DNA of 64,000 bases from Lachnospiraceae bacterium (GTDB lineage Bacteria > Bacillota > Clostridia > Lachnospirales > Lachnospiraceae): the NCBI GenBank assembly GCA_902363135.1, contig CABIZF010000013.1, positions 1-64,000 on the forward strand, in the 5' to 3' direction. Each line of letters starts with the position of its first letter. Position 1 is the first letter of the stretch. The notes under the pieces are model-generated. The model ran no database searches, was not told where the DNA came from, and saw only the letters and a list, made by a program, of their open reading frames with translations. Below are positions 1 to 64,000 of this stretch, one piece after another. Both the position numbers and the translations under genes were made by a program.

Positions 1-637
1 GCCTTTTTTCATTTTTTCTGAAGAATCCTGCTTCTTCCATCTCAATCTCTTCTGAAAACACTGCCATCCCCTGCATCGCATAATCAATCCCAAGTATTTT
101 GGCGTTGCCGTAATCCTTATCTGCTGTTTGGTTTTCGCAGCTGTATCCTTCATACAGCAGACTTGCAAAATACTTTCCAGAAGGATCCATACTGACTGTC
201 ACTGATTTCAGACGGCAGTTTTCTGCAGGCTCCCTGTGTTTTTTCATGGATATCCATTTTAATTTCGGAAGCCGGATTCGGTTACCTTCTACCAGAATAT
301 TTCCGTTGACCACATTTGTTGTATAGCTGTTTTTGGAGTGATGTTTTGACTTGAAACGTGGAAATCCAACCTTAGGATCACGAAAAAAATTCTTATATGC
401 CTTTTCCAGATGGAGCTGAACATTTGCCAGTGCCAGCGAATCAACTTCTTTCAGAAACGGATACGCCTTTTTATACATAGCTGGTGTATTCTTTAACATC
501 TTCTTTGTCTTTTTATACTCCTGGATCTTATCATTAAGCATCTGGTTGTACAGAAAACGACAGCAGCCAAATGTTTTTCCGAGGAGTATCTTCTGTTCTT
601 CTGTTGGATATATCCGGAAACTATATGCTATGTTCAA
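1..637 (-). CDS. tnpB: TnpB, RNA-guided nuclease of an IS200/IS605 element (partial, runs off left edge)
   Basis: The minus strand reads without a stop from 637 to the window edge, giving about 212 residues of the N-terminal part of TnpB. The start is TTG (635-637) behind a GGGAGAG ribosome site. It overlaps the ancestral tnpA stop by TTGA, the usual translational coupling of IS605-type pairs. Visible marks are the N-terminal AYSFRIYPTEEQ and CCRFLYNQML segments and, near residue 190, GIDYAMQGMAV, which holds the first RuvC-type catalytic aspartate. TnpB proteins of this family are RNA-guided nucleases that cut the donor site, with the guide transcribed from the element's right end; that end lies outside the window. 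The visible part is intact, unlike its partner tnpA. Whether the rest is intact cannot be seen. Confidence 0.9.
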   Translation of the reverse strand, partial: MNIAYSFRIYPTEEQKILLGKTFGCCRFLYNQMLNDKIQEYKKTKKMLKNTPAMYKKAYPFLKEVDSLALANVQLHLEKAYKNFFRDPKVGFPRFKSKHHSKNSYTTNVVNGNILVEGNRIRLPKLKWISMKKHREPAENCRLKSVTVSMDPSGKYFASLLYEGYSCENQTADKDYGNAKILGIDYAMQGMAVFSEEIEMEEAGFFRKNEKR

Positions 638-1105
638 TGCCTTTTCTCTCCCTGGGTCTCGATGTATTAACGGATCACTTCTACTGGTGCCCCTCCTGCC
701 GTGAAGCGGACATTCGCAATCCGCTTCGCTACTTGCTCATGAACGCAGTCGCTTCGCGATCTGTCAGTGGGAGCTTTCAACTCCCACTGACATAAGCATC
801 CCCCTCACCCGCCGCTTAGTGCTCCGCGCACTTGAAGCGGGGGAATGCTTATCTGCGGTCAAAAGACAGAAACTCTGGCTCCAGAATGCTTCTTTCCAAA
901 GTTTTTCCCGGATTTCCGGATACTCTTTTTTTAGCAGTCTGCTGCTGGCACTTTTATAAGCATTGATAAATTTACTGTATTCCCATATTTCTTTTGCTCT
1001 TTCTGAAATTGGATTATTGATAACTTTTCTTCGATATTTTACCACCATGATCAGATGATAATACATCAAGTACACTGAATGTGCATTGTGATCTATATTT
1101 TCCAT
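634..1105 (-). pseudogene. tnpA: tnpA, IS200-type Y1 transposase, inactivated three ways
   Basis: The reading frame begins MENIDHNAHSVYLMYYHLIM, typical of Tyr1 HUH transposases that move single-stranded IS200/IS605 DNA. Three lesions are visible. First, KEIWEY is joined directly to SKFINAYK, so about 30 residues are missing, including the region where family members carry the HUH metal-binding motif. Second, a 157-bp insertion (one copy of a dispersed repeat, 697-853) separates SQSFCLLTA from GGAPVEVIR. Third, the codon after GGAPVEVIR is TAA where family members have a lysine codon, followed by YIETQGE. The old stop (634-636) overlaps the tnpB start. The gene can no longer make a working transposase, so this copy would move only if helped in trans. 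Confidence 0.88.
697..856. repeat. Dispersed hairpin repeat, copy A1, inserted in tnpA
   Basis: The stretch 700-853 interrupts tnpA between codons that are adjacent in family members. The triplet TGC flanks it on both sides (697-699 and 854-856), consistent with a 3-bp target duplication. The insert is made of hairpins: GCGGACATTCGCAATCCGC near its left end, then CAGTGGGAG/CTCCCACTG at 765-789, then an outer ATAAGCAT/ATGCTTAT pair enclosing CCCCC/GGGGG and AGTGC/GCACT at 792-852. Parts recur at 23233, 29574, 46840 and 48350. Confidence 0.8.
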
Positions 1106-1150
1106 AAAACCAGTTCTTTTTTTTGAATAATCATCTTATCGACTGATTCT

Positions 1151-1179
1151 ATTATACCATGAATCGCATTGCAGAACAA
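1151..1179 (-). promoter_or_regulatory. Possible promoter of the tnpA/tnpB element
   Basis: Read on the minus strand, TTGTTC (1174-1179) is followed after 17 bases by a perfect TATAAT (1151-1156), about 45 bases before the tnpA start. The -35 box is weak, so the call is tentative. Confidence 0.4.
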
Positions 1180-1262
1180 GCGTTCTTTTGTTTTTTGCAA
1201 TTCATCTCCCACCTGTAGAGGAAGGAGAATTCTTGCTATATATTATGTTAAACTTGAATCTG

Positions 1263-1592
1263 TCAATTTCTTATATATTTTTGATCTTTGTCAGGAATCG
1301 TATCTTCTGATTGATATCGCTCCACTTTCATGTGAAGATTATATTTATCTCTTAACTCTGCAATCTTATTCATCATGGGTGATTGATGGTGAAAATCAAT
1401 GCTCTCTTGATTTTCCCAGCTGTCAATTAGTAGCACAGTTTCTTCGTCTCCAAGAGGGAAAAAATAATCATATCTAATGTTCCCCGCTTCATTTCTAATT
1501 GCATCAACAGTACCGCTTGAAATCATCTCCTTTGCAAATTTTCGCGCAGAACCATTTTCGCCGGAATAATATATATTAACAACTATACTCAT
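1263..1592 (-). CDS. Antibiotic-biosynthesis-monooxygenase (ABM) fold protein, putative quinol monooxygenase
   Basis: The 109-residue product has the size and pattern of the single-domain ABM/YgiN dimeric alpha-beta barrel family: an N-terminal beta strand (SIVVNIYY), an amphipathic helix (ARKFAKEMI), a core strand with the family-typical aromatic and acidic pattern (NIRYDYFFPLGDEETVLLID), then WENQESIDFHHQSPMM, which matches the usual W-xx-x-A-x-x-x-H-x-x-S helix. Members oxidise quinols or act as small oxidative-stress enzymes; the substrate here is unknown. I chose the ATG at 1592 because AAGGAGG lies eight bases before it; a longer reading from 1610 has no such site. It stands alone between the IS remnant and an AT-rich gap. 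Confidence 0.7.
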   Translation of the reverse strand: MSIVVNIYYSGENGSARKFAKEMISSGTVDAIRNEAGNIRYDYFFPLGDEETVLLIDSWENQESIDFHHQSPMMNKIAELRDKYNLHMKVERYQSEDTIPDKDQKYIRN

Positions 1593-1905
1593 TATACTTT
1601 CCTCCTTCAAATCCCGATTGAGATTTCACCTATTTTAAGAGATTTAATAACTGTTATATTTTTTTTATTAAATTCTCAGCAAGCCCTTGAAAACACTGGA
1701 TTTATCGCAGGTGAGCTTTCCCTTATTGTTTCCCTTGTGTTATATCGTCCCATCAGTGTTTACGAACTCTGATAAGGGCAAATACAAGGGCAAGAAAATC
1801 TGATAACACATTATAACACAAAATGAAAATGACATGGTGAACTGATTGAAATGCTTCTAATTTTTGTAACTGATGATTGATTGAATGATAAGGAGATTCG
1901 ATACA
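1593..1905. other. AT-rich gap with no supported gene
   Basis: About 310 bases separate the ABM gene and the DUF6061-like gene. I see no convincing coding frame. The sequence holds two CAAGGG motifs and two TAACACA motifs and could be the scar of an integrated element, but no matching end was found. Confidence 0.4.
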
Positions 1906-2142
1906 ATGAGAACAATATTTGCAGAATACAATCCACAACGCAACAGCATTGATGTTTATACTTCTGCTGGCTATATGCTCCGCATTGACTGCTGGGAAGC
2001 GGAGAAGAATTTAACAACTACTTCCGGATCTGACTGTGCATTAAACGCACTTGCCATTGATGAACCACTTGAATATGTAAGCTTGTATCTTGATGGAACG
2101 ATGCAAATGTGGGTAGATGCAGAAGATTCTTTAATAATATAG
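1906..2142 (+). CDS. Small DUF6061-like protein of mobile regions
   Basis: This 78-residue protein begins MRTIFAEYNPQRNSIDVYT and continues with a GYMLRIDCWEAEK segment, a pattern I recognise from DUF6061-type proteins of gut Firmicutes and their mobile elements. No catalytic or binding motif is visible and no function is known to me. I prefer the ATG at 1906, which has AAGGAG ten bases upstream; the ATG at 1885 would place that same site inside the gene. A weak hairpin follows the stop. Its placement in an AT-rich stretch between an IS remnant and a broken GNAT gene fits an acquired gene. Confidence 0.6.
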   Translation: MRTIFAEYNPQRNSIDVYTSAGYMLRIDCWEAEKNLTTTSGSDCALNALAIDEPLEYVSLYLDGTMQMWVDAEDSLII

Positions 2143-2225
2143 CAGTAGAGAGTCCATAACAATCAATGAGTTATGGGCTCTCATCATATTTTGTATAAAA
2201 ATTCCCATGTATAATGAAATATCTT

Positions 2226-2414
2226 TTAAGAAAGCTCATATTGCATGAAATTACCATTATATACAAATCCGAAATCTGTATACAATTTAACCCCCATATC
2301 AGATGCCGTAATCTGTTGTATCACTCCGCACCCATATTCTCTAGCCTCATTTACAACACGAGATAATAATTCCTTTGCAATACCTTTTCTTCTATATTGT
2401 GGTTCTGTAAACAT
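2226..2414 (-). pseudogene. GNAT acetyltransferase, C-terminal remnant
   Basis: Only 62 codons remain. They cover the acetyl-CoA binding loop (PQYRRKGIAKELL, the Q/R-x-x-G-x-A/G motif A) and the end of the fold (GVKLYTDFGFVYNGNFMQYEL). A TGA stop lies directly before the first ATG, and the roughly 90 N-terminal residues expected for a GNAT protein are absent. The fragment cannot fold as a complete acetyltransferase. It marks a deletion or insertion boundary at about 2415. Confidence 0.8.
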
Positions 2415-2604
2415 TCATGTGCTAATCTTTATGATACAGCTATGTTTATTAATGCCTTTATTTCAAAACATTTTCAACATATTCTTGGTATCCCTGCTCC
2501 AAAATACTAAAAGAACAACTGTTGTCAGTTATTTTCTCCTACATAGTATAACAAAACAGGGAGATAAGAGTCTTATCTCCCTGAAATTAACAATTCGCAT
2601 TTTA

Positions 2605-2700
2605 AGCTGCGAAGCACTTAAATTAAAGGTTCACATTCAAAGTAGTGAAGCACTTAAATTAAAGGTTTGCACTCAAAGTAGCAACGCACTTAAATCAAGC
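2605..2700. repeat. 36-bp tandem repeat, 2.7 copies
   Basis: Two full 36-bp units (2605-2640 and 2641-2676) and a 24-bp partial unit follow one another directly. The shared core is GAAGCACTTAAATTAAAGGT. A degenerate end of an earlier unit may lie at 2594-2604. The stretch 2415-2776 around it shows no supported gene. There are no spacers, so it is not a CRISPR array. Confidence 0.8.
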
Positions 2701-2776
2701 AAGCTTTCTTGCTCATTTATATTATATGCAATTATCATGAAAAATACAATAAAAAATCTCAATTTTTATTTGCTGA

Positions 2777-3148
2777 TTACAATTTCTTTATCGGATGTCT
2801 GATAACCGTTTTACATCTTTCCAGTGCAACTTTTCTTAATTCCTTTTCGTCCATTGAGTTGAGCAGTCTATCAATGTGCTGGCGGCAGTCGCTTTCGCTA
2901 TTCTGCCTGTCAGGATAAAAGAATTGGTCTACGGAAATGTCCAGCAAGGTGACGATTTGGTAAAAGGTATTCAGGCTTGGATGCTGACCCCGGTTTTCAA
3001 AATACATGATAGAGCGTGGGGTACGGTCTACAAGCTGTGCAAGATATTCCTGCGTCCAACCTTTCGCCTCTCTTTTGCGCTTGATCTCCCGGCCTAATGC
3101 GTGGAAGTCAAGCCGTCTTTCGTCTTGGTACATTCTCATATCACCCAT
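2777..3148 (-). CDS. XRE-family HTH transcriptional regulator
   Basis: The 123-residue protein has a Cro/CI-type helix-turn-helix at about residues 17-70: LGREIKRKREAKGWTQEYLA, then RTPRSIMYFENRGQHPSLNT and a hydrophobic closing helix. The C-terminal half (from about residue 75) is polar and carries no recognised ligand domain. Such proteins are common in integrative elements of gut Firmicutes. It is divergent from the GntR/ABC operon, with about 160 bases between the starts, and may or may not control it. Starts at the first, fourth or sixth codon are all possible because no strong ribosome site decides between them. Confidence 0.8.
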   Translation of the reverse strand: MGDMRMYQDERRLDFHALGREIKRKREAKGWTQEYLAQLVDRTPRSIMYFENRGQHPSLNTFYQIVTLLDISVDQFFYPDRQNSESDCRQHIDRLLNSMDEKELRKVALERCKTVIRHPIKKL

Positions 3149-3233
3149 ATATCATTTTACATTTCGGGTTTGATTATGAGAACGAAACGTAATTTTATGT
3201 TTTAGTAGTATTTTATTGTCCTTTCAGGCGTGG

Positions 3234-3262
3234 TTGACAGGAAAGTGAATATAGTGTATAGT
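3234..3262 (+). promoter_or_regulatory. Promoter of the GntR/ABC operon
   Basis: TTGACA (3234-3239) is separated by 17 bases from TATAGT (3257-3262), an almost ideal vegetative promoter. It lies 45 bases before the GntR gene. Confidence 0.8.
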
Positions 3263-3286
3263 GTGTATATAGCAACAGCACACTAT
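3258..3286 (+). promoter_or_regulatory. Inverted repeat overlapping the -10 box, likely GntR operator
   Basis: ATAGTGTG (3258-3265) and CACACTAT (3279-3286) form a perfect 8-bp inverted repeat with a 13-base gap that overlaps the -10 box and start point. Direct repeats of ATAGTGT lie beside it. YtrA-type GntR proteins repress their own operons through such sites, so self-repression is likely but inferred. Confidence 0.6.
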
Positions 3287-3306
3287 GCAGGAGGTATAAT
3301 GAACTT

Positions 3307-3681
3307 GTGAGGATACTAATATCAAACGCCTCTGATTCCCCTCTTTACGAACAGATTAAAGAGCAAATCAAAGACGCAATTTTGAAAGAAGAATTAAAAG
3401 AGGGCGATGCGTTACCGTCAATACGGGCCTTTGCAAATGATTTGAAGGTTAGTGTTTTAACCATTAGGCGGGTTTATGAAGAATTAGAGCAAGAGGGCTT
3501 TGTTACCAGTCAGGTAGGAATTGGCACATTTGTTTCTACCAGCAATCTTGATTTGCTCCGTGATTCAAAACGACGGCTTGTGGAGCAAAAAATGCTAGAT
3601 ATGATACAGACTGCAAAATCACTTAATATCAGCAAAGACGAGCTTAATTCTATGATGGATATATTATACGAGGAGGATTGA
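3307..3681 (+). CDS. GntR-family transcriptional repressor, YtrA type
   Basis: The 124-residue protein has a winged-helix domain at about residues 10-72, with PLYEQIKEQIKDAIL, the LPSIRAFANDLKVS recognition region and TIRRVYEELEQEGFV. The C-terminal tail is only about 45 residues and lacks a ligand-binding domain, which defines the short YtrA subgroup usually paired with ABC transporters. The start is GTG at 3307; AGGAGG is 12 bases upstream and an earlier ATG at 3299 stops after three codons. The ABC ATPase gene begins one base after the stop. The protein probably binds the palindrome over its own promoter and is released by a cell-envelope or antibiotic signal, as known for B. subtilis YtrA; this last part is inference. 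Confidence 0.9.
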   Translation: MRILISNASDSPLYEQIKEQIKDAILKEELKEGDALPSIRAFANDLKVSVLTIRRVYEELEQEGFVTSQVGIGTFVSTSNLDLLRDSKRRLVEQKMLDMIQTAKSLNISKDELNSMMDILYEED

Positions 3682-3682
3682 A

Positions 3683-4543
3683 ATGGAATCAATTTTGAAA
3701 GTTTCCGATTTGAACAAATCATACGGTAATTTTTCTTTAAGTAATGTCAGCTTTTCTTTGCCTGAGGGGTGCATTACTGGATTTATTGGGGTGAACGGTG
3801 CGGGAAAAACAACCACTTTACGGACGATTTTAGAGCTTACTAATCGAACTTCTGGGCATATTGAATTTTTTGGATTGGATATGCAAAGTCATGAGCAGGA
3901 AATTAAAAATCGCATCGGCGTTGTTCTTGATGATGGCTATTTTTATGAAGAATTATCTTTAGCTGAAATGAAAAGTATTATCGCTCCGGCCTATACATCG
4001 TGGTGTGAACAAGACTTCAAAAACTATCTGGAACGGTTCAACCTAAACCCAAAACAAAAAATCAATACGCTTTCAAAAGGCATGACAATGAAATATGCGT
4101 TGGCACTGGCGCTGTCTCATAAAGCAGAACTTCTGATTATGGATGAACCTACCAGCGGCCTTGACCCTTTGATCCGAAGCCAGCTATTAACAATACTTAC
4201 CGATTACATGAATAGTGGCGGAAAGGGTGTTTTCTTCTCTACACATATTACATCTGATTTGGACAAAATCGCAGATATGCTAATTATGATTGATAATGGT
4301 CACATCGTATTTCAGGAAGAAAAAGATACTCTGCTGGACTACTATCGGATTGTAAAAGGGGATGTGCGTTATCTAAATGCAGAAACCCGTAAATTATTTT
4401 TAAGCACTACGGAAACGGCATTTGGTTTTTCCGGTGTCACTAAAAAGATTTCTGAGGTGCAACGACTTATTCCTGATGTAGTGGTGGAACGGCCAACGAT
4501 TGAGGACATTATGTTGGGAAGTGTTGAAGGAGGAAAAAAATAA
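3683..4543 (+). CDS. ABC transporter ATP-binding protein (YtrB/BcrA-like)
   Basis: The 286-residue protein shows the ABC ATPase motifs in order: Walker A GVNGAGKTT near residue 38, the signature LSKGMTMKYALALAL near residue 132, Walker B ELLIMDEPTSGLDP, and the switch histidine in FFSTHI. The C-terminal 80 residues resemble the regulatory tail of drug or lantibiotic exporters. It is translated with the following permease (the last A of its stop is the first A of the permease ATG), so the two form one exporter. The substrate is unknown; relatives pump peptide antibiotics or sense wall stress. Confidence 0.92.
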   Translation: MESILKVSDLNKSYGNFSLSNVSFSLPEGCITGFIGVNGAGKTTTLRTILELTNRTSGHIEFFGLDMQSHEQEIKNRIGVVLDDGYFYEELSLAEMKSIIAPAYTSWCEQDFKNYLERFNLNPKQKINTLSKGMTMKYALALALSHKAELLIMDEPTSGLDPLIRSQLLTILTDYMNSGGKGVFFSTHITSDLDKIADMLIMIDNGHIVFQEEKDTLLDYYRIVKGDVRYLNAETRKLFLSTTETAFGFSGVTKKISEVQRLIPDVVVERPTIEDIMLGSVEGGKK

Positions 4544-5190
4544 TGCTAATCCATCTAGTTAGAAAAGATTTTCTTATCGTGAAGAAGTATGTTTTGCTTA
4601 TGTTAGCGGTCTGTGTGTTTATACCGCCGTTTATGATGTGGCGAATAAACGACGCAACTTATGTTGGTTCTATGAGCTTTATCTTAGCTGCAATTTTTTC
4701 TGTTTTTATGCTATTGCAGTATGTTTCATTGAAGGAAAACCAATACGCAAAAGCGTCCACACTACTTTGTGCTACACCATATCCCCGCAAACTACTTGTA
4801 CTTTCTAAATATGTTTTTGGCTTGCTGATTTATGGCGCTTGCTGTTTGATTTTCTGGACAGAGACATTGTTATTCCCTGTTCTCGGTGGATTTCGCATTG
4901 AACTGTCAGCGATTATGTTCCTCGTTGTGGCTCTGTTCCTTGGTATTTACCTCCCAGTACAATATAAGTTGGGATATGAAACGACAAAATTTGCGTTCTT
5001 TATCATTATTATGGCTTCTCCTTTTATTGTGCCGCAATTACTGAAAATGCATGGTGGCGCAAATTGGTATCCCTTAATTGCTCTATCGCCAAGCGTCTTG
5101 TCTGCCGGAGCTATTTTGATTGGAGTTATTGTATTGGCGGTGTCTGCTGGAATATCGGTTAAGGTGTACTGTAAGGCTGACTTATCATAG
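4543..5190 (+). CDS. ABC-2 type membrane permease of the GntR operon
   Basis: The 215-residue protein has about six hydrophobic segments (for example VLLMLAVCVFIPPFMM, FILAAIFSVFMLLQYV and AGAILIGVIVLAVSAGI), the size and layout of the short ABC-2 permeases (PF13346 type). The motif KENQYAKASTLLCATPYPR between helices 2 and 3 is typical of that group. The overlapping start with the ATPase gene indicates coupled synthesis and a shared complex. Confidence 0.85.
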   Translation: MLIHLVRKDFLIVKKYVLLMLAVCVFIPPFMMWRINDATYVGSMSFILAAIFSVFMLLQYVSLKENQYAKASTLLCATPYPRKLLVLSKYVFGLLIYGACCLIFWTETLLFPVLGGFRIELSAIMFLVVALFLGIYLPVQYKLGYETTKFAFFIIIMASPFIVPQLLKMHGGANWYPLIALSPSVLSAGAILIGVIVLAVSAGISVKVYCKADLS

Positions 5191-5218
5191 CGCCTTTGTT
5201 GATTGGAGGTGAACGAAA

Positions 5219-5602
5219 ATGAAAAACGACACGATCTTTTTATATTTAATTGCGTCAGTCTCTTTTCTTTTTGCTCTTTACAACGCACTTGCCTTTTGGG
5301 CAAAAAGAAATACGACTGGGAAAACAACAGGAACCATCAACTCAATTACTTCGCCCAATCCCGAAACAGCAAAGACTCGCAATTCAAAGTGGGCAAAAGT
5401 CACCTATCGGGTGGATGGGAAAACCTATGTTTCAGGAAATCGCATACAAGTCCCCTTGACAGCCCAAGTGGGTAACTCTGTGACTGTTCGCTATGATTTG
5501 CAACATCCTGAAAGATTATATAGCTATTCATTAGCGAGAATACTTGTATCCTTATTTGTTACAGTTGTTTGCATTGTAGTAGGAGTATTTCATTTAGCAT
5601 AG
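5219..5602 (+). CDS. DUF3592-type membrane protein
   Basis: The 127-residue product has a membrane helix at each end (about residues 7-27 and 106-126) around a soluble beta-rich domain with the KVTYRVDGKTY and VTVRYDLQHPERLYSY segments typical of DUF3592. The function of the family is unknown; members often follow small exporters. The gene has a GGAGGTG ribosome site and lies 28 bases after the permease, so it is part of the operon. Immediately downstream, another strong ribosome site (GAGGAGGTG, 5607-5614) leads into an eight-codon frame (5619-5642) that stops at once, which suggests the next operon gene was lost at the island edge. Confidence 0.75.
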   Translation: MKNDTIFLYLIASVSFLFALYNALAFWAKRNTTGKTTGTINSITSPNPETAKTRNSKWAKVTYRVDGKTYVSGNRIQVPLTAQVGNSVTVRYDLQHPERLYSYSLARILVSLFVTVVCIVVGVFHLA

Positions 5603-5649
5603 AACGAGGAGGTGTAATATGCCACATTTTCCAGAATGGTGAGGTACTG

Positions 5650-5715
5650 CATCTCTATCCGCTTCATATTTTTATCTATGATCATTTTCCATAATCTGTT
5701 ATAACTTACACCCAT
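5650..5715 (-). pseudogene. XRE-type HTH regulator, 5-prime fragment at the island edge
   Basis: From an ATG at 5713-5715 with GGAG eight bases upstream, the minus strand encodes MGVSYNRLWKMIIDKNMKRI, the standard opening of small Cro/CI regulators of Clostridia. The similarity ends after about 22 codons near 5650, where the sequence meets the tail of the ABC operon. The frame then runs on without homology to about 5595. The rest of the gene is missing, so this is a junction where the accessory operon or a deletion cut the gene. Confidence 0.65.
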
Positions 5716-5877
5716 AAGCTATCTCCATATTTTTCATCTAAACATAGTTTGGTTATATCATGATCCAATTCGCCGTTCGCCAATCATGCAAGCATGTTGG
5801 CTTTCTTGCACTCATTATATCACGATTTCGTTAGGTTGAATACCTGTGATTTTTGATATCTTCTGTAAAGTGGAAAA

Positions 5878-5904
5878 GAGGATGCCCCGATAAAAGGCAG
5901 CCTC
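5878..5904 (-). terminator. Terminator of the UPF0016 gene
   Basis: On the minus strand GAGGCTGCC pairs with GGGGCATCCTC across a short loop and is followed by CTTTTCC. It lies 50 bases after the UPF0016 stop codon. Confidence 0.6.
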
Positions 5905-5956
5905 TCCACTCATTTATTCTGAGATTCATCTCATATGCTCTGTATTCATATAATTT

Positions 5957-6643
5957 TTATTTCGCTTTCTGCTCTCTTCTTCGGAAAAGACAGACACATA
6001 AAGCGGCAAAAGCAGCTGTCACAACGATCAGCACCGGCCATACCGGGAGCGGACAGACGTCTGCGCTTATCAGATTCAGTCCCTGGTAAAGTGTATATAC
6101 GCCAAAGATGGAGAATATTACGAAAGCAAGCGTATTCAACAGGCCATCTGGAGTCCTGCTCTTTAAAAGATAACCAACAAGCATTCCAAGAATATCTGCC
6201 GCAAAAAGCCCGAGCGAGCATCCGATCCATACGACAAGCGCGGATCCCATACCTTCATTTGCACCAAAAGTGATGGCGGTAAGCTGTGTCTTATCACCAA
6301 GCTCTGCTACAAAAAATGTGCAGAAAACGGCGAGCGGGGCAAACGGAATCTTTGTTTTTTCGCCCTCTTCCTCTTCCTCGTCATCATCACCGGCAATCGT
6401 CGATGCCGCAAAATAGAGGAATGCGAGCGCTGCAATCGTCTTAATAAGCCAGCCTGGAATGAATTCGCTGACCAGTCCTCCGGCAAGGACCGCCAGTCCA
6501 TTCAGTACAAGGATTGCAGCAGCTGTTCCCAATATAATGTCCTTCAGCTTGTATTTCGAAGTAAGCGCGATCAGCATGAGCTGCGTTTTATCTCCCATCT
6601 CTGCGATAAACTCTGTAAAAAACACCTTAAAAAATAACAACAT
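5957..6643 (-). CDS. UPF0016/GDT1 (TMEM165) family cation transporter
   Basis: The 228-residue membrane protein carries the two diagnostic repeats of the family, EMGDKTQLM near residue 15 and ELGDKTQLT near residue 115, each inside a paired three-helix bundle. An acidic linker (DDDEEEEEGEK) separates the two halves. Relatives export manganese or exchange calcium or manganese for protons. The ribosome site AAGGAGATAAC precedes the ATG. The gene starts 17 bases after the CaCA exchanger stop, so the two are one transcript concerned with divalent cation balance. The metal cannot be told from sequence; manganese is most likely for bacterial homologues. Confidence 0.88.
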   Translation of the reverse strand: MLLFFKVFFTEFIAEMGDKTQLMLIALTSKYKLKDIILGTAAAILVLNGLAVLAGGLVSEFIPGWLIKTIAALAFLYFAASTIAGDDDEEEEEGEKTKIPFAPLAVFCTFFVAELGDKTQLTAITFGANEGMGSALVVWIGCSLGLFAADILGMLVGYLLKSRTPDGLLNTLAFVIFSIFGVYTLYQGLNLISADVCPLPVWPVLIVVTAAFAALCVCLFRRREQKAK

Positions 6644-6660
6644 AGTTCTTGTTATCTCCT

Positions 6661-7662
6661 TTATCTTACTATGATGTAAACCGCATATACTGCATAAAGT
6701 GCAACCATACAGAAGCCCTCAGTTCTTCCGATTTTCTTTTTCGTTCCTGCAAATATCCACGCGCATACAGTAAATGCAAGAAGTACGCACAAATCAATAA
6801 TATTTTCCGTAATTATGCGGACCGGGCTGATTGCGGATGCAATACCGAGTACCATAAGTATGTTAAATATATTTGATCCGATCGCATTGCCGAGTGCCAT
6901 ATCGACCTCGTTTTTCCTGGCGGCAACGATGGAGGTCACAAGCTCCGGAAGTGAAGTTCCGATCGAAACAATAGTAAGTCCGATCAGTGTCTGACTCATT
7001 CCAAGATCACCTGCGATTCTTGATGCGGCATCTACCGTCACATCTCCGCCAACTGCAATCGCTATGGCACCTCCAATGATGAACAGAATACTAAGCGGCA
7101 CGGAAATCAGACGGATCTCGTCATCAGAACCGCCTTCGATCTCAACCTTCTTTCCCTCTTTGCTTGCTTTCAATGCAATCCGGATCATATAGAAAATATA
7201 TCCTGCAAATGCACCGATGAATATTACTCCGTCAAGATGCCCAAGTGTCATGCCTGCCTTATCACCAAATCCGGCAATTCCAAAAAGCAGTAAAAGTCCT
7301 GCACAGATAAGGGAAAGCGGGATATCTCTCTTTATTGTTTCTTTTGCGACACTTACGGCAGCAATCATTGCACACACACCAATAACAACCATCAGGTTGA
7401 ATATATTGGAACCGATCACATTGCTTACTGCAAGCTCATTGTTGCCTGTGAGCGCGGCCGATACACTGACCGCTGTTTCCGGAAGCGATGTTCCCATTGC
7501 CACAATGGTAAGTCCGATAATAATGGCCGGAACATGCAGTCTCTTTGCCACGCTTGAGCTTCCCTCCACAAAAAAATCCGCACCCTTTATAAGCAGCACA
7601 AAGCCAATTACAAGGAATACAAGTACAAGCGCAAATGGGGCGTTGTTAATAAAATTTTCCAT
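6661..7662 (-). CDS. CaCA-type sodium/calcium exchanger (YrbG-like)
   Basis: The 333-residue protein has about ten membrane segments and the two inverted alpha-repeats of the family: GLTIVAMGTSLPETAVSV with SNVIGSNIFNLMV in the first half, and GLTIVSIGTSLPELVTSIV with GNAIGSNIFNILMV in the second. These acidic and serine residues form the cation site. An acidic cytoplasmic loop (VEIEGGSDDE) sits between the halves. I chose the ATG at 7662 because AAGGAG is directly upstream; an open frame continues to 7758 but has no membrane character and lies in a region that can fold. It is co-transcribed with the UPF0016 gene. Confidence 0.9.
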   Translation of the reverse strand: MENFINNAPFALVLVFLVIGFVLLIKGADFFVEGSSSVAKRLHVPAIIIGLTIVAMGTSLPETAVSVSAALTGNNELAVSNVIGSNIFNLMVVIGVCAMIAAVSVAKETIKRDIPLSLICAGLLLLFGIAGFGDKAGMTLGHLDGVIFIGAFAGYIFYMIRIALKASKEGKKVEIEGGSDDEIRLISVPLSILFIIGGAIAIAVGGDVTVDAASRIAGDLGMSQTLIGLTIVSIGTSLPELVTSIVAARKNEVDMALGNAIGSNIFNILMVLGIASAISPVRIITENIIDLCVLLAFTVCAWIFAGTKKKIGRTEGFCMVALYAVYAVYIIVR

Positions 7663-7860
7663 ATCGTTCTCCTTTTCGTCATCCATAGCAGTACCGTCAG
7701 CCGAAACAGCTTCTGCTGTAAGTATTCCCGGCAGATAAAAAAGACTCCTGTATATCAACGATCAGCCAATGTATCATACATAAGCTGTTCCTTGATATAC
7801 ATGAGTCTCATTATTTAAGATTTGCCAGATTATACTCTTTTTTTATAATCAGAATGTTGA
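7663..7860 (-). promoter_or_regulatory. Structured leader region of the CaCA/UPF0016 operon
   Basis: Upstream of the CaCA start the minus strand holds CAGCAGAAGCTG and AGCAG/CTGCT pairings within 7680-7725. These could form a leader hairpin near the ribosome site. I looked for the manganese yybP-ykoY core (GGGGAGUAG) and did not find it. No other known riboswitch was recognised. Confidence 0.3.
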
Positions 7861-7978
7861 CAAATCACACGTTCGTGCTAACTACTCCCTCATGGAATAT
7901 TCAATTACTTGATAGATATTATCAAATAAATATGGGTTTGTCAACAAAATTCGTGGTTTCAGGCTTTTGCCCCCAACT

Positions 7979-8150
7979 GATGCCTACGAATTGCTCCGCT
8001 GCGAAGCAGCTCTCGCAATTCTGCAAACATTCGAAATCCGCTGATTTACTACGTAAATCGCTACTTTCTCATGTTTGGCGGGTCCCAAGTTCAAAAGCCT
8101 TATCATGGCAAGCATGAACGACTTTTTGACCTTTTGACCCTGGTATCATC
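7979..8150 (+). repeat. Dispersed hairpin repeat, copy B1
   Basis: The copy reads rightwards. It has a first hairpin GAATTGC (7988-7994)/GCAATTC (8015-8021) with GCTGC/GCAGC inside. Next comes ATTCGAAATCCGCT, then hairpin GATTTAC-TAC-GTAAATC (8043-8059), the segment CGCTACTTTCTCATG, and an outer GGGTC/GACCC pair closing on CATGGCAAGCATG, ending TTTTGACCCTGGTATCATC at 8150. The gene that follows stops at 8151. About 65 bases are nearly identical, inverted, at 24035-23970. Confidence 0.85.
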
Positions 8151-9095
8151 TCAAAATATATCCAGCATATTATCCAGATAGATTTCCTCCCGAACCTGCA
8201 GCTGGTGCTCCGGTTTGGTCAGGTAATAGAGTAAAAATTCCAGAATCAGGGCACTGCCAAGCCCGCGGCCCTCGATCTTAAAGTTGGAAAAGCCAAGCGG
8301 AAGATAACGCTCCTGAATGTCTTTTACACCAATAAATCCCGGATTTTTCATTGCCTTTGAGAAACGGTAGCCATCGCCCGCATCCGGCGCGGTACAGCAG
8401 TGCTCCGAGGACAGGCCAAGATTCTTGCGGCTGACTGCCTCGTAGCAGGCCTTCCGATCTTTACAGGCGAACCAGCAGCATTCATTACACAAAAACTCTA
8501 CCTTATCTTTCTGTGACTGCGACAGCTGACCGAGCTTATCAAGCTGTTTATTCAGCCGGAAATCCGGCACCACATAGTGAAATACTTCCCGGTTCAGTTC
8601 CTCGATAAGCTGTGTAAAATCTGTCAGCACTTTTGTCGTCGATGAAACAAAATAAAAATCCGGGTACATATGTTCCAGATATTCCAACAGCAGCTCTGAA
8701 TGGACAATCACACCATTTTGTGGCCCTTCCTGTCCGGAAAACAGCTGACAGAGTGCATTGCACTTTGGATCTGCAAGATGCTCCTTTTGAAGCAGTGAAT
8801 TGCTGAACGTCAGTCTGGAAGAAATGTCATACTCCCGCATCAGCGCTAAAACGTCCCGCGGATCGGTCGTTCCAAACGAGGTTCGCCCTCCGCCCCAGAT
8901 ACAGTCCGAAGGTGCTCCATATATGGAAGCAATCTCACACCAGTCGTAAAAATACTCCCGGTGCATACGAAATAACGGCAAAAAGACACGGTACAATTCA
9001 TAAAATTCAAACAGGCCGGGAAGATGATAATAAGCAACCTTTTCTCCTGACAATGCCAGATTTGCATCATAACCTTTTTTGCCTATAATTTTCAT
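8151..9095 (-). CDS. Conserved protein, possibly U32-like TIM-barrel, with cysteine cluster
   Basis: The 314-residue soluble protein has no certain family assignment. It shows an alternating strand-helix pattern, a cysteine-rich region near residues 205-225 (CNECCWFACKDRK and CYEAV), two more cysteines in EHCCTAPD, and a closing segment SNFKIEGRGLGSALILEFLL. The phrase FKIEGR and the cysteines resemble the substrate-binding part of U32 peptidases and RlhA-type hydroxylases, which use an iron-sulfur-like cysteine set; this is a guess from pattern only. The start at 9095 is the only sensible one. It reads alone between repeat copy B1 and the HMA gene, from which it is separated by 130 bases. 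Confidence 0.5.
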   Translation of the reverse strand: MKIIGKKGYDANLALSGEKVAYYHLPGLFEFYELYRVFLPLFRMHREYFYDWCEIASIYGAPSDCIWGGGRTSFGTTDPRDVLALMREYDISSRLTFSNSLLQKEHLADPKCNALCQLFSGQEGPQNGVIVHSELLLEYLEHMYPDFYFVSSTTKVLTDFTQLIEELNREVFHYVVPDFRLNKQLDKLGQLSQSQKDKVEFLCNECCWFACKDRKACYEAVSRKNLGLSSEHCCTAPDAGDGYRFSKAMKNPGFIGVKDIQERYLPLGFSNFKIEGRGLGSALILEFLLYYLTKPEHQLQVREEIYLDNMLDIF

Positions 9096-9228
9096 ACCGC
9101 TTCTCAGCCTTTCCTGTTCCAGATTTCCGCTCTCATTTTACCCATTTCTTATCTAAAATGCAAATATAAAGTAAAAAAGGTCAAAATAAAAATACCGGTT
9201 ATCCGGTTAAGCGAGTATTCACAATCTA

Positions 9229-9489
9229 TCACCTATCGAACAGCTTCCCAAACAGGCCCTTTTTCTCATACGGTGCACGACTGATTGATACGAGCTCGTA
9301 TCCGGTTTTTGCAATCGTGCTTTTCAGCGCCTCGTCCGGGATATCCTGTTCAGTCACGATGACAGTCTCACCCTTGGAATGGGAGGAGGTCACCTTCTTT
9401 ACCGGAAATGCGGCACGTACCGCATCGTTCATATGAGATTCGCACATGCCGCACTGCATGCCGTCAATTTTTAATGTAATCTGTGTCAT
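9229..9489 (-). CDS. Heavy-metal-associated (HMA) domain protein, CopZ-like
   Basis: The 86-residue protein is a single ferredoxin-like HMA domain with the metal motif GMQCGMC near residue 10 and the usual strand order to about residue 70. A basic tail YEKKGLFGKLFDR follows. Canonical CopZ chaperones carry Cu(I) to a P-type ATPase, but the ATPase upstream here is atypical and its own N-terminal domain lacks CxxC. The gene follows the 81-residue protein after 36 bases, so they share a transcript. Its role may be metal sensing or delivery near the iron block; this is inference. Confidence 0.8.
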   Translation of the reverse strand: MTQITLKIDGMQCGMCESHMNDAVRAAFPVKKVTSSHSKGETVIVTEQDIPDEALKSTIAKTGYELVSISRAPYEKKGLFGKLFDR

Positions 9490-9525
9490 AGTTCTGTGTC
9501 CTCTTTCTTTTTTGTTCCCCCATCA

Positions 9526-9771
9526 TCAGGAAGCAAGTCCTTCCGTATCAAAATGCATGAATGACAGCTCACAGCCCGCGATCCGGCTACAGATATTGAC
9601 AGCGGCATACATCACATTGAAATACTCTCCATCGATTGTTTCCACGATCATTGTATCCCGTTCGTCCGTGATAATCGCACGTTTAATATCGTCGCGTTCC
9701 TTTAATTCCCGCAAAATCTCAGCTGCCTGTTCTTCGGTCACTTTTTTTGATAAACGATAATATCTACCCAT
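9526..9771 (-). CDS. Small hypothetical protein, ferredoxin-like pattern
   Basis: The 81-residue product begins MGRYYRLSKKVTEEQAAEIL and continues with alternating strands and helices (KRAIITDERDTMIVET, EYFNVMYAAVNICSRI). This looks like a small beta-alpha-beta-beta-alpha-beta fold without the CxxC of HMA domains. I do not recognise the family. It has a GCAGGAGCAGG ribosome site and its own promoter at 9844, and is followed by the HMA gene. Its place next to the atypical P1B ATPase suggests a metal-related job. Confidence 0.6.
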   Translation of the reverse strand: MGRYYRLSKKVTEEQAAEILRELKERDDIKRAIITDERDTMIVETIDGEYFNVMYAAVNICSRIAGCELSFMHFDTEGLAS

Positions 9772-9843
9772 ACCTGCTCCTGCCTTTCCTTTCTGCGGCT
9801 ATAGTGTTGCCGTACTGTCATTCGAATTATCTAACCCGTTTGT

Positions 9844-9852
9844 ATTATAGCA
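9844..9852 (-). promoter_or_regulatory. Extended -10 promoter of the 81-residue/HMA operon
   Basis: On the minus strand TGCTATAAT (9844-9852) gives a perfect -10 box with the TG extension. The -35 region is only pyrimidine-rich. GTTAGATAATTCGAATGAC just downstream may be an operator. Confidence 0.55.
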
Positions 9853-9904
9853 CGTGAAAATGAAAAGAAAAGTGTTTTAATTGAGAACATTTTTCATTAA
9901 AAAA

Positions 9905-9929
9905 TCCCCTGCCACAGTTGCAGCAGGGA
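9905..9929 (-). terminator. Terminator of the P1B ATPase gene
   Basis: On the minus strand CCCTGC and GCAGGGG pair around GCAACTGTG and are followed by ATTTTTTAATG. It lies 70 bases past the ATPase stop and separates that gene from the promoter of the two small genes. Confidence 0.8.
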
Positions 9930-9998
9930 ACCATAAAGCAAATTACATTTATCCGTTTTATAAGGCTATACAGAAATCGACAATCAAATTTTCCAGTG

Positions 9999-12071
9999 TT
10001 ACAGCAAATTCTGCATGCTCTTCAGTCCAATCATCAGGGTTGACGTATTGTGCAGCAATGCCGAGGTCGTCGGCTGAAGTATACCTGCCACGCCAAGTCC
10101 GATCAGGCCAGAATTGAAGCCGACGATAAAACGGTAGTTCCAGTGGATGCGCTTCATCAGTGCCGCACTCAGCATCCGCAGCGCCACAATCTCCTGAAGG
10201 TCATCTGCACCGATCGTGATATCTGCGATCTCGCGTGCAATCTCTGCACCGTCGCTGATGGCAATGCCGACATCCGCAGCAGAAAGCGCCGGAGAATCGT
10301 TGATGCCGTCACCGATCATGATGACCTTGCGGCCTTTCTGCTTTTCCTGCTCGACAAAGTTCGCCTTATCCTCCGGAAGTACCTCGGAATAATATTCATC
10401 GACACCGACCTTGCGTGCGATCGCCTTTGCGGTTCGGTCACTGTCACCGGTCATCATGACGATTTTCTCAAAACCGCATTCCTTCAGCTGCTTTACGACC
10501 TCTGCCGCTTCTGTCCTCAGCGGATCCTCGATGCAGATGACCGCAGCCAGCTGTCCTTCCAATGCGAGATACAGGTGGGAATATTCCTCCGGTAAGGCTG
10601 CAAACCGCTCCTCCATACCTGTCGGGATCGTGCACTGTTCATCCTCAAATACGAAATGATGGCTTCCAATAATCGCCTTTTTTCCATTGATCGTCGTGGA
10701 AATGCCATGTGCGACGATATACTGCACCTTGGAATGCATTTCCTCGTGATCCAGATGACGCTCTTTTGCCGCATTGACGACGGCCTTCGCCATTGAGTGC
10801 GGGAAATGCTCCTCCAGGCAGGCTGCAATGCGGAGCAGTTCATCCGGGCTCATTCCATTAAATGATACGACGTCTGCAACCGTCGGCTTCGCCTCCGTCA
10901 GTGTGCCGGTCTTATCAAATACGATCGTCTTTGCATCAGCGACAGACTCCAGATATTTTCCGCCTTTAACGGTCATCTTATGTGTGTTCGCCTCACGGAT
11001 CGCAGAGAGCACCGAAATTGGCATCGCCAGCTTCAGGGCACAGGAGAAATCGACCATGAGCACAGCCAGCGCTTTCGTCGTGTTTCGCGTAATCAGGTAA
11101 GTCAGTCCCGTACCTGCAAGGGTGTATGGAACGAGGCGGTCTGCCAGATGCTCGGCCTTGCTCTCAAGGCCGGACTTCAGCTTCTCAGATTCCTCAATCA
11201 TTTTTACGATCTTCTCATAGCGGCTGGAGCCACCGACAGACTTCACAAGGACGGTGATTTCACCTTCTTCGACAGCCGTACCCGCATAAGCGGTGCTTCC
11301 TTCTCCCTTGCGTACCGGAACTGATTCTCCGGTCAGAGATGCCTGATTAACCATTGCCTCGCCTGCTGTGACGGTACCGTCAAACGGGATCACCGTACCC
11401 ATATGTACGACAACCTCATCACCGGCCTGTACCTGATCGCACGACACGAGCAGCTCCTGGCCGTCCTTCTTTACCCAGACACTTCCGACATTTAAGGACA
11501 TTGTTCTGGCCAGATCACCTACCGACTTCTTATGCGTCCACTCCTCCAGCAGTTCACCGATACCGAGCAGGAACATAATGGAGCCAGCCGTTCCCATATC
11601 ACCGCGTGCGACAGAGACGCCGATTGCAGTTGCATCGAGCACAGGCACCTCAATTTTCCGATGCCAGAGTGTCTGAATGCCTTTCCAGATATATTTTACA
11701 GACATCAGTGCCGTATAGCATGCATTGACCGGAGCCGGAAGGATCAGTCCTCTTCCGTAATGAAACAGAACCTTATTGACCAGCTTCTCCTGATACCTGC
11801 TGTTCAATTCCCGTCCGGAATTTGTCAGCACCGCACTCGGTGCCTGCACAGCTTCATAATGAAAACGCTGCAGTGCCTTCAAGAGGTCTGTGCGCGCCCC
11901 CTGATACTGAATTGCGGCATCTGCTGTGCGGTCATACACCTTCACTGCAGTCACGCCATCCAGTGACTCTAAATAATATTGAAGCAAATCCGCCTGTGTA
12001 TAAGTCATGCGCTTCTGCATAAAATGTACACGGATCCGCCCTTTCATCTCATGTTTAATCTGAAACTTCAA
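9999..12071 (-). CDS. Atypical P1B-type ATPase (candidate P1B-6, FezB-like)
   Basis: The 690-residue P-type ATPase begins with an HMA_2-like domain lacking CxxC but carrying an arginine-rich KGRIRVHF near residue 10. The ATPase core is complete: TGESVPV, DKTGTLT, MTGDSDRTA and GDGINDSPAL. In the metal-binding membrane helix, where copper and zinc pumps have CPC, it reads DFSCALKLAMP, so the first Cys-Pro is replaced by Phe-Ser. The start is TTG behind CAGGAGTG. Groups with this SC-type helix and an Arg-rich N-terminus include the ferrosome ATPase FezB. The gene sits downstream of feoAB, a Fur-type regulator and a small membrane protein. Iron as substrate is inference; an unrelated metal remains possible. 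Confidence 0.75.
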   Translation of the reverse strand: MKFQIKHEMKGRIRVHFMQKRMTYTQADLLQYYLESLDGVTAVKVYDRTADAAIQYQGARTDLLKALQRFHYEAVQAPSAVLTNSGRELNSRYQEKLVNKVLFHYGRGLILPAPVNACYTALMSVKYIWKGIQTLWHRKIEVPVLDATAIGVSVARGDMGTAGSIMFLLGIGELLEEWTHKKSVGDLARTMSLNVGSVWVKKDGQELLVSCDQVQAGDEVVVHMGTVIPFDGTVTAGEAMVNQASLTGESVPVRKGEGSTAYAGTAVEEGEITVLVKSVGGSSRYEKIVKMIEESEKLKSGLESKAEHLADRLVPYTLAGTGLTYLITRNTTKALAVLMVDFSCALKLAMPISVLSAIREANTHKMTVKGGKYLESVADAKTIVFDKTGTLTEAKPTVADVVSFNGMSPDELLRIAACLEEHFPHSMAKAVVNAAKERHLDHEEMHSKVQYIVAHGISTTINGKKAIIGSHHFVFEDEQCTIPTGMEERFAALPEEYSHLYLALEGQLAAVICIEDPLRTEAAEVVKQLKECGFEKIVMMTGDSDRTAKAIARKVGVDEYYSEVLPEDKANFVEQEKQKGRKVIMIGDGINDSPALSAADVGIAISDGAEIAREIADITIGADDLQEIVALRMLSAALMKRIHWNYRFIVGFNSGLIGLGVAGILQPTTSALLHNTSTLMIGLKSMQNLL

Positions 12072-12235
12072 AATTTATCACTCCTGTATCTGAAATTTCC
12101 TAATTCGTATCAAAGCGGATGTACGCACCCGCTTCATTATGACTTGCTTAATTCGCTTAAAAAGGGCTGCCATGCTGCAAACATGACACCCCTGTCGCTT
12201 CCTACGATAAAAATATACATTAGAACAGATGACGC

Positions 12236-12586
12236 TTACTCTGCCTCTGTTGTTTCCTCCGAAGCTGTTTCTTCCGTAGTTTCCTCGGTTTCTTCCTTGA
12301 AATCGCCTCCGATGATGTCGTCCTCTACATCCTCAAACGCCTCTTCTGCTGCTGCACGCTCTTCATTCATCTGCTTTGCACTCTCGTAAATGTCAGTTGC
12401 ATTCTCCTGTACGCAGGTAGCAGTCTTCATCACGCAGTCCTTTGCACGAAGAACGGCTGCAGTACAGCTTGTATAGAAATTCTTTGCATCCTTGCTTGAG
12501 AGTACCTTGATACCAGCTGTTCCGAACAGCACGCCTGCTGCAAAAAGTCCTGACTTCTTCCAGTTTAATACATCTTTGATATCCAT
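12236..12586 (-). CDS. DUF6110-like small membrane protein with acidic tail (FezA-like candidate)
   Basis: The 116-residue protein has one hydrophobic, glycine-spaced segment near residues 12-30 (GLFAAGVLFGTAGIKVL), a helical middle with two cysteines (KDCVMKTATCVQENATDIY), and a highly acidic threonine-rich tail (ETEETTEETASEETTEAE). The pattern matches the DUF6110 group of Clostridia. It lies directly upstream of the atypical P1B ATPase with a strong GGAGGAATTT ribosome site and its own promoter, so the two are probably made together. Small glycine-zipper membrane proteins accompany ferrosome ATPases in known fez operons; the match to that role is inference. Confidence 0.65.
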   Translation of the reverse strand: MDIKDVLNWKKSGLFAAGVLFGTAGIKVLSSKDAKNFYTSCTAAVLRAKDCVMKTATCVQENATDIYESAKQMNEERAAAEEAFEDVEDDIIGGDFKEETEETTEETASEETTEAE

Positions 12587-12618
12587 TGTAAATTCCTCCT
12601 CTGTAATGTATATGGTAG

Positions 12619-12648
12619 AAACACGGACTGCCTTTGCATTCCGTGTTT
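12619..12648 (-). promoter_or_regulatory. Leader hairpin before the DUF6110-like gene
   Basis: AAACACGGA (12619-12627) pairs perfectly with TCCGTGTTT (12640-12648). It lies between the promoter at 12662 and the ribosome site of the DUF6110-like gene, so the hairpin is in its leader. On the plus strand it is followed by TTTTTATC and could also stop transcription from the left. Confidence 0.55.
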
Positions 12649-12661
12649 TTATCTTCCGAGT

Positions 12662-12690
12662 ATTATAATCAACCTTTTTCTGTTTTGCAA
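12662..12690 (-). promoter_or_regulatory. Promoter of the DUF6110-like/P1B ATPase unit
   Basis: On the minus strand TTGCAA (12685-12690) is followed after 17 bases by TATAAT (12662-12667). It lies just past the Fur-type gene and gives the ATPase unit its own start site. Confidence 0.7.
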
Positions 12691-12721
12691 GCTTATATAT
12701 CTTTACTGATAAACTTTCTCA

Positions 12722-13189
12722 TTATGAAAGCTTTTCGCAAGCCTGTGGCATAATCTGAGCCACCTCCTGGTCTGCGATATACCCATACTCCTTCAGCCCG
12801 GCCCGGACAATGTTGTTCCACATGTGCGGGGGAACCTGGCAGATGGTATGGTCACTCAGTTCTACTGTATAAGCCTCCTTCACATCGCACTGCCTGTCAC
12901 AGGATATGCGGTAAAGATTCTTCCGGCTGATTGCCCCAATGCGTTCAAGCATATTGATCATACGGTATACCGTCGCCATTCCGATACCGGAGTCCTTCAT
13001 GGAAGCCTTATAATAAATTTCCTTACAGCAGGAGCATTCTTCTTCCAATATAATATCCAGCAGCGTCAGCCGCTGTTTCGTAATCCGACAACCCTGCTCC
13101 CGCAGACGGTTCAGGATCTGCTCCCTTTGCATTTTCGTTTTCTCATAACGGATGTTTTCTTCAGAATCCGTTCTGTCTGTGATGTCCAA
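12722..13189 (-). CDS. Fur-family metal-dependent transcriptional regulator
   Basis: The 155-residue protein has the Fur winged-helix domain at about residues 20-95: LREQGCRITKQRLTLLDIIL, then CSCCKEIYYKA and GIGMATVYRMINMLERIGAI. The C-terminal dimer part is diverged: the usual HHHH metal sites are absent and only scattered His and Cys remain (CDRQCDVKEAY, DHTICQVPPHMW). It may therefore sense something other than ferrous iron in the standard way. Translation starts at TTG (13187-13189) with GGAGGAGG upstream. It follows feoB and its Cys-rich partner, so it probably controls iron uptake or the downstream ATPase unit. Confidence 0.8.
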   Translation of the reverse strand: MDITDRTDSEENIRYEKTKMQREQILNRLREQGCRITKQRLTLLDIILEEECSCCKEIYYKASMKDSGIGMATVYRMINMLERIGAISRKNLYRISCDRQCDVKEAYTVELSDHTICQVPPHMWNNIVRAGLKEYGYIADQEVAQIMPQACEKLS

Positions 13190-13236
13190 TATTTGCAGCC
13201 TCCTCCGGAAATGTTATAGTTCCATCGGGGTCATGC

Positions 13237-13377
13237 TCAGTGGCAATGCCCTCCCCCGCAGTGCTTGCAGTCGCCGCCGCACTGAATGGATTTTCCTGCC
13301 TTTTTATCCTTGACCATACTGCGTACTGCCAGCCCGACAATCACCACCAGCACAAGTCCTACAATAATCGTTCCCAT
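13237..13377 (-). CDS. FeoB-associated Cys-rich membrane protein
   Basis: The 46-residue peptide has one membrane helix (TIIVGLVLVVIVGLAV), a basic stretch and a metal-binding tail (CGGDCKHCGGGHCH). This is the hallmark of the small proteins that follow feoB in many Firmicutes and may stand in for FeoC. I chose the ATG at 13377 because GGAGGTAT precedes it; the longer frame to 13461 has no membrane sense. It lies 110 bases after feoB. Confidence 0.85.
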   Translation of the reverse strand: MGTIIVGLVLVVIVGLAVRSMVKDKKAGKSIQCGGDCKHCGGGHCH

Positions 13378-13487
13378 ATTATACCTCCATGATATCTGCC
13401 TTTTTTCCAGTATACCAGAAGCGGTCAATAGCCGGCCCCGGCGCTTTCGCGTAACGGGCACCGGCTATACGTCCATAATCCTACTTT

Positions 13488-15983
13488 TTATTTTGCTTTT
13501 GAAACATTTACATCCATCTTCAGGGTCTTTGCCTCGTTATACGGGCGGAACAGCAAATACAGGAAGCCGATCACGATTGCAATTGCAACGATCGTCCATA
13601 CACTGAAGCCTGCACCGGTTACGAGCATACCAATTCTTGCTACGCAAAGAGATACGAGATATGCGAGACCGCACTGATATCCGATTGCGATCCAGAACCA
13701 CTTCGTGTTGTTCATCTCACGTTTGATTGCACCCATTGCTGCGAAGCACGGTGCACACAGAAGGTTGAATGCCATGAAGCTGTATCCGGTAATTGCAGTA
13801 AACTTGGAAGCCATCTCTGCATAAACACTTCCATCTCCGCCACCGTAAAGGATACCAAGTGTACCAACGATGTTCTCCTTTGCGACAAGTCCTGTGATAG
13901 AAGCCACAGCTGCCTGCCAGTTGCCCCAGCCCTGCGGAATAAAGAGCCAGCTGATTGCGTTTCCGATCATGGCAAGGATGCTGTAATCGATCTGATCCTC
14001 GGAGAGCATCTGGAACTTGCCGTCTACAACTCCAAAGTAAGTTGCAAACCAGATTACAATAGTAGAGCACAGGATGATGGTGCCTGCCTTCTTGATGAAG
14101 GACCAGCCGCGCTCCCACATGCTGCGAAGTACGCTGCCTACCGTCGGCAGATGGTAAGCCGGAAGCTCCATAACGAACGGAGCAGGATCACCGGAGAAGA
14201 GCTTCGTCTTCTTCAGGATGATACCGGAACAGATGATTGCTGCGATACCAAGGAAATATGCGGACGGTGCTACCCACGATGCGCCGCCGAAGATCGCACC
14301 TGCGATCATTGCGATAAACGGAACCTTTGCACCACACGGAATAAAGGTTGTGGTCATGATTGTCATCTTACGGTCATGGTCATTCTCAATGGTTCTGGAA
14401 GCCATGATACCAGGGATACCACATCCGCTTCCGATCAGCATCGGGATAAAGGATTTACCGGAAAGACCAAACTTCCGGAAGATACGGTCCATGATAAAGG
14501 CAACACGTGCCATGTAACCACAGCCCTCAAGGAAGGCAAGGAAGATAAACAGAATCAGGATCTGCGGAACGAATCCAAGTACTGCGCCGACACCGGCTAC
14601 GATACCATCCATGATCAGGCCATGCAGCCATCCGTCAGATACACCTGCTGCAGAAAGTACATTCTCAAGCAGTACCGGGATACCCGGGATCCATACGCCA
14701 TAGCCATCTGCCGGATCCGGAGCTTCACAGTTCCATTTCTCCATAACAGTGACTGCCTTTGCGAAATCTGCACCGGTCGCAGTCTCCTCGCTCTCTGCGA
14801 GTGTCTCTTCATCCTCTACGGTATAAGTGACACTTGCGTCCTCAGAAACGGTCGAAGCAAACTCCTTCAGTGCTGCGGTAGCCGCATCTGCGTCAAAGTC
14901 ATCTGACTCTGCATCCAGAGCTTCCACGACGCTATCCTCACCAGCATCCTCAGCAAATGCATTTACGATTGCAGATGCATTGTCAAATTCTTCGGTATCT
15001 CCATCAAAGGAGCTTCTGCCAACACCTGCAAGGAACCATCCATCTCCGAATACGCCGTCATTTGCCCAGTCTGTTGCGATGCCGCCGACGGTCGTAACCG
15101 ATACATAGTATACGATGTACATAACGACTGCAAAGATCGGAAGTGCCAGCCAGCGGTTTGTCACGATCTTATCAATCTTATCAGAAGTGGTCAGCTTATC
15201 TTTTCCGTGCTTTTTGGTCACACACTCTCCGATGATAGAGGATATGTACACATAACGCTCGTTCGTGATGATACTCTCCGTATCGTCGTCGAACTTATCT
15301 TCAAGCTCTTTAATCTCAGCAGATACATCCGGGACAGATGTCATCTGATCCTGAATCTTGTCATCCTTCTCCAGAAGCTTGATCGCGAAGAAACGCTTCT
15401 GCTCCTCCGGAATGCTGTTCAGCTTTGCTGCTACACGATCGATCACGGACTCTACTTCCGGTGCAAATTCATGTACGGAATGGAATGCGTTCTTCTTCTG
15501 TGCGATGGATACCGCCTTCTCTGCCGCCTTCTGGATACCGGTACCCTTCAGGGCAGAAATCTCAACAACCTCGCAGCCGAGACGCTTGCTCAGCTTATCT
15601 GTGTGGATCTTGTCGCCATTCTTCTCTACGACATCCATCATGTTGATTGCCATGATCACCGGAATGCCGAGCTCCATGATCTGTGTGGACAGATACAGGT
15701 TACGCTCGATGTTTGTTCCGTCAATGATATTGATGATTGCATCCGGACGGTCACCGATCAGATAGTTTCTTGCTACCACTTCCTCCAGCGTGTATGGAGA
15801 AAGGGAATAGATACCCGGAAGGTCCATGATGATTACATCCTTATGTCCCTTCAGCTTACCTTCTTTTTTCTCGACCGTAACACCCGGCCAGTTACCTACA
15901 AACTGATTGGATCCGGTCAGCGCGTTGAACAGAGTAGTCTTACCGCAGTTCGGGTTGCCGGCCAATGCGATTTTGATTGCCAT
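13488..15983 (-). CDS. feoB: Ferrous iron transporter FeoB
   Basis: The 831-residue protein starts with the G-protein domain: GNPNCGKTT at residue 9, the switch II DLPG near residue 54, and NMMD near residue 114. It continues through the helical regulatory domain into two Gate-containing membrane halves (for example GFVPQILILFIFLAFLEG and SGCGIPGIMASRTIEND). It imports Fe(II) across the membrane, driven by or gated by GTP. An unusual insert of about 100 acidic residues (roughly 325-425, rich in Asp, Glu and Ala) lies in an external loop between the first two membrane helices. Upstream are two feoA genes; downstream are the Cys-rich partner and a Fur-type regulator. Confidence 0.97.
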   Translation of the reverse strand: MAIKIALAGNPNCGKTTLFNALTGSNQFVGNWPGVTVEKKEGKLKGHKDVIIMDLPGIYSLSPYTLEEVVARNYLIGDRPDAIINIIDGTNIERNLYLSTQIMELGIPVIMAINMMDVVEKNGDKIHTDKLSKRLGCEVVEISALKGTGIQKAAEKAVSIAQKKNAFHSVHEFAPEVESVIDRVAAKLNSIPEEQKRFFAIKLLEKDDKIQDQMTSVPDVSAEIKELEDKFDDDTESIITNERYVYISSIIGECVTKKHGKDKLTTSDKIDKIVTNRWLALPIFAVVMYIVYYVSVTTVGGIATDWANDGVFGDGWFLAGVGRSSFDGDTEEFDNASAIVNAFAEDAGEDSVVEALDAESDDFDADAATAALKEFASTVSEDASVTYTVEDEETLAESEETATGADFAKAVTVMEKWNCEAPDPADGYGVWIPGIPVLLENVLSAAGVSDGWLHGLIMDGIVAGVGAVLGFVPQILILFIFLAFLEGCGYMARVAFIMDRIFRKFGLSGKSFIPMLIGSGCGIPGIMASRTIENDHDRKMTIMTTTFIPCGAKVPFIAMIAGAIFGGASWVAPSAYFLGIAAIICSGIILKKTKLFSGDPAPFVMELPAYHLPTVGSVLRSMWERGWSFIKKAGTIILCSTIVIWFATYFGVVDGKFQMLSEDQIDYSILAMIGNAISWLFIPQGWGNWQAAVASITGLVAKENIVGTLGILYGGGDGSVYAEMASKFTAITGYSFMAFNLLCAPCFAAMGAIKREMNNTKWFWIAIGYQCGLAYLVSLCVARIGMLVTGAGFSVWTIVAIAIVIGFLYLLFRPYNEAKTLKMDVNVSKAK

Positions 15984-16029
15984 TTCTCAATTCCCTCTTT
16001 CTGTCATAGTCTTTTTCAATGAAATCAGC

Positions 16030-16251
16030 TTATTCAACCTCGATCATTTCCGCGTCGGCTTTTCTTAAGGAAAGCTCATAGCCGCGGACTGTGACCTCTA
16101 CAGGATCTCCAAGCGGAGCAACCTTTCTTACATAAACCGGAACACCCTTTGTGATGCCCATGTCCATGATACGTCTCTTCACCGGTCCCTCGCCGTGCAG
16201 CCGCTTTACGGTAACAGTCTGGCCACAGGCAACTTCTCTTAATGTCTTCAT
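16030..16251 (-). CDS. feoA: FeoA, SH3-like partner of FeoB (second copy in operon)
   Basis: The 73-residue protein is a single FeoA/SH3-like barrel with the family segments VKRLHGEGPVKRRIMDMGIT and VRKVAPLGDPVEVTVRGYEL. FeoA binds the cytoplasmic part of FeoB and helps ferrous iron uptake. GAAGGAGAG precedes the ATG. It lies 46 bases upstream of feoB and 29 bases downstream of the other feoA. Confidence 0.93.
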   Translation of the reverse strand: MKTLREVACGQTVTVKRLHGEGPVKRRIMDMGITKGVPVYVRKVAPLGDPVEVTVRGYELSLRKADAEMIEVE

Positions 16252-16280
16252 GCTTCTCTCCTTCTTTCCTTCAATATGAA

Positions 16281-16490
16281 TCAGACAAGAATTTTATTGG
16301 CCATATCCTTGCCGATCGCTACACGGGAATCCTTGACGTTGACGATAATGTTACCACCCACTTCAGAAATTACGGTAACAACGCCCCCGACCACAAATCC
16401 GAGATTCTCAAGAAACCGGCGTGTCTCTTCCTTTCCGCCGATCTTCTTGATCACATTCGTCTCTCCGACATTTGCCATTGTAAGCGGCAT
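16281..16490 (-). CDS. feoA: FeoA-domain protein (first copy in operon)
   Basis: The product is a 69-residue FeoA barrel (GGKEETRRFLENLGFVVGGV, then VTVISEVGGNIIVNVKDSRV). The start is placed at the ATG at 16490 because AAGGAGG stands eight bases before it; an upstream ATG at 16517 would encode the ribosome site itself. Paired feoA genes are common in Clostridia. The gene has its own strong promoter at 16559-16587. Confidence 0.9.
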   Translation of the reverse strand: MPLTMANVGETNVIKKIGGKEETRRFLENLGFVVGGVVTVISEVGGNIIVNVKDSRVAIGKDMANKILV

Positions 16491-16558
16491 CATTTCATCC
16501 TCCTTCAGTTCATCCATGTCTTATTGATGGATTTTTTCATTTCTTTGTTTCCTACGTT

Positions 16559-16587
16559 AGTTTATTCTCATTTGCGTTAGATGTCAA
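16559..16587 (-). promoter_or_regulatory. feo operon promoter
   Basis: On the minus strand TTGACA (16582-16587) is followed after 17 bases by TAAACT (16559-16564). The repeated CTAACG on both sides of the -10 (about 16555 and 16575) may be part of a metal-regulator site. Confidence 0.75.
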
Positions 16588-16618
16588 CAAGTTTTATTGG
16601 CTTTTTACATCTTTCATC

Positions 16619-16653
16619 AGTAATGGCGAACCTTGGTGTGGTTCGCCATTACT
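16619..16653. terminator. Hairpin between flavodoxin and the feo genes
   Basis: AGTAATGGCGAACC pairs perfectly with GGTTCGCCATTACT around a 7-base loop. It lies between the flavodoxin stop and the feo promoter. The T-run is weak, so partial termination is likely. Confidence 0.7.
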
Positions 16654-16674
16654 TTATTGTGCAAAACTAACATT

Positions 16675-17100
16675 TCATGCAAGTGACTTACCAAGTTCCC
16701 GACAGGAAGCCTTTGCATCGTCATCCGGCTCCTCAGCGCAGATCACGGATTCATGTGCCAGTTCTGCACCTGCACTCTTACAGGTCTCCTCCCAGGTGCG
16801 CATCCACTCACCATCGCCCCATCCATAAGAGCCAAACAGTGCAATCTTCTTGCCGGAAAGCTTTGCCTCGCAAGCCTTGAACATCGGCTCAAATTCCGTA
16901 TCCTCGAGTTCCTCGGCTCCCATTGCCGGGCATCCGAATGCAACTGCATCGTAGGCATCCATTTTGTCTGCGGAGAATGTATCCGGTGTGAATACCTCTG
17001 CCTCTGCGCCTGCGCTCTTTGCACCCTCGGCCACCTCATTTGCCATTGCCTCTGTGTTACCTGTTCCACTCCAGTATACAACTGCAATTTTACTCATCAT
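16675..17100 (-). CDS. Flavodoxin
   Basis: The 140-141-residue protein has the flavodoxin FMN phosphate loop WSGTGNTEAMA at residues 10-20, the second loop FGCPAMGAEELED near residue 57, and the third loop FGSYGWGDGEWM near residue 90. Flavodoxins replace ferredoxin as electron carriers when iron is scarce, which fits its place between DUF3793 and feoA. Two adjacent ATG codons (17100 and 17097) could both start it. Confidence 0.93.
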   Translation of the reverse strand: MMSKIAVVYWSGTGNTEAMANEVAEGAKSAGAEAEVFTPDTFSADKMDAYDAVAFGCPAMGAEELEDTEFEPMFKACEAKLSGKKIALFGSYGWGDGEWMRTWEETCKSAGAELAHESVICAEEPDDDAKASCRELGKSLA

Positions 17101-17145
17101 TCCTACCTCTTTCTTATAAAATTTTCTTATAAAGCTTAATTTATG

Positions 17146-17703
17146 TCATGCAGCTACGGTGAGCTGCAGAACACTTCTTCCCTGCTGCCAGAGCCTCAGA
17201 TAGACGTCTCTGCATTTTTTATACTTTGCAAACAGTTTTACGGCCTCACATTCATTACAGTAGACCTTCCAGCATCCGGAGCATTTAAAATTCCGGCCTG
17301 CATTTTCAATAAAGCCAATAACATCTCCCAGCGGATAGCCAAGAAAAATTCCGATCTCATGTGGAAATCCTTCTCCCTCAAGATTGGATAAACGTTCCTT
17401 TAAATGTACAATCGCTTCATCTGCATCTGTACTGCGGTACCCGTATCTCTCCAGAAAATGCAGCACGCCCGGCTTTAATATATTTTCCTGCAGCCGTGTC
17501 TTCCGGCACACATAGACAAGTGCAGTCGCAGCGCGCTTTCGCAGCAAAATGACAGAAAGTCCTTTCTCTTTCATCTGTGCATTCCAGAATGCGATCTGCT
17601 CTGTTAACTCTTCTTCTGATGTATACGGCATACTGAACAGATTCGCCGTTTTCAATGATGCAAGCGTCGGAGAGCAATTCCCGATCAGATATTCCTCCAG
17701 CAT
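17146..17703 (-). CDS. DUF3793 family protein
   Basis: The 185-residue soluble protein matches the DUF3793 pattern: an N-terminal APTLAS-like segment (NCSPTLASLKTANLF), a central LRKRAATALVYVCRK, HEIGIFLGYPLGDVIGFIEN, and a C-terminal cysteine cluster with CSGCWKVYCNE and a YKKC. The function of the family is unknown. It is regularly found with flavodoxin and Feo genes in Clostridia, so an iron-limitation role is likely by association. It is 45 bases upstream of the flavodoxin gene. Confidence 0.82.
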   Translation of the reverse strand: MLEEYLIGNCSPTLASLKTANLFSMPYTSEEELTEQIAFWNAQMKEKGLSVILLRKRAATALVYVCRKTRLQENILKPGVLHFLERYGYRSTDADEAIVHLKERLSNLEGEGFPHEIGIFLGYPLGDVIGFIENAGRNFKCSGCWKVYCNECEAVKLFAKYKKCRDVYLRLWQQGRSVLQLTVAA

Positions 17704-17765
17704 AGCAGCCCCCTTTTTCCCGTTTCTTCTACCTGTTTTTTACAGTATCTCCGTTTGCCAAACTC

Positions 17766-18047
17766 TTATGCGCAATACTCGTTCAGCACGCCCTTTAACG
17801 CAGCTGCACTGCTTGTATGGATCCGCGCTACCGGGATGTTGTTGCGCTTTGCTTCCTGTGCTGCTGCCAGTACCATCTTATGGGAAACCGTATTTGTAAA
17901 CAGAATCAGAAGATCCGGATTGCCGATCTTCTTACGGATCGGTCCATTTTCCTTTGCAAATACCTTTGCCTTACAGCCAAAGCCCCTGCAAATGTCAGAA
18001 TACTGACAGACCATTCGCTCGTTACCACCTATAATTACAACGCTCAT
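17766..18047 (-). CDS. DUF2325 domain protein
   Basis: The 93-residue protein opens with VVIIGGNERM and has a Rossmann-like alternation of strands and helices to KRNNIPVARIHTSSAAALKG, typical of DUF2325. The family has no proven role; members occur next to metal and stress genes. GGAGGAAGTGT precedes the ATG. It is the first gene of the iron block transcript. Confidence 0.78.
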   Translation of the reverse strand: MSVVIIGGNERMVCQYSDICRGFGCKAKVFAKENGPIRKKIGNPDLLILFTNTVSHKMVLAAAQEAKRNNIPVARIHTSSAAALKGVLNEYCA

Positions 18048-18077
18048 ACACTTCCTCCGTATTTTGTGTCCGGTTTA

Positions 18078-18130
18078 TATTAGCTATCACTAACTATCGT
18101 TATGATATTATAACCCAGTAATTCTGTCAA
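18078..18130 (-). promoter_or_regulatory. Promoter and possible metal-regulator operator of the iron block
   Basis: On the minus strand TTGACA (18125-18130) is followed after 17 bases by TATCAT (18102-18107). Just downstream, two copies of GATAG five bases apart (GATAGTTAGTGATAG) lie over the start point and look like a Fur- or DtxR-type site. The regulator is inferred. Confidence 0.6.
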
Positions 18131-18162
18131 GTATTTTTTGTTGAATCAGCAATAAAAAAATA

Positions 18163-18197
18163 GAGCAGAGACAACCATTCATCTGGTATCTCTGCTC
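18163..18197 (-). terminator. Terminator of the beta-galactosidase gene
   Basis: On the minus strand GAGCAGAGA pairs with TCTCTGCTC and is followed by TATTTTTTTATTG. It lies about 55 bases past the GH42 stop and also separates that gene from the iron block. Confidence 0.85.
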
Positions 18198-18250
18198 CTG
18201 TTATGTTTTATTCCCAATTGCTTATCTGCGTTCAAACATGGTCGGCATCA

Positions 18251-20266
18251 TCACCGCTCGATAATCTTCAGATCCCAGGCCGGGATATGTACCGTCTCTC
18301 CTTCCTTTACCGGCGTATCTCCAAACAGCTCCACTCCGTCTATTCCCTGATATGTGACTATCTGCTCCTTCGGCGAATAATTCAGATAATATACGATCTC
18401 TTTACCGAACTGATTGATACCGGTACGGATGATGACCGGAAACTCCGGCCGACCCGCCGCATCTGCGATTCCAGCATCGTTCAGCGTATCCCGGAGAATC
18501 TCCTTCAGCATCGCCTTTGTCGTCTGGCAGCCAAGGTAGGTTGCTGTCCCTTTTCCGCAGGTATTGCGTGTCACCGCCGCAAAACGTCCCCAGCTCGGAT
18601 GGTCGTATGTGGCAAGCACCTGCACACTATTCTGCTCGACATTCAGCAGCTCAAGAAAGCCCCGCACCTCCTTTTCCCCGCAGAAATAATGGTCTGTGGC
18701 AAGCTGCAGATGATTCGGATAGGTGAAGTGGCTGTAGGAGACACCAAAGCACCGATTCAGAATATGTGGCTGCACATCTGAATATACCTTCACATTCTCA
18801 TCGGTAAATGCCGTCTTGAAGGTCGCCAGCAGATGCCCTCCCTGCTCCACGTAATCCGCGATACGCAGCAGCAGCTTCTCATCTGCCGTATACAGTGCCG
18901 GAAGAATCAGCAGATCATAATCCGACAGCTCCTCTGATTCCGGCCAGAGTATATCACATTCCACATTTATCTCATAGAGCGCGTCATAAATATAACGCAC
19001 CACATCATTATACCGGAATTTGCTGCCATCCTCATTTTCCCGGATCGGGAACCAGTCCAGCGCGGTAAGCGACTCATTTGAGAGCAACAGAGCGACCCGG
19101 TTGTGCTTTTTCAGATTGATCAGATGCGGGCCAAGTCCGGCAAATTCCAGGCCGATCTGCTTTGCCGCACGGTACGTCTCATTTTCCTTAAAATCATGGC
19201 TCAAAAGACCCTTCCAGTATGTCTCAAAGGAATTATGGATGGAATGCCAGTGCCAGTATTCGACCATATTAGCGCCGGATGCCAGGTGGCTGAACGCCTG
19301 CAGCCGCAGCTGTCCGTCATACGGTGTCCACTGCGGAAATCCCTGTGCTTCGGTCTCAAGCACAAAATAATTGTCCTTTTTCAGAGAACGGGTCAGATCC
19401 CCGCCAAAAGCAATCTCTGTGCCGGTCAGGTAGTCCTGCGTCGGATGATAAATGTCGCATCCGGCCACTGTCAGTGCCCGTGCTGCATGTACATGATCTA
19501 CCATCGGCTGTACACCGTAAGAATATCCCTTCCACTCAAAGTCAAAATTGTGTGTGATAAACTGATCCTCGCGGGCATATTCCTTTACGATGCCGGACTG
19601 CCACATAAGAAATTCATCTACCAGTGTGCGCCGGAATTTCTCAAACTCTGCACCAAGGCTGCCGTTGATCGTGCCGCGTACATCCGGAAAATCTTCCCAT
19701 GCATTGATCCGGTTGCTCCAGTAATCAAGACCAAATGCCCTGTTCATCGCATCCAGATCATCATGGAATTTTTCACGCAGATATTTGACAAACCGCTCCT
19801 GTACGTGGCCTCCTGCCGTGTCATAATACTTCGTCTCATTGTCGAGCTGGAAGCCAATGACACATTTTCGGTGTGCCGTTACCTCCATCAGCTTCCGAAT
19901 GATCCGCTCTGCATAGAAAAGATATGCCGGATGCGTAATATCCATGATCTGCCGCGCACCGTAAATACCGGGTCCCTGCTTCGTCGTCGCCAGGATATCC
20001 GGGTGTGCCTTTACCATCCAGGTCGGGATCGCATAGGTCGGTGTGCCGACAATAACTGAGATTCCGGCTTCCTCCATCGCATCCAGTACACGTGTCACAT
20101 GGCGGAAATCAAACACACCCTCCTGCGGCTCATGCGTGCTCCACGTCGACTCAGCAATCCGCACAACATTGATATTCGCCGCCTTCATCATCTTTACGTC
20201 CTCCGCAAGGCGGTCATACGGCATATACTCATCGTAGTAGGCAACGCCATACAATAATTTGTCCAT
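18251..20266 (-). CDS. Glycoside hydrolase family 42 beta-galactosidase
   Basis: The 671-residue protein starts LLYGVAYYDEYMP, typical of GH42 TIM barrels. It has the acid/base glutamate in GFQLDNETKYYDT near residue 150 and the nucleophile glutamate in FVLETEAQGFPQW near residue 315. A Rossmann-like trimerisation domain (about 390-600) and a small beta domain follow. No signal peptide is present, so it acts in the cytoplasm on imported galactosides. The start at 20266 is set by GGGAGGTTTACATTT; an upstream ATG at 20290 lacks such a site. No transporter is adjacent and it ends with its own terminator, so it appears monocistronic. Confidence 0.95.
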   Translation of the reverse strand: MDKLLYGVAYYDEYMPYDRLAEDVKMMKAANINVVRIAESTWSTHEPQEGVFDFRHVTRVLDAMEEAGISVIVGTPTYAIPTWMVKAHPDILATTKQGPGIYGARQIMDITHPAYLFYAERIIRKLMEVTAHRKCVIGFQLDNETKYYDTAGGHVQERFVKYLREKFHDDLDAMNRAFGLDYWSNRINAWEDFPDVRGTINGSLGAEFEKFRRTLVDEFLMWQSGIVKEYAREDQFITHNFDFEWKGYSYGVQPMVDHVHAARALTVAGCDIYHPTQDYLTGTEIAFGGDLTRSLKKDNYFVLETEAQGFPQWTPYDGQLRLQAFSHLASGANMVEYWHWHSIHNSFETYWKGLLSHDFKENETYRAAKQIGLEFAGLGPHLINLKKHNRVALLLSNESLTALDWFPIRENEDGSKFRYNDVVRYIYDALYEINVECDILWPESEELSDYDLLILPALYTADEKLLLRIADYVEQGGHLLATFKTAFTDENVKVYSDVQPHILNRCFGVSYSHFTYPNHLQLATDHYFCGEKEVRGFLELLNVEQNSVQVLATYDHPSWGRFAAVTRNTCGKGTATYLGCQTTKAMLKEILRDTLNDAGIADAAGRPEFPVIIRTGINQFGKEIVYYLNYSPKEQIVTYQGIDGVELFGDTPVKEGETVHIPAWDLKIIER

Positions 20267-20379
20267 AAATGTAAACCTCCCATTTCTCATATATCATCCT
20301 CAGTATAAAGAAAACAGCCTGCAAACGCAAGCTGTAAATATGTGGTCGACGTTGTGTTTTTTTGATCAGCATGGTACAA

Positions 20380-20430
20380 TTGCCTATGAATTGCTCAGCC
20401 GTAAAGCAGCTCCCGCAATTCTACAAACAT
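20380..20430 (+). repeat. Partial dispersed repeat (first hairpin module of copy B1)
   Basis: About 50 bases match 7979-8030 of copy B1, including GAATTGC and GCAATTC arms and the CAAACAT that follows. The rest of the element is absent. It lies directly upstream of the Gx/HepS-like gene. Confidence 0.75.
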
Positions 20431-20450
20431 CATCACCATGGAGAATTTAT

Positions 20451-20951
20451 ATGATTCAAAAAAAAGAACCCCTGAATCAAAAGCTCGCCCGCATGGGGCT
20501 TTTTACTGCTCTTGGTGCAATTTTCGGCTATGTCGAATCACTGCTCCCGGTCTTTGCCGGAATCCCCGGGGTAAAGCTCGGACTGGCAAATCTTTCCGTG
20601 CTCTATATTCTGATGCGTTATTCTCTGAAAGAGGCAACACTTGTCTCTGCATTGCGCATTCTGATCGTCGGCATGCTGTTCGGAAACGCCTTCGGGATCT
20701 TCTACAGCCTCTGTGGAGCCGCACTCAGCCTTCTATGCATGAATGCCGCCAAAGCACATACCGATACATCCACACGGATGATCAGCGTACTCGGCGGCAT
20801 TTCGCATAACATCGGGCAGCTCCTTCTCGCCATGTGGCTGGTAGGACGCACGACCCTTCTTTTTTATACTCCGGTACTGCTCCTCTCTGGACTTCTGACC
20901 GGACTAATCATCGGTCTTCTGACGGAAGAGGTACTGAAACGCATTCACTGA
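20451..20951 (+). CDS. Gx transporter family / HepS-like integral membrane protein
   Basis: The 166-residue protein has five or six membrane segments, including MGLFTALGAIFGYVESLLP and TPVLLLSGLLTGLIIGLL, and the family marks PVFAGIPGVKLGLANLSVL and GGISHNIGQLLLAMWLV. It belongs to the heptaprenyl diphosphate synthase component I/Gx transporter group, often proposed as the S-component of an ECF-like system; the substrate is not known. The ATG at 20451 has GGAGAATTTAT before it. The gene is convergent with the arsR-type gene and ends one base before it, so the two 3-prime ends meet. Confidence 0.82.
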   Translation: MIQKKEPLNQKLARMGLFTALGAIFGYVESLLPVFAGIPGVKLGLANLSVLYILMRYSLKEATLVSALRILIVGMLFGNAFGIFYSLCGAALSLLCMNAAKAHTDTSTRMISVLGGISHNIGQLLLAMWLVGRTTLLFYTPVLLLSGLLTGLIIGLLTEEVLKRIH

Positions 20952-21314
20952 CTAATTTTCTTCTATGTGCTCCTGTCCCTGTGAGATGATTGTGCGGACA
21001 TGCTCATCCGCCAGAGAATAAAATACCGATTTCCCTTCCCTGCGGCTCTTCACCAGGCGGCTCTGCTTCAGGATCCGAAGCTGGTGGGAGATTGCCGACT
21101 GTGTCATGTTTAATGCTGCTGCCAGATCGCAGACGCACACCTCTGCCTCAAAGAGGACGAACAGAATCCGGATCCGCGTCGAGTCCCCAAAAATCTTAAA
21201 CAGCTCTGCCAGATCATACAGCTCCGTCTCCTCCGGAATCGTCTCTCGTACAATTTTCAGAAGATTTTCATGCACCTCTGTCACTTCACAGCATCCGATT
21301 TCCTTTTCTTCCAT
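20952..21314 (-). CDS. ArsR/SmtB-family metal-responsive repressor
   Basis: The 120-residue winged-helix protein has the alpha3 metal motif EVCVCDLAAALN (an ELCVCDL-type site) and recognition helix QSAISHQLRILKQSRLV. N-terminal CC (residues 8-9) could add ligands, as in CadC. It probably represses the HMA/P-ATPase operon until zinc, cadmium or lead bind. It lies last in the operon, 15 bases after the ATPase gene. Confidence 0.9.
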   Translation of the reverse strand: MEEKEIGCCEVTEVHENLLKIVRETIPEETELYDLAELFKIFGDSTRIRILFVLFEAEVCVCDLAAALNMTQSAISHQLRILKQSRLVKSRREGKSVFYSLADEHVRTIISQGQEHIEEN

Positions 21315-21329
21315 AATGCTGTATCCTTT

Positions 21330-23198
21330 CTATAAATTCTTCACAAACAGCGTACGGATTGCATTCAGCACAGCCAAAATCATGACTCCGACATCCGCAA
21401 AGATCGCCATCCACATGTTTGCGATACCGAGTGCGCCGAGCAGAAGGCAAAGAAGCTTGATACCGATCGCAAAATAAATGTTTTCATAGACAATGCGGAT
21501 ACATCTTTTCGAAATTCGGATCGCTGTCGCAATCTTTATCGGATCGTCATCCATCAGCACGATATCGGCCGCCTCGATCGCCGCATCGCTTCCCATTGCA
21601 CCCATCGCGATACCGATATCTGCACGGGACAGTACCGGTGCATCATTGATACCGTCTCCGACAAATGCCAGTGTTTCGTTTTTGCCTTTCTTCAAGAGCA
21701 GCTCTTCGACGCGGGATACCTTGTCTGCCGGAAGCAGTTCACTGTGCACTTCATCAATACCAAGCTCTTTTGCCACCGTATCTGCGACCTGCTTCCGGTC
21801 GCCTGTCAACATAACAGTACGGGTAACACCTGCCTTTTTCAGATTCTCAATCGCCTGCTTTGCATGCGGCTTGATCCGGTCAGAGATCAGGATGTGTCCG
21901 GCATATGCGCCATCTATCGCCACATGTACGACCGTTCCGACCTGGTGGCACTCCACCGCAGGGATACCGAGCCGTTCCATCAGCTTTGTATTGCCGACCG
22001 CAACTGCGGTTCCGTCCACCTTTGCGGTAATACCATTGCCGCCGATCTCCTCAATATCTGATACTCTGCATCGATCCAGCGGCTTTCCGCAGGCCTTCTG
22101 CAGACTCTTACTGATCGGATGTGAAGATGCGCTCTCAGCCAGCGCCGCATACTCCAGCAGCTTCTGATCCTCCATACTGTTGTGATGCACGCCGGTCACT
22201 TCAAAGACGCCCTCCGTCATCGTACCGGTCTTGTCAAATACAACGGTCTTCGTCTGTGAGAGTGCTTCCAGATAGTTCGAACCCTTCACAAGCACCCCGG
22301 CCTTACTTGCTCCGCCGATACCGGCAAAAAATCCGAGCGGGATACTGATGACGAGCGCACACGGGCAGCTGATAACAAGGAATGTCAGTGCGCGGTAAAC
22401 CCAGTCCCCCCACATCGGAGACAGCCCCATAAAGATCATCCGAGCAAGCGGCGGGAGAATCGCCAGCGCCAGTGCGCCATAGCAGACCGCCGGTGTATAA
22501 TACCTTGCAAATTTTGAGATAAAGTTCTCAGATCGGGATTTTAAGGAACTGGAATTTTCCATAAGCTCCAGGATCTTGGATACCGTGGACTCGCCGAACT
22601 CCTTTGTCGTCCGAATGCGGATCAGACCGCTCATATTGATGCATCCGCTGATGACCTCATCACCTTCTGCAACCTCACGCGGCAGGCTCTCTCCGGTCAG
22701 TGCGCTTGTATTCAGAGAAGTCTTTCCTTCGGTCACGATACCGTCGATCGGTATCTTTTCACCCGGCTGTACAACGATGATCGTTCCGACTGCCACCTCG
22801 TCCGGATCGACCTTTTCCAGCTTTCCATCCTGCTCAATGTTTGCGTAATCCGGCCGAATATCCATCAGATCACTGATATTCCGGCGGCTCTTGCCGACCG
22901 CATAGCTCTGGAACAGCTCGCCGATCTGATAAAACAGCATTACGGCTACGCCTTCCTTGTAGTCTCTTAAAAGAATTGCACCGATGGTCGCGACCGCCAT
23001 CAGGAAATTCTCATCAAATACCTGGCGGTTCAGAATACCCTTCCACGCTTTTTTCAGAATATCATAACCGATGACCAGATATGGAATCATAAACAGCCCA
23101 AACTGTACATATCCGTCAATCGGAAGCATGGAAAACAAGACAATCAGTACAGCGGAAACAATGATCCTCGCCAGCATCTTTTTCTGCTTCTTATTCAT
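21330..23198 (-). CDS. Zinc/cadmium/lead-type P1B ATPase
   Basis: The 622-residue ATPase has the CPC metal helix (VISCPCALVISIPLGF), phosphorylation motif DKTGTMTEG, TGES, the HP locus (SSHPISKSL) and GDGINDAPVL. It lacks an N-terminal metal domain; the separate 72-residue HMA protein upstream may provide it. It expels Zn(II), Cd(II) or Pb(II). The ArsR partner and operator support this. The gap to the HMA gene (235 bases) holds a repeat copy and two alternative hairpins. Confidence 0.93.
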   Translation of the reverse strand: MNKKQKKMLARIIVSAVLIVLFSMLPIDGYVQFGLFMIPYLVIGYDILKKAWKGILNRQVFDENFLMAVATIGAILLRDYKEGVAVMLFYQIGELFQSYAVGKSRRNISDLMDIRPDYANIEQDGKLEKVDPDEVAVGTIIVVQPGEKIPIDGIVTEGKTSLNTSALTGESLPREVAEGDEVISGCINMSGLIRIRTTKEFGESTVSKILELMENSSSLKSRSENFISKFARYYTPAVCYGALALAILPPLARMIFMGLSPMWGDWVYRALTFLVISCPCALVISIPLGFFAGIGGASKAGVLVKGSNYLEALSQTKTVVFDKTGTMTEGVFEVTGVHHNSMEDQKLLEYAALAESASSHPISKSLQKACGKPLDRCRVSDIEEIGGNGITAKVDGTAVAVGNTKLMERLGIPAVECHQVGTVVHVAIDGAYAGHILISDRIKPHAKQAIENLKKAGVTRTVMLTGDRKQVADTVAKELGIDEVHSELLPADKVSRVEELLLKKGKNETLAFVGDGINDAPVLSRADIGIAMGAMGSDAAIEAADIVLMDDDPIKIATAIRISKRCIRIVYENIYFAIGIKLLCLLLGALGIANMWMAIFADVGVMILAVLNAIRTLFVKNL

Positions 23199-23232
23199 AG
23201 TAGCATACCCTCCCGTTATTTTTGTCCCAGCA

Positions 23233-23277
23233 TTCGGTTATGAGCAAGCAGCGAAGCGGATTGCGAATATCCGCTTG
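23233..23277 (-). repeat. Dispersed hairpin repeat, partial copy A5
   Basis: The minus strand carries GCGGATATTCGCAATCCGC followed by TTCGCTGCTTGCTCATAACC, matching the left part of copy A1 (706-740). It ends near TTCGGTTA, a segment also seen at 29700 and 50825. Confidence 0.75.
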
Positions 23278-23297
23278 ACCCGTATCAGACAAGTCCT

Positions 23298-23365
23298 ATT
23301 CTTTACAGGACGCAATTTCCTGTAAAGAATACCTCCGACATATACTGCAAATGCCGGAGGTATTC
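23298..23365. promoter_or_regulatory. Two overlapping hairpins inside the zinc-efflux operon
   Basis: ATTCTTTACAGGA (23298-23310) pairs with TCCTGTAAAGAAT (23318-23330). GAATACCTCCG (23327-23337) pairs with CGGAGGTATTC (23355-23365). They share 23327-23330, so they compete. They lie between the HMA and ATPase genes and may act as a terminator or attenuator. Confidence 0.65.
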
Positions 23366-23433
23366 TCTGTCCTTTTTCTTTTCACGATGCAGATATCCGA
23401 TATCTGCCGCTCCGGCTTTCCAGTGAATGCGCC

Positions 23434-23652
23434 TTACAGATAAATCTCGCAGTCGTCCTCAACCTTTTTGCAGTTCTTCAGGACTTCCTTCATCACAGCC
23501 TTCGGATCCTGACCATCCTCAAACTCTACGATCATTTTCAACATCATGAAGTTCACGGTAGCATCCTTTACACCGGCGGTAGCCTTTGCTGCCTCTTCCA
23601 TTTTATTTGCACAGTTTGCGCAGTCTACATCGATCTTATACGTCTTTTTCAT
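23434..23652 (-). CDS. Stand-alone HMA metal chaperone domain
   Basis: The 72-residue protein is one HMA domain with the motif VDCANCANKMEEAA at residues 9-22 and a carboxyl end rich in acids (KKVEDDCEIYL). It probably hands metal to the CPC-type ATPase encoded next. It is the first gene after the ArsR-type operator and has GAGAGGG as ribosome site. Confidence 0.88.
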   Translation of the reverse strand: MKKTYKIDVDCANCANKMEEAAKATAGVKDATVNFMMLKMIVEFEDGQDPKAVMKEVLKNCKKVEDDCEIYL

Positions 23653-23695
23653 AGTGATAGCCCTCTCTTTATAAGTTTATTATTTTTTTCTCATT

Positions 23696-23717
23696 CATAT
23701 GAACAATTATTCATATG
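23696..23717 (-). promoter_or_regulatory. ArsR/SmtB operator
   Basis: CATATGAA (23696-23703) and TTCATATG (23710-23717) form a perfect inverted repeat with a 6-base centre, the classic ArsR/CadC operator form. It lies over the transcription start of the HMA-ATPase-arsR operon. Confidence 0.82.
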
Positions 23718-23726
23718 TTTGATTCT

Positions 23727-23754
23727 ATTATATCCGTTCTTACGATTCTGTCAA
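23727..23754 (-). promoter_or_regulatory. Promoter of the zinc-efflux operon
   Basis: On the minus strand TTGACA (23749-23754) is followed after 16 bases by TATAAT (23727-23732), both perfect. Confidence 0.85.
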
Positions 23755-23782
23755 GAGGATTTTCCATTTTTCCTGAATTTTA

Positions 23783-24039
23783 TGATGATGCCAGGGTCAA
23801 AATCCTGAAACCACGATGTGCTTGCACAGGAGTGGTTTTATGGCTTAATGACCCGCTCCGATATGAGCATAAAAGTGGAGCGCAAGCTTCACGATATGCT
23901 CATATCGGGGCAGGATTGTGGGAGTACGAAGTACGGAACAATCCGTAAGGCATCTTTTGACCTTAATATCTTTTGAACTTGAGACCCGCCAAACATGAGA
24001 AAGTAGCGATTTACGTAGTAAATCAGCGGATTTCGAATT
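23783..24039 (-). repeat. Dispersed hairpin repeat, long copy B2
   Basis: Read on the minus strand it starts ATTCGAAATCCGCTGA, has hairpin GATTTAC-TAC-GTAAATC (24007-24023), then CGCTACTTTCTCATGTTTGG and ends TTTTGACCCTGGCATCATC near 23783. Unlike B1 and B3 it carries extra hairpins: a 12-bp stem CGATATGAGCAT (23859-23870)/ATGCTCATATCG (23896-23907) with GAGC/GCTT inside, and GGATTGT/ACAATCC (23913-23944). Its end supplies the last codons and stop of the ttcA-like gene. Confidence 0.85.
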
Positions 24040-24790
24040 TATCTGTATGTCCGGTAAGCCTCCCGCCTGTACGCGCCATCACCCAGTCCGGAAGCTCTCC
24101 ATTCATAACCGCAGTAAAAATACGGTTCAGGGCTCCATGATGATCCCGGTTCAGATTGGCGAGCAGCTCTTTCATATACTGGCGCTGCGTGTAGCCGTCA
24201 ACCGGACATGGATTTTTGACGACCGGAAGCTGATACTTCTTCATAAACCCTTTTACATCCGGCTCCTCGACAAAGATCAGTGGACGGATCAGGGTCAGAC
24301 CGGTCCGGTCGAGATGTGTGACCGGAGAAAAAGTATAAATCCGACCTTCCATAATCAGTGACATCATAAAGGTCTCTACCACATCATTTTTGTGATGCGC
24401 ATAGGCGATCTTATTACATCCAAGCTCCAGCGCTTTTTCATTAAAGGCACCCTTGCGGAGCTTCGCACACAACGCACATGGATGCGACTCTTTTCTGGTC
24501 TCAAACAAAATCTCGGAAATCTGTGTATGCACGATCGTATATGGCACCTCCAGCTTGTCACAGAGCGACTGTACCGGCGAGAGATCAAATCCTTCGTACC
24601 CCGGATGGACCGTGATCGCTTCGATTGTAAAATGTTTCGGATAAAAGCGCTGCAGATAGCTCAGTGCATAGAGTAAGGTCAGGCTGTCCTTCCCTCCCGA
24701 GATTCCGACTGCAATCTTATCCCCCTCTTCGATCATATGGAATTCATCAACAGCCTGACGGGTCAGGCTCAGCAGGCGTTGTAGCTTCAT
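24023..24790 (-). CDS. ttcA: TtcA-like tRNA 2-thiolation PP-loop enzyme
   Basis: The 255-residue protein has the ATP pyrophosphatase loop SGGKDSLTLLY near residue 31, the CALCAKLRKG cysteine pair near residue 118 and NPCPVDGYTQRQYM near residue 205. This is the TtcA layout for an iron-sulfur enzyme that makes 2-thiocytidine at position 32 of tRNA. The final residues FEIR and the TGA stop lie inside repeat copy B2 (ATTCGAAATCCGCTGA), so the natural C-terminus was probably replaced by the repeat; the active-site region is not affected. It stands alone and diverges from dtd. Confidence 0.88.
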   Translation of the reverse strand: MKLQRLLSLTRQAVDEFHMIEEGDKIAVGISGGKDSLTLLYALSYLQRFYPKHFTIEAITVHPGYEGFDLSPVQSLCDKLEVPYTIVHTQISEILFETRKESHPCALCAKLRKGAFNEKALELGCNKIAYAHHKNDVVETFMMSLIMEGRIYTFSPVTHLDRTGLTLIRPLIFVEEPDVKGFMKKYQLPVVKNPCPVDGYTQRQYMKELLANLNRDHHGALNRIFTAVMNGELPDWVMARTGGRLTGHTDKFEIR

Positions 24791-24833
24791 TTGTATATGG
24801 CTCCTTTCTGCTTCCTGAAAAAACGTATCTTAA

Positions 24834-24852
24834 ACGGATTGTCGCAATCCGT
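24834..24852. promoter_or_regulatory. Short palindrome between ttcA-like and dtd genes
   Basis: ACGGATTG (24834-24841) pairs with CAATCCGT (24845-24852), and AAACGGA/TCCGTTT partly overlap it. It resembles the GCGGA/TCCGC core of the dispersed repeats and could be a remnant. Confidence 0.4.
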
Positions 24853-24932
24853 CCGTTTCTCTGGAAACGATAACATAGCTTCTCTTCTGCGTCAATCCAG
24901 GACTCTGCCAAAAATCATATAGACTCTGCACT

Positions 24933-24960
24933 TTGCAAATCATTCAGAGTATGATAGAAT
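24933..24960 (+). promoter_or_regulatory. Possible promoter of dtd
   Basis: TTGCAA (24933-24938) and TAGAAT (24955-24960) are 16 bases apart, 40 bases before the dtd start. Confidence 0.5.
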
Positions 24961-25000
24961 CGTATAATGTCGCGAAAACAACGAAAGAGGAGATTTTATT

Positions 25001-25438
25001 ATGAAATTTGTGATACAGCGTGTAACCGAGGCTTCTGTGGAAGTCGATGAGAAAATCATTGGGGAAATTGCAAACGGATATCTGATACTGATCGGTGTCG
25101 GACAGGAGGATACGACCGCAGAGGCTGACCGCCTCATCAAAAAAATGATCAACCTGCGTATCTTTTCTGATGAAAACGGAAAGACAAATCTGTCTTTAAA
25201 AGACGTCAATGGCGGGCTTCTGCTCGTCTCTCAGTTTACTCTTTATGCTAACTGCAAGCATGGCAACCGTCCTTCCTTTACAGAAGCCGGCGATCCGAAA
25301 AAGGCCGAGGAGCTCTATGAGTACATCATCGCTGAGTGCCGCAGGCAGATCCCGGTCGTCCAGACCGGAAGCTTCGGTGCAGATATGAAAGTGCGGCTGT
25401 GCAACGACGGGCCGTTTACAATCCTTCTGGAGAGCTGA
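25001..25438 (+). CDS. dtd: D-aminoacyl-tRNA deacylase
   Basis: The 145-residue protein is a standard Dtd: [18 protein letters not shown], the [20 protein letters not shown] active-site loop (the SQFTL motif), and the closing [11 protein letters not shown] (Gly-cisPro-like NxGPxT motif). It frees tRNAs wrongly charged with D-amino acids. GAGGAG stands before the ATG. The HNH gene begins seven bases after the stop. Confidence 0.96.
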
Positions 25439-25445
25439 TAAAACG

Positions 25446-26003
25446 ATGTATTTTGAGATTTATACGACAGAGCGTTCCCGGAAGGATCCGCGAAAGGCCT
25501 TCCGGCGCTTCCCGTCGGTCCGCCGTACCGGCAAGAATATGTACCGGATTCAGGCGGAAGAGCGCAAAGAACGCAAAATCCGCCGCATCTGCCGCAGGCG
25601 GCACTACGAACTGAAACGCATCTATCCGGAAAATCTCGGCCGAAGCGATCACTATCGCCGGGATTTTTTTTCGTACTACCCAAGACCGCTCGGCGGCTAT
25701 CGCTGCCGCTATTGTCATCGCCGTATTCCGGATAAAAGGCTGTGCATCGACCATATCTACCCCATCTACCGCACCAAGACCGGCAATGATTTCTGGCTGC
25801 GGCTGCTTCGCATCGAGGATGTGAACGATGTGCGCAATCTCGCTCCCGCATGCCGCCGCTGCAATACAAAAAAAGGCCGCAACGCCGGAATCTGGGTGCT
25901 GCGCGCCATTCTTGGCAGGTACGAGGCATATTGGGTGCTGCGGAAGGTTTGTTTTGTGGCGTTGGTCGTGGGCCTGGTATTCCTGCTAAACTTTTTTTCT
26001 TAA
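25446..26003 (+). CDS. HNH-family endonuclease-like protein with C-terminal membrane helix
   Basis: The 185-residue protein is very basic in its first 85 residues (long Arg/Lys runs). It then has an HNH zinc finger: YRCRYCHRRI, the CIDHIYPI catalytic histidine, and NLAPACRRCNTKKG with the second cysteine pair. The last 20 residues are a hydrophobic helix (VALVVGLVFLLNFF), unusual for HNH nucleases, so it may be membrane anchored. It is translated right after dtd, probably coupled because it lacks a strong ribosome site. It overlaps the convergent rluD gene by 18 bases. Target and role are unknown. Confidence 0.75.
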   Translation: MYFEIYTTERSRKDPRKAFRRFPSVRRTGKNMYRIQAEERKERKIRRICRRRHYELKRIYPENLGRSDHYRRDFFSYYPRPLGGYRCRYCHRRIPDKRLCIDHIYPIYRTKTGNDFWLRLLRIEDVNDVRNLAPACRRCNTKKGRNAGIWVLRAILGRYEAYWVLRKVCFVALVVGLVFLLNFFS

Positions 26004-26909
26004 CTTTTCCAGCAATCCTTCAAAATATTCCGGCAGCGGTGCGTGGAACTCCATATATTCCCCTGTCGTAGGATGTATAAACCCGATCGTCATCGCATGG
26101 AGTGTCTGACCTTCCAGTCCGGCAAACGGACACTTCGACGGTCCGTAGACATCGTCACCGAGAATCGGATGTCCGATACTCTTCATATGCACACGAATCT
26201 GATGTGTGCGTCCGGTCTCCAGCTGACACTCAATGTAGGTAAACCGGTCAAACGTCTCCAGTACCCGGTAATGCGTGATGGCATCCTTTCCATTTGGAAC
26301 ATTGACCGCCATCAGCTTGCGATTCTGGGGATGACGTCCGATCGTTGTGTGGACCACCCCGTCTTCGGTCAGTCGTCCATGCACGATTGCACGGTATTTG
26401 CGCGTGATGGAATGTACCTTGAGCTGTGCCGCAATCCCCTGGTGGGCACGGTCATTTTTACAGATAATCAGAGATCCGGTCGTATTCTGATCAATGCGAT
26501 GTACGATTCCGGGACGCAGTACACCGTTGATTCCGGATAAAGAATCACCGCAATGATACAGAACCGCATTGACAAGCGTACCGCTGTAATGTCCTGCTGC
26601 CGGATGAACGACCATCCCCTTTGGCTTATTGACCACAAGCAGATCCGCATCCTCGTAAAGAATATCGAGCGGAATATTTTCCGGCTCAATGGCGAGCGGT
26701 TCCGGTTCCGGAAGCTCCAGATGTATCACATCCCCTTCCGCTGCTTTATAGCTGGCACGGATCAGCTTCTCATTTGCAAGCACATCTCCGTCCCTGATCA
26801 TTTTCTGAATATAGGAGCGGGTCAGCTCCGGAAAACGATCTGCAAGAAGTCGGTCAATCCGTATTCCGTTCTCCGCAGATGTCACTGTAATCTGTTCTTT
26901 TTCTGTCAT
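25986..26909 (-). CDS. Pseudouridine synthase RluD family
   Basis: The 307-residue protein has an S4 domain at the N-terminus (RIDRLLADRFPELTRSYIQK) and the RluA/RluD catalytic core with HRIDQNTTGSLI (catalytic aspartate) near residue 140, then RTHQIRVHM near residue 235. It modifies uridines in 23S rRNA or tRNA. The ATG at 26909 is chosen because GGTAGGAAAG is just upstream; a longer start exists at 26921. It follows lspA in the same direction, the usual order in Clostridia. Confidence 0.93.
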   Translation of the reverse strand: MTEKEQITVTSAENGIRIDRLLADRFPELTRSYIQKMIRDGDVLANEKLIRASYKAAEGDVIHLELPEPEPLAIEPENIPLDILYEDADLLVVNKPKGMVVHPAAGHYSGTLVNAVLYHCGDSLSGINGVLRPGIVHRIDQNTTGSLIICKNDRAHQGIAAQLKVHSITRKYRAIVHGRLTEDGVVHTTIGRHPQNRKLMAVNVPNGKDAITHYRVLETFDRFTYIECQLETGRTHQIRVHMKSIGHPILGDDVYGPSKCPFAGLEGQTLHAMTIGFIHPTTGEYMEFHAPLPEYFEGLLEKLRKKV

Positions 26910-26987
26910 CTTTCCTACCATTCAATCCTGCAAACCGTCTCTTCTGACAAAACGATTCTTGGATACTACAAGTTTTGTTTTCGCCTT

Positions 26988-27503
26988 TTATTCTTTTTCC
27001 GGATTCAGGCACTCGAAATTATCGTTCCGATATAGCGTAAAAATCAGTACAATCAAAAGCAGTGCCCCAACGACCACATAGCAGTCTGCAACATTAAAGA
27101 CCGGAAAATCAATGAGCGATACATACAGAAAATCAATGACGTACCGGTGCAGCAGACGGTCGATCATATTTCCGGCTGCACCTGCCGCGATCAATACCGT
27201 GCAGATCCGCATCGCCAGAAAATGCAAAGTCACCGGAAGGTATACATACACGTATATAGCCACGGCGACCATCGCGAGTGCAATCATCACGAAAACCCAC
27301 TGCCGGTTTGCCAAAATACCAAAGGCCGCTCCGCGATTCTGCAGATAAAACAGTTCAAAAACACCGGGAATGACCGGTTTCGTACCGATTCCCTTCAGAT
27401 ACGTCTCCGCCGCATACTTTGTAAACTGATCCAGTACGATCAGCAGTCCAAAAAATGCCATGCCCGCCAAATACATTCGCAAGCTTTTTTCAGGTCTCTT
27501 CAT
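26988..27503 (-). CDS. lspA: Lipoprotein signal peptidase (signal peptidase II)
   Basis: The 171-residue membrane protein has four helices. The active-site aspartates are in GNMIDRLLH and FNVADCYVVVG, and VLDQFTKYA lies in the first helix region. It cuts the signal peptide of prolipoproteins after lipid attachment. AGGAGAGG precedes the ATG. It is 16 bases after aroB. Confidence 0.95.
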   Translation of the reverse strand: MKRPEKSLRMYLAGMAFFGLLIVLDQFTKYAAETYLKGIGTKPVIPGVFELFYLQNRGAAFGILANRQWVFVMIALAMVAVAIYVYVYLPVTLHFLAMRICTVLIAAGAAGNMIDRLLHRYVIDFLYVSLIDFPVFNVADCYVVVGALLLIVLIFTLYRNDNFECLNPEKE

Positions 27504-27518
27504 TGTATCCTCTCCTGC

Positions 27519-28622
27519 TTAGTCTGCCTTCAGGCTCTTGATCGCCTCTCGCATCTCCGTCTCAGTCACATCGGTGACAATCTGTGCCTTGCCAAGCTTT
27601 TTCAGCAAAATGAAGCGGATCTGTCCTGCATCCATTTTTTTGTCGCTCCTTGTTGCCTCAATAATATCGTCCACCGAAATCCCGTCAAAGGAAATCGGAA
27701 GCCCGAATCCGACGTTCATATCACGAATTTCATAGAACTCATCCTCATCCAGATATCCTCTCTGCCAGGAAATGTAGGCGGCTGCCACCGTGCCAAGTGC
27801 GACACAGGCTCCGTGAGAAAGCGTAAAATCCTTAAGCTTCTCGATCGCATGGCCGATCGTATGACCAAAATTCAAAAGTGCACGATCACCTTTTTCCGTC
27901 GGGTCTTTCTCTACAATATACTTCTTCAGTGCGCAGCACTTTGCGATGAGACAGGTCATCGTCTCCGAATCGCGCTCATCGATCTCTTCCATGTGCTCGA
28001 TGCACCACTCATAAAAATCTGCATCAAAGCTCAGGCCATACTTGAGCAGCTCGCCGACACCGCTTGCAAGCTGATCATCCGGCAAAGTCTTCAGCACCGG
28101 AACATTGATATAGACAAGTGACGGCTGATGAAATGCTCCGACCATATTTTTATACTGGTCAAAATCCACACCGGTCTTTCCTCCCACACTGCTGTCGATC
28201 TGTGCCAGAAGGCTCGTCGGAATCTGGACAAAACGAATTCCACGCAGATAGGTCGCCGCTGCATAGCCTGCCAGATCGCCGACCACGCCGCCGCCAAGTG
28301 CCAGCAGATAATCCTTGCGGTCAAAGCCTGCCTGGATCAGTGTCTCATAGAGCTGCTGAACCGTAGCAAGCGTCTTGCTCTGCTCTCCAGCCGGAAATAC
28401 AAAGGAAATGACTTCTTTTCCGCATTTTTTCGCGTATTCCATCACTTCTTTCAGGTACAGATCTGCTACGTTCGAATCCGATACGATACAGAGTCTGCGA
28501 CCGCCGCAGCCTATCCCATCAAGCTCCTGTGCCAGCGAAGAAAAAGAATTCTTCAGGCAGATATCATAAGGTGTATTTCCCTCGGTTTTTACTGTAAGTC
28601 TGTTTACTGCTGTCTTTGCCAT
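27519..28622 (-). CDS. aroB: 3-dehydroquinate synthase
   Basis: The 367-residue protein has the NAD-binding GGGVVGDLAGYAAATYLRG, the TSLLAQIDSSVGGKTGVD substrate region and metal ligands in NFGHTIGHAIEK. It makes 3-dehydroquinate from DAHP in the shikimate pathway. It is unusual only in lying between lspA and ylmH instead of with other aro genes. A repeat copy (B3) separates it from ylmH. Confidence 0.95.
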   Translation of the reverse strand: MAKTAVNRLTVKTEGNTPYDICLKNSFSSLAQELDGIGCGGRRLCIVSDSNVADLYLKEVMEYAKKCGKEVISFVFPAGEQSKTLATVQQLYETLIQAGFDRKDYLLALGGGVVGDLAGYAAATYLRGIRFVQIPTSLLAQIDSSVGGKTGVDFDQYKNMVGAFHQPSLVYINVPVLKTLPDDQLASGVGELLKYGLSFDADFYEWCIEHMEEIDERDSETMTCLIAKCCALKKYIVEKDPTEKGDRALLNFGHTIGHAIEKLKDFTLSHGACVALGTVAAAYISWQRGYLDEDEFYEIRDMNVGFGLPISFDGISVDDIIEATRSDKKMDAGQIRFILLKKLGKAQIVTDVTETEMREAIKSLKAD

Positions 28623-28651
28623 AATTATTCTCCTGTTTTTCTGGTTTTTAT

Positions 28652-28770
28652 GATGATGATACCAGGGTCAAAAGGTCATGCGTTTCATGCTTGCATGAAA
28701 GAGCATGACTTATTGACCCGCAAAACACCGAAAAGTAGCCATTTTTCGTAGAAAAATGAGCGGATTTAAA
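28652..28770 (-). repeat. Dispersed hairpin repeat, copy B3
   Basis: Read on the minus strand: AAATCCGCT, hairpin CATTTTTC-TAC-GAAAAATG (28740-28758), GGCTACTTT, then an outer GGGTCAA/TTGACCC pair holding GCATGAC/GTCATGC and TTTCATGC/GCATGAAA, ending TTTTGACCCTGGTATCATC. The hairpin occupies the same slot as in B1 and B2 but with different paired bases. Confidence 0.85.
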
Positions 28771-28784
28771 ATACCTTTTGGCCC

Positions 28785-29552
28785 CTATACATATTTCTCT
28801 ACGCGGATCAGAATCCGACCCTTTTTTGTCTCTTTTTCTGCACCCACGTACCGAAACTTTCCTTCGCCGCGGGCCGAGATCAGATCTCCTTGTTTTAGCG
28901 TATATGCATTCGTCGTAATCAGCCTTCCGTTTACAAACACCATACCGCCATCGATCAGAGACAGAAGGCTGCTGCGGGAAGACTGAAATGCAACCGACAT
29001 CACTGCATCCAGACGAATGGAGGCAACCGTGCCCATAATCTCCTTCACCTTTGGCTGATAGGTAAAGTCCTCCGGCCGACAGATACTGCAGGCGACCGTG
29101 GTATGCCGCACCTTTATCAGCTCTCCCGCGATCAGTTCAGCAAGTGAAGTGTGACAGAAAAGGTAGCAGACACCATCGCACATCGCGATATCTCCCATCT
29201 TGCAACGGTCAATCCCAAGGTGCATCAGCGCACCCAGCACATCACGATGACTTAAGTCCTCTGCAAACCTTGCATTTTTCGGCCGGATCTGAATACAGGA
29301 GATCGGATAGTCCCGAAATTCCTCCATACGATAAGAAAGAGCATCAGGCACAAATGCTGCAATCTGACGCTCTGCTCCTTCGTACCCGCCAAAGCATGCC
29401 ACCTGAACATAGGCAAGCTTCGGGAGAGTCTGCTGCAGAATATTCTGTTCATTTAAATTCAGGAAGTCGGTATAGGTGGGACAATATTTGACATCCGCAA
29501 GCCGCGCCAGCTCCTGAATACGCTTTGACAGTAATTCTTCTTCCTTATTCAT
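28785..29552 (-). CDS. YlmH-like S4-domain RNA-binding protein
   Basis: The 255-residue protein has the N-terminal YlmH region and a C-terminal S4 domain (about 180-245) with SRSSLLSLIDGGMVFVNG, GDLISARGEGKFRYVG. YlmH family members bind the ribosome or tRNA and help rescue stalled translation; they lie beside sepF in the division cluster. GGAGAACATTTAA is before the ATG. Confidence 0.88.
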   Translation of the reverse strand: MNKEEELLSKRIQELARLADVKYCPTYTDFLNLNEQNILQQTLPKLAYVQVACFGGYEGAERQIAAFVPDALSYRMEEFRDYPISCIQIRPKNARFAEDLSHRDVLGALMHLGIDRCKMGDIAMCDGVCYLFCHTSLAELIAGELIKVRHTTVACSICRPEDFTYQPKVKEIMGTVASIRLDAVMSVAFQSSRSSLLSLIDGGMVFVNGRLITTNAYTLKQGDLISARGEGKFRYVGAEKETKKGRILIRVEKYV

Positions 29553-29573
29553 TTAAATGTTCTCCATGTCAAT

Positions 29574-29706
29574 CGGATATTCGCAATCCATCCCTGCAGC
29601 TCTGCTGACAGGGCCTAACTTCGCTACTTGCCGGATCATAAGAAATTATGATATGTCATAACCGAACAGCTGCTTCATAGCTTATCAGGCGCGGCCTGAT
29701 TCGGTT
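29574..29706. repeat. Dispersed hairpin repeat, copy A3
   Basis: It begins CGGATATTCGCAATCC, has CCCTG/CAGGG (29592-29613) in the slot where B copies carry another hairpin, then CTTCGCTACTTGC. A second hairpin AACCGAA (29660-29666)/TTCGGTT (29700-29706) encloses CAGGC-GCG-GCCTG. It overlaps the sepF stop codon. Confidence 0.8.
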
Positions 29707-30295
29707 AAAACCTGGCTTCATAGGCCGGTACTCCGATCGCACCGGTCAACACTTCCTGAAAATCTCCGGAAATATCCACTCCCTTTGGAGTAATGATAAA
29801 GATATAATTGCTGATCTTCAAAAGCCCTCCGTGCAGTGCATAGCAGGAGCCGGAAGAGAAATCAATGATTCGCTGTGCCAGATCCATATCGATCCCTTCC
29901 ATATTCAGGACAACGGTGCAGTTCTCCTGCAGAGTCTCCGTAATCTCATGTGTGTCCTCCATGCTCCGCGGCTTGATCACACAGACCTCCATACCGCTGC
30001 CCTTACGTGGACGCATCTGTGAAATCTTTGGAGTCGACGGATTGGACTTAACTACGCGCGGCTTCTGCCTGGATGACGTGCTTCCGACATCGGCCTTCCG
30101 ATCACGCTCCGCACGCTGCGGCATTTCTTCCGGCCCGTCTTCCTCATCCTCTTCATACTTGCTGCTCAAAATCCGCTTTTTCGGACGCTCTTCCTCATAA
30201 TCGTCATCGTAATCTTCATCCAGATAGCCTTCGCCCTCAAGGTCTTCATCGTCATTCAGCTTCATTGCATTCAAAAATTTATCTAAAACTCCCAT
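29705..30295 (-). CDS. sepF: Cell division protein SepF
   Basis: The 196-residue protein starts with the membrane-binding amphipathic region (MGVLDKFLNAMKL), followed by a long acidic and low-complexity linker (about 15-85) and the SepF fold (about 100-185): EVCVIKPRSMEDTHEI, CTVVLNMEGIDMDLAQRIIDF and FIITPKGVDIS. SepF tethers FtsZ to the membrane. It is 30 bases downstream of yggS, the usual Firmicutes order. Confidence 0.95.
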   Translation of the reverse strand: MGVLDKFLNAMKLNDDEDLEGEGYLDEDYDDDYEEERPKKRILSSKYEEDEEDGPEEMPQRAERDRKADVGSTSSRQKPRVVKSNPSTPKISQMRPRKGSGMEVCVIKPRSMEDTHEITETLQENCTVVLNMEGIDMDLAQRIIDFSSGSCYALHGGLLKISNYIFIITPKGVDISGDFQEVLTGAIGVPAYEARF

Positions 30296-30325
30296 TCCGT
30301 TCTCTCCTATCTGACTTTTCTGACT

Positions 30326-31021
30326 TTATATCTGGCCATAAAACCGCTCGCCGAAAATGCCGGTGCCGACACGCACCATCGTCGCGCCCTCTTCAATCGC
30401 TACCTCATAGTCCCCTGTCATTCCCATGCTAAGATGAGACATAACCACATTATCAATGTTTTTCTCTTTTATGTCAACATATAATTTTTTCAAATTGCGG
30501 AAATAGATGCGGTTATCTTCTGCATTCTCGGTATAGGGAGCAATGGTCATCAGCCCGTTTACCTGAATATTCGGAAGCAGACGGATCTCCCGGATAAAGT
30601 CTTCCGTCTCCTCCGGACGGATCCCGAATTTTGTCTCTTCGCCTGCCATATTGACCTCTACGAGCACCGGAATCACCCGCCCGTGCTTCGCCGCCTCCTC
30701 ACTGACTGCCTCTGCCAGACGAACGGACTCGATAGAATGGATCATACACACTTTATCAATGATATATTTAATTTTATTGCGTTGCAGATGCCCGATCATG
30801 TGCCAGCGGATATCTTCCGGCAGTTGCGGGAATTTCTCCCGGATTTCCTGCGGCTTGTTCTCACCAAAATCGCGAATCTGACAGTCATACGCCTCCATCA
30901 GCATCTCGACAGGTTTTGTCTTGCTGACCGCGATCAGCTGTACCTCTCTGCGATCCCGACCGGAACGCGCACACGCCTTTTGTATATTCTGCTCCACAAT
31001 GGACAGATTTTCTTTTACCAT
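30326..31021 (-). CDS. YggS/PLPBP pyridoxal-phosphate homeostasis protein
   Basis: The 231-residue TIM-barrel protein has the PLP lysine in LIAVSKTKPVEML, FGENKPQEIREKFPQLP, WHMIGHLQRNKIKYI and SMGMTGDYEVAIEEGATMVR. The family controls vitamin B6 cofactor balance and amino acid pools and shows no strong enzyme activity. AAGGAGTG precedes the ATG. Confidence 0.94.
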   Translation of the reverse strand: MVKENLSIVEQNIQKACARSGRDRREVQLIAVSKTKPVEMLMEAYDCQIRDFGENKPQEIREKFPQLPEDIRWHMIGHLQRNKIKYIIDKVCMIHSIESVRLAEAVSEEAAKHGRVIPVLVEVNMAGEETKFGIRPEETEDFIREIRLLPNIQVNGLMTIAPYTENAEDNRIYFRNLKKLYVDIKEKNIDNVVMSHLSMGMTGDYEVAIEEGATMVRVGTGIFGERFYGQI

Positions 31022-31039
31022 ATAATATACACTCCTTTG

Positions 31040-32401
31040 CTAATATACGATCTGATCCTCTGTGACCTCATCCGCTCTCAGAACAATATAGTCATATGCG
31101 GCAAGCCCATAGATATTATTGCTCTCTACAATGCAGTACTCCTCATTTTCATCTATGATCGTGACCTCCCGGAACACCGCATAGCCCTTATTGATATTGT
31201 AAACACCATACAGTGTCTCCTCATCATCCTCCTGCAGCTGCATATGCTTCGCCGAATTATCCAGGAGAATCTCATCCCCGGGTGAAAAAAGCTGCCGGTC
31301 AACGAGGTAGGCCTTTGCCTCCGAATCATATTTATAAACATTGGCAGTTACATAGGCGGTCTCCCCAGACTCGGCGTATGTAACCTTCAGAGTCACTTCG
31401 CTGTCGGTTCCCGCATTTTTGATCACGTATTCCTCCGGAATCGCGTAAAAATTGCGCTGCACCAGCGCAGATTCCGGAATCTTCAGACCGGTCTTTTTAT
31501 TCATGATCAGCTCGATCTCTAAATAACGATCCGAAGCGTAGCGCACCAGAGAGTTACTCATGGAAATCTTTCCGAAATACTCTGACCCGTTTTGAATGAT
31601 CGAAAACGGGGCTGTGAATGTCACATTGTCCTTCAGGAAACGGAACTGCAGCTTTGTGGCAGACACCAGCTCTGTATGCAGCTTCTCATTCAACGGAAAA
31701 TACAGCGCCCATCCCTCACTCGTCACTTCTTTAAATACCGGATTTCCGGCTGTCACTGTCGCATTCTGACGAAGGCTCGTTGCATGATAGCTGCTCTGGT
31801 CAAATATCTCAGATGTGAGCTGTGTTTCCGTCATAGACTCATATCCGTCCGTATTATACAAGATAAAGCCCGCCTGCGGTGCCGTACACTGGTTCCGCAC
31901 ATAAGACGGCGCCTCGTCCAGTCCCTGCAGCATTTCTGCCAGTGCCGTCTGGACATTGGACTTGATATCGTAAGTACGCTGAAACGCATTACTGCTGAAA
32001 TTGATCGTAAAGCTGGAAAGCAGATTCTGAATGTGCTTTGCCTCTTCACTGCTCATGGAAAATGTGCTGTAGCTGACCGGAGCTGTCGTCCCCGACTCAT
32101 CGACAGAGCAGACCACGCTCCCTGCAGATGCCTTCGCCCCCTCACGCATGTAATACCGTACCGTGCCGGACTGCGTTGCATTGACAACGGTCTCATCCCG
32201 AAGGGAAAACGCATGAAAACGATAATTTCCCGTAATCGAACCACGGGTAACCTCATAGGCTGTGATATGGGACTCTGTCAGATACATGAAAATACAGATG
32301 ATTAGATAAATAAAAACAATACTGAACAGGAGTGTCCCGATATTAAAAAAAGAATATCTTTTATACTTTGTTATCTTCCCATTTTTTTTAGATTTGAACA
32401 A
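31040..32401 (-). CDS. HlyD-like membrane-anchored protein of the sepF cluster
   Basis: The 453-residue protein has a basic N-terminus, one membrane helix (FSIVFIYLIICIFMYL, about 25-45) and a large external part. GTVRYYMREGAKASAGSVVCSV resembles the lipoyl-like hairpin of HlyD adaptors, and a beta-barrel part follows. A partner exporter is absent. Proteins of this type are regularly encoded just upstream of yggS-sepF in Lachnospiraceae, so a wall or division role is more likely than export. The start is TTG at 32401 with GGAGG eight bases upstream. Confidence 0.75.
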   Translation of the reverse strand: MFKSKKNGKITKYKRYSFFNIGTLLFSIVFIYLIICIFMYLTESHITAYEVTRGSITGNYRFHAFSLRDETVVNATQSGTVRYYMREGAKASAGSVVCSVDESGTTAPVSYSTFSMSSEEAKHIQNLLSSFTINFSSNAFQRTYDIKSNVQTALAEMLQGLDEAPSYVRNQCTAPQAGFILYNTDGYESMTETQLTSEIFDQSSYHATSLRQNATVTAGNPVFKEVTSEGWALYFPLNEKLHTELVSATKLQFRFLKDNVTFTAPFSIIQNGSEYFGKISMSNSLVRYASDRYLEIELIMNKKTGLKIPESALVQRNFYAIPEEYVIKNAGTDSEVTLKVTYAESGETAYVTANVYKYDSEAKAYLVDRQLFSPGDEILLDNSAKHMQLQEDDEETLYGVYNINKGYAVFREVTIIDENEEYCIVESNNIYGLAAYDYIVLRADEVTEDQIVY

Positions 32402-32472
32402 TCAGAAAACCTCCGAAAATCAACATATCTTTTTTATTTTACCATGTATGTTCTACCGAGACAACCGTTGAT

Positions 32473-32502
32473 TTGAATAAAATCCATTTTTCGTGATATA
32501 CT
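32473..32502 (+). promoter_or_regulatory. Promoter of the DUF378 gene
   Basis: TTGAAT (32473-32478) and TATACT (32497-32502) are 18 bases apart, about 55 bases before the gene. Confidence 0.55.
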
Positions 32503-32558
32503 GACCATAGATACAATGCTGCAGCATTCATCAGCAATTCAGAAAAGGAGGAATCCGA

Positions 32559-32771
32559 ATGAAAGGATTGGACTATACGGCACTGACGCTTGTCATCATC
32601 GGAGCGATAAACTGGGGGCTCATCGGCCTTTTTCGACTGGATTTGGTCAGTCTGCTTTTTGGAAATATGACCTGGCTCTCCCGAGTCGTCTACACACTGG
32701 TCGGCATCTCCGGCATGTATCTCTTAAGCCTCTACGGAAGAGTCACAGAAATGGGATCCGAGCAGATGTAA
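32559..32771 (+). CDS. DUF378 small membrane protein
   Basis: The 70-residue protein has two membrane helices and the family marks LVIIGAINWGLIGLFRLDLV and SRVVYTLVGISGMYLL. Function is unknown. AAAGGAGGAATCC is a strong ribosome site. It is a single-gene transcript between a promoter and a terminator. Confidence 0.88.
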   Translation: MKGLDYTALTLVIIGAINWGLIGLFRLDLVSLLFGNMTWLSRVVYTLVGISGMYLLSLYGRVTEMGSEQM

Positions 32772-32786
32772 GAACTCACGGCAAAA

Positions 32787-32816
32787 GAGCTGCTGCAAAA
32801 ATCATTGCAGCAGCTC
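32787..32816. terminator. Bidirectional terminator between DUF378 and P-loop genes
   Basis: GAGCTGCTGCAA pairs perfectly with TTGCAGCAGCTC around a 6-base loop. TTTTGCC follows on the minus strand; on the plus strand a T-run comes 12 bases later. The two flanking genes converge on it. Confidence 0.85.
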
Positions 32817-32833
32817 CACTTATGTAGTCTTTT

Positions 32834-33253
32834 TTATAATTCCGCAATCATATACTTCTTCAAATCTTCCGCTATGTCAGCGCCTTCAAGGGAAATGCTG
32901 ATGACAAACGTCACGCCGAACTTCTCGCTGATCTTATCCAACTTGCGGAGCAGGTCATTGGCCGTCGCCGCGTCTGTAAGCGAAATCTTCAGAAAACTGT
33001 CAAGATACATCTGCTCCAGATCGTGATCCTGAGAAAGAATTCCATAAACGAAGCCGATAAACTCTCCACTAGACTCCAGCTCGAATCCGGAAACATCAAT
33101 GAGACGGATCTTATTGTTCAGCTCGTACATATGCTTCGGACTCTTATCCAGATATACGATGCTGCCGTGTGCATCCTTCACCTCGGTGTTTACCTTGTCA
33201 AGTAAAATTTTTGTTTTTCCTTTTCCTTTTGCGCCTACAATTAACTGTATCAT
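32834..33253 (-). CDS. Small P-loop ATPase-like protein
   Basis: The 139-residue protein begins MIQLIVGAKGKGKTKILLDK, a Walker A at residues 7-14. It then shows a Walker-B-like strand (GVTFVISIS) but no second domain. Similar short proteins are annotated as PilT-like or hypothetical in Lachnospiraceae; no pilus genes are here. I chose the ATG at 33253 because AAAGGAGGAGATAACC precedes it. The function is unknown. Confidence 0.7.
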   Translation of the reverse strand: MIQLIVGAKGKGKTKILLDKVNTEVKDAHGSIVYLDKSPKHMYELNNKIRLIDVSGFELESSGEFIGFVYGILSQDHDLEQMYLDSFLKISLTDAATANDLLRKLDKISEKFGVTFVISISLEGADIAEDLKKYMIAEL

Positions 33254-33361
33254 GGTTATCTCCTCCTTTGGTAGCGGATAAATATTCGTGATGTAATTAT
33301 AGACTATTTTCACATAAATTACAACACCTAATTGCAAATTTATCGTCTATTTATACATATT

Positions 33362-34462
33362 TCACGAATCTGTAGCACCAATTAAAGATAATACCTGATT
33401 CATCTCCTGATACAGGGCATCTTTGTCGTTGGCGTGAAGAATAATCGATAAATATGGATTTCCGTATAAATCCTTGGAAAGCAGCGACAGACATGCACCT
33501 GCGTCATCTGTTGTACCGGTCTTTCCGCCGTAGATCACGACATCGTCAGGAGCCTCCGCTTCATTCGTAAAATAGTGATTCGTTGACTCCCAGGTCACAG
33601 CTCCCTCACTGCCGTCACTTCTCGTATACTCCGCATAATAATTTTTGCGGCTGATAATATCCTGAAAAATATCATACTTCAGAGCTGTATTGTAAATCAG
33701 ATAAATATCATAGACAGAGGTATAATGCTCCGGATTTGTCAGGCCATGCGGATTCATAAAATGTGAGCTTGTCGCGCCGATGGATGCCGCCTCCTCATTC
33801 ATCATCTCAACAAAATGATCGACCGATCCCCCCACATGCTCCGCGATCATCATCGCCGCATCGTTTCCGGAAGCGAGCATCATACCATAAAGCAGCTGCC
33901 GCAGGGAATAAACTTCGCCCTCTTTGATGTCGCAGACAGAAGATCCATACTCGATATCCGCCGCCGTCGAAGTGACCGTGACAAGCTCGTCCAGATTTCC
34001 GTATTTCAGTGCAACAAGCGCTGTCATGACCTTCGTAATACTCGCAGGGGAGCGTTTTGTAAAAATATCTTTCGCATAGACGGTACGCTCATGATTCACA
34101 TCAAATAATCCTGCAGAATATGCATTCAGCGTCAGATCCGCACTGTTCACATCTCCGGAAGCCACACACAGATCTGCTGCAAATGCATCTGCGGTATTGC
34201 CCGTCAGAAGACTTCCCCCGGAGCTCAGTACAGGATCCGTCCGGTCATATGGAGAAAATAATTCATAGTCATGGGAACGGAACACAAAGTAATAGACCAG
34301 AAAGCCCATCAGCGCCGTCAGCAAAAAGAGCAAAAGCAGCACAAGAATCAGCTTTCGCTGTCTTTTTGCCTCCTGCGCTTCTTTTTGCTGAATGCGCGCC
34401 CATTCCCGGGCTGTATAGCCAACCGGCTGTTCATTTTTATTTGTACATTTCACGCCACTCAA
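33362..34462 (-). CDS. D-alanyl-D-alanine carboxypeptidase (DacF/PBP5 type)
   Basis: The 366-residue protein has a cytoplasmic start, a membrane helix (about 37-60) and an S11 peptidase domain with all three motifs: SPASITKVMTAL (SxxK), SGNDAAMMIAEH (SxN) and YGGKTGTTDDAG (KTG). It trims the terminal D-alanine of wall stem peptides. The usual C-terminal beta domain of PBP5 is absent. It overlaps mgsA by 26 bases and is the last gene of the shape/division run. Confidence 0.9.
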   Translation of the reverse strand: MSGVKCTNKNEQPVGYTAREWARIQQKEAQEAKRQRKLILVLLLLFLLTALMGFLVYYFVFRSHDYELFSPYDRTDPVLSSGGSLLTGNTADAFAADLCVASGDVNSADLTLNAYSAGLFDVNHERTVYAKDIFTKRSPASITKVMTALVALKYGNLDELVTVTSTAADIEYGSSVCDIKEGEVYSLRQLLYGMMLASGNDAAMMIAEHVGGSVDHFVEMMNEEAASIGATSSHFMNPHGLTNPEHYTSVYDIYLIYNTALKYDIFQDIISRKNYYAEYTRSDGSEGAVTWESTNHYFTNEAEAPDDVVIYGGKTGTTDDAGACLSLLSKDLYGNPYLSIILHANDKDALYQEMNQVLSLIGATDS

Positions 34463-34832
34463 GATCTCCTCGCTCCAGTGATTTCAGAAGCATCTCTGCA
34501 GATGCGATATTTGTCGCCAGCGGGACATTGTGGATGTCACACAGGCGAATTGCCTTATTGACATCAGGCTCGTTGCTCCTCGCATTTAAAGGATCCCGAA
34601 AAAAGATCACAAGGTCGATCTGGTTCTGGTCAATCATCGCTCCAAGCTGTTCCTCACCTCCGATATGTCCGGCAAGGAATTTATGGATATTCAGATTCGT
34701 GACCTCTTCGATCAGACGTCCTGTCGTTCCGGTTGCATAAAGCGTATGCTTTGCAAGAATGCTCCGATACGCAATGCAGAGATTCTGCATCAGCTTTTTC
34801 TTTGAATCATGTGCGACAAATGCTACATTCAT
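34437..34832 (-). CDS. mgsA: Methylglyoxal synthase
   Basis: The 131-residue protein starts MNVAFVAHDSKKKLM and has TGTTGRLIEE, SGPLGG-like AGHIGGEEQLGAMI and the catalytic aspartate region DLVIFFRDPLNA. It converts dihydroxyacetone phosphate to methylglyoxal. AAAGGAGGCC precedes the ATG. Its place after rodA is common in Clostridia. Confidence 0.93.
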   Translation of the reverse strand: MNVAFVAHDSKKKLMQNLCIAYRSILAKHTLYATGTTGRLIEEVTNLNIHKFLAGHIGGEEQLGAMIDQNQIDLVIFFRDPLNARSNEPDVNKAIRLCDIHNVPLATNIASAEMLLKSLERGDLEWREMYK

Positions 34833-34865
34833 TCGTTTGGCCTCCTTTAATAAATTGTCGAAATA

Positions 34866-35966
34866 TCAATATTTGCGGGTCTGAAGTCCTACATTCAGTA
34901 CCAGTCCGATTCCAATACAGAAGCTGACCAGCGAAGTCAGACCATAGCTTACAAACGGGAGTGTGATACCCGTATTGGGAATCAGTCCCGTTGTAACTGA
35001 AATGTTGATAAAGGTCTGGAAAAAAACCAGTGCGGACATACCGCATCCAATCAGTGTTCCCGACAGCACTTTGGCCCTCCTTCCGATCAGAAGACATTCC
35101 AGTGCAATCAGAAATTCCAGCAGAACAATGATGCAGCATCCAAGGAACCCAAGCTCCTCTCCCGCTACGGCAAAGATAAAGTCCGTCTGCGGCTCAGAGA
35201 TAAAATTACCGTTTTTGACGGAGCCTACATCATCGTTATTCAATCCCTTTCCGTAAAGCTGTCCGGAACCGATCGCCTTGATTGAGTTCTGCTGCTGTCT
35301 TGCCTCATCCGGATACTCGTCCGGACGCAGCCATGCATAAACACGCTTCAACTGATAATTGCCGCCGCCCTGCTGCTCAGGCTGGATCAGCACGCTCACA
35401 AAAATAACCGCAACCGGCACAAGCACTGCCAGCACACCAAAAACAATTCGATAGCTGAGACCCGATACAAAAATCAATACACAGAATACCCCGGCTACTG
35501 TAATCGTTGTAGAAAGATCCGGCTCCTTGTAGATCAGCAACAGCTGTACGCCAATCAGCAAAAGAGACAGTACAATCATTCGGAACTTGCTGATCTCATC
35601 TTCGTGAACCTCAAAAAATTTGGCAAAAAACAGAATCAGAAGAATTTTCGCCACATCGGATGGCTGAAACTGAAATCCGATATTGATCCAGCGTGTCGCA
35701 CCGTTTCGCTCGACACCGACCAGAAGAACCAATCCGAGCAACACGGTACTCAGCAAATAAATCAGCCAGTGAAAATTCAAAACCCATGTATAGTCGAAAA
35801 GGGACACGAGCACCATCGCGGCGACTCCGAGAATCAGTCCATATATCTGTTTTTTCTGAAAATCCGCATCCGCACTCCCGATAATCAGGATTCCGAGAAT
35901 CGCCAACGCGACGACCCACAGGATCAGACGGAAGCGATAATCACTTAATCTGTATTGTTTTAACAT
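34866..35966 (-). CDS. rodA: RodA, SEDS-family peptidoglycan glycosyltransferase
   Basis: The 366-residue protein has about ten membrane helices and SEDS marks: NGATRWINIGFQFQPSDVAK, the large external loop with YQLKRVYAWLRPDEYPDEA, the GLNNDDVGSVKNGNFISEP region and GITLPFVSYGLTSLV. With PBP2 and MreBCD it builds side wall. It overlaps minE by 26 bases. Confidence 0.95.
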   Translation of the reverse strand: MLKQYRLSDYRFRLILWVVALAILGILIIGSADADFQKKQIYGLILGVAAMVLVSLFDYTWVLNFHWLIYLLSTVLLGLVLLVGVERNGATRWINIGFQFQPSDVAKILLILFFAKFFEVHEDEISKFRMIVLSLLLIGVQLLLIYKEPDLSTTITVAGVFCVLIFVSGLSYRIVFGVLAVLVPVAVIFVSVLIQPEQQGGGNYQLKRVYAWLRPDEYPDEARQQQNSIKAIGSGQLYGKGLNNDDVGSVKNGNFISEPQTDFIFAVAGEELGFLGCCIIVLLEFLIALECLLIGRRAKVLSGTLIGCGMSALVFFQTFINISVTTGLIPNTGITLPFVSYGLTSLVSFCIGIGLVLNVGLQTRKY

Positions 35967-36183
35967 CCTGTACTCCTTGCTTTATCTCATAGACAATATC
36001 CATCCGCACTTCAAAGCGGTCACTGTCCAGATTCAGGTATCTTGAAAGAATATTTACAATCTCCTTCCGCATCTGCCGTAACTCTTCCTGACTGCAGTCA
36101 AGCCTGTCTGAAGCAATCGTCAGCTCTGCCCGCGCCCGTGCAACTGCACCGGAACGAACCTGCGCATACCTGCAAATATTCAT
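35941..36183 (-). CDS. minE: MinE, topological specificity factor
   Basis: The 80-residue protein has the MinD-binding helix region (AVARARAELTIASDRL) and the dimer domain (RKEIVNILSRYLNLDSDRFE). It makes MinCD oscillate or relocate from midcell. GTAGGAGGC precedes the ATG. It lies nine bases after minD. Confidence 0.93.
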   Translation of the reverse strand: MNICRYAQVRSGAVARARAELTIASDRLDCSQEELRQMRKEIVNILSRYLNLDSDRFEVRMDIVYEIKQGVQDVKTIQIK

Positions 36184-36192
36184 TTCAGCCTC

Positions 36193-36984
36193 CTACTTCT
36201 TTTTGAAGAACGCGGACATACGCTGCAAAAGTGACGTCCGATGCTGTAGCTCAAGAAGCGGAACCGTCTCGCCCATCAGACGCCGGGCGATATTCAGATA
36301 CGCCTGACCGGCCAGAGTATCACTTCCGACGACAGGTTCCCCATGGTTCGCGGCAATGACAATGCTCTCTTCATCAGGAATCGCTCCGAGCAGATTGACT
36401 GCCAGGATCTCCAGCACATCCTCGACCGACATCATCTCGCCGCGTTCCACCATATCCACGCGAATGCGGTTCAGCACCAGATCGATTTTCCGGATACCAT
36501 CTGCCTCCAGAAGCCCGATGATGCGGTCTGCATCCCGGATCGCTGATACTTCAGGCGTCGTCACGACAATTGCCTGGTCTGCTGCCGCGATGGCATTGCG
36601 GAACCCCTGCTCGATCCCGGCCGGACAGTCCAGAATAATATAGTCAAACAGTGGCTTCAGCCCGTCCACAAGCTTGATCATCTGCTCCGGGCTGACTGCG
36701 CTTTTGTCGCGCGTCTGCGCCGACGGGAGCAGATACAGATTCGGATAATGCTTATCCTTGATCAGTGCCTGACGGATCCTGCAATTTCCTTCAATGACAT
36801 CTACCAGATTGTAGATGATCCGGTTTTCCAGCCCCATCACGACATCCAGATTCCGCAGCCCGATATCGGTATCGATCAGAACCACTTTTTTATTCATACG
36901 GGCAAGCCCCGTTCCGATGTTCGCTGTCGACGTTGTCTTTCCGACTCCGCCTTTTCCGGATGTAATTACGATAACCTGACTCAT
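36193..36984 (-). CDS. minD: MinD, septum-site ATPase
   Basis: The 263-residue protein has the deviant Walker A GKGGVGKTTSTANIG, VLIDTDIGLRNLDVVMGLE, DYIILDCPAGIEQGFRNA and a C-terminal amphipathic membrane helix (SLLQRMSAFFKKK). It recruits MinC to the membrane and blocks off-centre FtsZ rings. I chose the ATG at 36984 over one at 37014 because the GGAGGG site precedes it and the family starts MSxVIVITSGKGG. Confidence 0.96.
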   Translation of the reverse strand: MSQVIVITSGKGGVGKTTSTANIGTGLARMNKKVVLIDTDIGLRNLDVVMGLENRIIYNLVDVIEGNCRIRQALIKDKHYPNLYLLPSAQTRDKSAVSPEQMIKLVDGLKPLFDYIILDCPAGIEQGFRNAIAAADQAIVVTTPEVSAIRDADRIIGLLEADGIRKIDLVLNRIRVDMVERGEMMSVEDVLEILAVNLLGAIPDEESIVIAANHGEPVVGSDTLAGQAYLNIARRLMGETVPLLELQHRTSLLQRMSAFFKKK

Positions 36985-37057
36985 ATACCATCCCTCCGCT
37001 TCGCCTGCCATCATTTTGCCTTATTTGCGTGTTTCTTCGCGCACGGTACTTCTGTTA

Positions 37058-37735
37058 TTATGTCAGATATTCACACAGATTTTCACTTGTGATCGGTTTG
37101 AACTGCAGATGGTCATCTTTGATATACGCCATCTTCGGATCAAGCGGATACTCTCCGGTATCCTTTTTCTTCACGATGGCACTGCGCGCCCGTTTATCCG
37201 CAATGCGCACCTGTATGGGCTTCATCGTAAGCGCCGCCACAAAGCAGCTGCGGTCGCCTCCCGCGCCTGCATAGATGTCTCCCATACAGCAGCCCAGCAC
37301 GACGATATTACCTTTTGAGATGATGCGCGCCCCCGGATTCACATCGCCGATCACTACAATGCTTGTCTCGGTCTCCAGCTCCTGGCCGGAGCGTAAAGTC
37401 CCGCGGTAAAAATACCCGTCCTCTTCCTTTTTCTTTTCCAGTGACTTCTCGACCGCCCGCCGGTAAAACTCTGCTGACTGCTTTTCTTCATCTACAATAC
37501 AGACCACCTGTATCCGGGAATTTTCTACCACCTCTTCTACCAGCTGATTTTCTTCCTCTTTGGTAAGGGCCCTGCCTCGAAAGGTGAGCGCCAGCTTTGC
37601 ATTTTTAAAGAACCCTGCGGATTCCCGGAACTTTTCTCCGACCGCCTTTCGCAGCTCCTCAAACGGGAGGTCTGAATTCAGGTTCAGAACCAGCCCGTAA
37701 GGATTGCTCTTTAAAATCACCGCACTTTGGCTCAT
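37058..37735 (-). CDS. minC: MinC, septum inhibitor
   Basis: The 225-residue protein has an N-terminal alpha/beta part (VILKSNPYGLVLNLNSDLPF) and a C-terminal right-handed beta helix (GDVNPGARIISKGNIVVLG, GAGGDRSCFVAALTMKPIQV). It stops FtsZ assembly together with MinD. A GTG at 37741 is an alternative start; the ATG at 37735 fits the GAGGGAG site better. Confidence 0.93.
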   Translation of the reverse strand: MSQSAVILKSNPYGLVLNLNSDLPFEELRKAVGEKFRESAGFFKNAKLALTFRGRALTKEEENQLVEEVVENSRIQVVCIVDEEKQSAEFYRRAVEKSLEKKKEEDGYFYRGTLRSGQELETETSIVVIGDVNPGARIISKGNIVVLGCCMGDIYAGAGGDRSCFVAALTMKPIQVRIADKRARSAIVKKKDTGEYPLDPKMAYIKDDHLQFKPITSENLCEYLT

Positions 37736-37762
37736 TGCCACTCCCTCTTTCCATTTTCCGGC

Positions 37763-40714
37763 TTAGTCCGCAAATGCGGCTGCCGATGTACCGGACGTAT
37801 TGTAAGAATCATACGACGCCGATGCATGTCCGGTAATCAGTTCACTCTCATCCTGCAGCTTAAAGTAATAAGAAATGACATCTCTTGCGACAAGCGCTGC
37901 ATTTCCGGAGGAATAACCGTTCGTAATACGCACAGCAAGTGCAATCTCCGGGTCATCATACGGTGCATAGCCGATGAACAGTCCGTGGTTCGGCTTGTCC
38001 TTGCTCTGCTGTGCCGTACCGGTCTTACCGGCTACCGCCAGACCGTTCGTTCCGTTAAAGGCCGGAGCATTGGTCGCGCTGAATGCCGCATGGTTCTGTA
38101 CTACACCACGCATTCCTGCGTGGATTGTATCCCAGAGCTCCTGCGGGAGCTCAAAGGTGTTGTGGACATTTGCACTGTTGTCCTCGAGCACACTGCCCGC
38201 CGAGTCTGTGATCGACTTTACAAGTGTCAGATCATAGCAGGTGCCGCTGTTCGCAATCGTACTCACATATCGCGCCAGACCTGCCGTCGTATACAGATGT
38301 GTAGACTGTCCCATGGCAGAACGTGCCGCGTCCTTATCTGACACATGTGGTGTCGTCTCAGGGACCTCCAGACCGGATTTGGCATCCAATCCATACATCT
38401 CCGCATACTTCTGCAGCTTTTGAATGCCCTCCTCATCGGAATAATCACCGTTCATTGTACCGAGCCGGTAACCGATTGTATTAAAGAAATAGTTACACGA
38501 ATCCCGGATCGCCGTCTGCAGCGTCTCCACCCCGTGTCCGTAGATATTCCAGCAATTGATCGGCTGCTCGTCGAACGGCGGTGTATCGAATTTACCGGTA
38601 CAGTTGATGCCCTCACCAAGGTTGATGACACCCTCCATATAGCCGGCGGTCGCCGTCACGATCTTAAATGTGGAGCCCGGTGCAATCGCTTCCTGTGTCG
38701 CGCGGCTGTAGAACGGGGAGGATTTATCCATGTTCAGCTTTGTAAAGTAATCTGAATCCATCTCATTCGCAAGCCGGTTATTATCGTAACCCGGATAAGT
38801 CACACAGGCCAGGGTCTCTCCGTTGTTCGGATCCGTCAGCACGAGAGATCCGGAACATGGATTCAGAGCCAGCTGAGACGGTCGGATCTCCAAATTGTAG
38901 ATCTTCTGGTAAATAAAATCAAATCCGCTCAGAGAACCATCCGAAAGCTGCTGATAAGCGGTCGTGTCCATATCCAGCACGCCCTGATCGAACAGAAGCA
39001 GACAGATCTCCGCCTCATTGATTCGTTCTTCCTTCAACAGATACCGATATACCTGCTTGCAGAAATTATCATCATCATACAGATAGTTGGAAATATAATC
39101 CGCCAGTGTCGTGAACATCTCGTCGGTATCCATATATTCCGTATCGCTTGTAATCTTTGTAATATCAAGCCAGTTCTGCTGAATCGCATAAGTCAGAAAT
39201 TCCTTCAGGCTGATCGTCTCATCCTCCGTCCACTCCTTGTAGACGAGATCTGTCTTGTCGATTGCGTCAGCATCCAGGATACCGGTATCAGACATCAGCA
39301 TATTGTTGACAATATAAGACTCATATGCCTGATACTCTTCTTCCAGATCCTTGTAAGCCGTCGGCGTATCACTGAGCAGCTCATTTTTGATCGTCGCAAA
39401 AATTTCCGATGCCTTTACAAGAAACGCATTGTACACTTCCTGCTCGTTGGCTGTCGCATCATCCGCCTTTAAATGTCCCACGTTCAGCACATTGTTCTCA
39501 AACAGTGCATAGTAGACATCATAAACCGGAATCCAGATCTGGTCAGCCGACTCGACGAGGTCTGCATTGAACTCTTCTGTATCCGCCAGCTTCGCGCAGA
39601 TAATTCCGGCGATATACTGCTCTAGGATCTGATAGGCCGCTTTCTGCAGATCCATATCAATCGTCAGGATAACATCATTGCCTGCCTGCGGTTCTACACG
39701 GGAAGCCACCTCCAGTGTCCGCCCCATGTTGTCGACATAGAGTGTCTCCGAACCCTTATCTCCCTGCAAAGTCGTCTCCAGCACGCTTTCCAGTCCGGTT
39801 TTCCCGACAATATCAGTCGCATCATAGCTGTCATCCTCTTTTTTGAGTTCCTCCAGCTCCTCTGCGGAAACTTTGCCGGTATAACCAATCAGCGGTGCCA
39901 GATACTCTGCATCCGCATATACCCTGCGGTATTCCTCTGAAATATCAATTCCCGGAAAATCTGCTGCGTTTTCCATGATCCGTGCAACGGTCTGCTCACT
40001 GACATCCTTCGCAATCGTCACGGCCTGATAGCGCTGGAAGCTGTTCGCCGCAATCGCAGCTCGCAGGGCTACGAGCTGCAGCAGCTCATGATCCGTATAG
40101 CTCTCCGGAAGATCATATTCCTTCCGCTCGGCATCGGTAATCTTCGGATCGATCAGCCCGTAATGATCCTTATCACACAGCTTAGTCATCAGATCTTCTG
40201 CGCTGATCTCCAGCTGTTCCTTTTTCAGATCCGATATTTGTGCCTGACCAAACAAATCTGCCTTAAACCGGTTCAGAGTGAAGCCGGATACCGTATACTC
40301 CCAGGAGCCGTCGTCTGCCTGTCCGATCTCAAAGTCATCTACGATCGAATCGCCCTGCTCTTCTATCATTTTAATGACATGGTACAGAATACTGTTCAGA
40401 GCAAGATTTTTCTCATGCGTCGTATTATAGGTCTCGCTGTCCTCAAAGGTGACACAGTAGGAAAGCTCGTTGTATGCAATCGCTTTTCCGTTCCGGTCGT
40501 AAATATTGCCGCGGGAGCTTTTTAACGTTCGCTCCTTTTTAATAGAAAGAGAAAAATTTTCCTGATAGCTTTCTCCCTGTATAATCTGCAGATAAAACAG
40601 TCGTTCAATCAGAATCGCCGCCATCAGTACAATGACGACAAGCAGCACCACAAGCCTCGGTGGGATCACCTTCGATGCCCGTTTCCTGATGTCTTTAAAC
40701 AAAGCTGTCTGCAC
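37763..40714 (-). CDS. Penicillin-binding protein 2 (elongation transpeptidase), oversized
   Basis: The 983-residue class B PBP has one N-terminal membrane helix (about 20-42), the pedestal domain, and a transpeptidase domain with GSTFKIVTA (SxxK), SCNYFF (SxN) and AGKTGTAQQ (KTG). A helical, acidic stretch of about 230 residues (roughly 395-625) lies between pedestal and transpeptidase, making it 250-300 residues longer than E. coli PBP2; long forms of this kind occur in Clostridia. GTG at 40714 abuts the ribosome site, so the TTG at 40702 may be the true start. It overlaps mreD by 20 bases and works with RodA. Confidence 0.93.
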   Translation of the reverse strand: MQTALFKDIRKRASKVIPPRLVVLLVVIVLMAAILIERLFYLQIIQGESYQENFSLSIKKERTLKSSRGNIYDRNGKAIAYNELSYCVTFEDSETYNTTHEKNLALNSILYHVIKMIEEQGDSIVDDFEIGQADDGSWEYTVSGFTLNRFKADLFGQAQISDLKKEQLEISAEDLMTKLCDKDHYGLIDPKITDAERKEYDLPESYTDHELLQLVALRAAIAANSFQRYQAVTIAKDVSEQTVARIMENAADFPGIDISEEYRRVYADAEYLAPLIGYTGKVSAEELEELKKEDDSYDATDIVGKTGLESVLETTLQGDKGSETLYVDNMGRTLEVASRVEPQAGNDVILTIDMDLQKAAYQILEQYIAGIICAKLADTEEFNADLVESADQIWIPVYDVYYALFENNVLNVGHLKADDATANEQEVYNAFLVKASEIFATIKNELLSDTPTAYKDLEEEYQAYESYIVNNMLMSDTGILDADAIDKTDLVYKEWTEDETISLKEFLTYAIQQNWLDITKITSDTEYMDTDEMFTTLADYISNYLYDDDNFCKQVYRYLLKEERINEAEICLLLFDQGVLDMDTTAYQQLSDGSLSGFDFIYQKIYNLEIRPSQLALNPCSGSLVLTDPNNGETLACVTYPGYDNNRLANEMDSDYFTKLNMDKSSPFYSRATQEAIAPGSTFKIVTATAGYMEGVINLGEGINCTGKFDTPPFDEQPINCWNIYGHGVETLQTAIRDSCNYFFNTIGYRLGTMNGDYSDEEGIQKLQKYAEMYGLDAKSGLEVPETTPHVSDKDAARSAMGQSTHLYTTAGLARYVSTIANSGTCYDLTLVKSITDSAGSVLEDNSANVHNTFELPQELWDTIHAGMRGVVQNHAAFSATNAPAFNGTNGLAVAGKTGTAQQSKDKPNHGLFIGYAPYDDPEIALAVRITNGYSSGNAALVARDVISYYFKLQDESELITGHASASYDSYNTSGTSAAAFAD

Positions 40715-41213
40715 CTCCTCCGTCAGTCATACTCAGCTTCTGGTTGATCCGGTAAAGAAGCCGGTAAAGCACAATGGTCAGTATCAATGTGTAAAGCACC
40801 TCCGGCAAAATCACACGCCCGAGGTAGCGGAAAAAATGAATTCTCCCTCTCATCAGAAACATAAAGCCATACTGCACGATCCCGTATATCAGATCGGAAA
40901 TGGAGATCAGAAACAGCGGCGTCTTGATGTCATCGTCATAAAAAATGCGGTAAAAATATCCGCTGAAATACCCAACCCAAAGATAGATCAGCGCATTGAA
41001 ACCAATAATGCTGTTGAAAAAAATATCCGTCAGCAGTCCGCAGAAGAATCCGGTCAGCATGCCGGATTTTTTCCCGCGCATCAGGCCAAAAGAAACCGTC
41101 AGGATAATGAGCAGATTCGGCTTGATCGACGCAATCGATATCATCTGACAAACCGTAGACTGTAAAATAATGCTGACCAAAATCAGAATGGCCATCGTCG
41201 GCTTTCGTCTCAT
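40695..41213 (-). CDS. mreD: MreD, rod-shape membrane protein
   Basis: The 172-residue protein has five to six membrane helices (for example AILILVSIILQSTVCQM and LIYLWVGYFSGYFY) and the MreD pattern PNLLIILTVSFGLMRG. It sits in the elongasome with MreC. AAAGGAGCAG precedes the ATG. Confidence 0.9.
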   Translation of the reverse strand: MRRKPTMAILILVSIILQSTVCQMISIASIKPNLLIILTVSFGLMRGKKSGMLTGFFCGLLTDIFFNSIIGFNALIYLWVGYFSGYFYRIFYDDDIKTPLFLISISDLIYGIVQYGFMFLMRGRIHFFRYLGRVILPEVLYTLILTIVLYRLLYRINQKLSMTDGGGADSFV

Positions 41214-41233
41214 GCTTGGTATCTGCTCCTTTC

Positions 41234-42190
41234 CTATTCTGCCGCCTGCATCTCTGTCTCGGTCTGTAAAGCCGCTTCAGATGCAGCGTCACCGGCCGCA
41301 GCCGTCTCAGCTGTATCAGCTGCAGGCGACACCGAATCGGACGGCACATAATTTTTCAGCTCCAGAATGACGAGCACCTCCTGCAGATGCCGGAAATCGA
41401 CAACCGGTGTGATATATCCGGACTTTGTCAGATTGTTGGAATCATTGTTCAGCTCGCTGATATATCCGATCAGGATGCCCGGCAGGAACTTCTCACTGAT
41501 ATAGGACGTCACGACCTTATCACCGACATGCACCTTATTGTCGGTATCGGTCAGTTTGACCAGATTCAGGGAGCCCTCGTCAATCAGCCGAAGATCCCCG
41601 GCAATGATACACTGGTCGGAGGTCGTTGATACCATCGCGCTGACATTGCTGTTGTCATCAATAATCGACCGGACGACTGCCCAGTTCGGACCAACCTCTG
41701 TCACAATTCCGACCAGTCCGCCTCCGGAAATGACATTCGCATCTTTCTGAATGCCATCGTTGCTCCCTTTATCGATCGTGAACAGCTGAAACCAGTTGCC
41801 GGACTCTTTTGCAATTACACGTGCACCGACCTTTTCATAGTCTGTATACTGCTGATCCAGATCGTACAGCTCACGCAGTCTGGTCAGTTCCTCTTTATCC
41901 TGAACCAGCTGGCTGTTCTCCTCGGTAAGCGTATCCACCTTCGCCTGTAATTCTTCATTTTTTGCCCGCAACGTCACCGCATCATCGAAATTATCGGTAA
42001 GGCCGGACAGCCACGAGCCGAACCCGTTGATTCCCTTCTGAATCGGTGTAATCACAAATCCGCTGACCTGCCTGACCGGTGCAACCGCATCCCCTTCAAA
42101 AAAGGACAGCAAAATCAGTGCAACACAAAATACGCTAAGTCCGATCAGAAGATATTTGTTTTTCAAATTGTCATTTGTCTTTTTTTTCAT
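41234..42190 (-). CDS. mreC: MreC, rod-shape scaffold protein
   Basis: The 318-residue protein has a basic N-terminus, one membrane helix (LIGLSVFCVALILLSFF), a coiled coil (about 75-110, rich in Glu/Leu/Lys) and the MreC beta domain (ISGGGLVGIVTEVGPNWAVV, then GVLIGYISEL-like GILIGYISELNNDS). The Ala/Glu/Thr-rich tail (about 285-318) is extra. The ATG at 42190 is preferred to a TTG at 42196. Confidence 0.93.
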   Translation of the reverse strand: MKKKTNDNLKNKYLLIGLSVFCVALILLSFFEGDAVAPVRQVSGFVITPIQKGINGFGSWLSGLTDNFDDAVTLRAKNEELQAKVDTLTEENSQLVQDKEELTRLRELYDLDQQYTDYEKVGARVIAKESGNWFQLFTIDKGSNDGIQKDANVISGGGLVGIVTEVGPNWAVVRSIIDDNSNVSAMVSTTSDQCIIAGDLRLIDEGSLNLVKLTDTDNKVHVGDKVVTSYISEKFLPGILIGYISELNNDSNNLTKSGYITPVVDFRHLQEVLVILELKNYVPSDSVSPAADTAETAAAGDAASEAALQTETEMQAAE

Positions 42191-42202
42191 AGTCAACCTG
42201 CC

Positions 42203-43222
42203 TTATCTCATTCCCGCCAGATCCTTCAGCGTGTAGGTACACTGCCGCAGATCCTTATTATTGATGATTTCCACCAGTCCCCGCACCGTACTGTTCTTCG
42301 GATCCTGAATATGATGGATCGGAATTCCAAGCTCCTTTCGGATATATTCCGGAAGATTCTGGATCATGGAGACACCTCCACTCAGGTAAATACCCTCACG
42401 CGTGATATCCTTCATCAATTGTGGCGGTACCCGATTGAATATGGAGCTGATCGCCTCAACGATCATATCCACGCTGTCAATGATCGCTACACTCACCGCC
42501 AGCGACGGAATCATATCCGACTTCGGAAGGCCGGACAGCGTATGAATACCAAACACCTTCTGCTCCAGACGCGGACCATTGATCATAAATGCAAGGTTAT
42601 TTTTCAATGCTTCTGCGCTCTTCTGACCGATACTCAGATTGAATTTCCGGCGCACCATTGTGCTGATGTCCTCATCCAGCCTTCTTCCGCCGATCTTCAG
42701 GGTCTGCGATAAAATAATCTTACCGGAGGCAATCACAGAAATCTCTGTCGTATCACCGCCGATATTCACGATCATATGTCCGCGCGAGGAGAGCACCGGC
42801 AGCTCTGCGCTCACTGCGTCTGCGATCCCCTTATCGATCAGTCGGATCCGGCCTGCACCGATCTTACCGCGCATGACCTGGAAAAAGGCTCGCTTCTCTA
42901 CCTGCGTGATATCGCTTGGCACGGCAATATAGAGCGTTACATCCCGATGCAGTATCCCGGAGAAGCTTTTCAGCAAATGCGAAAGCACGATCTCCGCCTC
43001 CGTCAGATTGGCGATCACGCCATTTGTCATTGGCCAGACGACCTGTACATTTTTCGGGTTCTTTTCGTATATTTCATAGGCAGCGCTGCCGACCGCCAGA
43101 ATATCACGGTCATTGCGAAGCGCCACCACATTTTTATCGTATAAAAAGTTTTTTCCGTTTTTATCTTTGATTTTGATCGTATCTGTGCCAAGATCCACGG
43201 CACATACCTTCTGAAACAGCAT
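42203..43222 (-). CDS. mreB: MreB-family actin-like protein
   Basis: The 339-residue protein has the actin ATPase motifs: CAVDLGTDTIKIKDK (phosphate 1), VNIGGDTTEISVIASGKI (phosphate 2) and YLSGGVSMIQNLPEYI (adenosine). It organises wall synthesis along the cell. The sequence is more diverged than a standard MreB (KNGKNFLYDKNVVALRNDRD near the start). GAGGGGAAAAG precedes the ATG. Confidence 0.92.
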   Translation of the reverse strand: MLFQKVCAVDLGTDTIKIKDKNGKNFLYDKNVVALRNDRDILAVGSAAYEIYEKNPKNVQVVWPMTNGVIANLTEAEIVLSHLLKSFSGILHRDVTLYIAVPSDITQVEKRAFFQVMRGKIGAGRIRLIDKGIADAVSAELPVLSSRGHMIVNIGGDTTEISVIASGKIILSQTLKIGGRRLDEDISTMVRRKFNLSIGQKSAEALKNNLAFMINGPRLEQKVFGIHTLSGLPKSDMIPSLAVSVAIIDSVDMIVEAISSIFNRVPPQLMKDITREGIYLSGGVSMIQNLPEYIRKELGIPIHHIQDPKNSTVRGLVEIINNKDLRQCTYTLKDLAGMR

Positions 43223-43232
43223 TCTTTTCCCC

Positions 43233-43955
43233 TCACTGCGTTTCTGTATTCAGCCAGAACCCCTGTTCCCTCATGCTGACGGCCTGCCTGTCCCCGATGA
43301 TGATATGGTCCAGCAGCTCGATGCCAAGCATCGCACCTGCCCTTTTAACCCGCTCTGTCAGCAGAACGTCATCCCTGCTCGGGTCAGGAACGCCGCTCGG
43401 GTGATTGTGCAGCAGCAGAATGCTGACAGCCTGCTGCCGGATGGCTTCGATGAAAATTTCGCGCGGAGAAATCAGAGAAGCATTAACGGTTCCCCTCGAA
43501 ATGATAGTATCCCTTATCAGCTTCCCCTTGCTGTTCAGCATCGTAAGAACAAGCACCTCCTGTTCTTCATGCCTCAGTGTTTCCATATAATATTCTGCGA
43601 CCGCAGCCGGGTCATGAAAGGAAATAGATTCGGAAATCCCCGCCCGTGATATCCGCCTCGAAAGCTCAGCAATACATTTAAGCTGTATCGCCTTCACCTT
43701 TCCGAGTCCGCGGATCTTCTGTAAATCAGAAATCGACATGTGGTAGATGCCAAGAAGCCCTTTTTTATCCTGAGCGAGTACGTTTCTTGACAGCTCCAGT
43801 GCAGATACGCCTTTGGAACCAGTTCGTAAAATCACAGCGATCAGCTCTGCATCACTAAGACGCTCCGCTCCCCATGTCAGACATTTCTCATAGGGACGTT
43901 CCTCCTTTGGCAGATGCTTCATCGTGCTTCCTGCTGCATTACTCTCGTTTTTCAT
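43233..43955 (-). CDS. radC: RadC-family JAMM/MPN protein
   Basis: The 240-residue protein has the UPF0758 N-terminal helix-hairpin-helix (LQKIRGLGKVKAIQLKCIAE) and the JAMM zinc motif LLHNHPSGVPDPSRDDV. Its cell role is unsettled despite the name. It is the first gene before mreB, the common order in Firmicutes. Confidence 0.94.
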   Translation of the reverse strand: MKNESNAAGSTMKHLPKEERPYEKCLTWGAERLSDAELIAVILRTGSKGVSALELSRNVLAQDKKGLLGIYHMSISDLQKIRGLGKVKAIQLKCIAELSRRISRAGISESISFHDPAAVAEYYMETLRHEEQEVLVLTMLNSKGKLIRDTIISRGTVNASLISPREIFIEAIRQQAVSILLLHNHPSGVPDPSRDDVLLTERVKRAGAMLGIELLDHIIIGDRQAVSMREQGFWLNTETQ

Positions 43956-44060
43956 TATGTTTCATGCTCTCGCTCGCCCAGATGGCACAATTCTCCTCTT
44001 TGAAAATGAACCATTGAAATATTCTACCATAAATTTTTTCCAAAGTATACACCCAGAAGC

Positions 44061-45677
44061 TTAAAATTTTCTTACCACTGCTTCCGCCACCCGTATTCCG
44101 TCAACTGCAGCTGAGGTAATTCCGCCTGCATAGCCTGCCCCCTCGCCGCACGGGTAAATGCCCGGGAACTGCTCTGCCTGACAGGAAGCATCACGTAAAA
44201 TCCGTACCGGCGAGGATGTCCGGCTCTCAACACCGAGCAGCAGTGCCTCGGAATCGTCAAAGCCCGGAATCCAATGTCCAAACGCCTCGATTCCCTCGAT
44301 CAGTGCCAGATTCAGAGACTCCGGCAGGATTCGGCGTACGTTGGCATACGCATATCCACCCTTCACCTGAGGCTGCACCTCATTTCCGGAGGGCTGCTCC
44401 GGGTTCTCTTTCCCGGATCGGAAGTCGCCAAATGTCTCTACCGGAATCCTTCCAGATGCGCAGCGATATGCCGATTCTTCCAGATCCCTCTGGAAACGCA
44501 TCCCGTCCAGCGCATCCTTTGCCTCATAATCCTCCGGCGTGACAGTCACAACGATCGCGCTGTTTGCATTACGGCTTCCGCGGCTGCTGTAGCTCATACC
44601 GTTTACCGCCAGCCGTCCCGGCTCAGAAGAAGCATTGACGACGTACCCTCCCGGACACATACAAAAAGAATACACACCACGGCCATCCGCACATTTATGC
44701 GTCACCTTGTAAGGGGCCGCTCCAAGCTGTTCGCAGACCGGCATGCCGTACATAGCCTCATTGATCCGCTCCTGCGGATGCTCCATACGGAGCCCGACCG
44801 CGAATGCCTTTGGCTGCATCGACATGCCAAGTGCCTGCAGCATTTCAAACGTGTCCCGTGCACTGTGGCCGATCGCCAGCACCAGATGATCCGTTTGCAT
44901 CTGCTCCCCGCCATTGATCTCCAGCTGATAGCGCGCACCCGATTCCTGTGTACGGATTCCGGTCAGGCAACTCTTGAACCGGAATCTGCCGCCCAGAGCT
45001 TCGATCTCCTCCCGGATATGCCGCACGACCGATACGAGCACATCTGTCCCGATGTGCGGTTTATAATAATATAGTATAGAAGGATCTGCTCCTGCCTTTA
45101 CAAATTCATTCAGTACAAAATGAATTTTTCCGTCCGGATCCTTGATCAGGGTATTCAGCTTTCCATCTGAAAAGGTACCTGCGCCGCCTTCCCCAAACTG
45201 GACATTTGAATTTGGATTGAGCACGCCGGTCTCCCAGAACATCTCCACGTCCTGCACACGCTGCTCGACTGCCGCTCCACGCTCGAGCACAATCGGGCAA
45301 AGTCCTGCGCGGGCAAGCATCAGTGCGCAGAAAAGCCCTGCCGGGCCACTGCCTGCTACAACCGGTGGATGGGCGCGCTCTCTTTCTTCTGCAGCGTTTT
45401 CGTAAGGAAATGCATACTCCTTTTTTTCTGTCAGTGTGATTTTACGATTATGAAGGCGTTTTACAATCGATGTTGCCTGCGCTGTCTCGACATCGACGGT
45501 ATAGACATAAAACAGCTCCGGTTTTTTGCGTGCATCCACCGACTGACGCATACACGTATAAGTAAACGGCTGCTTTTTCAGTCTGAGGATCTTCTGTATC
45601 TCTTTCTCAAGCTCCGCTTCCGTATGTGTAATCGGAAGCTTCAGCTCACTGATTCGTATTACGGTTTTTATGTTCAT
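44061..45677 (-). CDS. FAD-dependent oxidoreductase (NAD(P)/FAD, conserved C-terminal type)
   Basis: The 538-residue protein has an N-terminal ferredoxin-like part (about 1-95), then a dinucleotide site VVAGSGPAGLFCALMLARAG, followed by FGEGGAGTFSDGKLNT, FCMCPGGYVVNASSE and ESRTSSPVRILRD. It belongs to a widespread uncharacterised flavoprotein group. The reaction is unknown. AGGAGCAGG precedes the ATG. It appears to stand alone. Confidence 0.88.
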   Translation of the reverse strand: MNIKTVIRISELKLPITHTEAELEKEIQKILRLKKQPFTYTCMRQSVDARKKPELFYVYTVDVETAQATSIVKRLHNRKITLTEKKEYAFPYENAAEERERAHPPVVAGSGPAGLFCALMLARAGLCPIVLERGAAVEQRVQDVEMFWETGVLNPNSNVQFGEGGAGTFSDGKLNTLIKDPDGKIHFVLNEFVKAGADPSILYYYKPHIGTDVLVSVVRHIREEIEALGGRFRFKSCLTGIRTQESGARYQLEINGGEQMQTDHLVLAIGHSARDTFEMLQALGMSMQPKAFAVGLRMEHPQERINEAMYGMPVCEQLGAAPYKVTHKCADGRGVYSFCMCPGGYVVNASSEPGRLAVNGMSYSSRGSRNANSAIVVTVTPEDYEAKDALDGMRFQRDLEESAYRCASGRIPVETFGDFRSGKENPEQPSGNEVQPQVKGGYAYANVRRILPESLNLALIEGIEAFGHWIPGFDDSEALLLGVESRTSSPVRILRDASCQAEQFPGIYPCGEGAGYAGGITSAAVDGIRVAEAVVRKF

Positions 45678-45813
45678 CTGTCACCTGCTCCTGTTCTTCT
45701 TTTTTGAGCAAATCGATTTTATCACACTTTTTTTATCTTGTGAAGTAAACGGGCTCAGAATCAGACCGGATATCTGCAAACGGATTATAGGCTGTCTTTA
45801 TTTTTATATAGAA

Positions 45814-45847
45814 AGAACCGGATCATATGAGGGAATGATCCGGTTCT
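45814..45847 (-). terminator. Terminator of the Thr/Glu-rich protein gene
   Basis: AGAACCGGATCAT pairs perfectly with ATGATCCGGTTCT around an 8-base loop. On the minus strand TTCTATATAAAAAT follows. It is 36 bases past the stop codon. Confidence 0.8.
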
Positions 45848-45882
45848 GGCTTTCAGGGAAAATGTCTGTATCTATTACTCTG

Positions 45883-46812
45883 TTACTCGGTTACTGCTTC
45901 TGTTGCAGCCTCAGTGTCCACAGAAGCATCTGCAGCTTCTGTCGAATCCTCATACAGAGAAATCTCTGTATCCTCATCTGCTTCGCCAACAACTGTGCCG
46001 GTGCCATATGCAAGAATTGTAAGGCTCGCAACCGTTCCATCGCTGTTCAGCTGAATTGACACGATGTCGCCCTCCATAATGCCATCTGCAGTAATGGAGA
46101 TGGTGCCATCCTCAGAAACCTCGACAGACTCTTCGGTCACATCCTCAGATGCAGCTTCGGTAGCTACTTCTGAGCCGGTTTCGGTCGCATCCTCGGATGC
46201 AGCTTCCGTCGTGTCCTCTTCGGATGCAGCTTCGGTAGCGGCCTCAGACACTGCCTCGCTTGCTTTTTCGGTAGTTGCCTCCGTGGCAGACGTATCAGAA
46301 GAACTGTCCGCTGCCTTCACCTCAATATTCTCCGTCTGAGCCAGCTCGCCAAGCTTTGCGTCATCTGCAAAATTGTAGGTCAGTGATTCATTCGTCAGTG
46401 TCAGGGTAAGAGATGTCTGAGAGGATGCTGCTTCTGTTACTGCCTCAGAATTTTCCTCAGCTGCTGCTTCGGTCGTATCCTCTGATGCTGCTTCGGTCGT
46501 ATCCTCTGATGCTGCTTCGGTAGTTGCTTCCGCATCTGTTGTGCTCTCCGTATCAGCCTCTGTCTCTTCATCGTCTGCAGCGAGAACACCCTTTGTTATG
46601 GTAATTGAATCTGCAGAAACCTTTGTCACCTGTCCGACAATCGCCTCTGTATCTGCGTTTTCATCTTTACTTGCTTCTGCGGTGGCAGCCTCAGTAGTTG
46701 CCTCAGTGGTCGTTTCGGTAGCGGCCTCTGTCGTACCCTCGCTTGCATATACGCCCATGGAAGAAACGGTAAGTGCCAGTCCCAGAAGTAATGCTACATA
46801 ATTACGTTTCAT
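45883..46812 (-). CDS. Secreted Thr/Glu/Ala-rich low-complexity protein
   Basis: The 309-residue protein has a Sec signal peptide (MKRNYVALLLGLALTVSSM, cut after VYAS). Three short ordered parts, IVGQVTKVSADSITITKGVL, LTLTLTNESLTYNFADDA and EDGTISITADGIMEGDIVSI, are separated by long TTEAASED-type repeats (about 25-60, 80-130, 175-235 and 285-309). It resembles a set of small external beta domains joined by acidic, possibly glycosylated linkers. No anchor (LPxTG) or catalytic motif is visible. It has its own terminator. The function is unknown. Confidence 0.75.
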   Translation of the reverse strand: MKRNYVALLLGLALTVSSMGVYASEGTTEAATETTTEATTEAATAEASKDENADTEAIVGQVTKVSADSITITKGVLAADDEETEADTESTTDAEATTEAASEDTTEAASEDTTEAAAEENSEAVTEAASSQTSLTLTLTNESLTYNFADDAKLGELAQTENIEVKAADSSSDTSATEATTEKASEAVSEAATEAASEEDTTEAASEDATETGSEVATEAASEDVTEESVEVSEDGTISITADGIMEGDIVSIQLNSDGTVASLTILAYGTGTVVGEADEDTEISLYEDSTEAADASVDTEAATEAVTE

Positions 46813-46839
46813 CTTGTACCAAATCCTTTCTTACTGATG

Positions 46840-46900
46840 TTTGCTCATGAACGCAGTCGCTCCGCGCACTGAAAGCGGGGAACGCTTTTCTGCATTCATG
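46840..46900 (+). repeat. Dispersed hairpin repeat, partial copy A4
   Basis: TTGCTCATGAACGCAGTCGC joins directly to CTCCGCGCACTGAAAGCGGG and ACGCTTTTCTGC, matching the two ends of copy A1 with its middle hairpin missing. Confidence 0.7.
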
Positions 46901-46979
46901 CTGAGGACATGATACGAAGAAAATGTGTCGCAATTGTGTTCAAATCCAGATTAATTTGTGTCTTTTTTCTTTGTTTTTT

Positions 46980-48284
46980 CTAAAATTTAACTGATTCTTT
47001 TCTCTCCGAAGCAGCGCTTCGTCCTGCTGCATACCCGCTTGCCCATGCCCACTGCAGATTATAGCCCCCGCATGGTCCGTCTACATCGAGCAGTTCGCCG
47101 GTCACATACAGTCCCGGAATGCATTTGCATTCCATTGTCTTGGGAGAAATCTGTGCAACATCTACTCCTCCCGCACATACCTGACAGATATCAAAGGACT
47201 TTGTACCATCAACGACCAGCGCATAACTTCTGCATACATCCAGAAGCGTGCAAAGCTCTTTTTCTGTGAGCTCCCGGCACTGCAGCTTCGAGCGGATTCC
47301 CGCCTGATTCAGCATCAGCGGAATCAGCTTTTCATTCAAAATCCCACGCAGCAGCATTCCGACGGGTTCAGACGGAAGCTGTCCGGCACGCCTCCAGAGC
47401 ATTTCCTGCAGCACTGCCCGCTCCATTTTCTGCTCTTCCAGGCAGGGTTTCAGCAAATCAAGTGTAACCTGAAATGTCATAGCTCCTTTTTCCGCCGCGA
47501 CATACCGGGACAGCTGAAAGACTGCAATTCCGGAAATTCCGTATTTCGTCCACTGCACTTCTCCCAGCTCTGAAGCGACAAATCTCCAGTCATCGGCTCC
47601 GTCAGGTCTCATATCCTGCTTCTTGCGCTGCCACAGCGATACCTCTGCCATACTTCGCACACCGGCTGCCAGAGCAGGCGTCTTTCCCTCGCAGAGCAGC
47701 GGTGCCAGCGCGGGGACGACCGGTATAAGCTTCAGTCCCGCCATTTTCGCCAGCCGATAACCGCTGCCGTCAGAACCGGTTGTCGGCGCACACTTTGATC
47801 CGCAGCTGAGAATCAGCCGCTCTGCCTCATAGGTCCACGTGCCTGTCCGCACCTTCCAGATACGATCCTCACAGGTAATCGCTTCGACCTTTTCCATCAG
47901 CTTCAGCTTTACCTTCCATCTGCGCAGCTCTGCCAGCAGCACCTCCAGTACCGAAGAAGCCTGATTTGTATATGGATAAACATACCCGTTTTTCTCAATG
48001 GTAAGCAGGCCAAGCCTTCCGAAAAAATTGCGCACCTCCTGTGCATCAAACTGTTCCAGCACCGGCTGTACAAATGATGCGTCTGCTCCGTGATACCGTT
48101 TGGGCAGCTCCGGATCCATATTTGTCAGGTTACATCGTCCGTTCCCGGTCGTCAGAAGCTTCTTTCCCGGACGTTCCATCGCTTCGAGCACCGTCACCCT
48201 TGCCCCGTTCCGGGCCGCTGTAATCGCCGCCATCAGGCCCGATGCTCCCGCCCCCACTATAATTACACGATTTTGATTTTCCAT
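46980..48284 (-). CDS. HI0933-like NAD(P)/FAD-dependent flavoprotein
   Basis: The 434-residue protein starts MENQNRVIIVGAGASGLMAA, has TTGNGRCNLTNMD near residue 50, the SCGSKCAPTTGSDGSGYRLA loop, and ends with YVTGELLDVDGPCGGYNLQW, all typical of the HI0933 family. The reaction is not known. I chose the ATG at 48284; an open frame continues to 48368 without family similarity. A repeat copy lies between it and uppP. Confidence 0.9.
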   Translation of the reverse strand: MENQNRVIIVGAGASGLMAAITAARNGARVTVLEAMERPGKKLLTTGNGRCNLTNMDPELPKRYHGADASFVQPVLEQFDAQEVRNFFGRLGLLTIEKNGYVYPYTNQASSVLEVLLAELRRWKVKLKLMEKVEAITCEDRIWKVRTGTWTYEAERLILSCGSKCAPTTGSDGSGYRLAKMAGLKLIPVVPALAPLLCEGKTPALAAGVRSMAEVSLWQRKKQDMRPDGADDWRFVASELGEVQWTKYGISGIAVFQLSRYVAAEKGAMTFQVTLDLLKPCLEEQKMERAVLQEMLWRRAGQLPSEPVGMLLRGILNEKLIPLMLNQAGIRSKLQCRELTEKELCTLLDVCRSYALVVDGTKSFDICQVCAGGVDVAQISPKTMECKCIPGLYVTGELLDVDGPCGGYNLQWAWASGYAAGRSAASERKESVKF

Positions 48285-48349
48285 CCTCTTCCCTCTCGCA
48301 GTCTGTTTGAAAACTGATTTTGCATAATTCACTTTATTGCAGGCGTAAA

Positions 48350-48602
48350 GTGGACATTCGCAATCCATCCCTGCAGCTCTACTGACAGGGCCTAGTATGA
48401 CTCACGCTAATTAACAATCTGATTCATGCTGGATAAATTTTCATCTACAAGGCGAAGGAATGAGGCGTAGCGGTGGCTACGGCGATTGACGACAACGCAG
48501 TAGATGGGAATTTATACAAATGAAGCAGGTCGCTAATTAGCGTGAGCCCTACTAGCTTCGCTACTTGCTCATGAACGCAGATCGCTTTGCGATCTGCGTT
48601 CA
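48350..48602. repeat. Dispersed hairpin repeat, copy A2, interrupted by a 164-bp element
   Basis: The left part (48350-48391) carries TGGACATTCGCAATCC and CCCTG/CAGGG as in copy A3. The right part (48556-48602) continues CTTCGCTACTTGCTCATGAA and ends with hairpin AGATCGC-TTT-GCGATCT. Between them lies a separate palindromic element (48392-48555). The right end is two bases before the uppP stop codon. Confidence 0.82.
48392..48555. mobile_element. 164-bp MITE-like palindromic element
   Basis: The ends are inverted repeats: CTAGTA then CTCACGCTAATTA (48401-48413) on the left, and TAATTAGCGTGAG (48534-48546) then TACTAG on the right. Pairing continues inwards: AAATTTTCATCTAC (48435-48448) can pair with GTAGATGGGAATTT (48500-48513) if G-U pairs are allowed, and CGTAGC-GGTG-GCTACG (48466-48481) forms the tip. 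It has no coding capacity. It splits copy A2 of the dispersed repeat, so it arrived later. Confidence 0.75.
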
Positions 48603-48604
48603 AA

Positions 48605-49456
48605 TCACGAAAAGAAGAAATATGCAAGCACCAGCACACCCAGAATAATCCGGTAATATCCAAACACCTTGAAATCGTGCTTCTTGATATATCCGAGCAG
48701 GAACCGGATGATAATCAGAGAAGATACAAAAGCTGTGACCATACCGATCAGCAGAATTGCAAGCTCGGTCGACGTAAATGCCAGGCCGAATTTTACGAGC
48801 TTCAAAAGGCTTGCGCCAAACATAACCGGAATCGCGAGAAAGAACGTAAATTCTGCCGCAACTGTTCTGGATACACCGATCATCAGCGCGCCGACGATGG
48901 TCGCACCGGAGCGGGAGGTGCCCGGAAAGATCGCTGCGATCAGCTGGAAAAGCCCAATCACGAATGCGGTCTGAAATGACAGCTCCGACAAAGAATTGAT
49001 CTTCGACGGTTTCCCCTTATGTACAGTCTCTACAATGATAAACAAAACGCCGAACAGAATCAGCATGATCGCTACCGTAATGTAATTATAAAACAGTGCT
49101 TCAAAAAAATCATTAAACAGAATTCCGACGATCGCCGCCGGTACACAGGATACCAGAATCTTACACCACAAAAGCATGATATCCGTCTTCACATAGCGCA
49201 TAATCCCTTTTGTCGAATGGCGTCTCCTTCTCCCGGTCGGCTTTCCAAACGGAAAAATGTCTTTCCAGAACAGGACGACAACCGCAAGAATTGCACCGAG
49301 CTGGATGACGACTTCAAACATACTGTAAAATGCATCCGAAACGTCAAGCTTCACAAACTCATTCAGCAGGATCATATGGCCGGTGCTGCTGATCGGCAGC
49401 CACTCGGTAATACCCTCTACAATACCAAACAGAAATGCCTTTAAAAATTCAATCAT
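48605..49456 (-). CDS. uppP: Undecaprenyl-diphosphatase
   Basis: The 283-residue membrane protein has the BacA/UppP motifs EGITEWLPISSTGHMIL near residue 14 and PGTSRSGATIVGALMIG near residue 175, with about eight helices. It recycles the lipid carrier for wall synthesis and gives bacitracin tolerance. GGAAAGGAG precedes the ATG. It follows the PLP-enzyme gene after 15 bases. Confidence 0.95.
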   Translation of the reverse strand: MIEFLKAFLFGIVEGITEWLPISSTGHMILLNEFVKLDVSDAFYSMFEVVIQLGAILAVVVLFWKDIFPFGKPTGRRRRHSTKGIMRYVKTDIMLLWCKILVSCVPAAIVGILFNDFFEALFYNYITVAIMLILFGVLFIIVETVHKGKPSKINSLSELSFQTAFVIGLFQLIAAIFPGTSRSGATIVGALMIGVSRTVAAEFTFFLAIPVMFGASLLKLVKFGLAFTSTELAILLIGMVTAFVSSLIIIRFLLGYIKKHDFKVFGYYRIILGVLVLAYFFFS

Positions 49457-49471
49457 GGAAAACTCCTTTCC

Positions 49472-50761
49472 TTACTGCTGCTTCACGGGAAGCGTAACAT
49501 GCCCTTTCTCATACAGCTTCTGAAGTGACATAAGAATCCCCAGCTTTGCGTGTGGCCAGGTCAGTCCGCCCTGAAAATATACCGCATATGGCGGCTTCAG
49601 GGGACCGTCCGCACTCAGCTCGATCGAAGAACCCTGGATAAACGCACCGGCTGCCATAATGACATCGCTGTCATAGCCCGGCATCGCCCACGGCTCCGGG
49701 GTCACATAGCTGTCAACCGGAGCAGCAGCCTGAATACCTTCACAGAAAGAGGTAAGCCCTTCCGGGAATCCAAACTCTACCGCCTGGATGATGTCATGGC
49801 GGGACTCGCTGCCATTCGGAACCACCTTAAATCCGAGTCGTTCATATACATTTGCTGCAAAAATCGCCCCCTTTAACGCGGCCGCCGTCACGGTCGGAGC
49901 AAGGAAAAATCCCTGATAGAAGGAACGCATCACACCAAGAGATGCACCTACCTCCTTTCCAAGCCCCGGACAGGTCAGACGGTATGCGGCCCGCTCTACA
50001 CACTCCTTCGTACCTGCGATATAGCCGCCGATCGGAGCCAGCCCGCCGCCCGGATTTTTAATCAGGGATCCGACGATCATATCCGCATCAAAGTCGCTCG
50101 GCTCAAGGCGTTCGACAAACTCCCCATAGCAATTGTCTACCATTACAATGACATCCGGCCGCCGCTCTTTGATAAAAGCGATCGCCTCGCCGATCTGTGC
50201 AACTGACAGGGTCGGACGGGTCTGATAACCCTTAGAGCGCTGAATCTCAATCAGACGGGTCTGCGGACGCAGTGCCTTCTCAATGCCTTCATAGTCAAAG
50301 CTTCCGTCTTCCAGAAGATCTACCTGGGCATAAGTCACGCCGTATTCTGCAAGACTTCCGCAGGATGGACGGATGCCAATGACTTCCTCTAAGGTATCAT
50401 ACGGCCTGCCGGAAATAGACAGTAGCTCATCGCCCGGACGCAGGTTGCCTGCCAGCGCAATTGCCAGTGCATGCGTACCGCACGTGATCTGCGGACGTAC
50501 AAGCGCTGCCTCCGTATGAAATGCCGCTGCATAGACCTCTTCGAGCGTATCTCTTCCGATATCGTCATATCCATAACCGCTCGACGCATTAAAGCATTCT
50601 GCACTGACATGTGCCTTCTGCATCGCCGCTATGACCTTGAGCTGATTGTACTCCGCCGTCTCATCAATTGCGGCAAACCGTTCCTTCAGCGCTTCGAGGA
50701 TGCCTTCTCCATATTCGTATACCTCTTTGCTGATTCCAAGTGATTCATATAATTGTTTCAT
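49472..50761 (-). CDS. Methionine gamma-lyase-like PLP enzyme (aluminium resistance family)
   Basis: The 429-residue fold-type I PLP protein has FNASSGYGYDDIGRDTLEEV, RPQITCGTHALAIAL, VDNCYGEFVE and the likely PLP lysine in GSLIKNPGGGLAPIGGYI. The family (PF06838) is annotated as methionine gamma-lyase or aluminium resistance protein, but its substrate is not proven. It is usually beside miaA or hfq in Clostridia, as here. Confidence 0.9.
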   Translation of the reverse strand: MKQLYESLGISKEVYEYGEGILEALKERFAAIDETAEYNQLKVIAAMQKAHVSAECFNASSGYGYDDIGRDTLEEVYAAAFHTEAALVRPQITCGTHALAIALAGNLRPGDELLSISGRPYDTLEEVIGIRPSCGSLAEYGVTYAQVDLLEDGSFDYEGIEKALRPQTRLIEIQRSKGYQTRPTLSVAQIGEAIAFIKERRPDVIVMVDNCYGEFVERLEPSDFDADMIVGSLIKNPGGGLAPIGGYIAGTKECVERAAYRLTCPGLGKEVGASLGVMRSFYQGFFLAPTVTAAALKGAIFAANVYERLGFKVVPNGSESRHDIIQAVEFGFPEGLTSFCEGIQAAAPVDSYVTPEPWAMPGYDSDVIMAAGAFIQGSSIELSADGPLKPPYAVYFQGGLTWPHAKLGILMSLQKLYEKGHVTLPVKQQ

Positions 50762-50835
50762 ATCTTTTCTCCTGTGTTTCCATATTATCTGCTTATTGTT
50801 TTGCGCAATTGAAGAAGGGGACTTGCTTGATTCGG

Positions 50836-51807
50836 TTAAATCCCGCGCTTTGCAAGCTCCGGAAGCATATACGCCAGCAGCTGTTCCGGTTCATAGCCTA
50901 TCTCCTGCTTATTGACCCAGATCACATCGCGTTCCCGCCTGAACCACGTAAGCTGGCGCTTGGCAAAATGTCTGGTATCCCGCTTCAAAACACGGACAGC
51001 TTCCTCATAAGAGCAGCGCCCATCCAGATAATCCAGAATTTCCTTATAGCCAAGCCCCTGCATTGACACCATGTCTCTCGTACAGCCCTGTGCCTGCAAA
51101 CGCCGTACCTCTTCCACAAGTCCGTGCTCAAGCATCAGATCGACGCGACAGTCAATATTCGCATAAATCCGATCCCTTGCATCATTGAGCACGAAATATG
51201 CAAACTGATAAGGCGATGCCTTCCGGCGTTCTTCTTCATTGTGCTCAGAAATTCGCTCCCCGGTCTCCCGGTAAAACTCCAGCGCCCGGATGACCCGTTT
51301 GACATTGTTCGCATGAATTGCCTCCGCTGATGCCGGATCCACTAAAGCAAGCATCGTATGTAAATACTCTGCCCCGTGTTCCTTTGCCAGTGTCTCCAGC
51401 TCCTCGCGGTAGCTGTGATCACTTCCGTTTTCTGTAAAATCAATATCATACAGAACCGACTGAATATAAAATCCGGTACCACCGACCAGAATCGGTATAT
51501 GTCCGCGCTCCTGGATCTCCCGGATATAGCGCTTCGCATACTCCTGGAAGCGCACAACATGAAATTCCTCCGCCGGATCAAATTCATCGATCAGAAAATG
51601 CGGAATACCCTGCATTTCTTCCACTGTCACCTTTGCGGAACCGATATCCATTCCCCGGTAGACCTGCATGGAATCTGCGGAAATGATTTCCCCGCCGATT
51701 TTCTTTGCAAGCGCCACCGATAATGCGGTTTTTCCGACAGCTGTCGGACCGGTAAGAATGACAAGCTTTCCCGCATTTGCCGCTTCCTTTCTTCTACTCT
51801 CTTCCAT
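50836..51807 (-). CDS. miaA: tRNA dimethylallyltransferase MiaA
   Basis: The 323-residue protein has the P-loop TGPTAVGKTALSVAL near residue 20, ISADSMQVYRGMDIGSAK, GGTGFYIQSV and RDTRHFAKRQLTWFRRE. It prenylates A37 of tRNAs reading UNN codons. It starts eight bases after mutL. Confidence 0.96.
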   Translation of the reverse strand: MEESRRKEAANAGKLVILTGPTAVGKTALSVALAKKIGGEIISADSMQVYRGMDIGSAKVTVEEMQGIPHFLIDEFDPAEEFHVVRFQEYAKRYIREIQERGHIPILVGGTGFYIQSVLYDIDFTENGSDHSYREELETLAKEHGAEYLHTMLALVDPASAEAIHANNVKRVIRALEFYRETGERISEHNEEERRKASPYQFAYFVLNDARDRIYANIDCRVDLMLEHGLVEEVRRLQAQGCTRDMVSMQGLGYKEILDYLDGRCSYEEAVRVLKRDTRHFAKRQLTWFRRERDVIWVNKQEIGYEPEQLLAYMLPELAKRGI

Positions 51808-51815
51808 AATGCTCC

Positions 51816-54008
51816 CTATAATACCCGCTTGAATTTTTTCTCCATCTCATATTTCGTCATCGTGATGATCGTCGGACGCCCATGCGGACAATTGTACGGA
51901 TTCTCCAAAGTGAGTAGCTCACTGATCAGTGCATCCGCCTCTGCTGTGCTCAGATGACTGTTGCCCTTTACTGCCGCCTTGCAGGACATCGATGCGATCT
52001 TTTCCAGCACGATCTGGTTCGAAGCCTGCCCCGACACATCTGACAGTCCGTCGAGAATCTCCAGAAACAGCTCCCGGCTTGCAAGCCCGTACAGGTTATC
52101 AGGAACTGCACTGATCGCATATTCCCGACCGCCGAACGGCTCGATCTCAAAGCCAACTGCCCGGAATTCCGGCAGATGCCGTTTCAGAAGCGTCTCCTCC
52201 TGCAAGCTTAAGGTCACAATCACCGGCGGTGTAATCATCTGTGATGTCTGACGTTTTTCCCGGTACTGCTTCATAAAACGCTCATACATTACCTTTTCAT
52301 GTGCGGCATGCTGATCGATAATATACATCTTCTCTTCAAACTCCACGATCCAGTATGTGTCAAATACCTGACCGATCAGCTTATGGCGTGCACGGCTCTC
52401 CTCGGTGAGCAGCTTATCTGAAAACAGCTCCATCTGGACATCCCTGCGGTCTGCCTCTTCTTTCTTCCGGCGTGCAATATCCCTGGCGAGCGCCTGAGCC
52501 TGAACATTATTTTCCGGCACTGCTGTTTTTTCCGGCACCGGAGTCTTTTCCGGTATCGAAGTATTTTCTGACACAGAAACTTTTTCCGGCATCAAAGTAT
52601 TTTCTGACACAGGAGCTTTTTCCGGCATCGAAGTATTTTCTGACACAGGAGCTTTTTCCGACATCAGAGCCTTTTCTGGCACCGGAATCTTTTCCGACAT
52701 TGGGGGCTTTGGCTGTGAAGCGTTGTCTCCCGCCGATACAATGCTTCCTGTCACCGGTTTCATGAGTCCGCTGCGCCGGTCACGCTGCGGGTATTTGATC
52801 TCATATGGACTGTTTGCCTCCGCGATCAGCTGACTGCGGATTTTCTCAAACGGTTCCGGGTAACGTGCCTTCTTATCCGTATCCGGCACATTCGCTGCAG
52901 TACTGCCCTGACTGCTGCTGCCGGTACGACCCGTGCTCATGCTGCCGGACGGTCTACCATCCGGGCGCTTCTCTTCGGCAGCCTTCTTCGGGCCGTCAAT
53001 CGTAAACTCCGGGATCAGCTCTTTGCCGAGCAGCGCTTCTTTTACCGTCTGCAATACCTTCTCATAGATTTCCTGCTGATTGGCAAAGCGCACCTCCAGC
53101 TTCTGTGGATGCACATTGACATCCACCTCTTCCGTATTGACCTCAATCTGCAATACCGTAAAAGGATAACGGCGGCTCATCATAAACGCTTTGTAAGCAT
53201 CCTCGATTGCCCGGGCAATGATCGTGCTCTTCACATAACGCCCATTGACAAAATAATTCTCGTAATTCCGGTTTCCACGGGAAATCACCGGCTTTCCGAT
53301 AAAGCCGCGAATCCTGATATTTCCATAATCCGCCTCCGCTGTCACCAGATTTGCAGCGATATCCCGTCCGTAAATGCTGTAAATAATATCCTTCAGATTA
53401 CAGTTGCCGGACGTGTGCAGCTTCGTATCCCGATTGCTGATGAATTTAAACGAGATGTTCGGATGCGACAGCGCCATGCGTTCCAGCAGATCGCTCACAT
53501 AGCCTGCCTCGGAAGATGCTGATTTGAGAAACTTCTTCCGTGCCGGTGTGTTATAGAAAAGATTATGCACAAGAAATGTCGTCCCCTCCGGTGCACCGAT
53601 TTCTTCCAATGACTTCTCAACACCACCCTCAATGACATAGCGCACTCCTGTAAGACTGCCAGCTGTCTTCGTAATCATCTCCACCTGGCTGACTGCCGCA
53701 ATGCTCGAAAGCGCCTCGCCGCGGAACCCTAAGGTATCGCTTGTCAGCAGATCCTCCACCTTTCGGATTTTACTCGTCGCATGCTGCATATAAGCAATGC
53801 GTACCTGCTCCTTTGGAATGCCACAGCCATTATCCGTAATACGCACAAGCGAAGTGCCTCCATCCCGGATCTCCACAGTGACAGCATTTGCCCCTGCATC
53901 CACTGCATTTTCCACAAGCTCCTTCACGACAGAGGCCGGACGCTCCACGACCTCGCCGGCTGCGATTTTATCGATCGTATCCTGACTCAACAAAACGATC
54001 TCGTTCAA
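51816..54008 (-). CDS. mutL: DNA mismatch repair protein MutL
   Basis: The 730-residue protein has the GHKL ATPase motifs VENAVDAGANAV, DNGCGIP, TLGFRGEALSSI and the transducer domain to about residue 330. It then has a long Pro/Glu/Ser linker (about 345-530) and a C-terminal dimer domain. DQHAAHEKVMYE is the metal-binding endonuclease motif, so this MutL nicks DNA itself. The start is TTG with AGGAGGTAG upstream. The linker holds a 12-residue tandem repeat. Confidence 0.96.
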   Translation of the reverse strand: MNEIVLLSQDTIDKIAAGEVVERPASVVKELVENAVDAGANAVTVEIRDGGTSLVRITDNGCGIPKEQVRIAYMQHATSKIRKVEDLLTSDTLGFRGEALSSIAAVSQVEMITKTAGSLTGVRYVIEGGVEKSLEEIGAPEGTTFLVHNLFYNTPARKKFLKSASSEAGYVSDLLERMALSHPNISFKFISNRDTKLHTSGNCNLKDIIYSIYGRDIAANLVTAEADYGNIRIRGFIGKPVISRGNRNYENYFVNGRYVKSTIIARAIEDAYKAFMMSRRYPFTVLQIEVNTEEVDVNVHPQKLEVRFANQQEIYEKVLQTVKEALLGKELIPEFTIDGPKKAAEEKRPDGRPSGSMSTGRTGSSSQGSTAANVPDTDKKARYPEPFEKIRSQLIAEANSPYEIKYPQRDRRSGLMKPVTGSIVSAGDNASQPKPPMSEKIPVPEKALMSEKAPVSENTSMPEKAPVSENTLMPEKVSVSENTSIPEKTPVPEKTAVPENNVQAQALARDIARRKKEEADRRDVQMELFSDKLLTEESRARHKLIGQVFDTYWIVEFEEKMYIIDQHAAHEKVMYERFMKQYREKRQTSQMITPPVIVTLSLQEETLLKRHLPEFRAVGFEIEPFGGREYAISAVPDNLYGLASRELFLEILDGLSDVSGQASNQIVLEKIASMSCKAAVKGNSHLSTAEADALISELLTLENPYNCPHGRPTIITMTKYEMEKKFKRVL
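52515..52704. repeat. 36-bp minisatellite inside mutL
   Basis: Three close 36-bp units lie at 52561-52596, 52597-52632 and 52633-52668, with degenerate units on both sides. Each encodes 12 residues of the SENTSMPEKAPV type. The number of units can change without breaking the frame. Confidence 0.8.
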
Positions 54009-54019
54009 AGTACTACCTC

Positions 54020-56674
54020 CTACCAGCGGTTTTTCAGCTTATTTTGTAACCGATACAGAGTGTTGAGTGCATCAAGCGGAGTCATCGTGGACACTTCCAG
54101 CTCCTGCAGCTCCTTGAGCACATCGGAATCACTCACCGTATCAAACAGCGACATCTGATCCATATCCACCTGATCGTATTTCTGTGTCTTTGCCTTCCTT
54201 GCTTTTTGTCCCTCGGCATCGCCACCCTGCACATGTACCGTGATATCTGCATTCGTCAGCTCCTCCGCGAGCTCCTTCGCCCGCTCGATCACCATATCCG
54301 GAACACCGGCAAGCTTCGCCACCTGGATTCCGTAGCTCTTGTCTGCACCGCCCTGAATGATCTTGCGCAGGAATACGATATCGTCGCCGTTTTCTTTTAC
54401 CGCAATACAATAATTATTCACTCCCGGCAACTTGCCCTCCAGCTCCGTCAGCTCATGGTAATGTGTCGCAAAGAGCGTTTTTGCTCCGAGCAGCTTCGTA
54501 TTGCTGATATACTCCACGACTGCCCATGCAATGCTCAGACCGTCAAAGGTGCTCGTGCCGCGTCCGATCTCATCGAGGATGAGCAGGCTGTTGCGCGTCG
54601 CATTGCGCAGGATATTCGCCACCTCTGTCATTTCCACCATGAACGTACTCTGCCCGCTCGCGAGGTCATCCGAAGCTCCGACTCTCGTAAAGATCCGGTC
54701 GACCAGTCCGATCTTTGCTGCATCCGCGGGAACAAAGCTGCCAATCTGTGCCATGAGCACGATCAGCGCCGTCTGGCGCATATAGGTCGATTTTCCTGCC
54801 ATGTTCGGGCCTGTGATAATCGAAATCCGGTTCTTGCCATTATCCAGATAAGTATCATTCGCGATAAACATATCGTTCGGAATCATTTTTTCCACAACCG
54901 GATGGCGGCCATTTTTAATATCCAGAACACCTTTTTCATTGATCGATGGCTTCACATAATTGCCCCGTTCCGCGACAAGTGCCAGCGATGCAAAGACATC
55001 CACACCTGCGATCGCGTGTGCTGTCTTCTGAATTCGCAAAATCTCATCCGCAATTTTCCCACGCACCTCGACGTAAAGGTCATATTCCAGCGCAGTCAGC
55101 TTATCCTCAGATCCAAGGATCGTCTCCTCCAGCTCCTTCAGCTCCGGTGTAATATAACGCTCCGCATTTGTCAGCGTCTGTTTGCGTGTATAGTAATCCG
55201 GTACCATATCCTTATAGGAATTTGTCACTTCCAGATAATATCCGAACACTTTATTATACTTGACCTTCATCGTTTTGATGCCGGTCTTTTCCCGTTCCTC
55301 GGCCTCCAGCTTTGCCAGCCAGGACTTGCCCTCGGTCTTCGCATGTCGGAGCCGGTCGACCTCCTCATGGTATCCTTCTTTGATAAAGCCACCATCACGG
55401 ATGCTAATCGGCGGTTCGTCCACAATCGCTGTATCCACAAGTGCAAACAGGTCTTCCAGCTCGTCCATTTCCTCCTGCAGCTGCACAAGCAAAGGCGACT
55501 GCAGGCTCTTCATAATATATTTGATATGCGGCAGCATGGACAGTGACGTCTTAAATGCAACAAGGTCACGCGGATTGGCGGTCTGATAACTAATCCGGCT
55601 GATGAGACGCTCCAGATCGTAGACCGGATTCAGATATTCCCGCAGTTCTTCCCGCGTGATCGCATTATCCTTCAGTTCCTCTACTGCATCCAACCGCTGC
55701 ATAATTTCTTCTTTTTCAATCAATGGCTGTTCCAGATACCGGCGAAGCATCCGCGCACCCATCGCTGTCTTCGTTTTATCCAGCACCCAAAGCAGAGAGC
55801 CTCGCTTATTTTTTTCACGTAAGGTCTCACAGAGCTCCAGGTTCCGGCGCGTCGAACTGTCCAGCACCATATATTTGGAAATCGAATACGGAGTCAGCGC
55901 CGTCAGGTTCGCAATCGAAGTCTTCTGTGTTTCGATCAGATACTGCAAAAGTGCACCCGCCGCGATAATTCCGCAGCTGTACGCATCCAGTCCAAGCCCG
56001 CTCAGCGAGGAGACATGAAAATGCTCCATCAGATTCTGTGCGCATAAAGCGTCATCAAAATACCACGAATCCAGAGAAAATACCGAGATATGTAATCGTT
56101 CCTTCATATCCTCGATATCCACACCACTGACATAGAAGGAATGATTACAGATGATCTCAGACGGCGAAAACTTATTGATCTCGTCAAGCAGCTTTTTTTC
56201 GCCATCCAGCTCCGTCACGAGATATTCGCCCGTAGAAATGTCTGCAACAGACAGACCATAACGATCCTCCATGCAGATGATACACATCAGATAATTGTTC
56301 CGGCTCTCATCAAGTGCCTGCGCATCCAGATTCGTTCCCGGTGTCACGACTCGGATGACATCCCGCTTCACCAGCCCCTTCGCCTGCTTTGGATCCTCCA
56401 GCTGCTCACAGATCGCCACCTTATAGCCCTTTGAAACAAGCTTATTCAGGTATCCATCCACCGCATGGAACGGCACCCCACACATCGGAGCCCGCTCCTC
56501 GAGTCCGCAATCCTTCCCAGTCAGGGTGATTTCCAATTCTTTTGACGCAATCAATGCGTCCTCAAAAAACATTTCATAAAAATCACCAAGGCGGTAAAAA
56601 AGGATGCAGTCCTTATATTTTTCCTTGGTCTCACAGTAAACCTTCATCATCGGTGTCATAGTTCCAGTATTCAT
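54020..56674 (-). CDS. mutS: DNA mismatch repair protein MutS
   Basis: The 884-residue protein has the mismatch-binding FYRLGDFYEMFFEDA (Phe-x-Glu) near residue 26, connector and lever domains, the ATPase TGPNMAGKSTYMRQ near residue 615, DEIGRGTSTFDGLSIAW and ATHYHELTELE. A C-terminal tail follows. It recognises mispairs and recruits MutL, encoded 11 bases downstream. AAGGAGATTT precedes the ATG. Confidence 0.97.
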   Translation of the reverse strand: MNTGTMTPMMKVYCETKEKYKDCILFYRLGDFYEMFFEDALIASKELEITLTGKDCGLEERAPMCGVPFHAVDGYLNKLVSKGYKVAICEQLEDPKQAKGLVKRDVIRVVTPGTNLDAQALDESRNNYLMCIICMEDRYGLSVADISTGEYLVTELDGEKKLLDEINKFSPSEIICNHSFYVSGVDIEDMKERLHISVFSLDSWYFDDALCAQNLMEHFHVSSLSGLGLDAYSCGIIAAGALLQYLIETQKTSIANLTALTPYSISKYMVLDSSTRRNLELCETLREKNKRGSLLWVLDKTKTAMGARMLRRYLEQPLIEKEEIMQRLDAVEELKDNAITREELREYLNPVYDLERLISRISYQTANPRDLVAFKTSLSMLPHIKYIMKSLQSPLLVQLQEEMDELEDLFALVDTAIVDEPPISIRDGGFIKEGYHEEVDRLRHAKTEGKSWLAKLEAEEREKTGIKTMKVKYNKVFGYYLEVTNSYKDMVPDYYTRKQTLTNAERYITPELKELEETILGSEDKLTALEYDLYVEVRGKIADEILRIQKTAHAIAGVDVFASLALVAERGNYVKPSINEKGVLDIKNGRHPVVEKMIPNDMFIANDTYLDNGKNRISIITGPNMAGKSTYMRQTALIVLMAQIGSFVPADAAKIGLVDRIFTRVGASDDLASGQSTFMVEMTEVANILRNATRNSLLILDEIGRGTSTFDGLSIAWAVVEYISNTKLLGAKTLFATHYHELTELEGKLPGVNNYCIAVKENGDDIVFLRKIIQGGADKSYGIQVAKLAGVPDMVIERAKELAEELTNADITVHVQGGDAEGQKARKAKTQKYDQVDMDQMSLFDTVSDSDVLKELQELEVSTMTPLDALNTLYRLQNKLKNRW

Positions 56675-57202
56675 AAATCTCCTTGTATTTACAGGCTTTT
56701 TCGTCCATTTATCTTATGTACTACTATACGCAATACGATAGTTTTTCATATTAGCACTTCAAAACGAACTTCATTGTAGCAAAAAAAGCCCGGATTTTCA
56801 AGGCTGAATGGCGATTCATGGACTTAGTCCTTGAAAAAAGTCGCATAGTATCATTATTATCATCTCACGTCTTCCCCCTACTTTTATACGGCATATCGCC
56901 GCTGATCCCCCCGCGGCTTGCAGGTGTACGGATTTCAGGTTTTTTTGTTTATACATTTTTTGCATGTTTATGTCAGAAAGATTCTGACAATTTCCTGAAC
57001 AGCGTCTTTTTATAGCACTCCAGATCACTCCAGATCATTCACGAATACTCAGGAGCACTTTTCTATTTATTCATTAAATTATGCTTTTTTGCACGAAAAC
57101 TTAAAGGATTGTCTCAGGGAAAAGACGCAACTATATCTGTTATAGTGACACAGTCGTAGTTCCCCTCTTTGTATGGAGCAAAGGGAATAGAAGGACATAA
57201 AA
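56675..57202. other. Intergenic region upstream of mutS
   Basis: About 530 bases hold no supported gene. A direct 10-bp tandem repeat ACTCCAGATC lies at 57017-57036, and ACTAT/ATAGT arms lie at about 56723-56742 near the expected mutS promoter. The rest is AT-rich and featureless to my reading. Confidence 0.4.
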
Positions 57203-57246
57203 AGGCGGACCTGCACTGCCTTTCCTGGCCAGGTACAGTTCCGCCT
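57203..57246 (-). terminator. Terminator at the end of the peptide-scavenging cluster
   Basis: AGGCGGA (57203-57209) pairs with TCCGCCT (57240-57246), with further pairing of CCTG and CAGG inside. On the minus strand it is followed by TTTTTATG. It lies 20 bases past the integrase-like stop. Confidence 0.7.
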
Positions 57247-57265
57247 CTTTGCCTTTATTCTTTTG

Positions 57266-57772
57266 CTAGTTGATGTACTGTTTTCTCAATTCTACCAACT
57301 CTTCTATGTTTTCCAGACAAGTCTCAGCATTGGTTCCCATAGCATTCGCAACCACTGACAGACTGACACCTTCCAGCTCACATTTCCGGGACAGGAATGT
57401 ATTCCGTAAAACGCCGCCGGTGATCTTATGCGGGTTTTCCAGTGGAATCAATTTTTCGGGGAGTTTCTGTAATTCCTTTGCCACATACTGCTGCGTAATC
57501 GGGCTACCGGACCGGCTGGTAAAAACAAAATCATTGTCCCATGCAGCGGATTTTTTCCGTTCCATCAGGATCTGTTTTGCTTCCTCATCCAGCGGAATCC
57601 GTCTTTGTATACGGGTTCTTCCAACCACAGCAATTGAGCCCCTATCCAAGTCTACCTCCTCCCAGCAAAGTTTCACCGTCTCTGTAAAAGTCATCCCGGT
57701 ATGCAGGACAAACCGGTACAGGTCCCCATACTGCCGTTCCGCGCAAGAAGCCAAAAACCCAGGTAACAACAT
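57266..57772 (-). pseudogene. Degenerate tyrosine recombinase, catalytic-domain remnant
   Basis: The 168 codons match the catalytic half of a phage-type integrase: LYRFVLHTGMTFTETVKLCW, RTRIQRRIPLDEEAKQIL, FVFTSRSGSPITQQYVAKEL and HKITGGVLRNTF. The first catalytic arginine, normally in a TGLR-I-x-E motif, is Thr here. The HxLR box is disrupted, and the final region (NIEELVELRKQY) does not show the normal GHxxxxxTxxxY arrangement. The N-terminal DNA-binding half is missing. It looks like the scar of a lost element at the end of the peptide cluster. Confidence 0.7.
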
Positions 57773-57796
57773 AAGCTGCGATTTGCAAGCACCATG

Positions 57797-59494
57797 TTAT
57801 CTGTCGTTTTCTTCCTTTTTTACAAAATAAACCGTATCAATTCCTTCTCCCCGGTCATCCTTCAGCCGCCTGACAAGACCATATCCCAGTTTGTCCAAAA
57901 TATGCTCCTGTGCCCCGTTTGTAGACCAGGTACGGAGAGTAATCCGGCTTCCCGGAAATTTTGCCGCGATGTCCTTTTCTGCTTCTGCATACATTACCTC
58001 CGAAATTCCCTGTCCCCGGTAATCCGGCCAGACGCAGAGGGTGGTCAGATAGCAGGAATCCGGATATGCTTCCAGATTCTCACAGTTAAAATGATCCTTC
58101 CAGGTCATAAAGGCCCGCACAACTCCTTCTTCCTTCCACAGCACCACATGCTGACTGCAGATATTCTCAAGATATTCTGCAATTCCATCCGTCTTTTCTT
58201 CTGTCTCGGCCCAGTTCGTCTGGGATGTACTGTTGCGGTGGGAAAGCGGCGGAACAAAATCCTGATCGCACAGCTCCAGCAGCTGCCGGATTTCTTCTCT
58301 CTCTTTTTGATCCTCTATCCCGTCCCTTACAACGATTCTGCTCTCACAGCACATCCAGGGAAGCCGGCATACGAGTGCTGCTGCTGCACACATGCCATCT
58401 TCTACGCTGGCGGCATCGAGCCATTCTTCTCTGGTATGTGCTCCCCCGCCCCGGCAGAAACCAACGCAGATGGCAGGAATATGCCGCGACAATGGGATAT
58501 TACAGTCTGTGGATGCTTCGGAGCATACCGGCTCTTCCCCATCGGCTGCCTTCAGCGTTTTCTGTGCACACCGCGTCATACGCGCCATCTGGACAGGATC
58601 GGTTTCTCTTGCGCACGGCCGCTTTCCGACGAGCTCACAGGAATACTGTACCTCCTCACTCTGGCGTGCTGCTATGGTCTCCTCCAGATATGTTTCGCAG
58701 GCTTCCAGACTCCGATAATCTTCCGAACGGAATTCAAACAGCATGGAGGCATCCTGCGCAATCGTATTGACGGAGGTTCCTCCCTCTATTTTTCCCACAT
58801 TGTATGTCGTATGAGATGCTGCATCCGTCTGAAAACGGTAAAGCTCTCCGATCAGGCCCGCAAGCTCTGCAATGGCATTTTTTCTTCCGAAATTCAGAAA
58901 GGAATGACCGCCCTTTGTTTTTGCCGAAATCCGATATCGGACAGATCCGATGCAGATGGGATACATTTTATCCCGATACAGATCAAAGGCTGCCATTCCG
59001 CACAAATTTTCTTCATAATGGTCGACAAGTGCGCGGACGCCGCAGAGATTGCCAAGCCCTTCTTCTCCCAGGTCCGCTGCAAAAATCAGACCACAGGGAA
59101 GTTCCGGCTCTGTCTCATGAACGTATTTTGCCGCCATCAGAAGCATCACGACATTCACGGTATCGTCTGTGATACCGGGACAACGCCAGATCATTCCGTC
59201 TTCTTTGATTTCCAGCGGTTCCTCCAGCGAAAACACGGTGTCCAGATGCGCCGTATACAGAACCTTCTTTTCCTGTTCCGGCCGATACTCCCAGATTACA
59301 TTTCCAAGCTCATCCGTATGAACCGATTCCATGCCCTGCCGTTTCATCCATTCCACACAGTATGCGATTCTCTGCTCCTCTTTTCCCGTTTCCGTCGGGG
59401 TCAGTGTCAGCTCCCGCAGCGTCTGCAGCGCAAGTTCTTTGTTGTTCCGGCAAAACTTTCGGTATTCGTCTTCTATTTCCCATTTTTTACGCAT
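57797..59494 (-). CDS. M20-family peptidase fused to a GNAT acetyltransferase domain
   Basis: The 565-residue protein has an M20 metallopeptidase at about residues 1-390: metal ligands TAHLDTVFSL, PGITDDTVN, ADLGEEGLGNLCG (catalytic Glu pair), AAFDLYRDK and GGGAHTREEW, with the usual inserted dimer domain. A GNAT domain follows at about 415-560 (VVLWKEEGVVRAFMTW, VWPDYRGQGISEVMYAEAEK, TNGAQEHILDKLGY). Such a fusion could cut a peptide and acetylate the product or sense acyl state. The ATG at 59494 is chosen because it overlaps the capA-like stop and has AAGGAAGG upstream; an ATG at 59536 exists. Confidence 0.85.
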   Translation of the reverse strand: MRKKWEIEDEYRKFCRNNKELALQTLRELTLTPTETGKEEQRIAYCVEWMKRQGMESVHTDELGNVIWEYRPEQEKKVLYTAHLDTVFSLEEPLEIKEDGMIWRCPGITDDTVNVVMLLMAAKYVHETEPELPCGLIFAADLGEEGLGNLCGVRALVDHYEENLCGMAAFDLYRDKMYPICIGSVRYRISAKTKGGHSFLNFGRKNAIAELAGLIGELYRFQTDAASHTTYNVGKIEGGTSVNTIAQDASMLFEFRSEDYRSLEACETYLEETIAARQSEEVQYSCELVGKRPCARETDPVQMARMTRCAQKTLKAADGEEPVCSEASTDCNIPLSRHIPAICVGFCRGGGAHTREEWLDAASVEDGMCAAAALVCRLPWMCCESRIVVRDGIEDQKEREEIRQLLELCDQDFVPPLSHRNSTSQTNWAETEEKTDGIAEYLENICSQHVVLWKEEGVVRAFMTWKDHFNCENLEAYPDSCYLTTLCVWPDYRGQGISEVMYAEAEKDIAAKFPGSRITLRTWSTNGAQEHILDKLGYGLVRRLKDDRGEGIDTVYFVKKEENDR

Positions 59495-60797
59495 GAAGTA
59501 CAATCCTTCCTTCTTTGTATTCCCATTCTGTTCCATATCTCCTGCTCACGCGTGTGAGATATTCTGCAATTTTTTCTGCTGTTTTTTCGTCTGCCACATA
59601 CGGAATATTTTTTTCTGCATTTTCCCTGTCCATACCAAGCTCGACCGGCAGCAGCTCCAGATGTGTGCATTTTCCCTGACAGATTTCGAAATACGGCAGC
59701 ACGCTCCGATAGACCTCAGGAATTTCATAGAGAGAATGCGAGGACTGCTCCTGCCGCCTGGCAATTCCGATGGATGCTGCTGTATGAATATTCAGACCAT
59801 ATTTTTCCATGTAGTCTGCAGGCAGAAGGCGTACATACTGATTTTCAAAGATAAAATTTCCGAGACAGTAGAAAATCGGACAGTCATGATACAGTTCGAT
59901 TCCCTTCAGCTGATGCGTTCCGCCCCCGATCACCGCGCTGGCGCCCGCATCGATGCAGGCGTGCGCAAATTCTTCCAGAAAATAATCCGCTTCCTCGTCG
60001 TTGTCCTTGCGGATTTCATGCGAATGTACCATGACCAGGACTGCCTCACATGTCATCTTTGCTTCCCGGATTGCATCGACGGTGCGTTTCACATCGATCG
60101 GATTCGGGCTGGAGCTTCTTCCCTCTGTTCCATCCTTGCTGATTTCAAACATTTTCCCGCCAAATTCCATGACACCCTCGGGAAGCGGAGCGATAAATCC
60201 ATCCTGCCGGTGCAGATCCCGCAGTCCGTTGATTCCGGTCACCTCTGCAATCTCCGCGAGATCCTGCGCATGTTTTTCCGTAATGGTATATTTTTCCGAA
60301 AAGCGCAGCGGATTTAAGCCCGGCCGGCCCGGCTGCCGTTCCGTCTGGCTTCCCGCCCTGGCTGCATTCTCAAAGGTAGAACAGATATCAATCACCGCAA
60401 TCTGTCCCGCCGTTGTGTCCAGAATGGCAGGACGCGATGCTTCATAAAGATTTTTTCCTGCTCCGGCATACGCCACGTCCTTTTTTTTCAGTTCACAGAT
60501 CGTAGACGCCAGTCCTTCATAGGAATAATCCATTGTATGATTATTCGAAATCCCAAGAAAATTAAAACCGTAACGCAGGGTATCTTCCAGACACTTCGCA
60601 TCTGCCGTCAGCCATGTTCCGCCGGAGTACGCCGATGCGTAACAGCTGCCGTCCGATATCGTTGTTTCCAGATTTGCCATCCGAACCTCTCCCTGCATCA
60701 GAAATTCGCGAATCGGCAAAACATCCTGATATCCCGGCAGAAGCCGTTTCATAATCAGAATATCACCTGCCGCCGATACTCTTATTGTTCTGTTCAT
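59487..60797 (-). CDS. CapA/PgsA-type metallophosphatase-fold protein
   Basis: The 436-residue protein has the PGA_cap (calcineurin-like) pattern: SAAGDILIMKRL, MANLETTIS, GISNNHTMDYSYEGL, VMVHSHEIRKDN and VIGGGTHQLKGIELYHDC. Relatives act in poly-gamma-glutamate synthesis or as putative peptide-bond enzymes on gamma-glutamyl polymers. There is no signal peptide or anchor, so it is cytoplasmic, which argues against a capsule role. It lies between C26 and M20 peptidase genes and is translationally coupled to the latter. Confidence 0.85.
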   Translation of the reverse strand: MNRTIRVSAAGDILIMKRLLPGYQDVLPIREFLMQGEVRMANLETTISDGSCYASAYSGGTWLTADAKCLEDTLRYGFNFLGISNNHTMDYSYEGLASTICELKKKDVAYAGAGKNLYEASRPAILDTTAGQIAVIDICSTFENAARAGSQTERQPGRPGLNPLRFSEKYTITEKHAQDLAEIAEVTGINGLRDLHRQDGFIAPLPEGVMEFGGKMFEISKDGTEGRSSSPNPIDVKRTVDAIREAKMTCEAVLVMVHSHEIRKDNDEEADYFLEEFAHACIDAGASAVIGGGTHQLKGIELYHDCPIFYCLGNFIFENQYVRLLPADYMEKYGLNIHTAASIGIARRQEQSSHSLYEIPEVYRSVLPYFEICQGKCTHLELLPVELGMDRENAEKNIPYVADEKTAEKIAEYLTRVSRRYGTEWEYKEGRIVLHA

Positions 60798-60925
60798 TCT
60801 TTTTTGCCTCCCGAACGATTCCTGCTCTCTGCTTTTGGAATCGCATCTTTATCCATTCTCATTTTTTCGTAACGGTTCAAAAGTCCCATCCCGGTTTTTC
60901 TTTTCTCTTACATGGTTCCAAATCG

Positions 60926-61666
60926 TTACCTTTTTTCTCTGTATCTGCAGCTTCTTTCTACCAGATCCGCAAAAAGACGGTTCATCTCCGGCGCTGTGTG
61001 AATCAGCCCTTCCGGATGCCACTGTACGCCCACAATCTGTCCGTTGCTGCTTTCAATCGCCTCGATCGTACCATCCGGCGCCGTTGCTGAAACCAGGATG
61101 TCCTCTCCCGGCGTACGGACTGCCTGATGATGCATGGAGTTTACCGCATGGGTGCCTGCCCCGAGGATTTCTGCCAGATGGGTTCCCTCTTTAATTTCCA
61201 CATGGTGATGCAGATACGACCGATCCAGGGACTGCAGATGCAAAATTGTGGTTTCCTTCTGTGTATAAATATCCTGGTACAGATCACCGCCGCACAGGAC
61301 ATTTAAAAACTGAATTCCCTTGCAGATGCCAAGCATAGGCATTCCCATCTCTTTTGCTGCCCGTCCAAGTGCAAACCAGGCCTCGTCGATCTCCGGACGG
61401 ATCGTCTGGATCTGCGGTTTTGGCTCTTCCCCATAATACCACGGATTTAAGTCCTCTCCGCCGGGAACCAGAATGCCGTCGCACACGGCAAGTATGCCTT
61501 CCGGATCCGCTTTCATGGCAACTGCCGGAATTGCCATCGGAATTCCGCCGTTGTTCAGAACACCTTCGATGTAATCACTGTTGACATACATTCTCTCCGC
61601 ACTCGAAAAAAGTCCCGGCTGTGTTTTATACGTATTTCCCAAGATTCCAATGATCGGTTTTTCCAC
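60926..61666 (-). CDS. Class I amidotransferase-like gamma-glutamyl hydrolase (peptidase C26, PuuD-like)
   Basis: The 246-residue protein has the nucleophile cysteine in LGICKGIQFLNVLCGG near residue 118, the catalytic histidine in GVQWHPEGL near residue 220, and HHQAVRTPGEDI. The family hydrolyses gamma-glutamyl bonds such as gamma-glutamyl-GABA. The start is GTG at 61664-61666 with AGGAGAG upstream. It follows the M42 gene in the same operon. Confidence 0.92.
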   Translation of the reverse strand: MEKPIIGILGNTYKTQPGLFSSAERMYVNSDYIEGVLNNGGIPMAIPAVAMKADPEGILAVCDGILVPGGEDLNPWYYGEEPKPQIQTIRPEIDEAWFALGRAAKEMGMPMLGICKGIQFLNVLCGGDLYQDIYTQKETTILHLQSLDRSYLHHHVEIKEGTHLAEILGAGTHAVNSMHHQAVRTPGEDILVSATAPDGTIEAIESSNGQIVGVQWHPEGLIHTAPEMNRLFADLVERSCRYREKR

Positions 61667-61764
61667 TTGTAAACTCTCCTTTTTTTACCAGATATGCCGA
61701 AAACGGCTTCACCTTTCCTGTGAACCCGCTTCCGGCATTCTTTTTCTTTCGTCATCCGATTTTT

Positions 61765-62856
61765 TTACAGTACATCCTGATGGCAGATATGACGGATCTT
61801 TTCTTCATCCAATGCCCGGATCACATTTGCTGCCATCGCACTTGTCGCTTCAAGATCTTCTCTTGCACAGAAATTATAATGGCTGTGCGCATAGCGGGAT
61901 GGAACACCAAGCACCAGACACGGAACTGCTTTTCCTGTCACGCTGATTTTTGCTGCGTTTGTGCTTCCGCCTCTTCTTACGCTCTCCTGGTATTTGATTC
62001 CGCATTTTGCTGCCACTTCCTCAGCCAGTGAAATAAACTGCGTATTGGAAATATAGCTGTTGTCCAGAATACGGATCTGAACACCCTTTTTCATGCATCC
62101 CTGTGCCTGTCCTGCGCTGATGAAAAAGTCATCGGAAGGAGATCCTTCAAATACAATGGCAAGGTCCGGTTTTACAATCTGACTTGTTACCACTGCACCG
62201 CGGGTTCCGACCTCTTCCTGCGCTGCAAAGGCGCCGACAACATTAACCGCAAGAGAAGCCTGCTCCTTTTCCAGCTGTTTCATCGTATCTACGATGCACG
62301 CGCAGCCGGCACGGTTGTCAAATGCTTTTCCGAAGCAGATTTCATGCTCTGCATCGTATTCAAAGGTCACATCCGGCATCATCGGATCACCGATATGGAT
62401 TCCGAAAACATTTTCAACCTCCTCGCGGCTGGTTGCTCCGACATCCACATACATTTTTTCAATTTCCAGAGTCTGGCTGTTGCGTTCTGCTGTTGTCATG
62501 AAATGAACCGGTTTCGCGCAGATAATACCATGTACCATTTTTCCGGATCTGGTACGGATCCATACCGCATGTGCCGGAAGGCTGGTCAGATGGAAGCCGC
62601 CAAGCATGATAATGCCGAGACATCCGTTGTCCTGGATATTCTGTACCATAAAACCGCATGCGTCCAGATGGGCATCCAGCTGGATGACCGGACGGGAATC
62701 CTGCTTAGTTCCCGGCATCCGCACATACAGGTTATTCATTGCGTCATTTTCCACATCAAATTCTTTGCAGTAATCTGCAATGGTACGGATGACATCCTCC
62801 TCAAATCCACTTGGTCCAAATGCATCGGAAAGCTTGCCAAACATTTCTATATCCAT
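61765..62856 (-). CDS. M42-family metalloaminopeptidase
   Basis: The 363-residue protein has the two-metal ligands of M42/TET peptidases: QLDAHLDACGFMV, GKAFDNRAGCACIV, AAQEEVGTRGAVVT (catalytic Glu) and SRYAHSHYNFC. These form large cytoplasmic shells that shorten peptides. I chose the ATG at 62856 because AAGAGGA is upstream and the family begins MxxxxFxKLSDAFGPSGFE. Confidence 0.92.
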   Translation of the reverse strand: MDIEMFGKLSDAFGPSGFEEDVIRTIADYCKEFDVENDAMNNLYVRMPGTKQDSRPVIQLDAHLDACGFMVQNIQDNGCLGIIMLGGFHLTSLPAHAVWIRTRSGKMVHGIICAKPVHFMTTAERNSQTLEIEKMYVDVGATSREEVENVFGIHIGDPMMPDVTFEYDAEHEICFGKAFDNRAGCACIVDTMKQLEKEQASLAVNVVGAFAAQEEVGTRGAVVTSQIVKPDLAIVFEGSPSDDFFISAGQAQGCMKKGVQIRILDNSYISNTQFISLAEEVAAKCGIKYQESVRRGGSTNAAKISVTGKAVPCLVLGVPSRYAHSHYNFCAREDLEATSAMAANVIRALDEEKIRHICHQDVL

Positions 62857-62899
62857 TGTTTTATCCTCTTTTCTTTGGGTTTCTATCAGATTTATATTC

Positions 62900-63700
62900 T
62901 TAATATACAACAAAGCAATGTGCTGTGACAATATCCATCCAGCGATCTGTCTCCAGCTTATTTGTGAAGGTATCTACCTTCTGCATTCCCGGATAAAACG
63001 ACATCGTGTACGCTTTTTTCCAGTCTTTGTAAGTTACCTCATACGTAAAGTGCTCCGGGAGAGCCACCTGGCACTCTTTTTTCTGTCCGGTAACTGCCTT
63101 TTTTACCCCTTCGCGGATTTCGGAAATCACTTTTTCTTTCGCTTTGCACCACGTTGCCGCACCGACACCATGCTTCGTTTCCACTGTCGTAATGCCCGGA
63201 ATCAGTTCTTTCGCCTGCCGGCAGATCTCTTCATCTCCGGAAAGAAACAGCACCGGTACGTGATGTGATGCTGCCGTGTAGCTGTTCAGCATGCACTCAC
63301 TCATCACTTTTCCATTCAGGTGGATATACAGGCTGTTTCCTGTCGATGTGTGGCTGATCGAAAAATTCGGATCTCCTGCCGGTGCATGGTAGCCAAGATA
63401 CAGTACGCCGTCATAGCTGTCGTCGATGCCATACATCATATTGTACGGATGACCGCTCTTTCCCCGGATCAAGGTGACATACTCCGGCATTTTCAGCGGA
63501 TCAATGTTGGATGCATCTCCATGACCGTCCTTTACAACGATCTCATCCGCACCCGCTTCATGTGCCGCTTCGCATGCCGCAACGACCTCTTCGGTCATCT
63601 CCTCTGCGAATCTCTGATACACGCTTTCCTTCTTATGTGTTTCATCGGTCAGTGCCACTCCGGCACAGCCCTCGATGTCTGCACTGATAAAAAGCTTCAT
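62900..63700 (-). CDS. M55-family D-aminopeptidase (DppA-like)
   Basis: The 266-residue protein starts MKLFISADIEGCAGVA with the metal pair Asp-x-Glu at residues 8-10. It also has VVKDGHGDASNI, LGYHAPAGDPNFSISHTST, and GKVMSECMLNSYTAA. DppA enzymes are decameric zinc peptidases that split D-amino acid peptides. It overlaps the upstream oligopeptide ABC gene by ATGA, so import and hydrolysis are tightly linked. Confidence 0.93.
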   Translation of the reverse strand: MKLFISADIEGCAGVALTDETHKKESVYQRFAEEMTEEVVAACEAAHEAGADEIVVKDGHGDASNIDPLKMPEYVTLIRGKSGHPYNMMYGIDDSYDGVLYLGYHAPAGDPNFSISHTSTGNSLYIHLNGKVMSECMLNSYTAASHHVPVLFLSGDEEICRQAKELIPGITTVETKHGVGAATWCKAKEKVISEIREGVKKAVTGQKKECQVALPEHFTYEVTYKDWKKAYTMSFYPGMQKVDTFTNKLETDRWMDIVTAHCFVVY

Positions 63701-64000
63701 TTCTGCTGTTCCCTTCTTTCTTTATCATAAAGATGACAATATACATAATGTCCGTCATCCACTTCATACCGCTCCGGCGCCTGTGTTTTGCAGCATTCCA
63801 TACATTTTGGACATCTGGTATGGAATTTGCAGCCTGTCGGCGGCTTGTGGGCGGACGGGATACTTCCCTCCAGCAGAATTCTTTCTCTTTTTGCCGTCGG
63901 ATCCGGAACCGGAACTGCGGAAAGTAGTGCCTGCGTATACGGATGCATCGGATTGCTGTAAATTTTCTCTTTTTCTCCGACTTCCACGAAATTACCGAGA
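63697..64000 (-). CDS. Oligopeptide/dipeptide ABC transporter ATP-binding protein, C-terminal part
   Basis: Only the last 100 residues are inside the window. They show the family-specific end: NFVEVGEKEKIYSNPMHPYT, QALLSAVPVPDP, and the cysteine cluster GCKFHTRCPKCMECC that is typical of OppF/DppF and OppD. It powers peptide import. The rest, and probably the permease and binding protein genes, lie to the right. Confidence 0.93.
   Translation of the reverse strand, partial: LGNFVEVGEKEKIYSNPMHPYTQALLSAVPVPDPTAKRERILLEGSIPSAHKPPTGCKFHTRCPKCMECCKTQAPERYEVDDGHYVYCHLYDKERREQQK

Follow-up and report, generated by a model that had tools for sequence, protein, structure and literature searches.

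A DUF6110–P1B-6 ATPase gene pair beside an Feo operon in a Lachnospiraceae genome: a candidate ferrosome-type iron-storage system

Background

Do the genes that border a ferrous iron uptake (Feo) operon in the genome of a gut-type anaerobe of the Lachnospiraceae encode an iron store of the ferrosome type? The question is raised by a block of 8.8 kb (positions 9229–18047) in a 64,000-nucleotide stretch of contig CABIZF010000013.1, hereafter the window. A first-pass annotation, made from the sequence without database searches, described this block as a candidate ferrosome-like iron-storage locus joined to an Feo operon.

In Clostridioides difficile, ferrosomes are reported to require the membrane protein FezA and the transporter FezB, both of which are repressed by Fur (PMC12574912). 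The fezAB genes correspond to CD630_05910-05920 (PMC11651100), and a table of iron and Fur responses lists both with positive values (PMC6311696), which we read as a rise under iron limitation and in a fur mutant. A six-gene fez cluster, RPA2333-2338, is described in R. palustris (PMC12016538).

Results and Discussion

Gene content of the region

The open reading frame list places every gene named in the first-pass annotation on the minus strand, as it had claimed, and all features given below are on that strand. In the direction of transcription, the region begins with genes for a DUF2325 protein (17766–18047; PF10087, 113.5 bits), a DUF3793 protein (17146–17703; PF12672, 201.2 bits) and a short-chain flavodoxin (16675–17100; TIGR01753, 150.3 bits against a cut-off of 123; Flavodoxin_1, 76 bits). 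Pfam and NCBIfam models identify the content of an Feo operon: two FeoA proteins (16281–16517 and 16030–16251; PF04023, 60.9 and 79.5 bits), the GTPase-permease FeoB (13488–15983; TIGR00437, 548.6 bits against a cut-off of 315.65; Pfam FeoB_N, Gate and FeoB_C) and its Cys-rich membrane partner (13237–13461; PF12669, 65.9 bits), whose start is likely the ATG at 13377. A Fur-like regulator (12722–13189), a DUF6110 protein (12236–12586) and a P1B-type ATPase (9999–12071, TTG start) follow.

A terminator-like hairpin of 13 pairs with a T-rich tail (9903–9932) lies 3' of the ATPase gene. Such hairpins are more frequent in the region than expected by chance (16 versus 7.5), while promoter-like sites are not enriched across it (17 found versus 14.4). 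We also found two small genes in the block that had not been named before. An 81-residue protein with no Pfam match above cut-off (9526–9771) is encoded beyond the hairpin and is probably a neighbour outside the DUF6110–ATPase pair. The other gene, for an 86-residue HMA domain protein carrying CGMC, a CxxC motif (9229–9489; PF00403, 25.1 bits against a cut-off of 24.8), is probably also a neighbour, encoding a metal chaperone.

The ATPase is of the P1B-6 type

The 690-residue ATPase matches Pfam E1-E2_ATPase and Hydrolase, and a P1B fold is predicted over residues 86–690. Its M4 motif is DFSCALKLAMP, which bears out the earlier claim that CPC is absent, and its last helix, at the C-terminus, carries an HN motif. 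The N-terminus has an HMA_2 match below the Pfam threshold and contains the Arg-rich stretch that had been noted, HEMKGRIRVHF, in which R12 and R14 are invariant across 29 aligned rows. An Arg-rich motif in the ATPase N-terminus is a feature of ferrosome systems. GRxR occurs within the first 140 residues in 82 of 97 rows, a set that includes two CPC pumps passed by a loose filter. In M4, 95 rows have D[FYI]SC[AV] and none of these has CPC; HN.[ST]T is present in 91 of the 95, and the remaining four (L014, L030, L048 and L056) are partial sequences.

In a tree of 35 rows, the window ATPase and 26 other pumps of the D[FYI]SC[AV] type fall on one side of a branch with support 100/100, and eight CPx pumps fall on the other. 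The latter include the window's own CPC pump (CadA), ZntA and CopA of Escherichia coli, and Staphylococcus CadA. The ATPase branches with P1B-6-type pumps and not with copper or zinc pumps, so the tree does not show the placement that the first-pass annotation had named as refuting its proposal. Judged by its sequence, this P1B pump belongs to the P1B-6 type.

The DUF6110 protein is the standing partner of the pump

The 116-residue protein encoded directly before the ATPase had been called DUF6110-like, and it matches that family (PF19605) with 128.2 bits against a cut-off of 26. It has one glycine-rich hydrophobic segment (residues 12–30) and an acidic tail, as described in the first-pass annotation; the tail contains no His or Cys.

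DUF6110 directly precedes a P1B-6-type ATPase in 79 of 80 related loci. The same holds in all 30 loci of a second order, Tissierellales-like according to the named matches, which were fetched out of 39 matching genomes. The pairing is also present on both Deinococcus plasmids examined, where two annotated DUF6110 genes adjoin pumps, although tblastn searches with two clostridial DUF6110 proteins gave no match on plasmids. Among seven DUF6110 matches from a draw across the phylum, two (L084 and L086) have no P1B-6-type ATPase beside them. L086, a 289-residue frame scoring below the family cut-off, looks like a spurious match. L084 is a second DUF6110 copy in one genome. In one sample of 150 Lachnospiraceae genomes, DUF6110 was found in 60, with 59 above the family cut-off.

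The pairing itself is already published: DUF6110 has been described as the usual, PacL-like partner of P1B6 pumps (PMC9374683; PMC13043812), and membrane platforms were proposed for such pairs (PMC9374683). The main text of the latter paper contains no occurrence of the word 'ferrosome'.

Linkage to feo

In the window, the genes for FeoB, its Cys-rich partner, the Fur-like protein, DUF6110 and the ATPase are consecutive, and the same order is found in six relatives (L016, L022, L036, L039, L051 and L069). L031 has these genes in a different order, and in L064, L070 and L075 the feo set and the pair stand kilobases apart. FeoB is encoded within the fetched flanks of 20 of the 80 loci compared to about one expected, a figure estimated from the 51 FeoB_C matches counted across 22 genomes chosen by hand. 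The linkage of the pair to feo is conserved, in more than one gene order, and the pairing and linkage counts together show that the co-location of these genes exceeds chance. Since the fetched flanks of the other 60 loci contain no FeoB, the pair does not require an feo neighbourhood, although 35 of the 80 loci span less than 20 kb.

Upstream operator-like sequences

A Fur-type box, TGAGAAAGTTTATCA, is located at 12707–12721, 121 bases 5' of the DUF6110 start. It has three mismatches to the textbook Fur box and matches exactly TGAKAANNNTTMTCA, a consensus refined from the regions upstream of DUF6110 in relatives. Boxes of this type are present in 50 of the 80 upstream regions, the set used for the refinement, compared to 0.3 by shuffling; in 10 of 29 held-out upstream regions, compared to 0.10; and in 4 of 30 upstream regions from the second order. 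The textbook box alone is not enriched across the window, with eight matches at three or fewer mismatches and 4.7 expected by chance. Downstream of the Fur-type box is a promoter-like site (TTGCAA-17-TATAAT, 12662–12690; 10 of 12 matches).

At the other end of the region, a DtxR-type dyad, TTAGTGATAGCTAA, precedes the DUF2325 gene (18080–18093) and agrees exactly with TTAGNNNNNNCTAA; in 15 of 17 related loci this dyad stands ahead of FeoA, where shuffling gives 0.2. The region before FeoA in the window has no Fur-type box at two or fewer mismatches. The candidate storage genes are more aptly called neighbours of Feo than joined to it: in the window the DUF6110–ATPase pair is served by a promoter-like site and a Fur-type box of its own, and the DtxR-type dyad lies before DUF2325. 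This division of operators between the fez-like pair and the Feo side is only partial in relatives, because 9 of the 17 regions before FeoA carry a Fur-type box as well. A longer DtxR-type dyad, at one or fewer mismatches, is found before DUF6110 in 13 of 80 loci; the 19-base DtxR box is not enriched there (mean mismatches 8.16 versus 8.29).

A diverged Fur-like gene beside the pair

The protein encoded between the Cys-rich partner and DUF6110 had been described as a diverged Fur protein, and the alignment agrees. Its FUR match is confined to residues 31–93, the winged-helix DNA-binding half, which is kept, while the metal-sensing half has diverged. Among the matches listed for it, 50 rows are all of the Fur family (Fur, Mur, PerR, Zur and Nur). 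The C-terminal half of Fur proteins carries a conserved His-rich metal site. Across this protein and its relatives (27 aligned), no His is found among the conserved columns; those conserved in the C-terminal half are D113, T115, L119, V127, G131, G136 and Y137, and a Cys pair, C52 and C55, is conserved in the DNA-binding half. The gene lies 0.9 kb or less upstream of DUF6110 in 31 of the 80 loci.

Comparison with known systems

In C. difficile fezXAB, as here, a gene for a small membrane protein and a gene for a P1B-6 ATPase form a unit, a likeness drawn from gene descriptions. Iron and Fur control is reported there, a Fur-type box is present here, and both organisms belong to the Clostridia. 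In contrast, the window has a Fur-like gene and an feo operon adjoining the pair, whereas the feo set CD630_14770-14790 is distant from fezAB in the gene numbering of C. difficile (PMC6311696).

Multi-gene fez clusters of the D. magneticus and R. palustris type differ in encoding the cytochrome FezC, which resembles DUF4405, along with other fez genes; a scan of 20 window proteins gave no FezC or DUF4405 match at an E-value of 0.01. An Azospirillum plasmid locus (L192) holds a six-gene cluster that resembles, by description, that of R. palustris. Like the window, it has a P1B-6 ATPase with SCA and HN motifs directly preceded by a small membrane protein gene, but it also encodes two proteins of the HMA_2 type, one of which matches DUF4405 below threshold. 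When profiles were compared, the YtxH-type partners of this cluster and of an Arcobacter cluster showed only weak similarity to DUF6110, with probabilities of 34% and 27%.

Mycobacterial PacL1-CtpC (DUF1490) likewise joins a small protein, which crosses the membrane once and has an acidic cytoplasmic portion, with an adjacent P1B pump carrying HN. The DUF1490 protein has a C-terminal metal-binding motif that DUF6110 lacks, and CtpC has CPC in M4 together with HN, where the window pump has DFSCALKL.

Possible roles of the pair

The best explanation of the locus, to which we assign a probability of roughly 0.6 from its sequence features, is that the DUF6110 protein and the P1B-6 ATPase are an iron-storage pair of the FezA/FezB type. 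The main alternative, which we consider unlikely but deserving of weight, is that they form a plasma-membrane exporter of iron, zinc or manganese in which DUF6110 organises the pump as PacL does CtpC, and that no organelle is made. The published description of DUF6110 as PacL-like agrees with such an exporter, as does the midpoint-rooted tree, in which the neighbour of the SCA/HN clade is a CPC-bearing Rhodococcus pump linked to DUF1490; the profile comparison of DUF6110 with the Rhodococcus DUF1490 protein gave a probability of 48%. However, the window ATPase has no CPC, the acidic tail of DUF6110 has no PacL-like metal-binding motif, and the Fur-type box recurs before DUF6110, although an iron-repressor box is unexpected for a pump that removes excess iron.

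It is improbable that the neighbouring genes make up a single iron operon whose ATPase and FeoB together handle iron across the envelope, for example by exporting it to load surface or secreted proteins, with no storage. The shared strand, the consecutive order from FeoB to the ATPase in the window and six relatives, and the overlap of operators in relatives would fit such an operon; the permuted and separated arrangements in four other loci, and the Fur-type box that the window pair has and FeoA lacks, do not. Most improbable of all is a cadmium or zinc resistance pump that lies near iron genes by coincidence. The NCBIfam 'cadmium family' model TIGR01512 scores the ATPase at 356.5 bits, above its cut-off of 313.5, and an ArsR-CadA gene pair is located 9 kb away, but the tree gives the cadmium assignment no support: the ATPase is apart from all eight CPx pumps, including the window's CadA. 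It also has no CPC and no adjoining ArsR gene.

The preferred reading of an iron-storage pair draws on what was observed in gene content, strand, P1B-6 type, conserved pairing and upstream operator-like sequence. Against it stand the TIGR01512 score, the presence of the box in just 10 of 29 held-out and 4 of 30 second-order upstream regions, the 60 loci with no FeoB in their fetched flanks, the two phylum-draw matches with no pump beside them, and the negative scan for FezC. From the observed features we infer the following scheme. Upon iron starvation, a Fur-type repressor would leave the box at 12707–12721, and the DUF6110–ATPase pair would then be produced alongside the Feo importer and the iron-sparing flavodoxin encoded nearby. 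Once FeoB again brings in ferrous iron, the ATPase would pump this iron through a membrane for storage in a compartment that the DUF6110 protein would pattern as its scaffold. Of the earlier proposal that 12236–12586 and 9999–12071 encode FezA- and FezB-like parts, the P1B-6 type of the ATPase and its standing partnership with DUF6110 hold; the two proteins are a FezA candidate and a FezB-like pump. The pair seems to be a widely distributed relative of a system already described, not a new one.

Conclusion

A broader picture, which we regard as doubtful, is that a movable iron island is present in many gut Lachnospiraceae and couples Feo genetically to a ferrosome-type store, with a dedicated Fur offshoot in control of both. 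Having lost the His metal site, and with a conserved Cys pair (C52 and C55) in its DNA-binding half, this offshoot would perhaps sense something other than free ferrous iron. Ferrosomes have been demonstrated in few bacteria. Whether other pathogens or commensals possess them is a question asked in a review (PMC12574912). If the pair described here does make iron stores, competition for iron among common gut commensals would involve storing it and not just taking it up.

Gene content and nearest relatives

All of the genes named in the first-pass annotation, which had read the block at 9229..18047 as candidate ferrosome-like iron storage joined to an Feo uptake operon, were found on the minus strand, with their families confirmed by Pfam and partly by NCBIfam. 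Their order on that strand, 5' to 3', is DUF2325, DUF3793, flavodoxin, FeoA, FeoA, FeoB, FeoB-associated Cys-rich protein, a Fur-like protein, DUF6110 (12236..12586) and the P1B ATPase (9999..12071); a terminator-like hairpin follows, and then genes for an 81-aa protein and an 86-aa HMA protein. The nearest named relatives are from Lachnospiraceae. The ATPase is 77% identical to that of Fusicatenibacter, the nearest named relative among the 120 matches listed, and in the tree Hominisplanchenecus, Blautia and Coprococcus are among the nearest.

Further features occur in and around the block. A 14-pair inverted repeat (16619-16653), lacking a following T-run on the minus strand, lies between flavodoxin and FeoA, and a 314-aa Cys-containing protein (8151-9095) has no Pfam match at E 0.5. 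Nearby is an ArsR-CadA type pair with a CPC pump (20952-23198), whose relatives in Blautia wexlerae (L069, 13532-15834; 86% and 81% identity) adjoin the same DUF6110-ATPase pair. Clostridiales-1 RNAs (RF01699) flank the region on opposite strands, at 7978-8148 (minus, 116.6 bits) and 23786-23955 (plus, 120.8 bits).

Pairing of DUF6110 with the P1B-6 pump

The DUF6110 protein has a single glycine-rich hydrophobic segment (residues 12-30) and an extended acidic tail. Scanning named genomes gave at least 491 confirmed relatives, the best 80 of which were used for locus counts. A P1B-6 gene comes after DUF6110 within 0.7 kb in 79 of these 80 loci; the sole exception, L068, has none in the 0.9 kb remaining before the contig end. 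In a sample of 150 Lachnospiraceae genomes, 60 have DUF6110 (59 above the cut-off). It occurs in 6 of 299 genomes of a phylum draw (4 above the cut-off, counting the centre genome), and in 39 of 199 genomes of another order, which matches named Peptoniphilus, Anaerococcus and Tissierellia mark as Tissierellales-like. From those 39 genomes 30 loci were fetched, and in all 30 the pump adjoins DUF6110; in the phylum draw it stands beside five of seven matches. In both Deinococcus plasmid loci examined, an annotated DUF6110 gene precedes the pump. A published study (PMC9374683) already reports that DUF6110 genes are, as a rule, encoded alongside P1B6 pumps. In a Peptoniphilus-type genome (L177, 1450-4979) the gene after the pair resembles, by eye, ApbE flavin transferase.

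Linkage to feo and a Fur-like regulator

FeoB was found in the fetched flanks of 20 of the best 80 loci (of at least 491), 35 of the 80 being shorter than 20 kb, and is close in 14; the chance expectation is about 1 in 80, as estimated from 22 hand-picked genomes (3.0 to 5.9 Mb) that together hold 51 FeoB_C matches. The order from FeoA to the ATPase is that of the window in L016, L022, L036, L039, L051 and L069. In L031 the pair comes first and feo after, and in L064, L070 and L075 kilobases separate them. DUF2325, DUF3793 or flavodoxin (any) accompanies 23 of the best 80.

The Fur-like gene (12722-13189, minus strand) matches FUR on its DNA-binding half only. Of the best 80 loci, 40 have such a gene; 31 carry it no more than 0.9 kb upstream of DUF6110, and none of the 14 loci with close FeoB lacks it. 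The 50 structure matches listed for its predicted model (pLDDT 81.5, pTM 0.51) are Fur-family proteins, with TM-scores, relative to the query, between 0.33 and 0.48. Across 27 relatives, C55 of the winged helix is invariant and C52 nearly so, and the conserved columns in the C-terminal half include no His. This pattern suggests an offshoot of the Fur family whose sensor has changed. Proteins of this kind keep the winged helix, lose the His metal site, and travel with FeoB and DUF6110-ATPase pairs.

Fur-type and DtxR-like sites

The textbook Fur box fits the regions before DUF6110 better than it fits first-order Markov resamples, whose expectations are given in parentheses (mean best mismatches 3.70 versus 4.93 in 81 regions of relatives). 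With at most two mismatches it occurs in 16 of the best 80 regions (0.30), 6 of 29 held-out regions (0.25) and 2 of 30 in the Tissierellales-like set (0.25). A refined box, TGAKAANNNTTMTCA, with at most one mismatch, occurs in 50 of the best 80 (0.3), the same set used for refining, in 10 of 29 held-out Lachnospiraceae regions (0.10), in 8 of the 24 that remain when regions with half of their 12-mers in common with the refining set are left out (0.20), and in 4 of 30 in the Tissierellales-like set (0.15). It was absent from 79 ATPase coding sequences and from 79 regions before the ATPase. The window has an exact match (12707-12721) directly behind the Fur-like gene, with a promoter-like site (12690-12662) downstream of it; as a class, promoter-like sites show no enrichment in this region. 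Another Fur-type site, with one mismatch, is found at 9882-9896, between the hairpin after the ATPase and the 81-aa/HMA gene pair.

A second dyad, TTAGNNNNNNCTAA, which we take to be DtxR-like, precedes FeoA in 15 and DUF3793 in 11 of 17 related loci (0.2 each). The window carries it exactly before DUF2325 (18080-18093) and with one mismatch before FeoA. The division between DtxR-like dyads at the feo and DUF3793 units and Fur-type boxes at the pair is not clean. Since the Fur-type box also precedes FeoA in 9 of the 17 loci (0.3), and a longer DtxR-type dyad with at most one mismatch also precedes DUF6110 in 13 of the best 80 (0.2), the block appears to consist of adjacent iron units whose control overlaps, and two iron regulators may share it.

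Proposed function

Ferrosomes of C. difficile require the membrane protein FezA and the transporter FezB, both Fur-repressed (PMC12574912), and fezAB corresponds to CD630_05910-05920 (PMC11651100). A table in PMC6311696 gives both genes positive values, which we take to mean higher levels under low iron and in the fur mutant; it names CD630_05910 'ATPase' and CD630_05920 'hypothetical protein', product names that run opposite to the fezA-fezB gene order. The main texts of two papers naming DUF6110 (PMC9374683, PMC13043812) do not contain the word 'ferrosome', and thus the literature compared, to which the primary ferrosome papers do not belong, holds no tie between the two.

The strongest rival is the arrangement treated in those two papers, an export platform like that of PacL, a small membrane protein that organises the mycobacterial efflux pump CtpC. 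The iron-repressor type box before the pair counts against a role purely in exporting excess iron, without deciding the matter. We consider the DUF6110-ATPase pair a probable FezA/FezB-type pair. It would be of the clostridial two-gene style rather than the six-gene fez cluster. Clusters resembling the latter, with HMA_2 proteins, a YtxH-annotated protein and a P1B-6 pump, occur on plasmids of Azospirillum (L192, 3093-7079) and Arcobacter (L191, 3037-7106), the Arcobacter cluster having a divergent DUF2325 gene alongside.

The gene block itself is confirmed and its ferrosome-like interpretation partly supported: a FezA/FezB-type pair is probable, and its transport direction, cargo and compartment are inferred. 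By analogy with C. difficile, loss of iron would cause the pair to be made, and when FeoB brings ferrous iron in, the pair, already in place, would store it.
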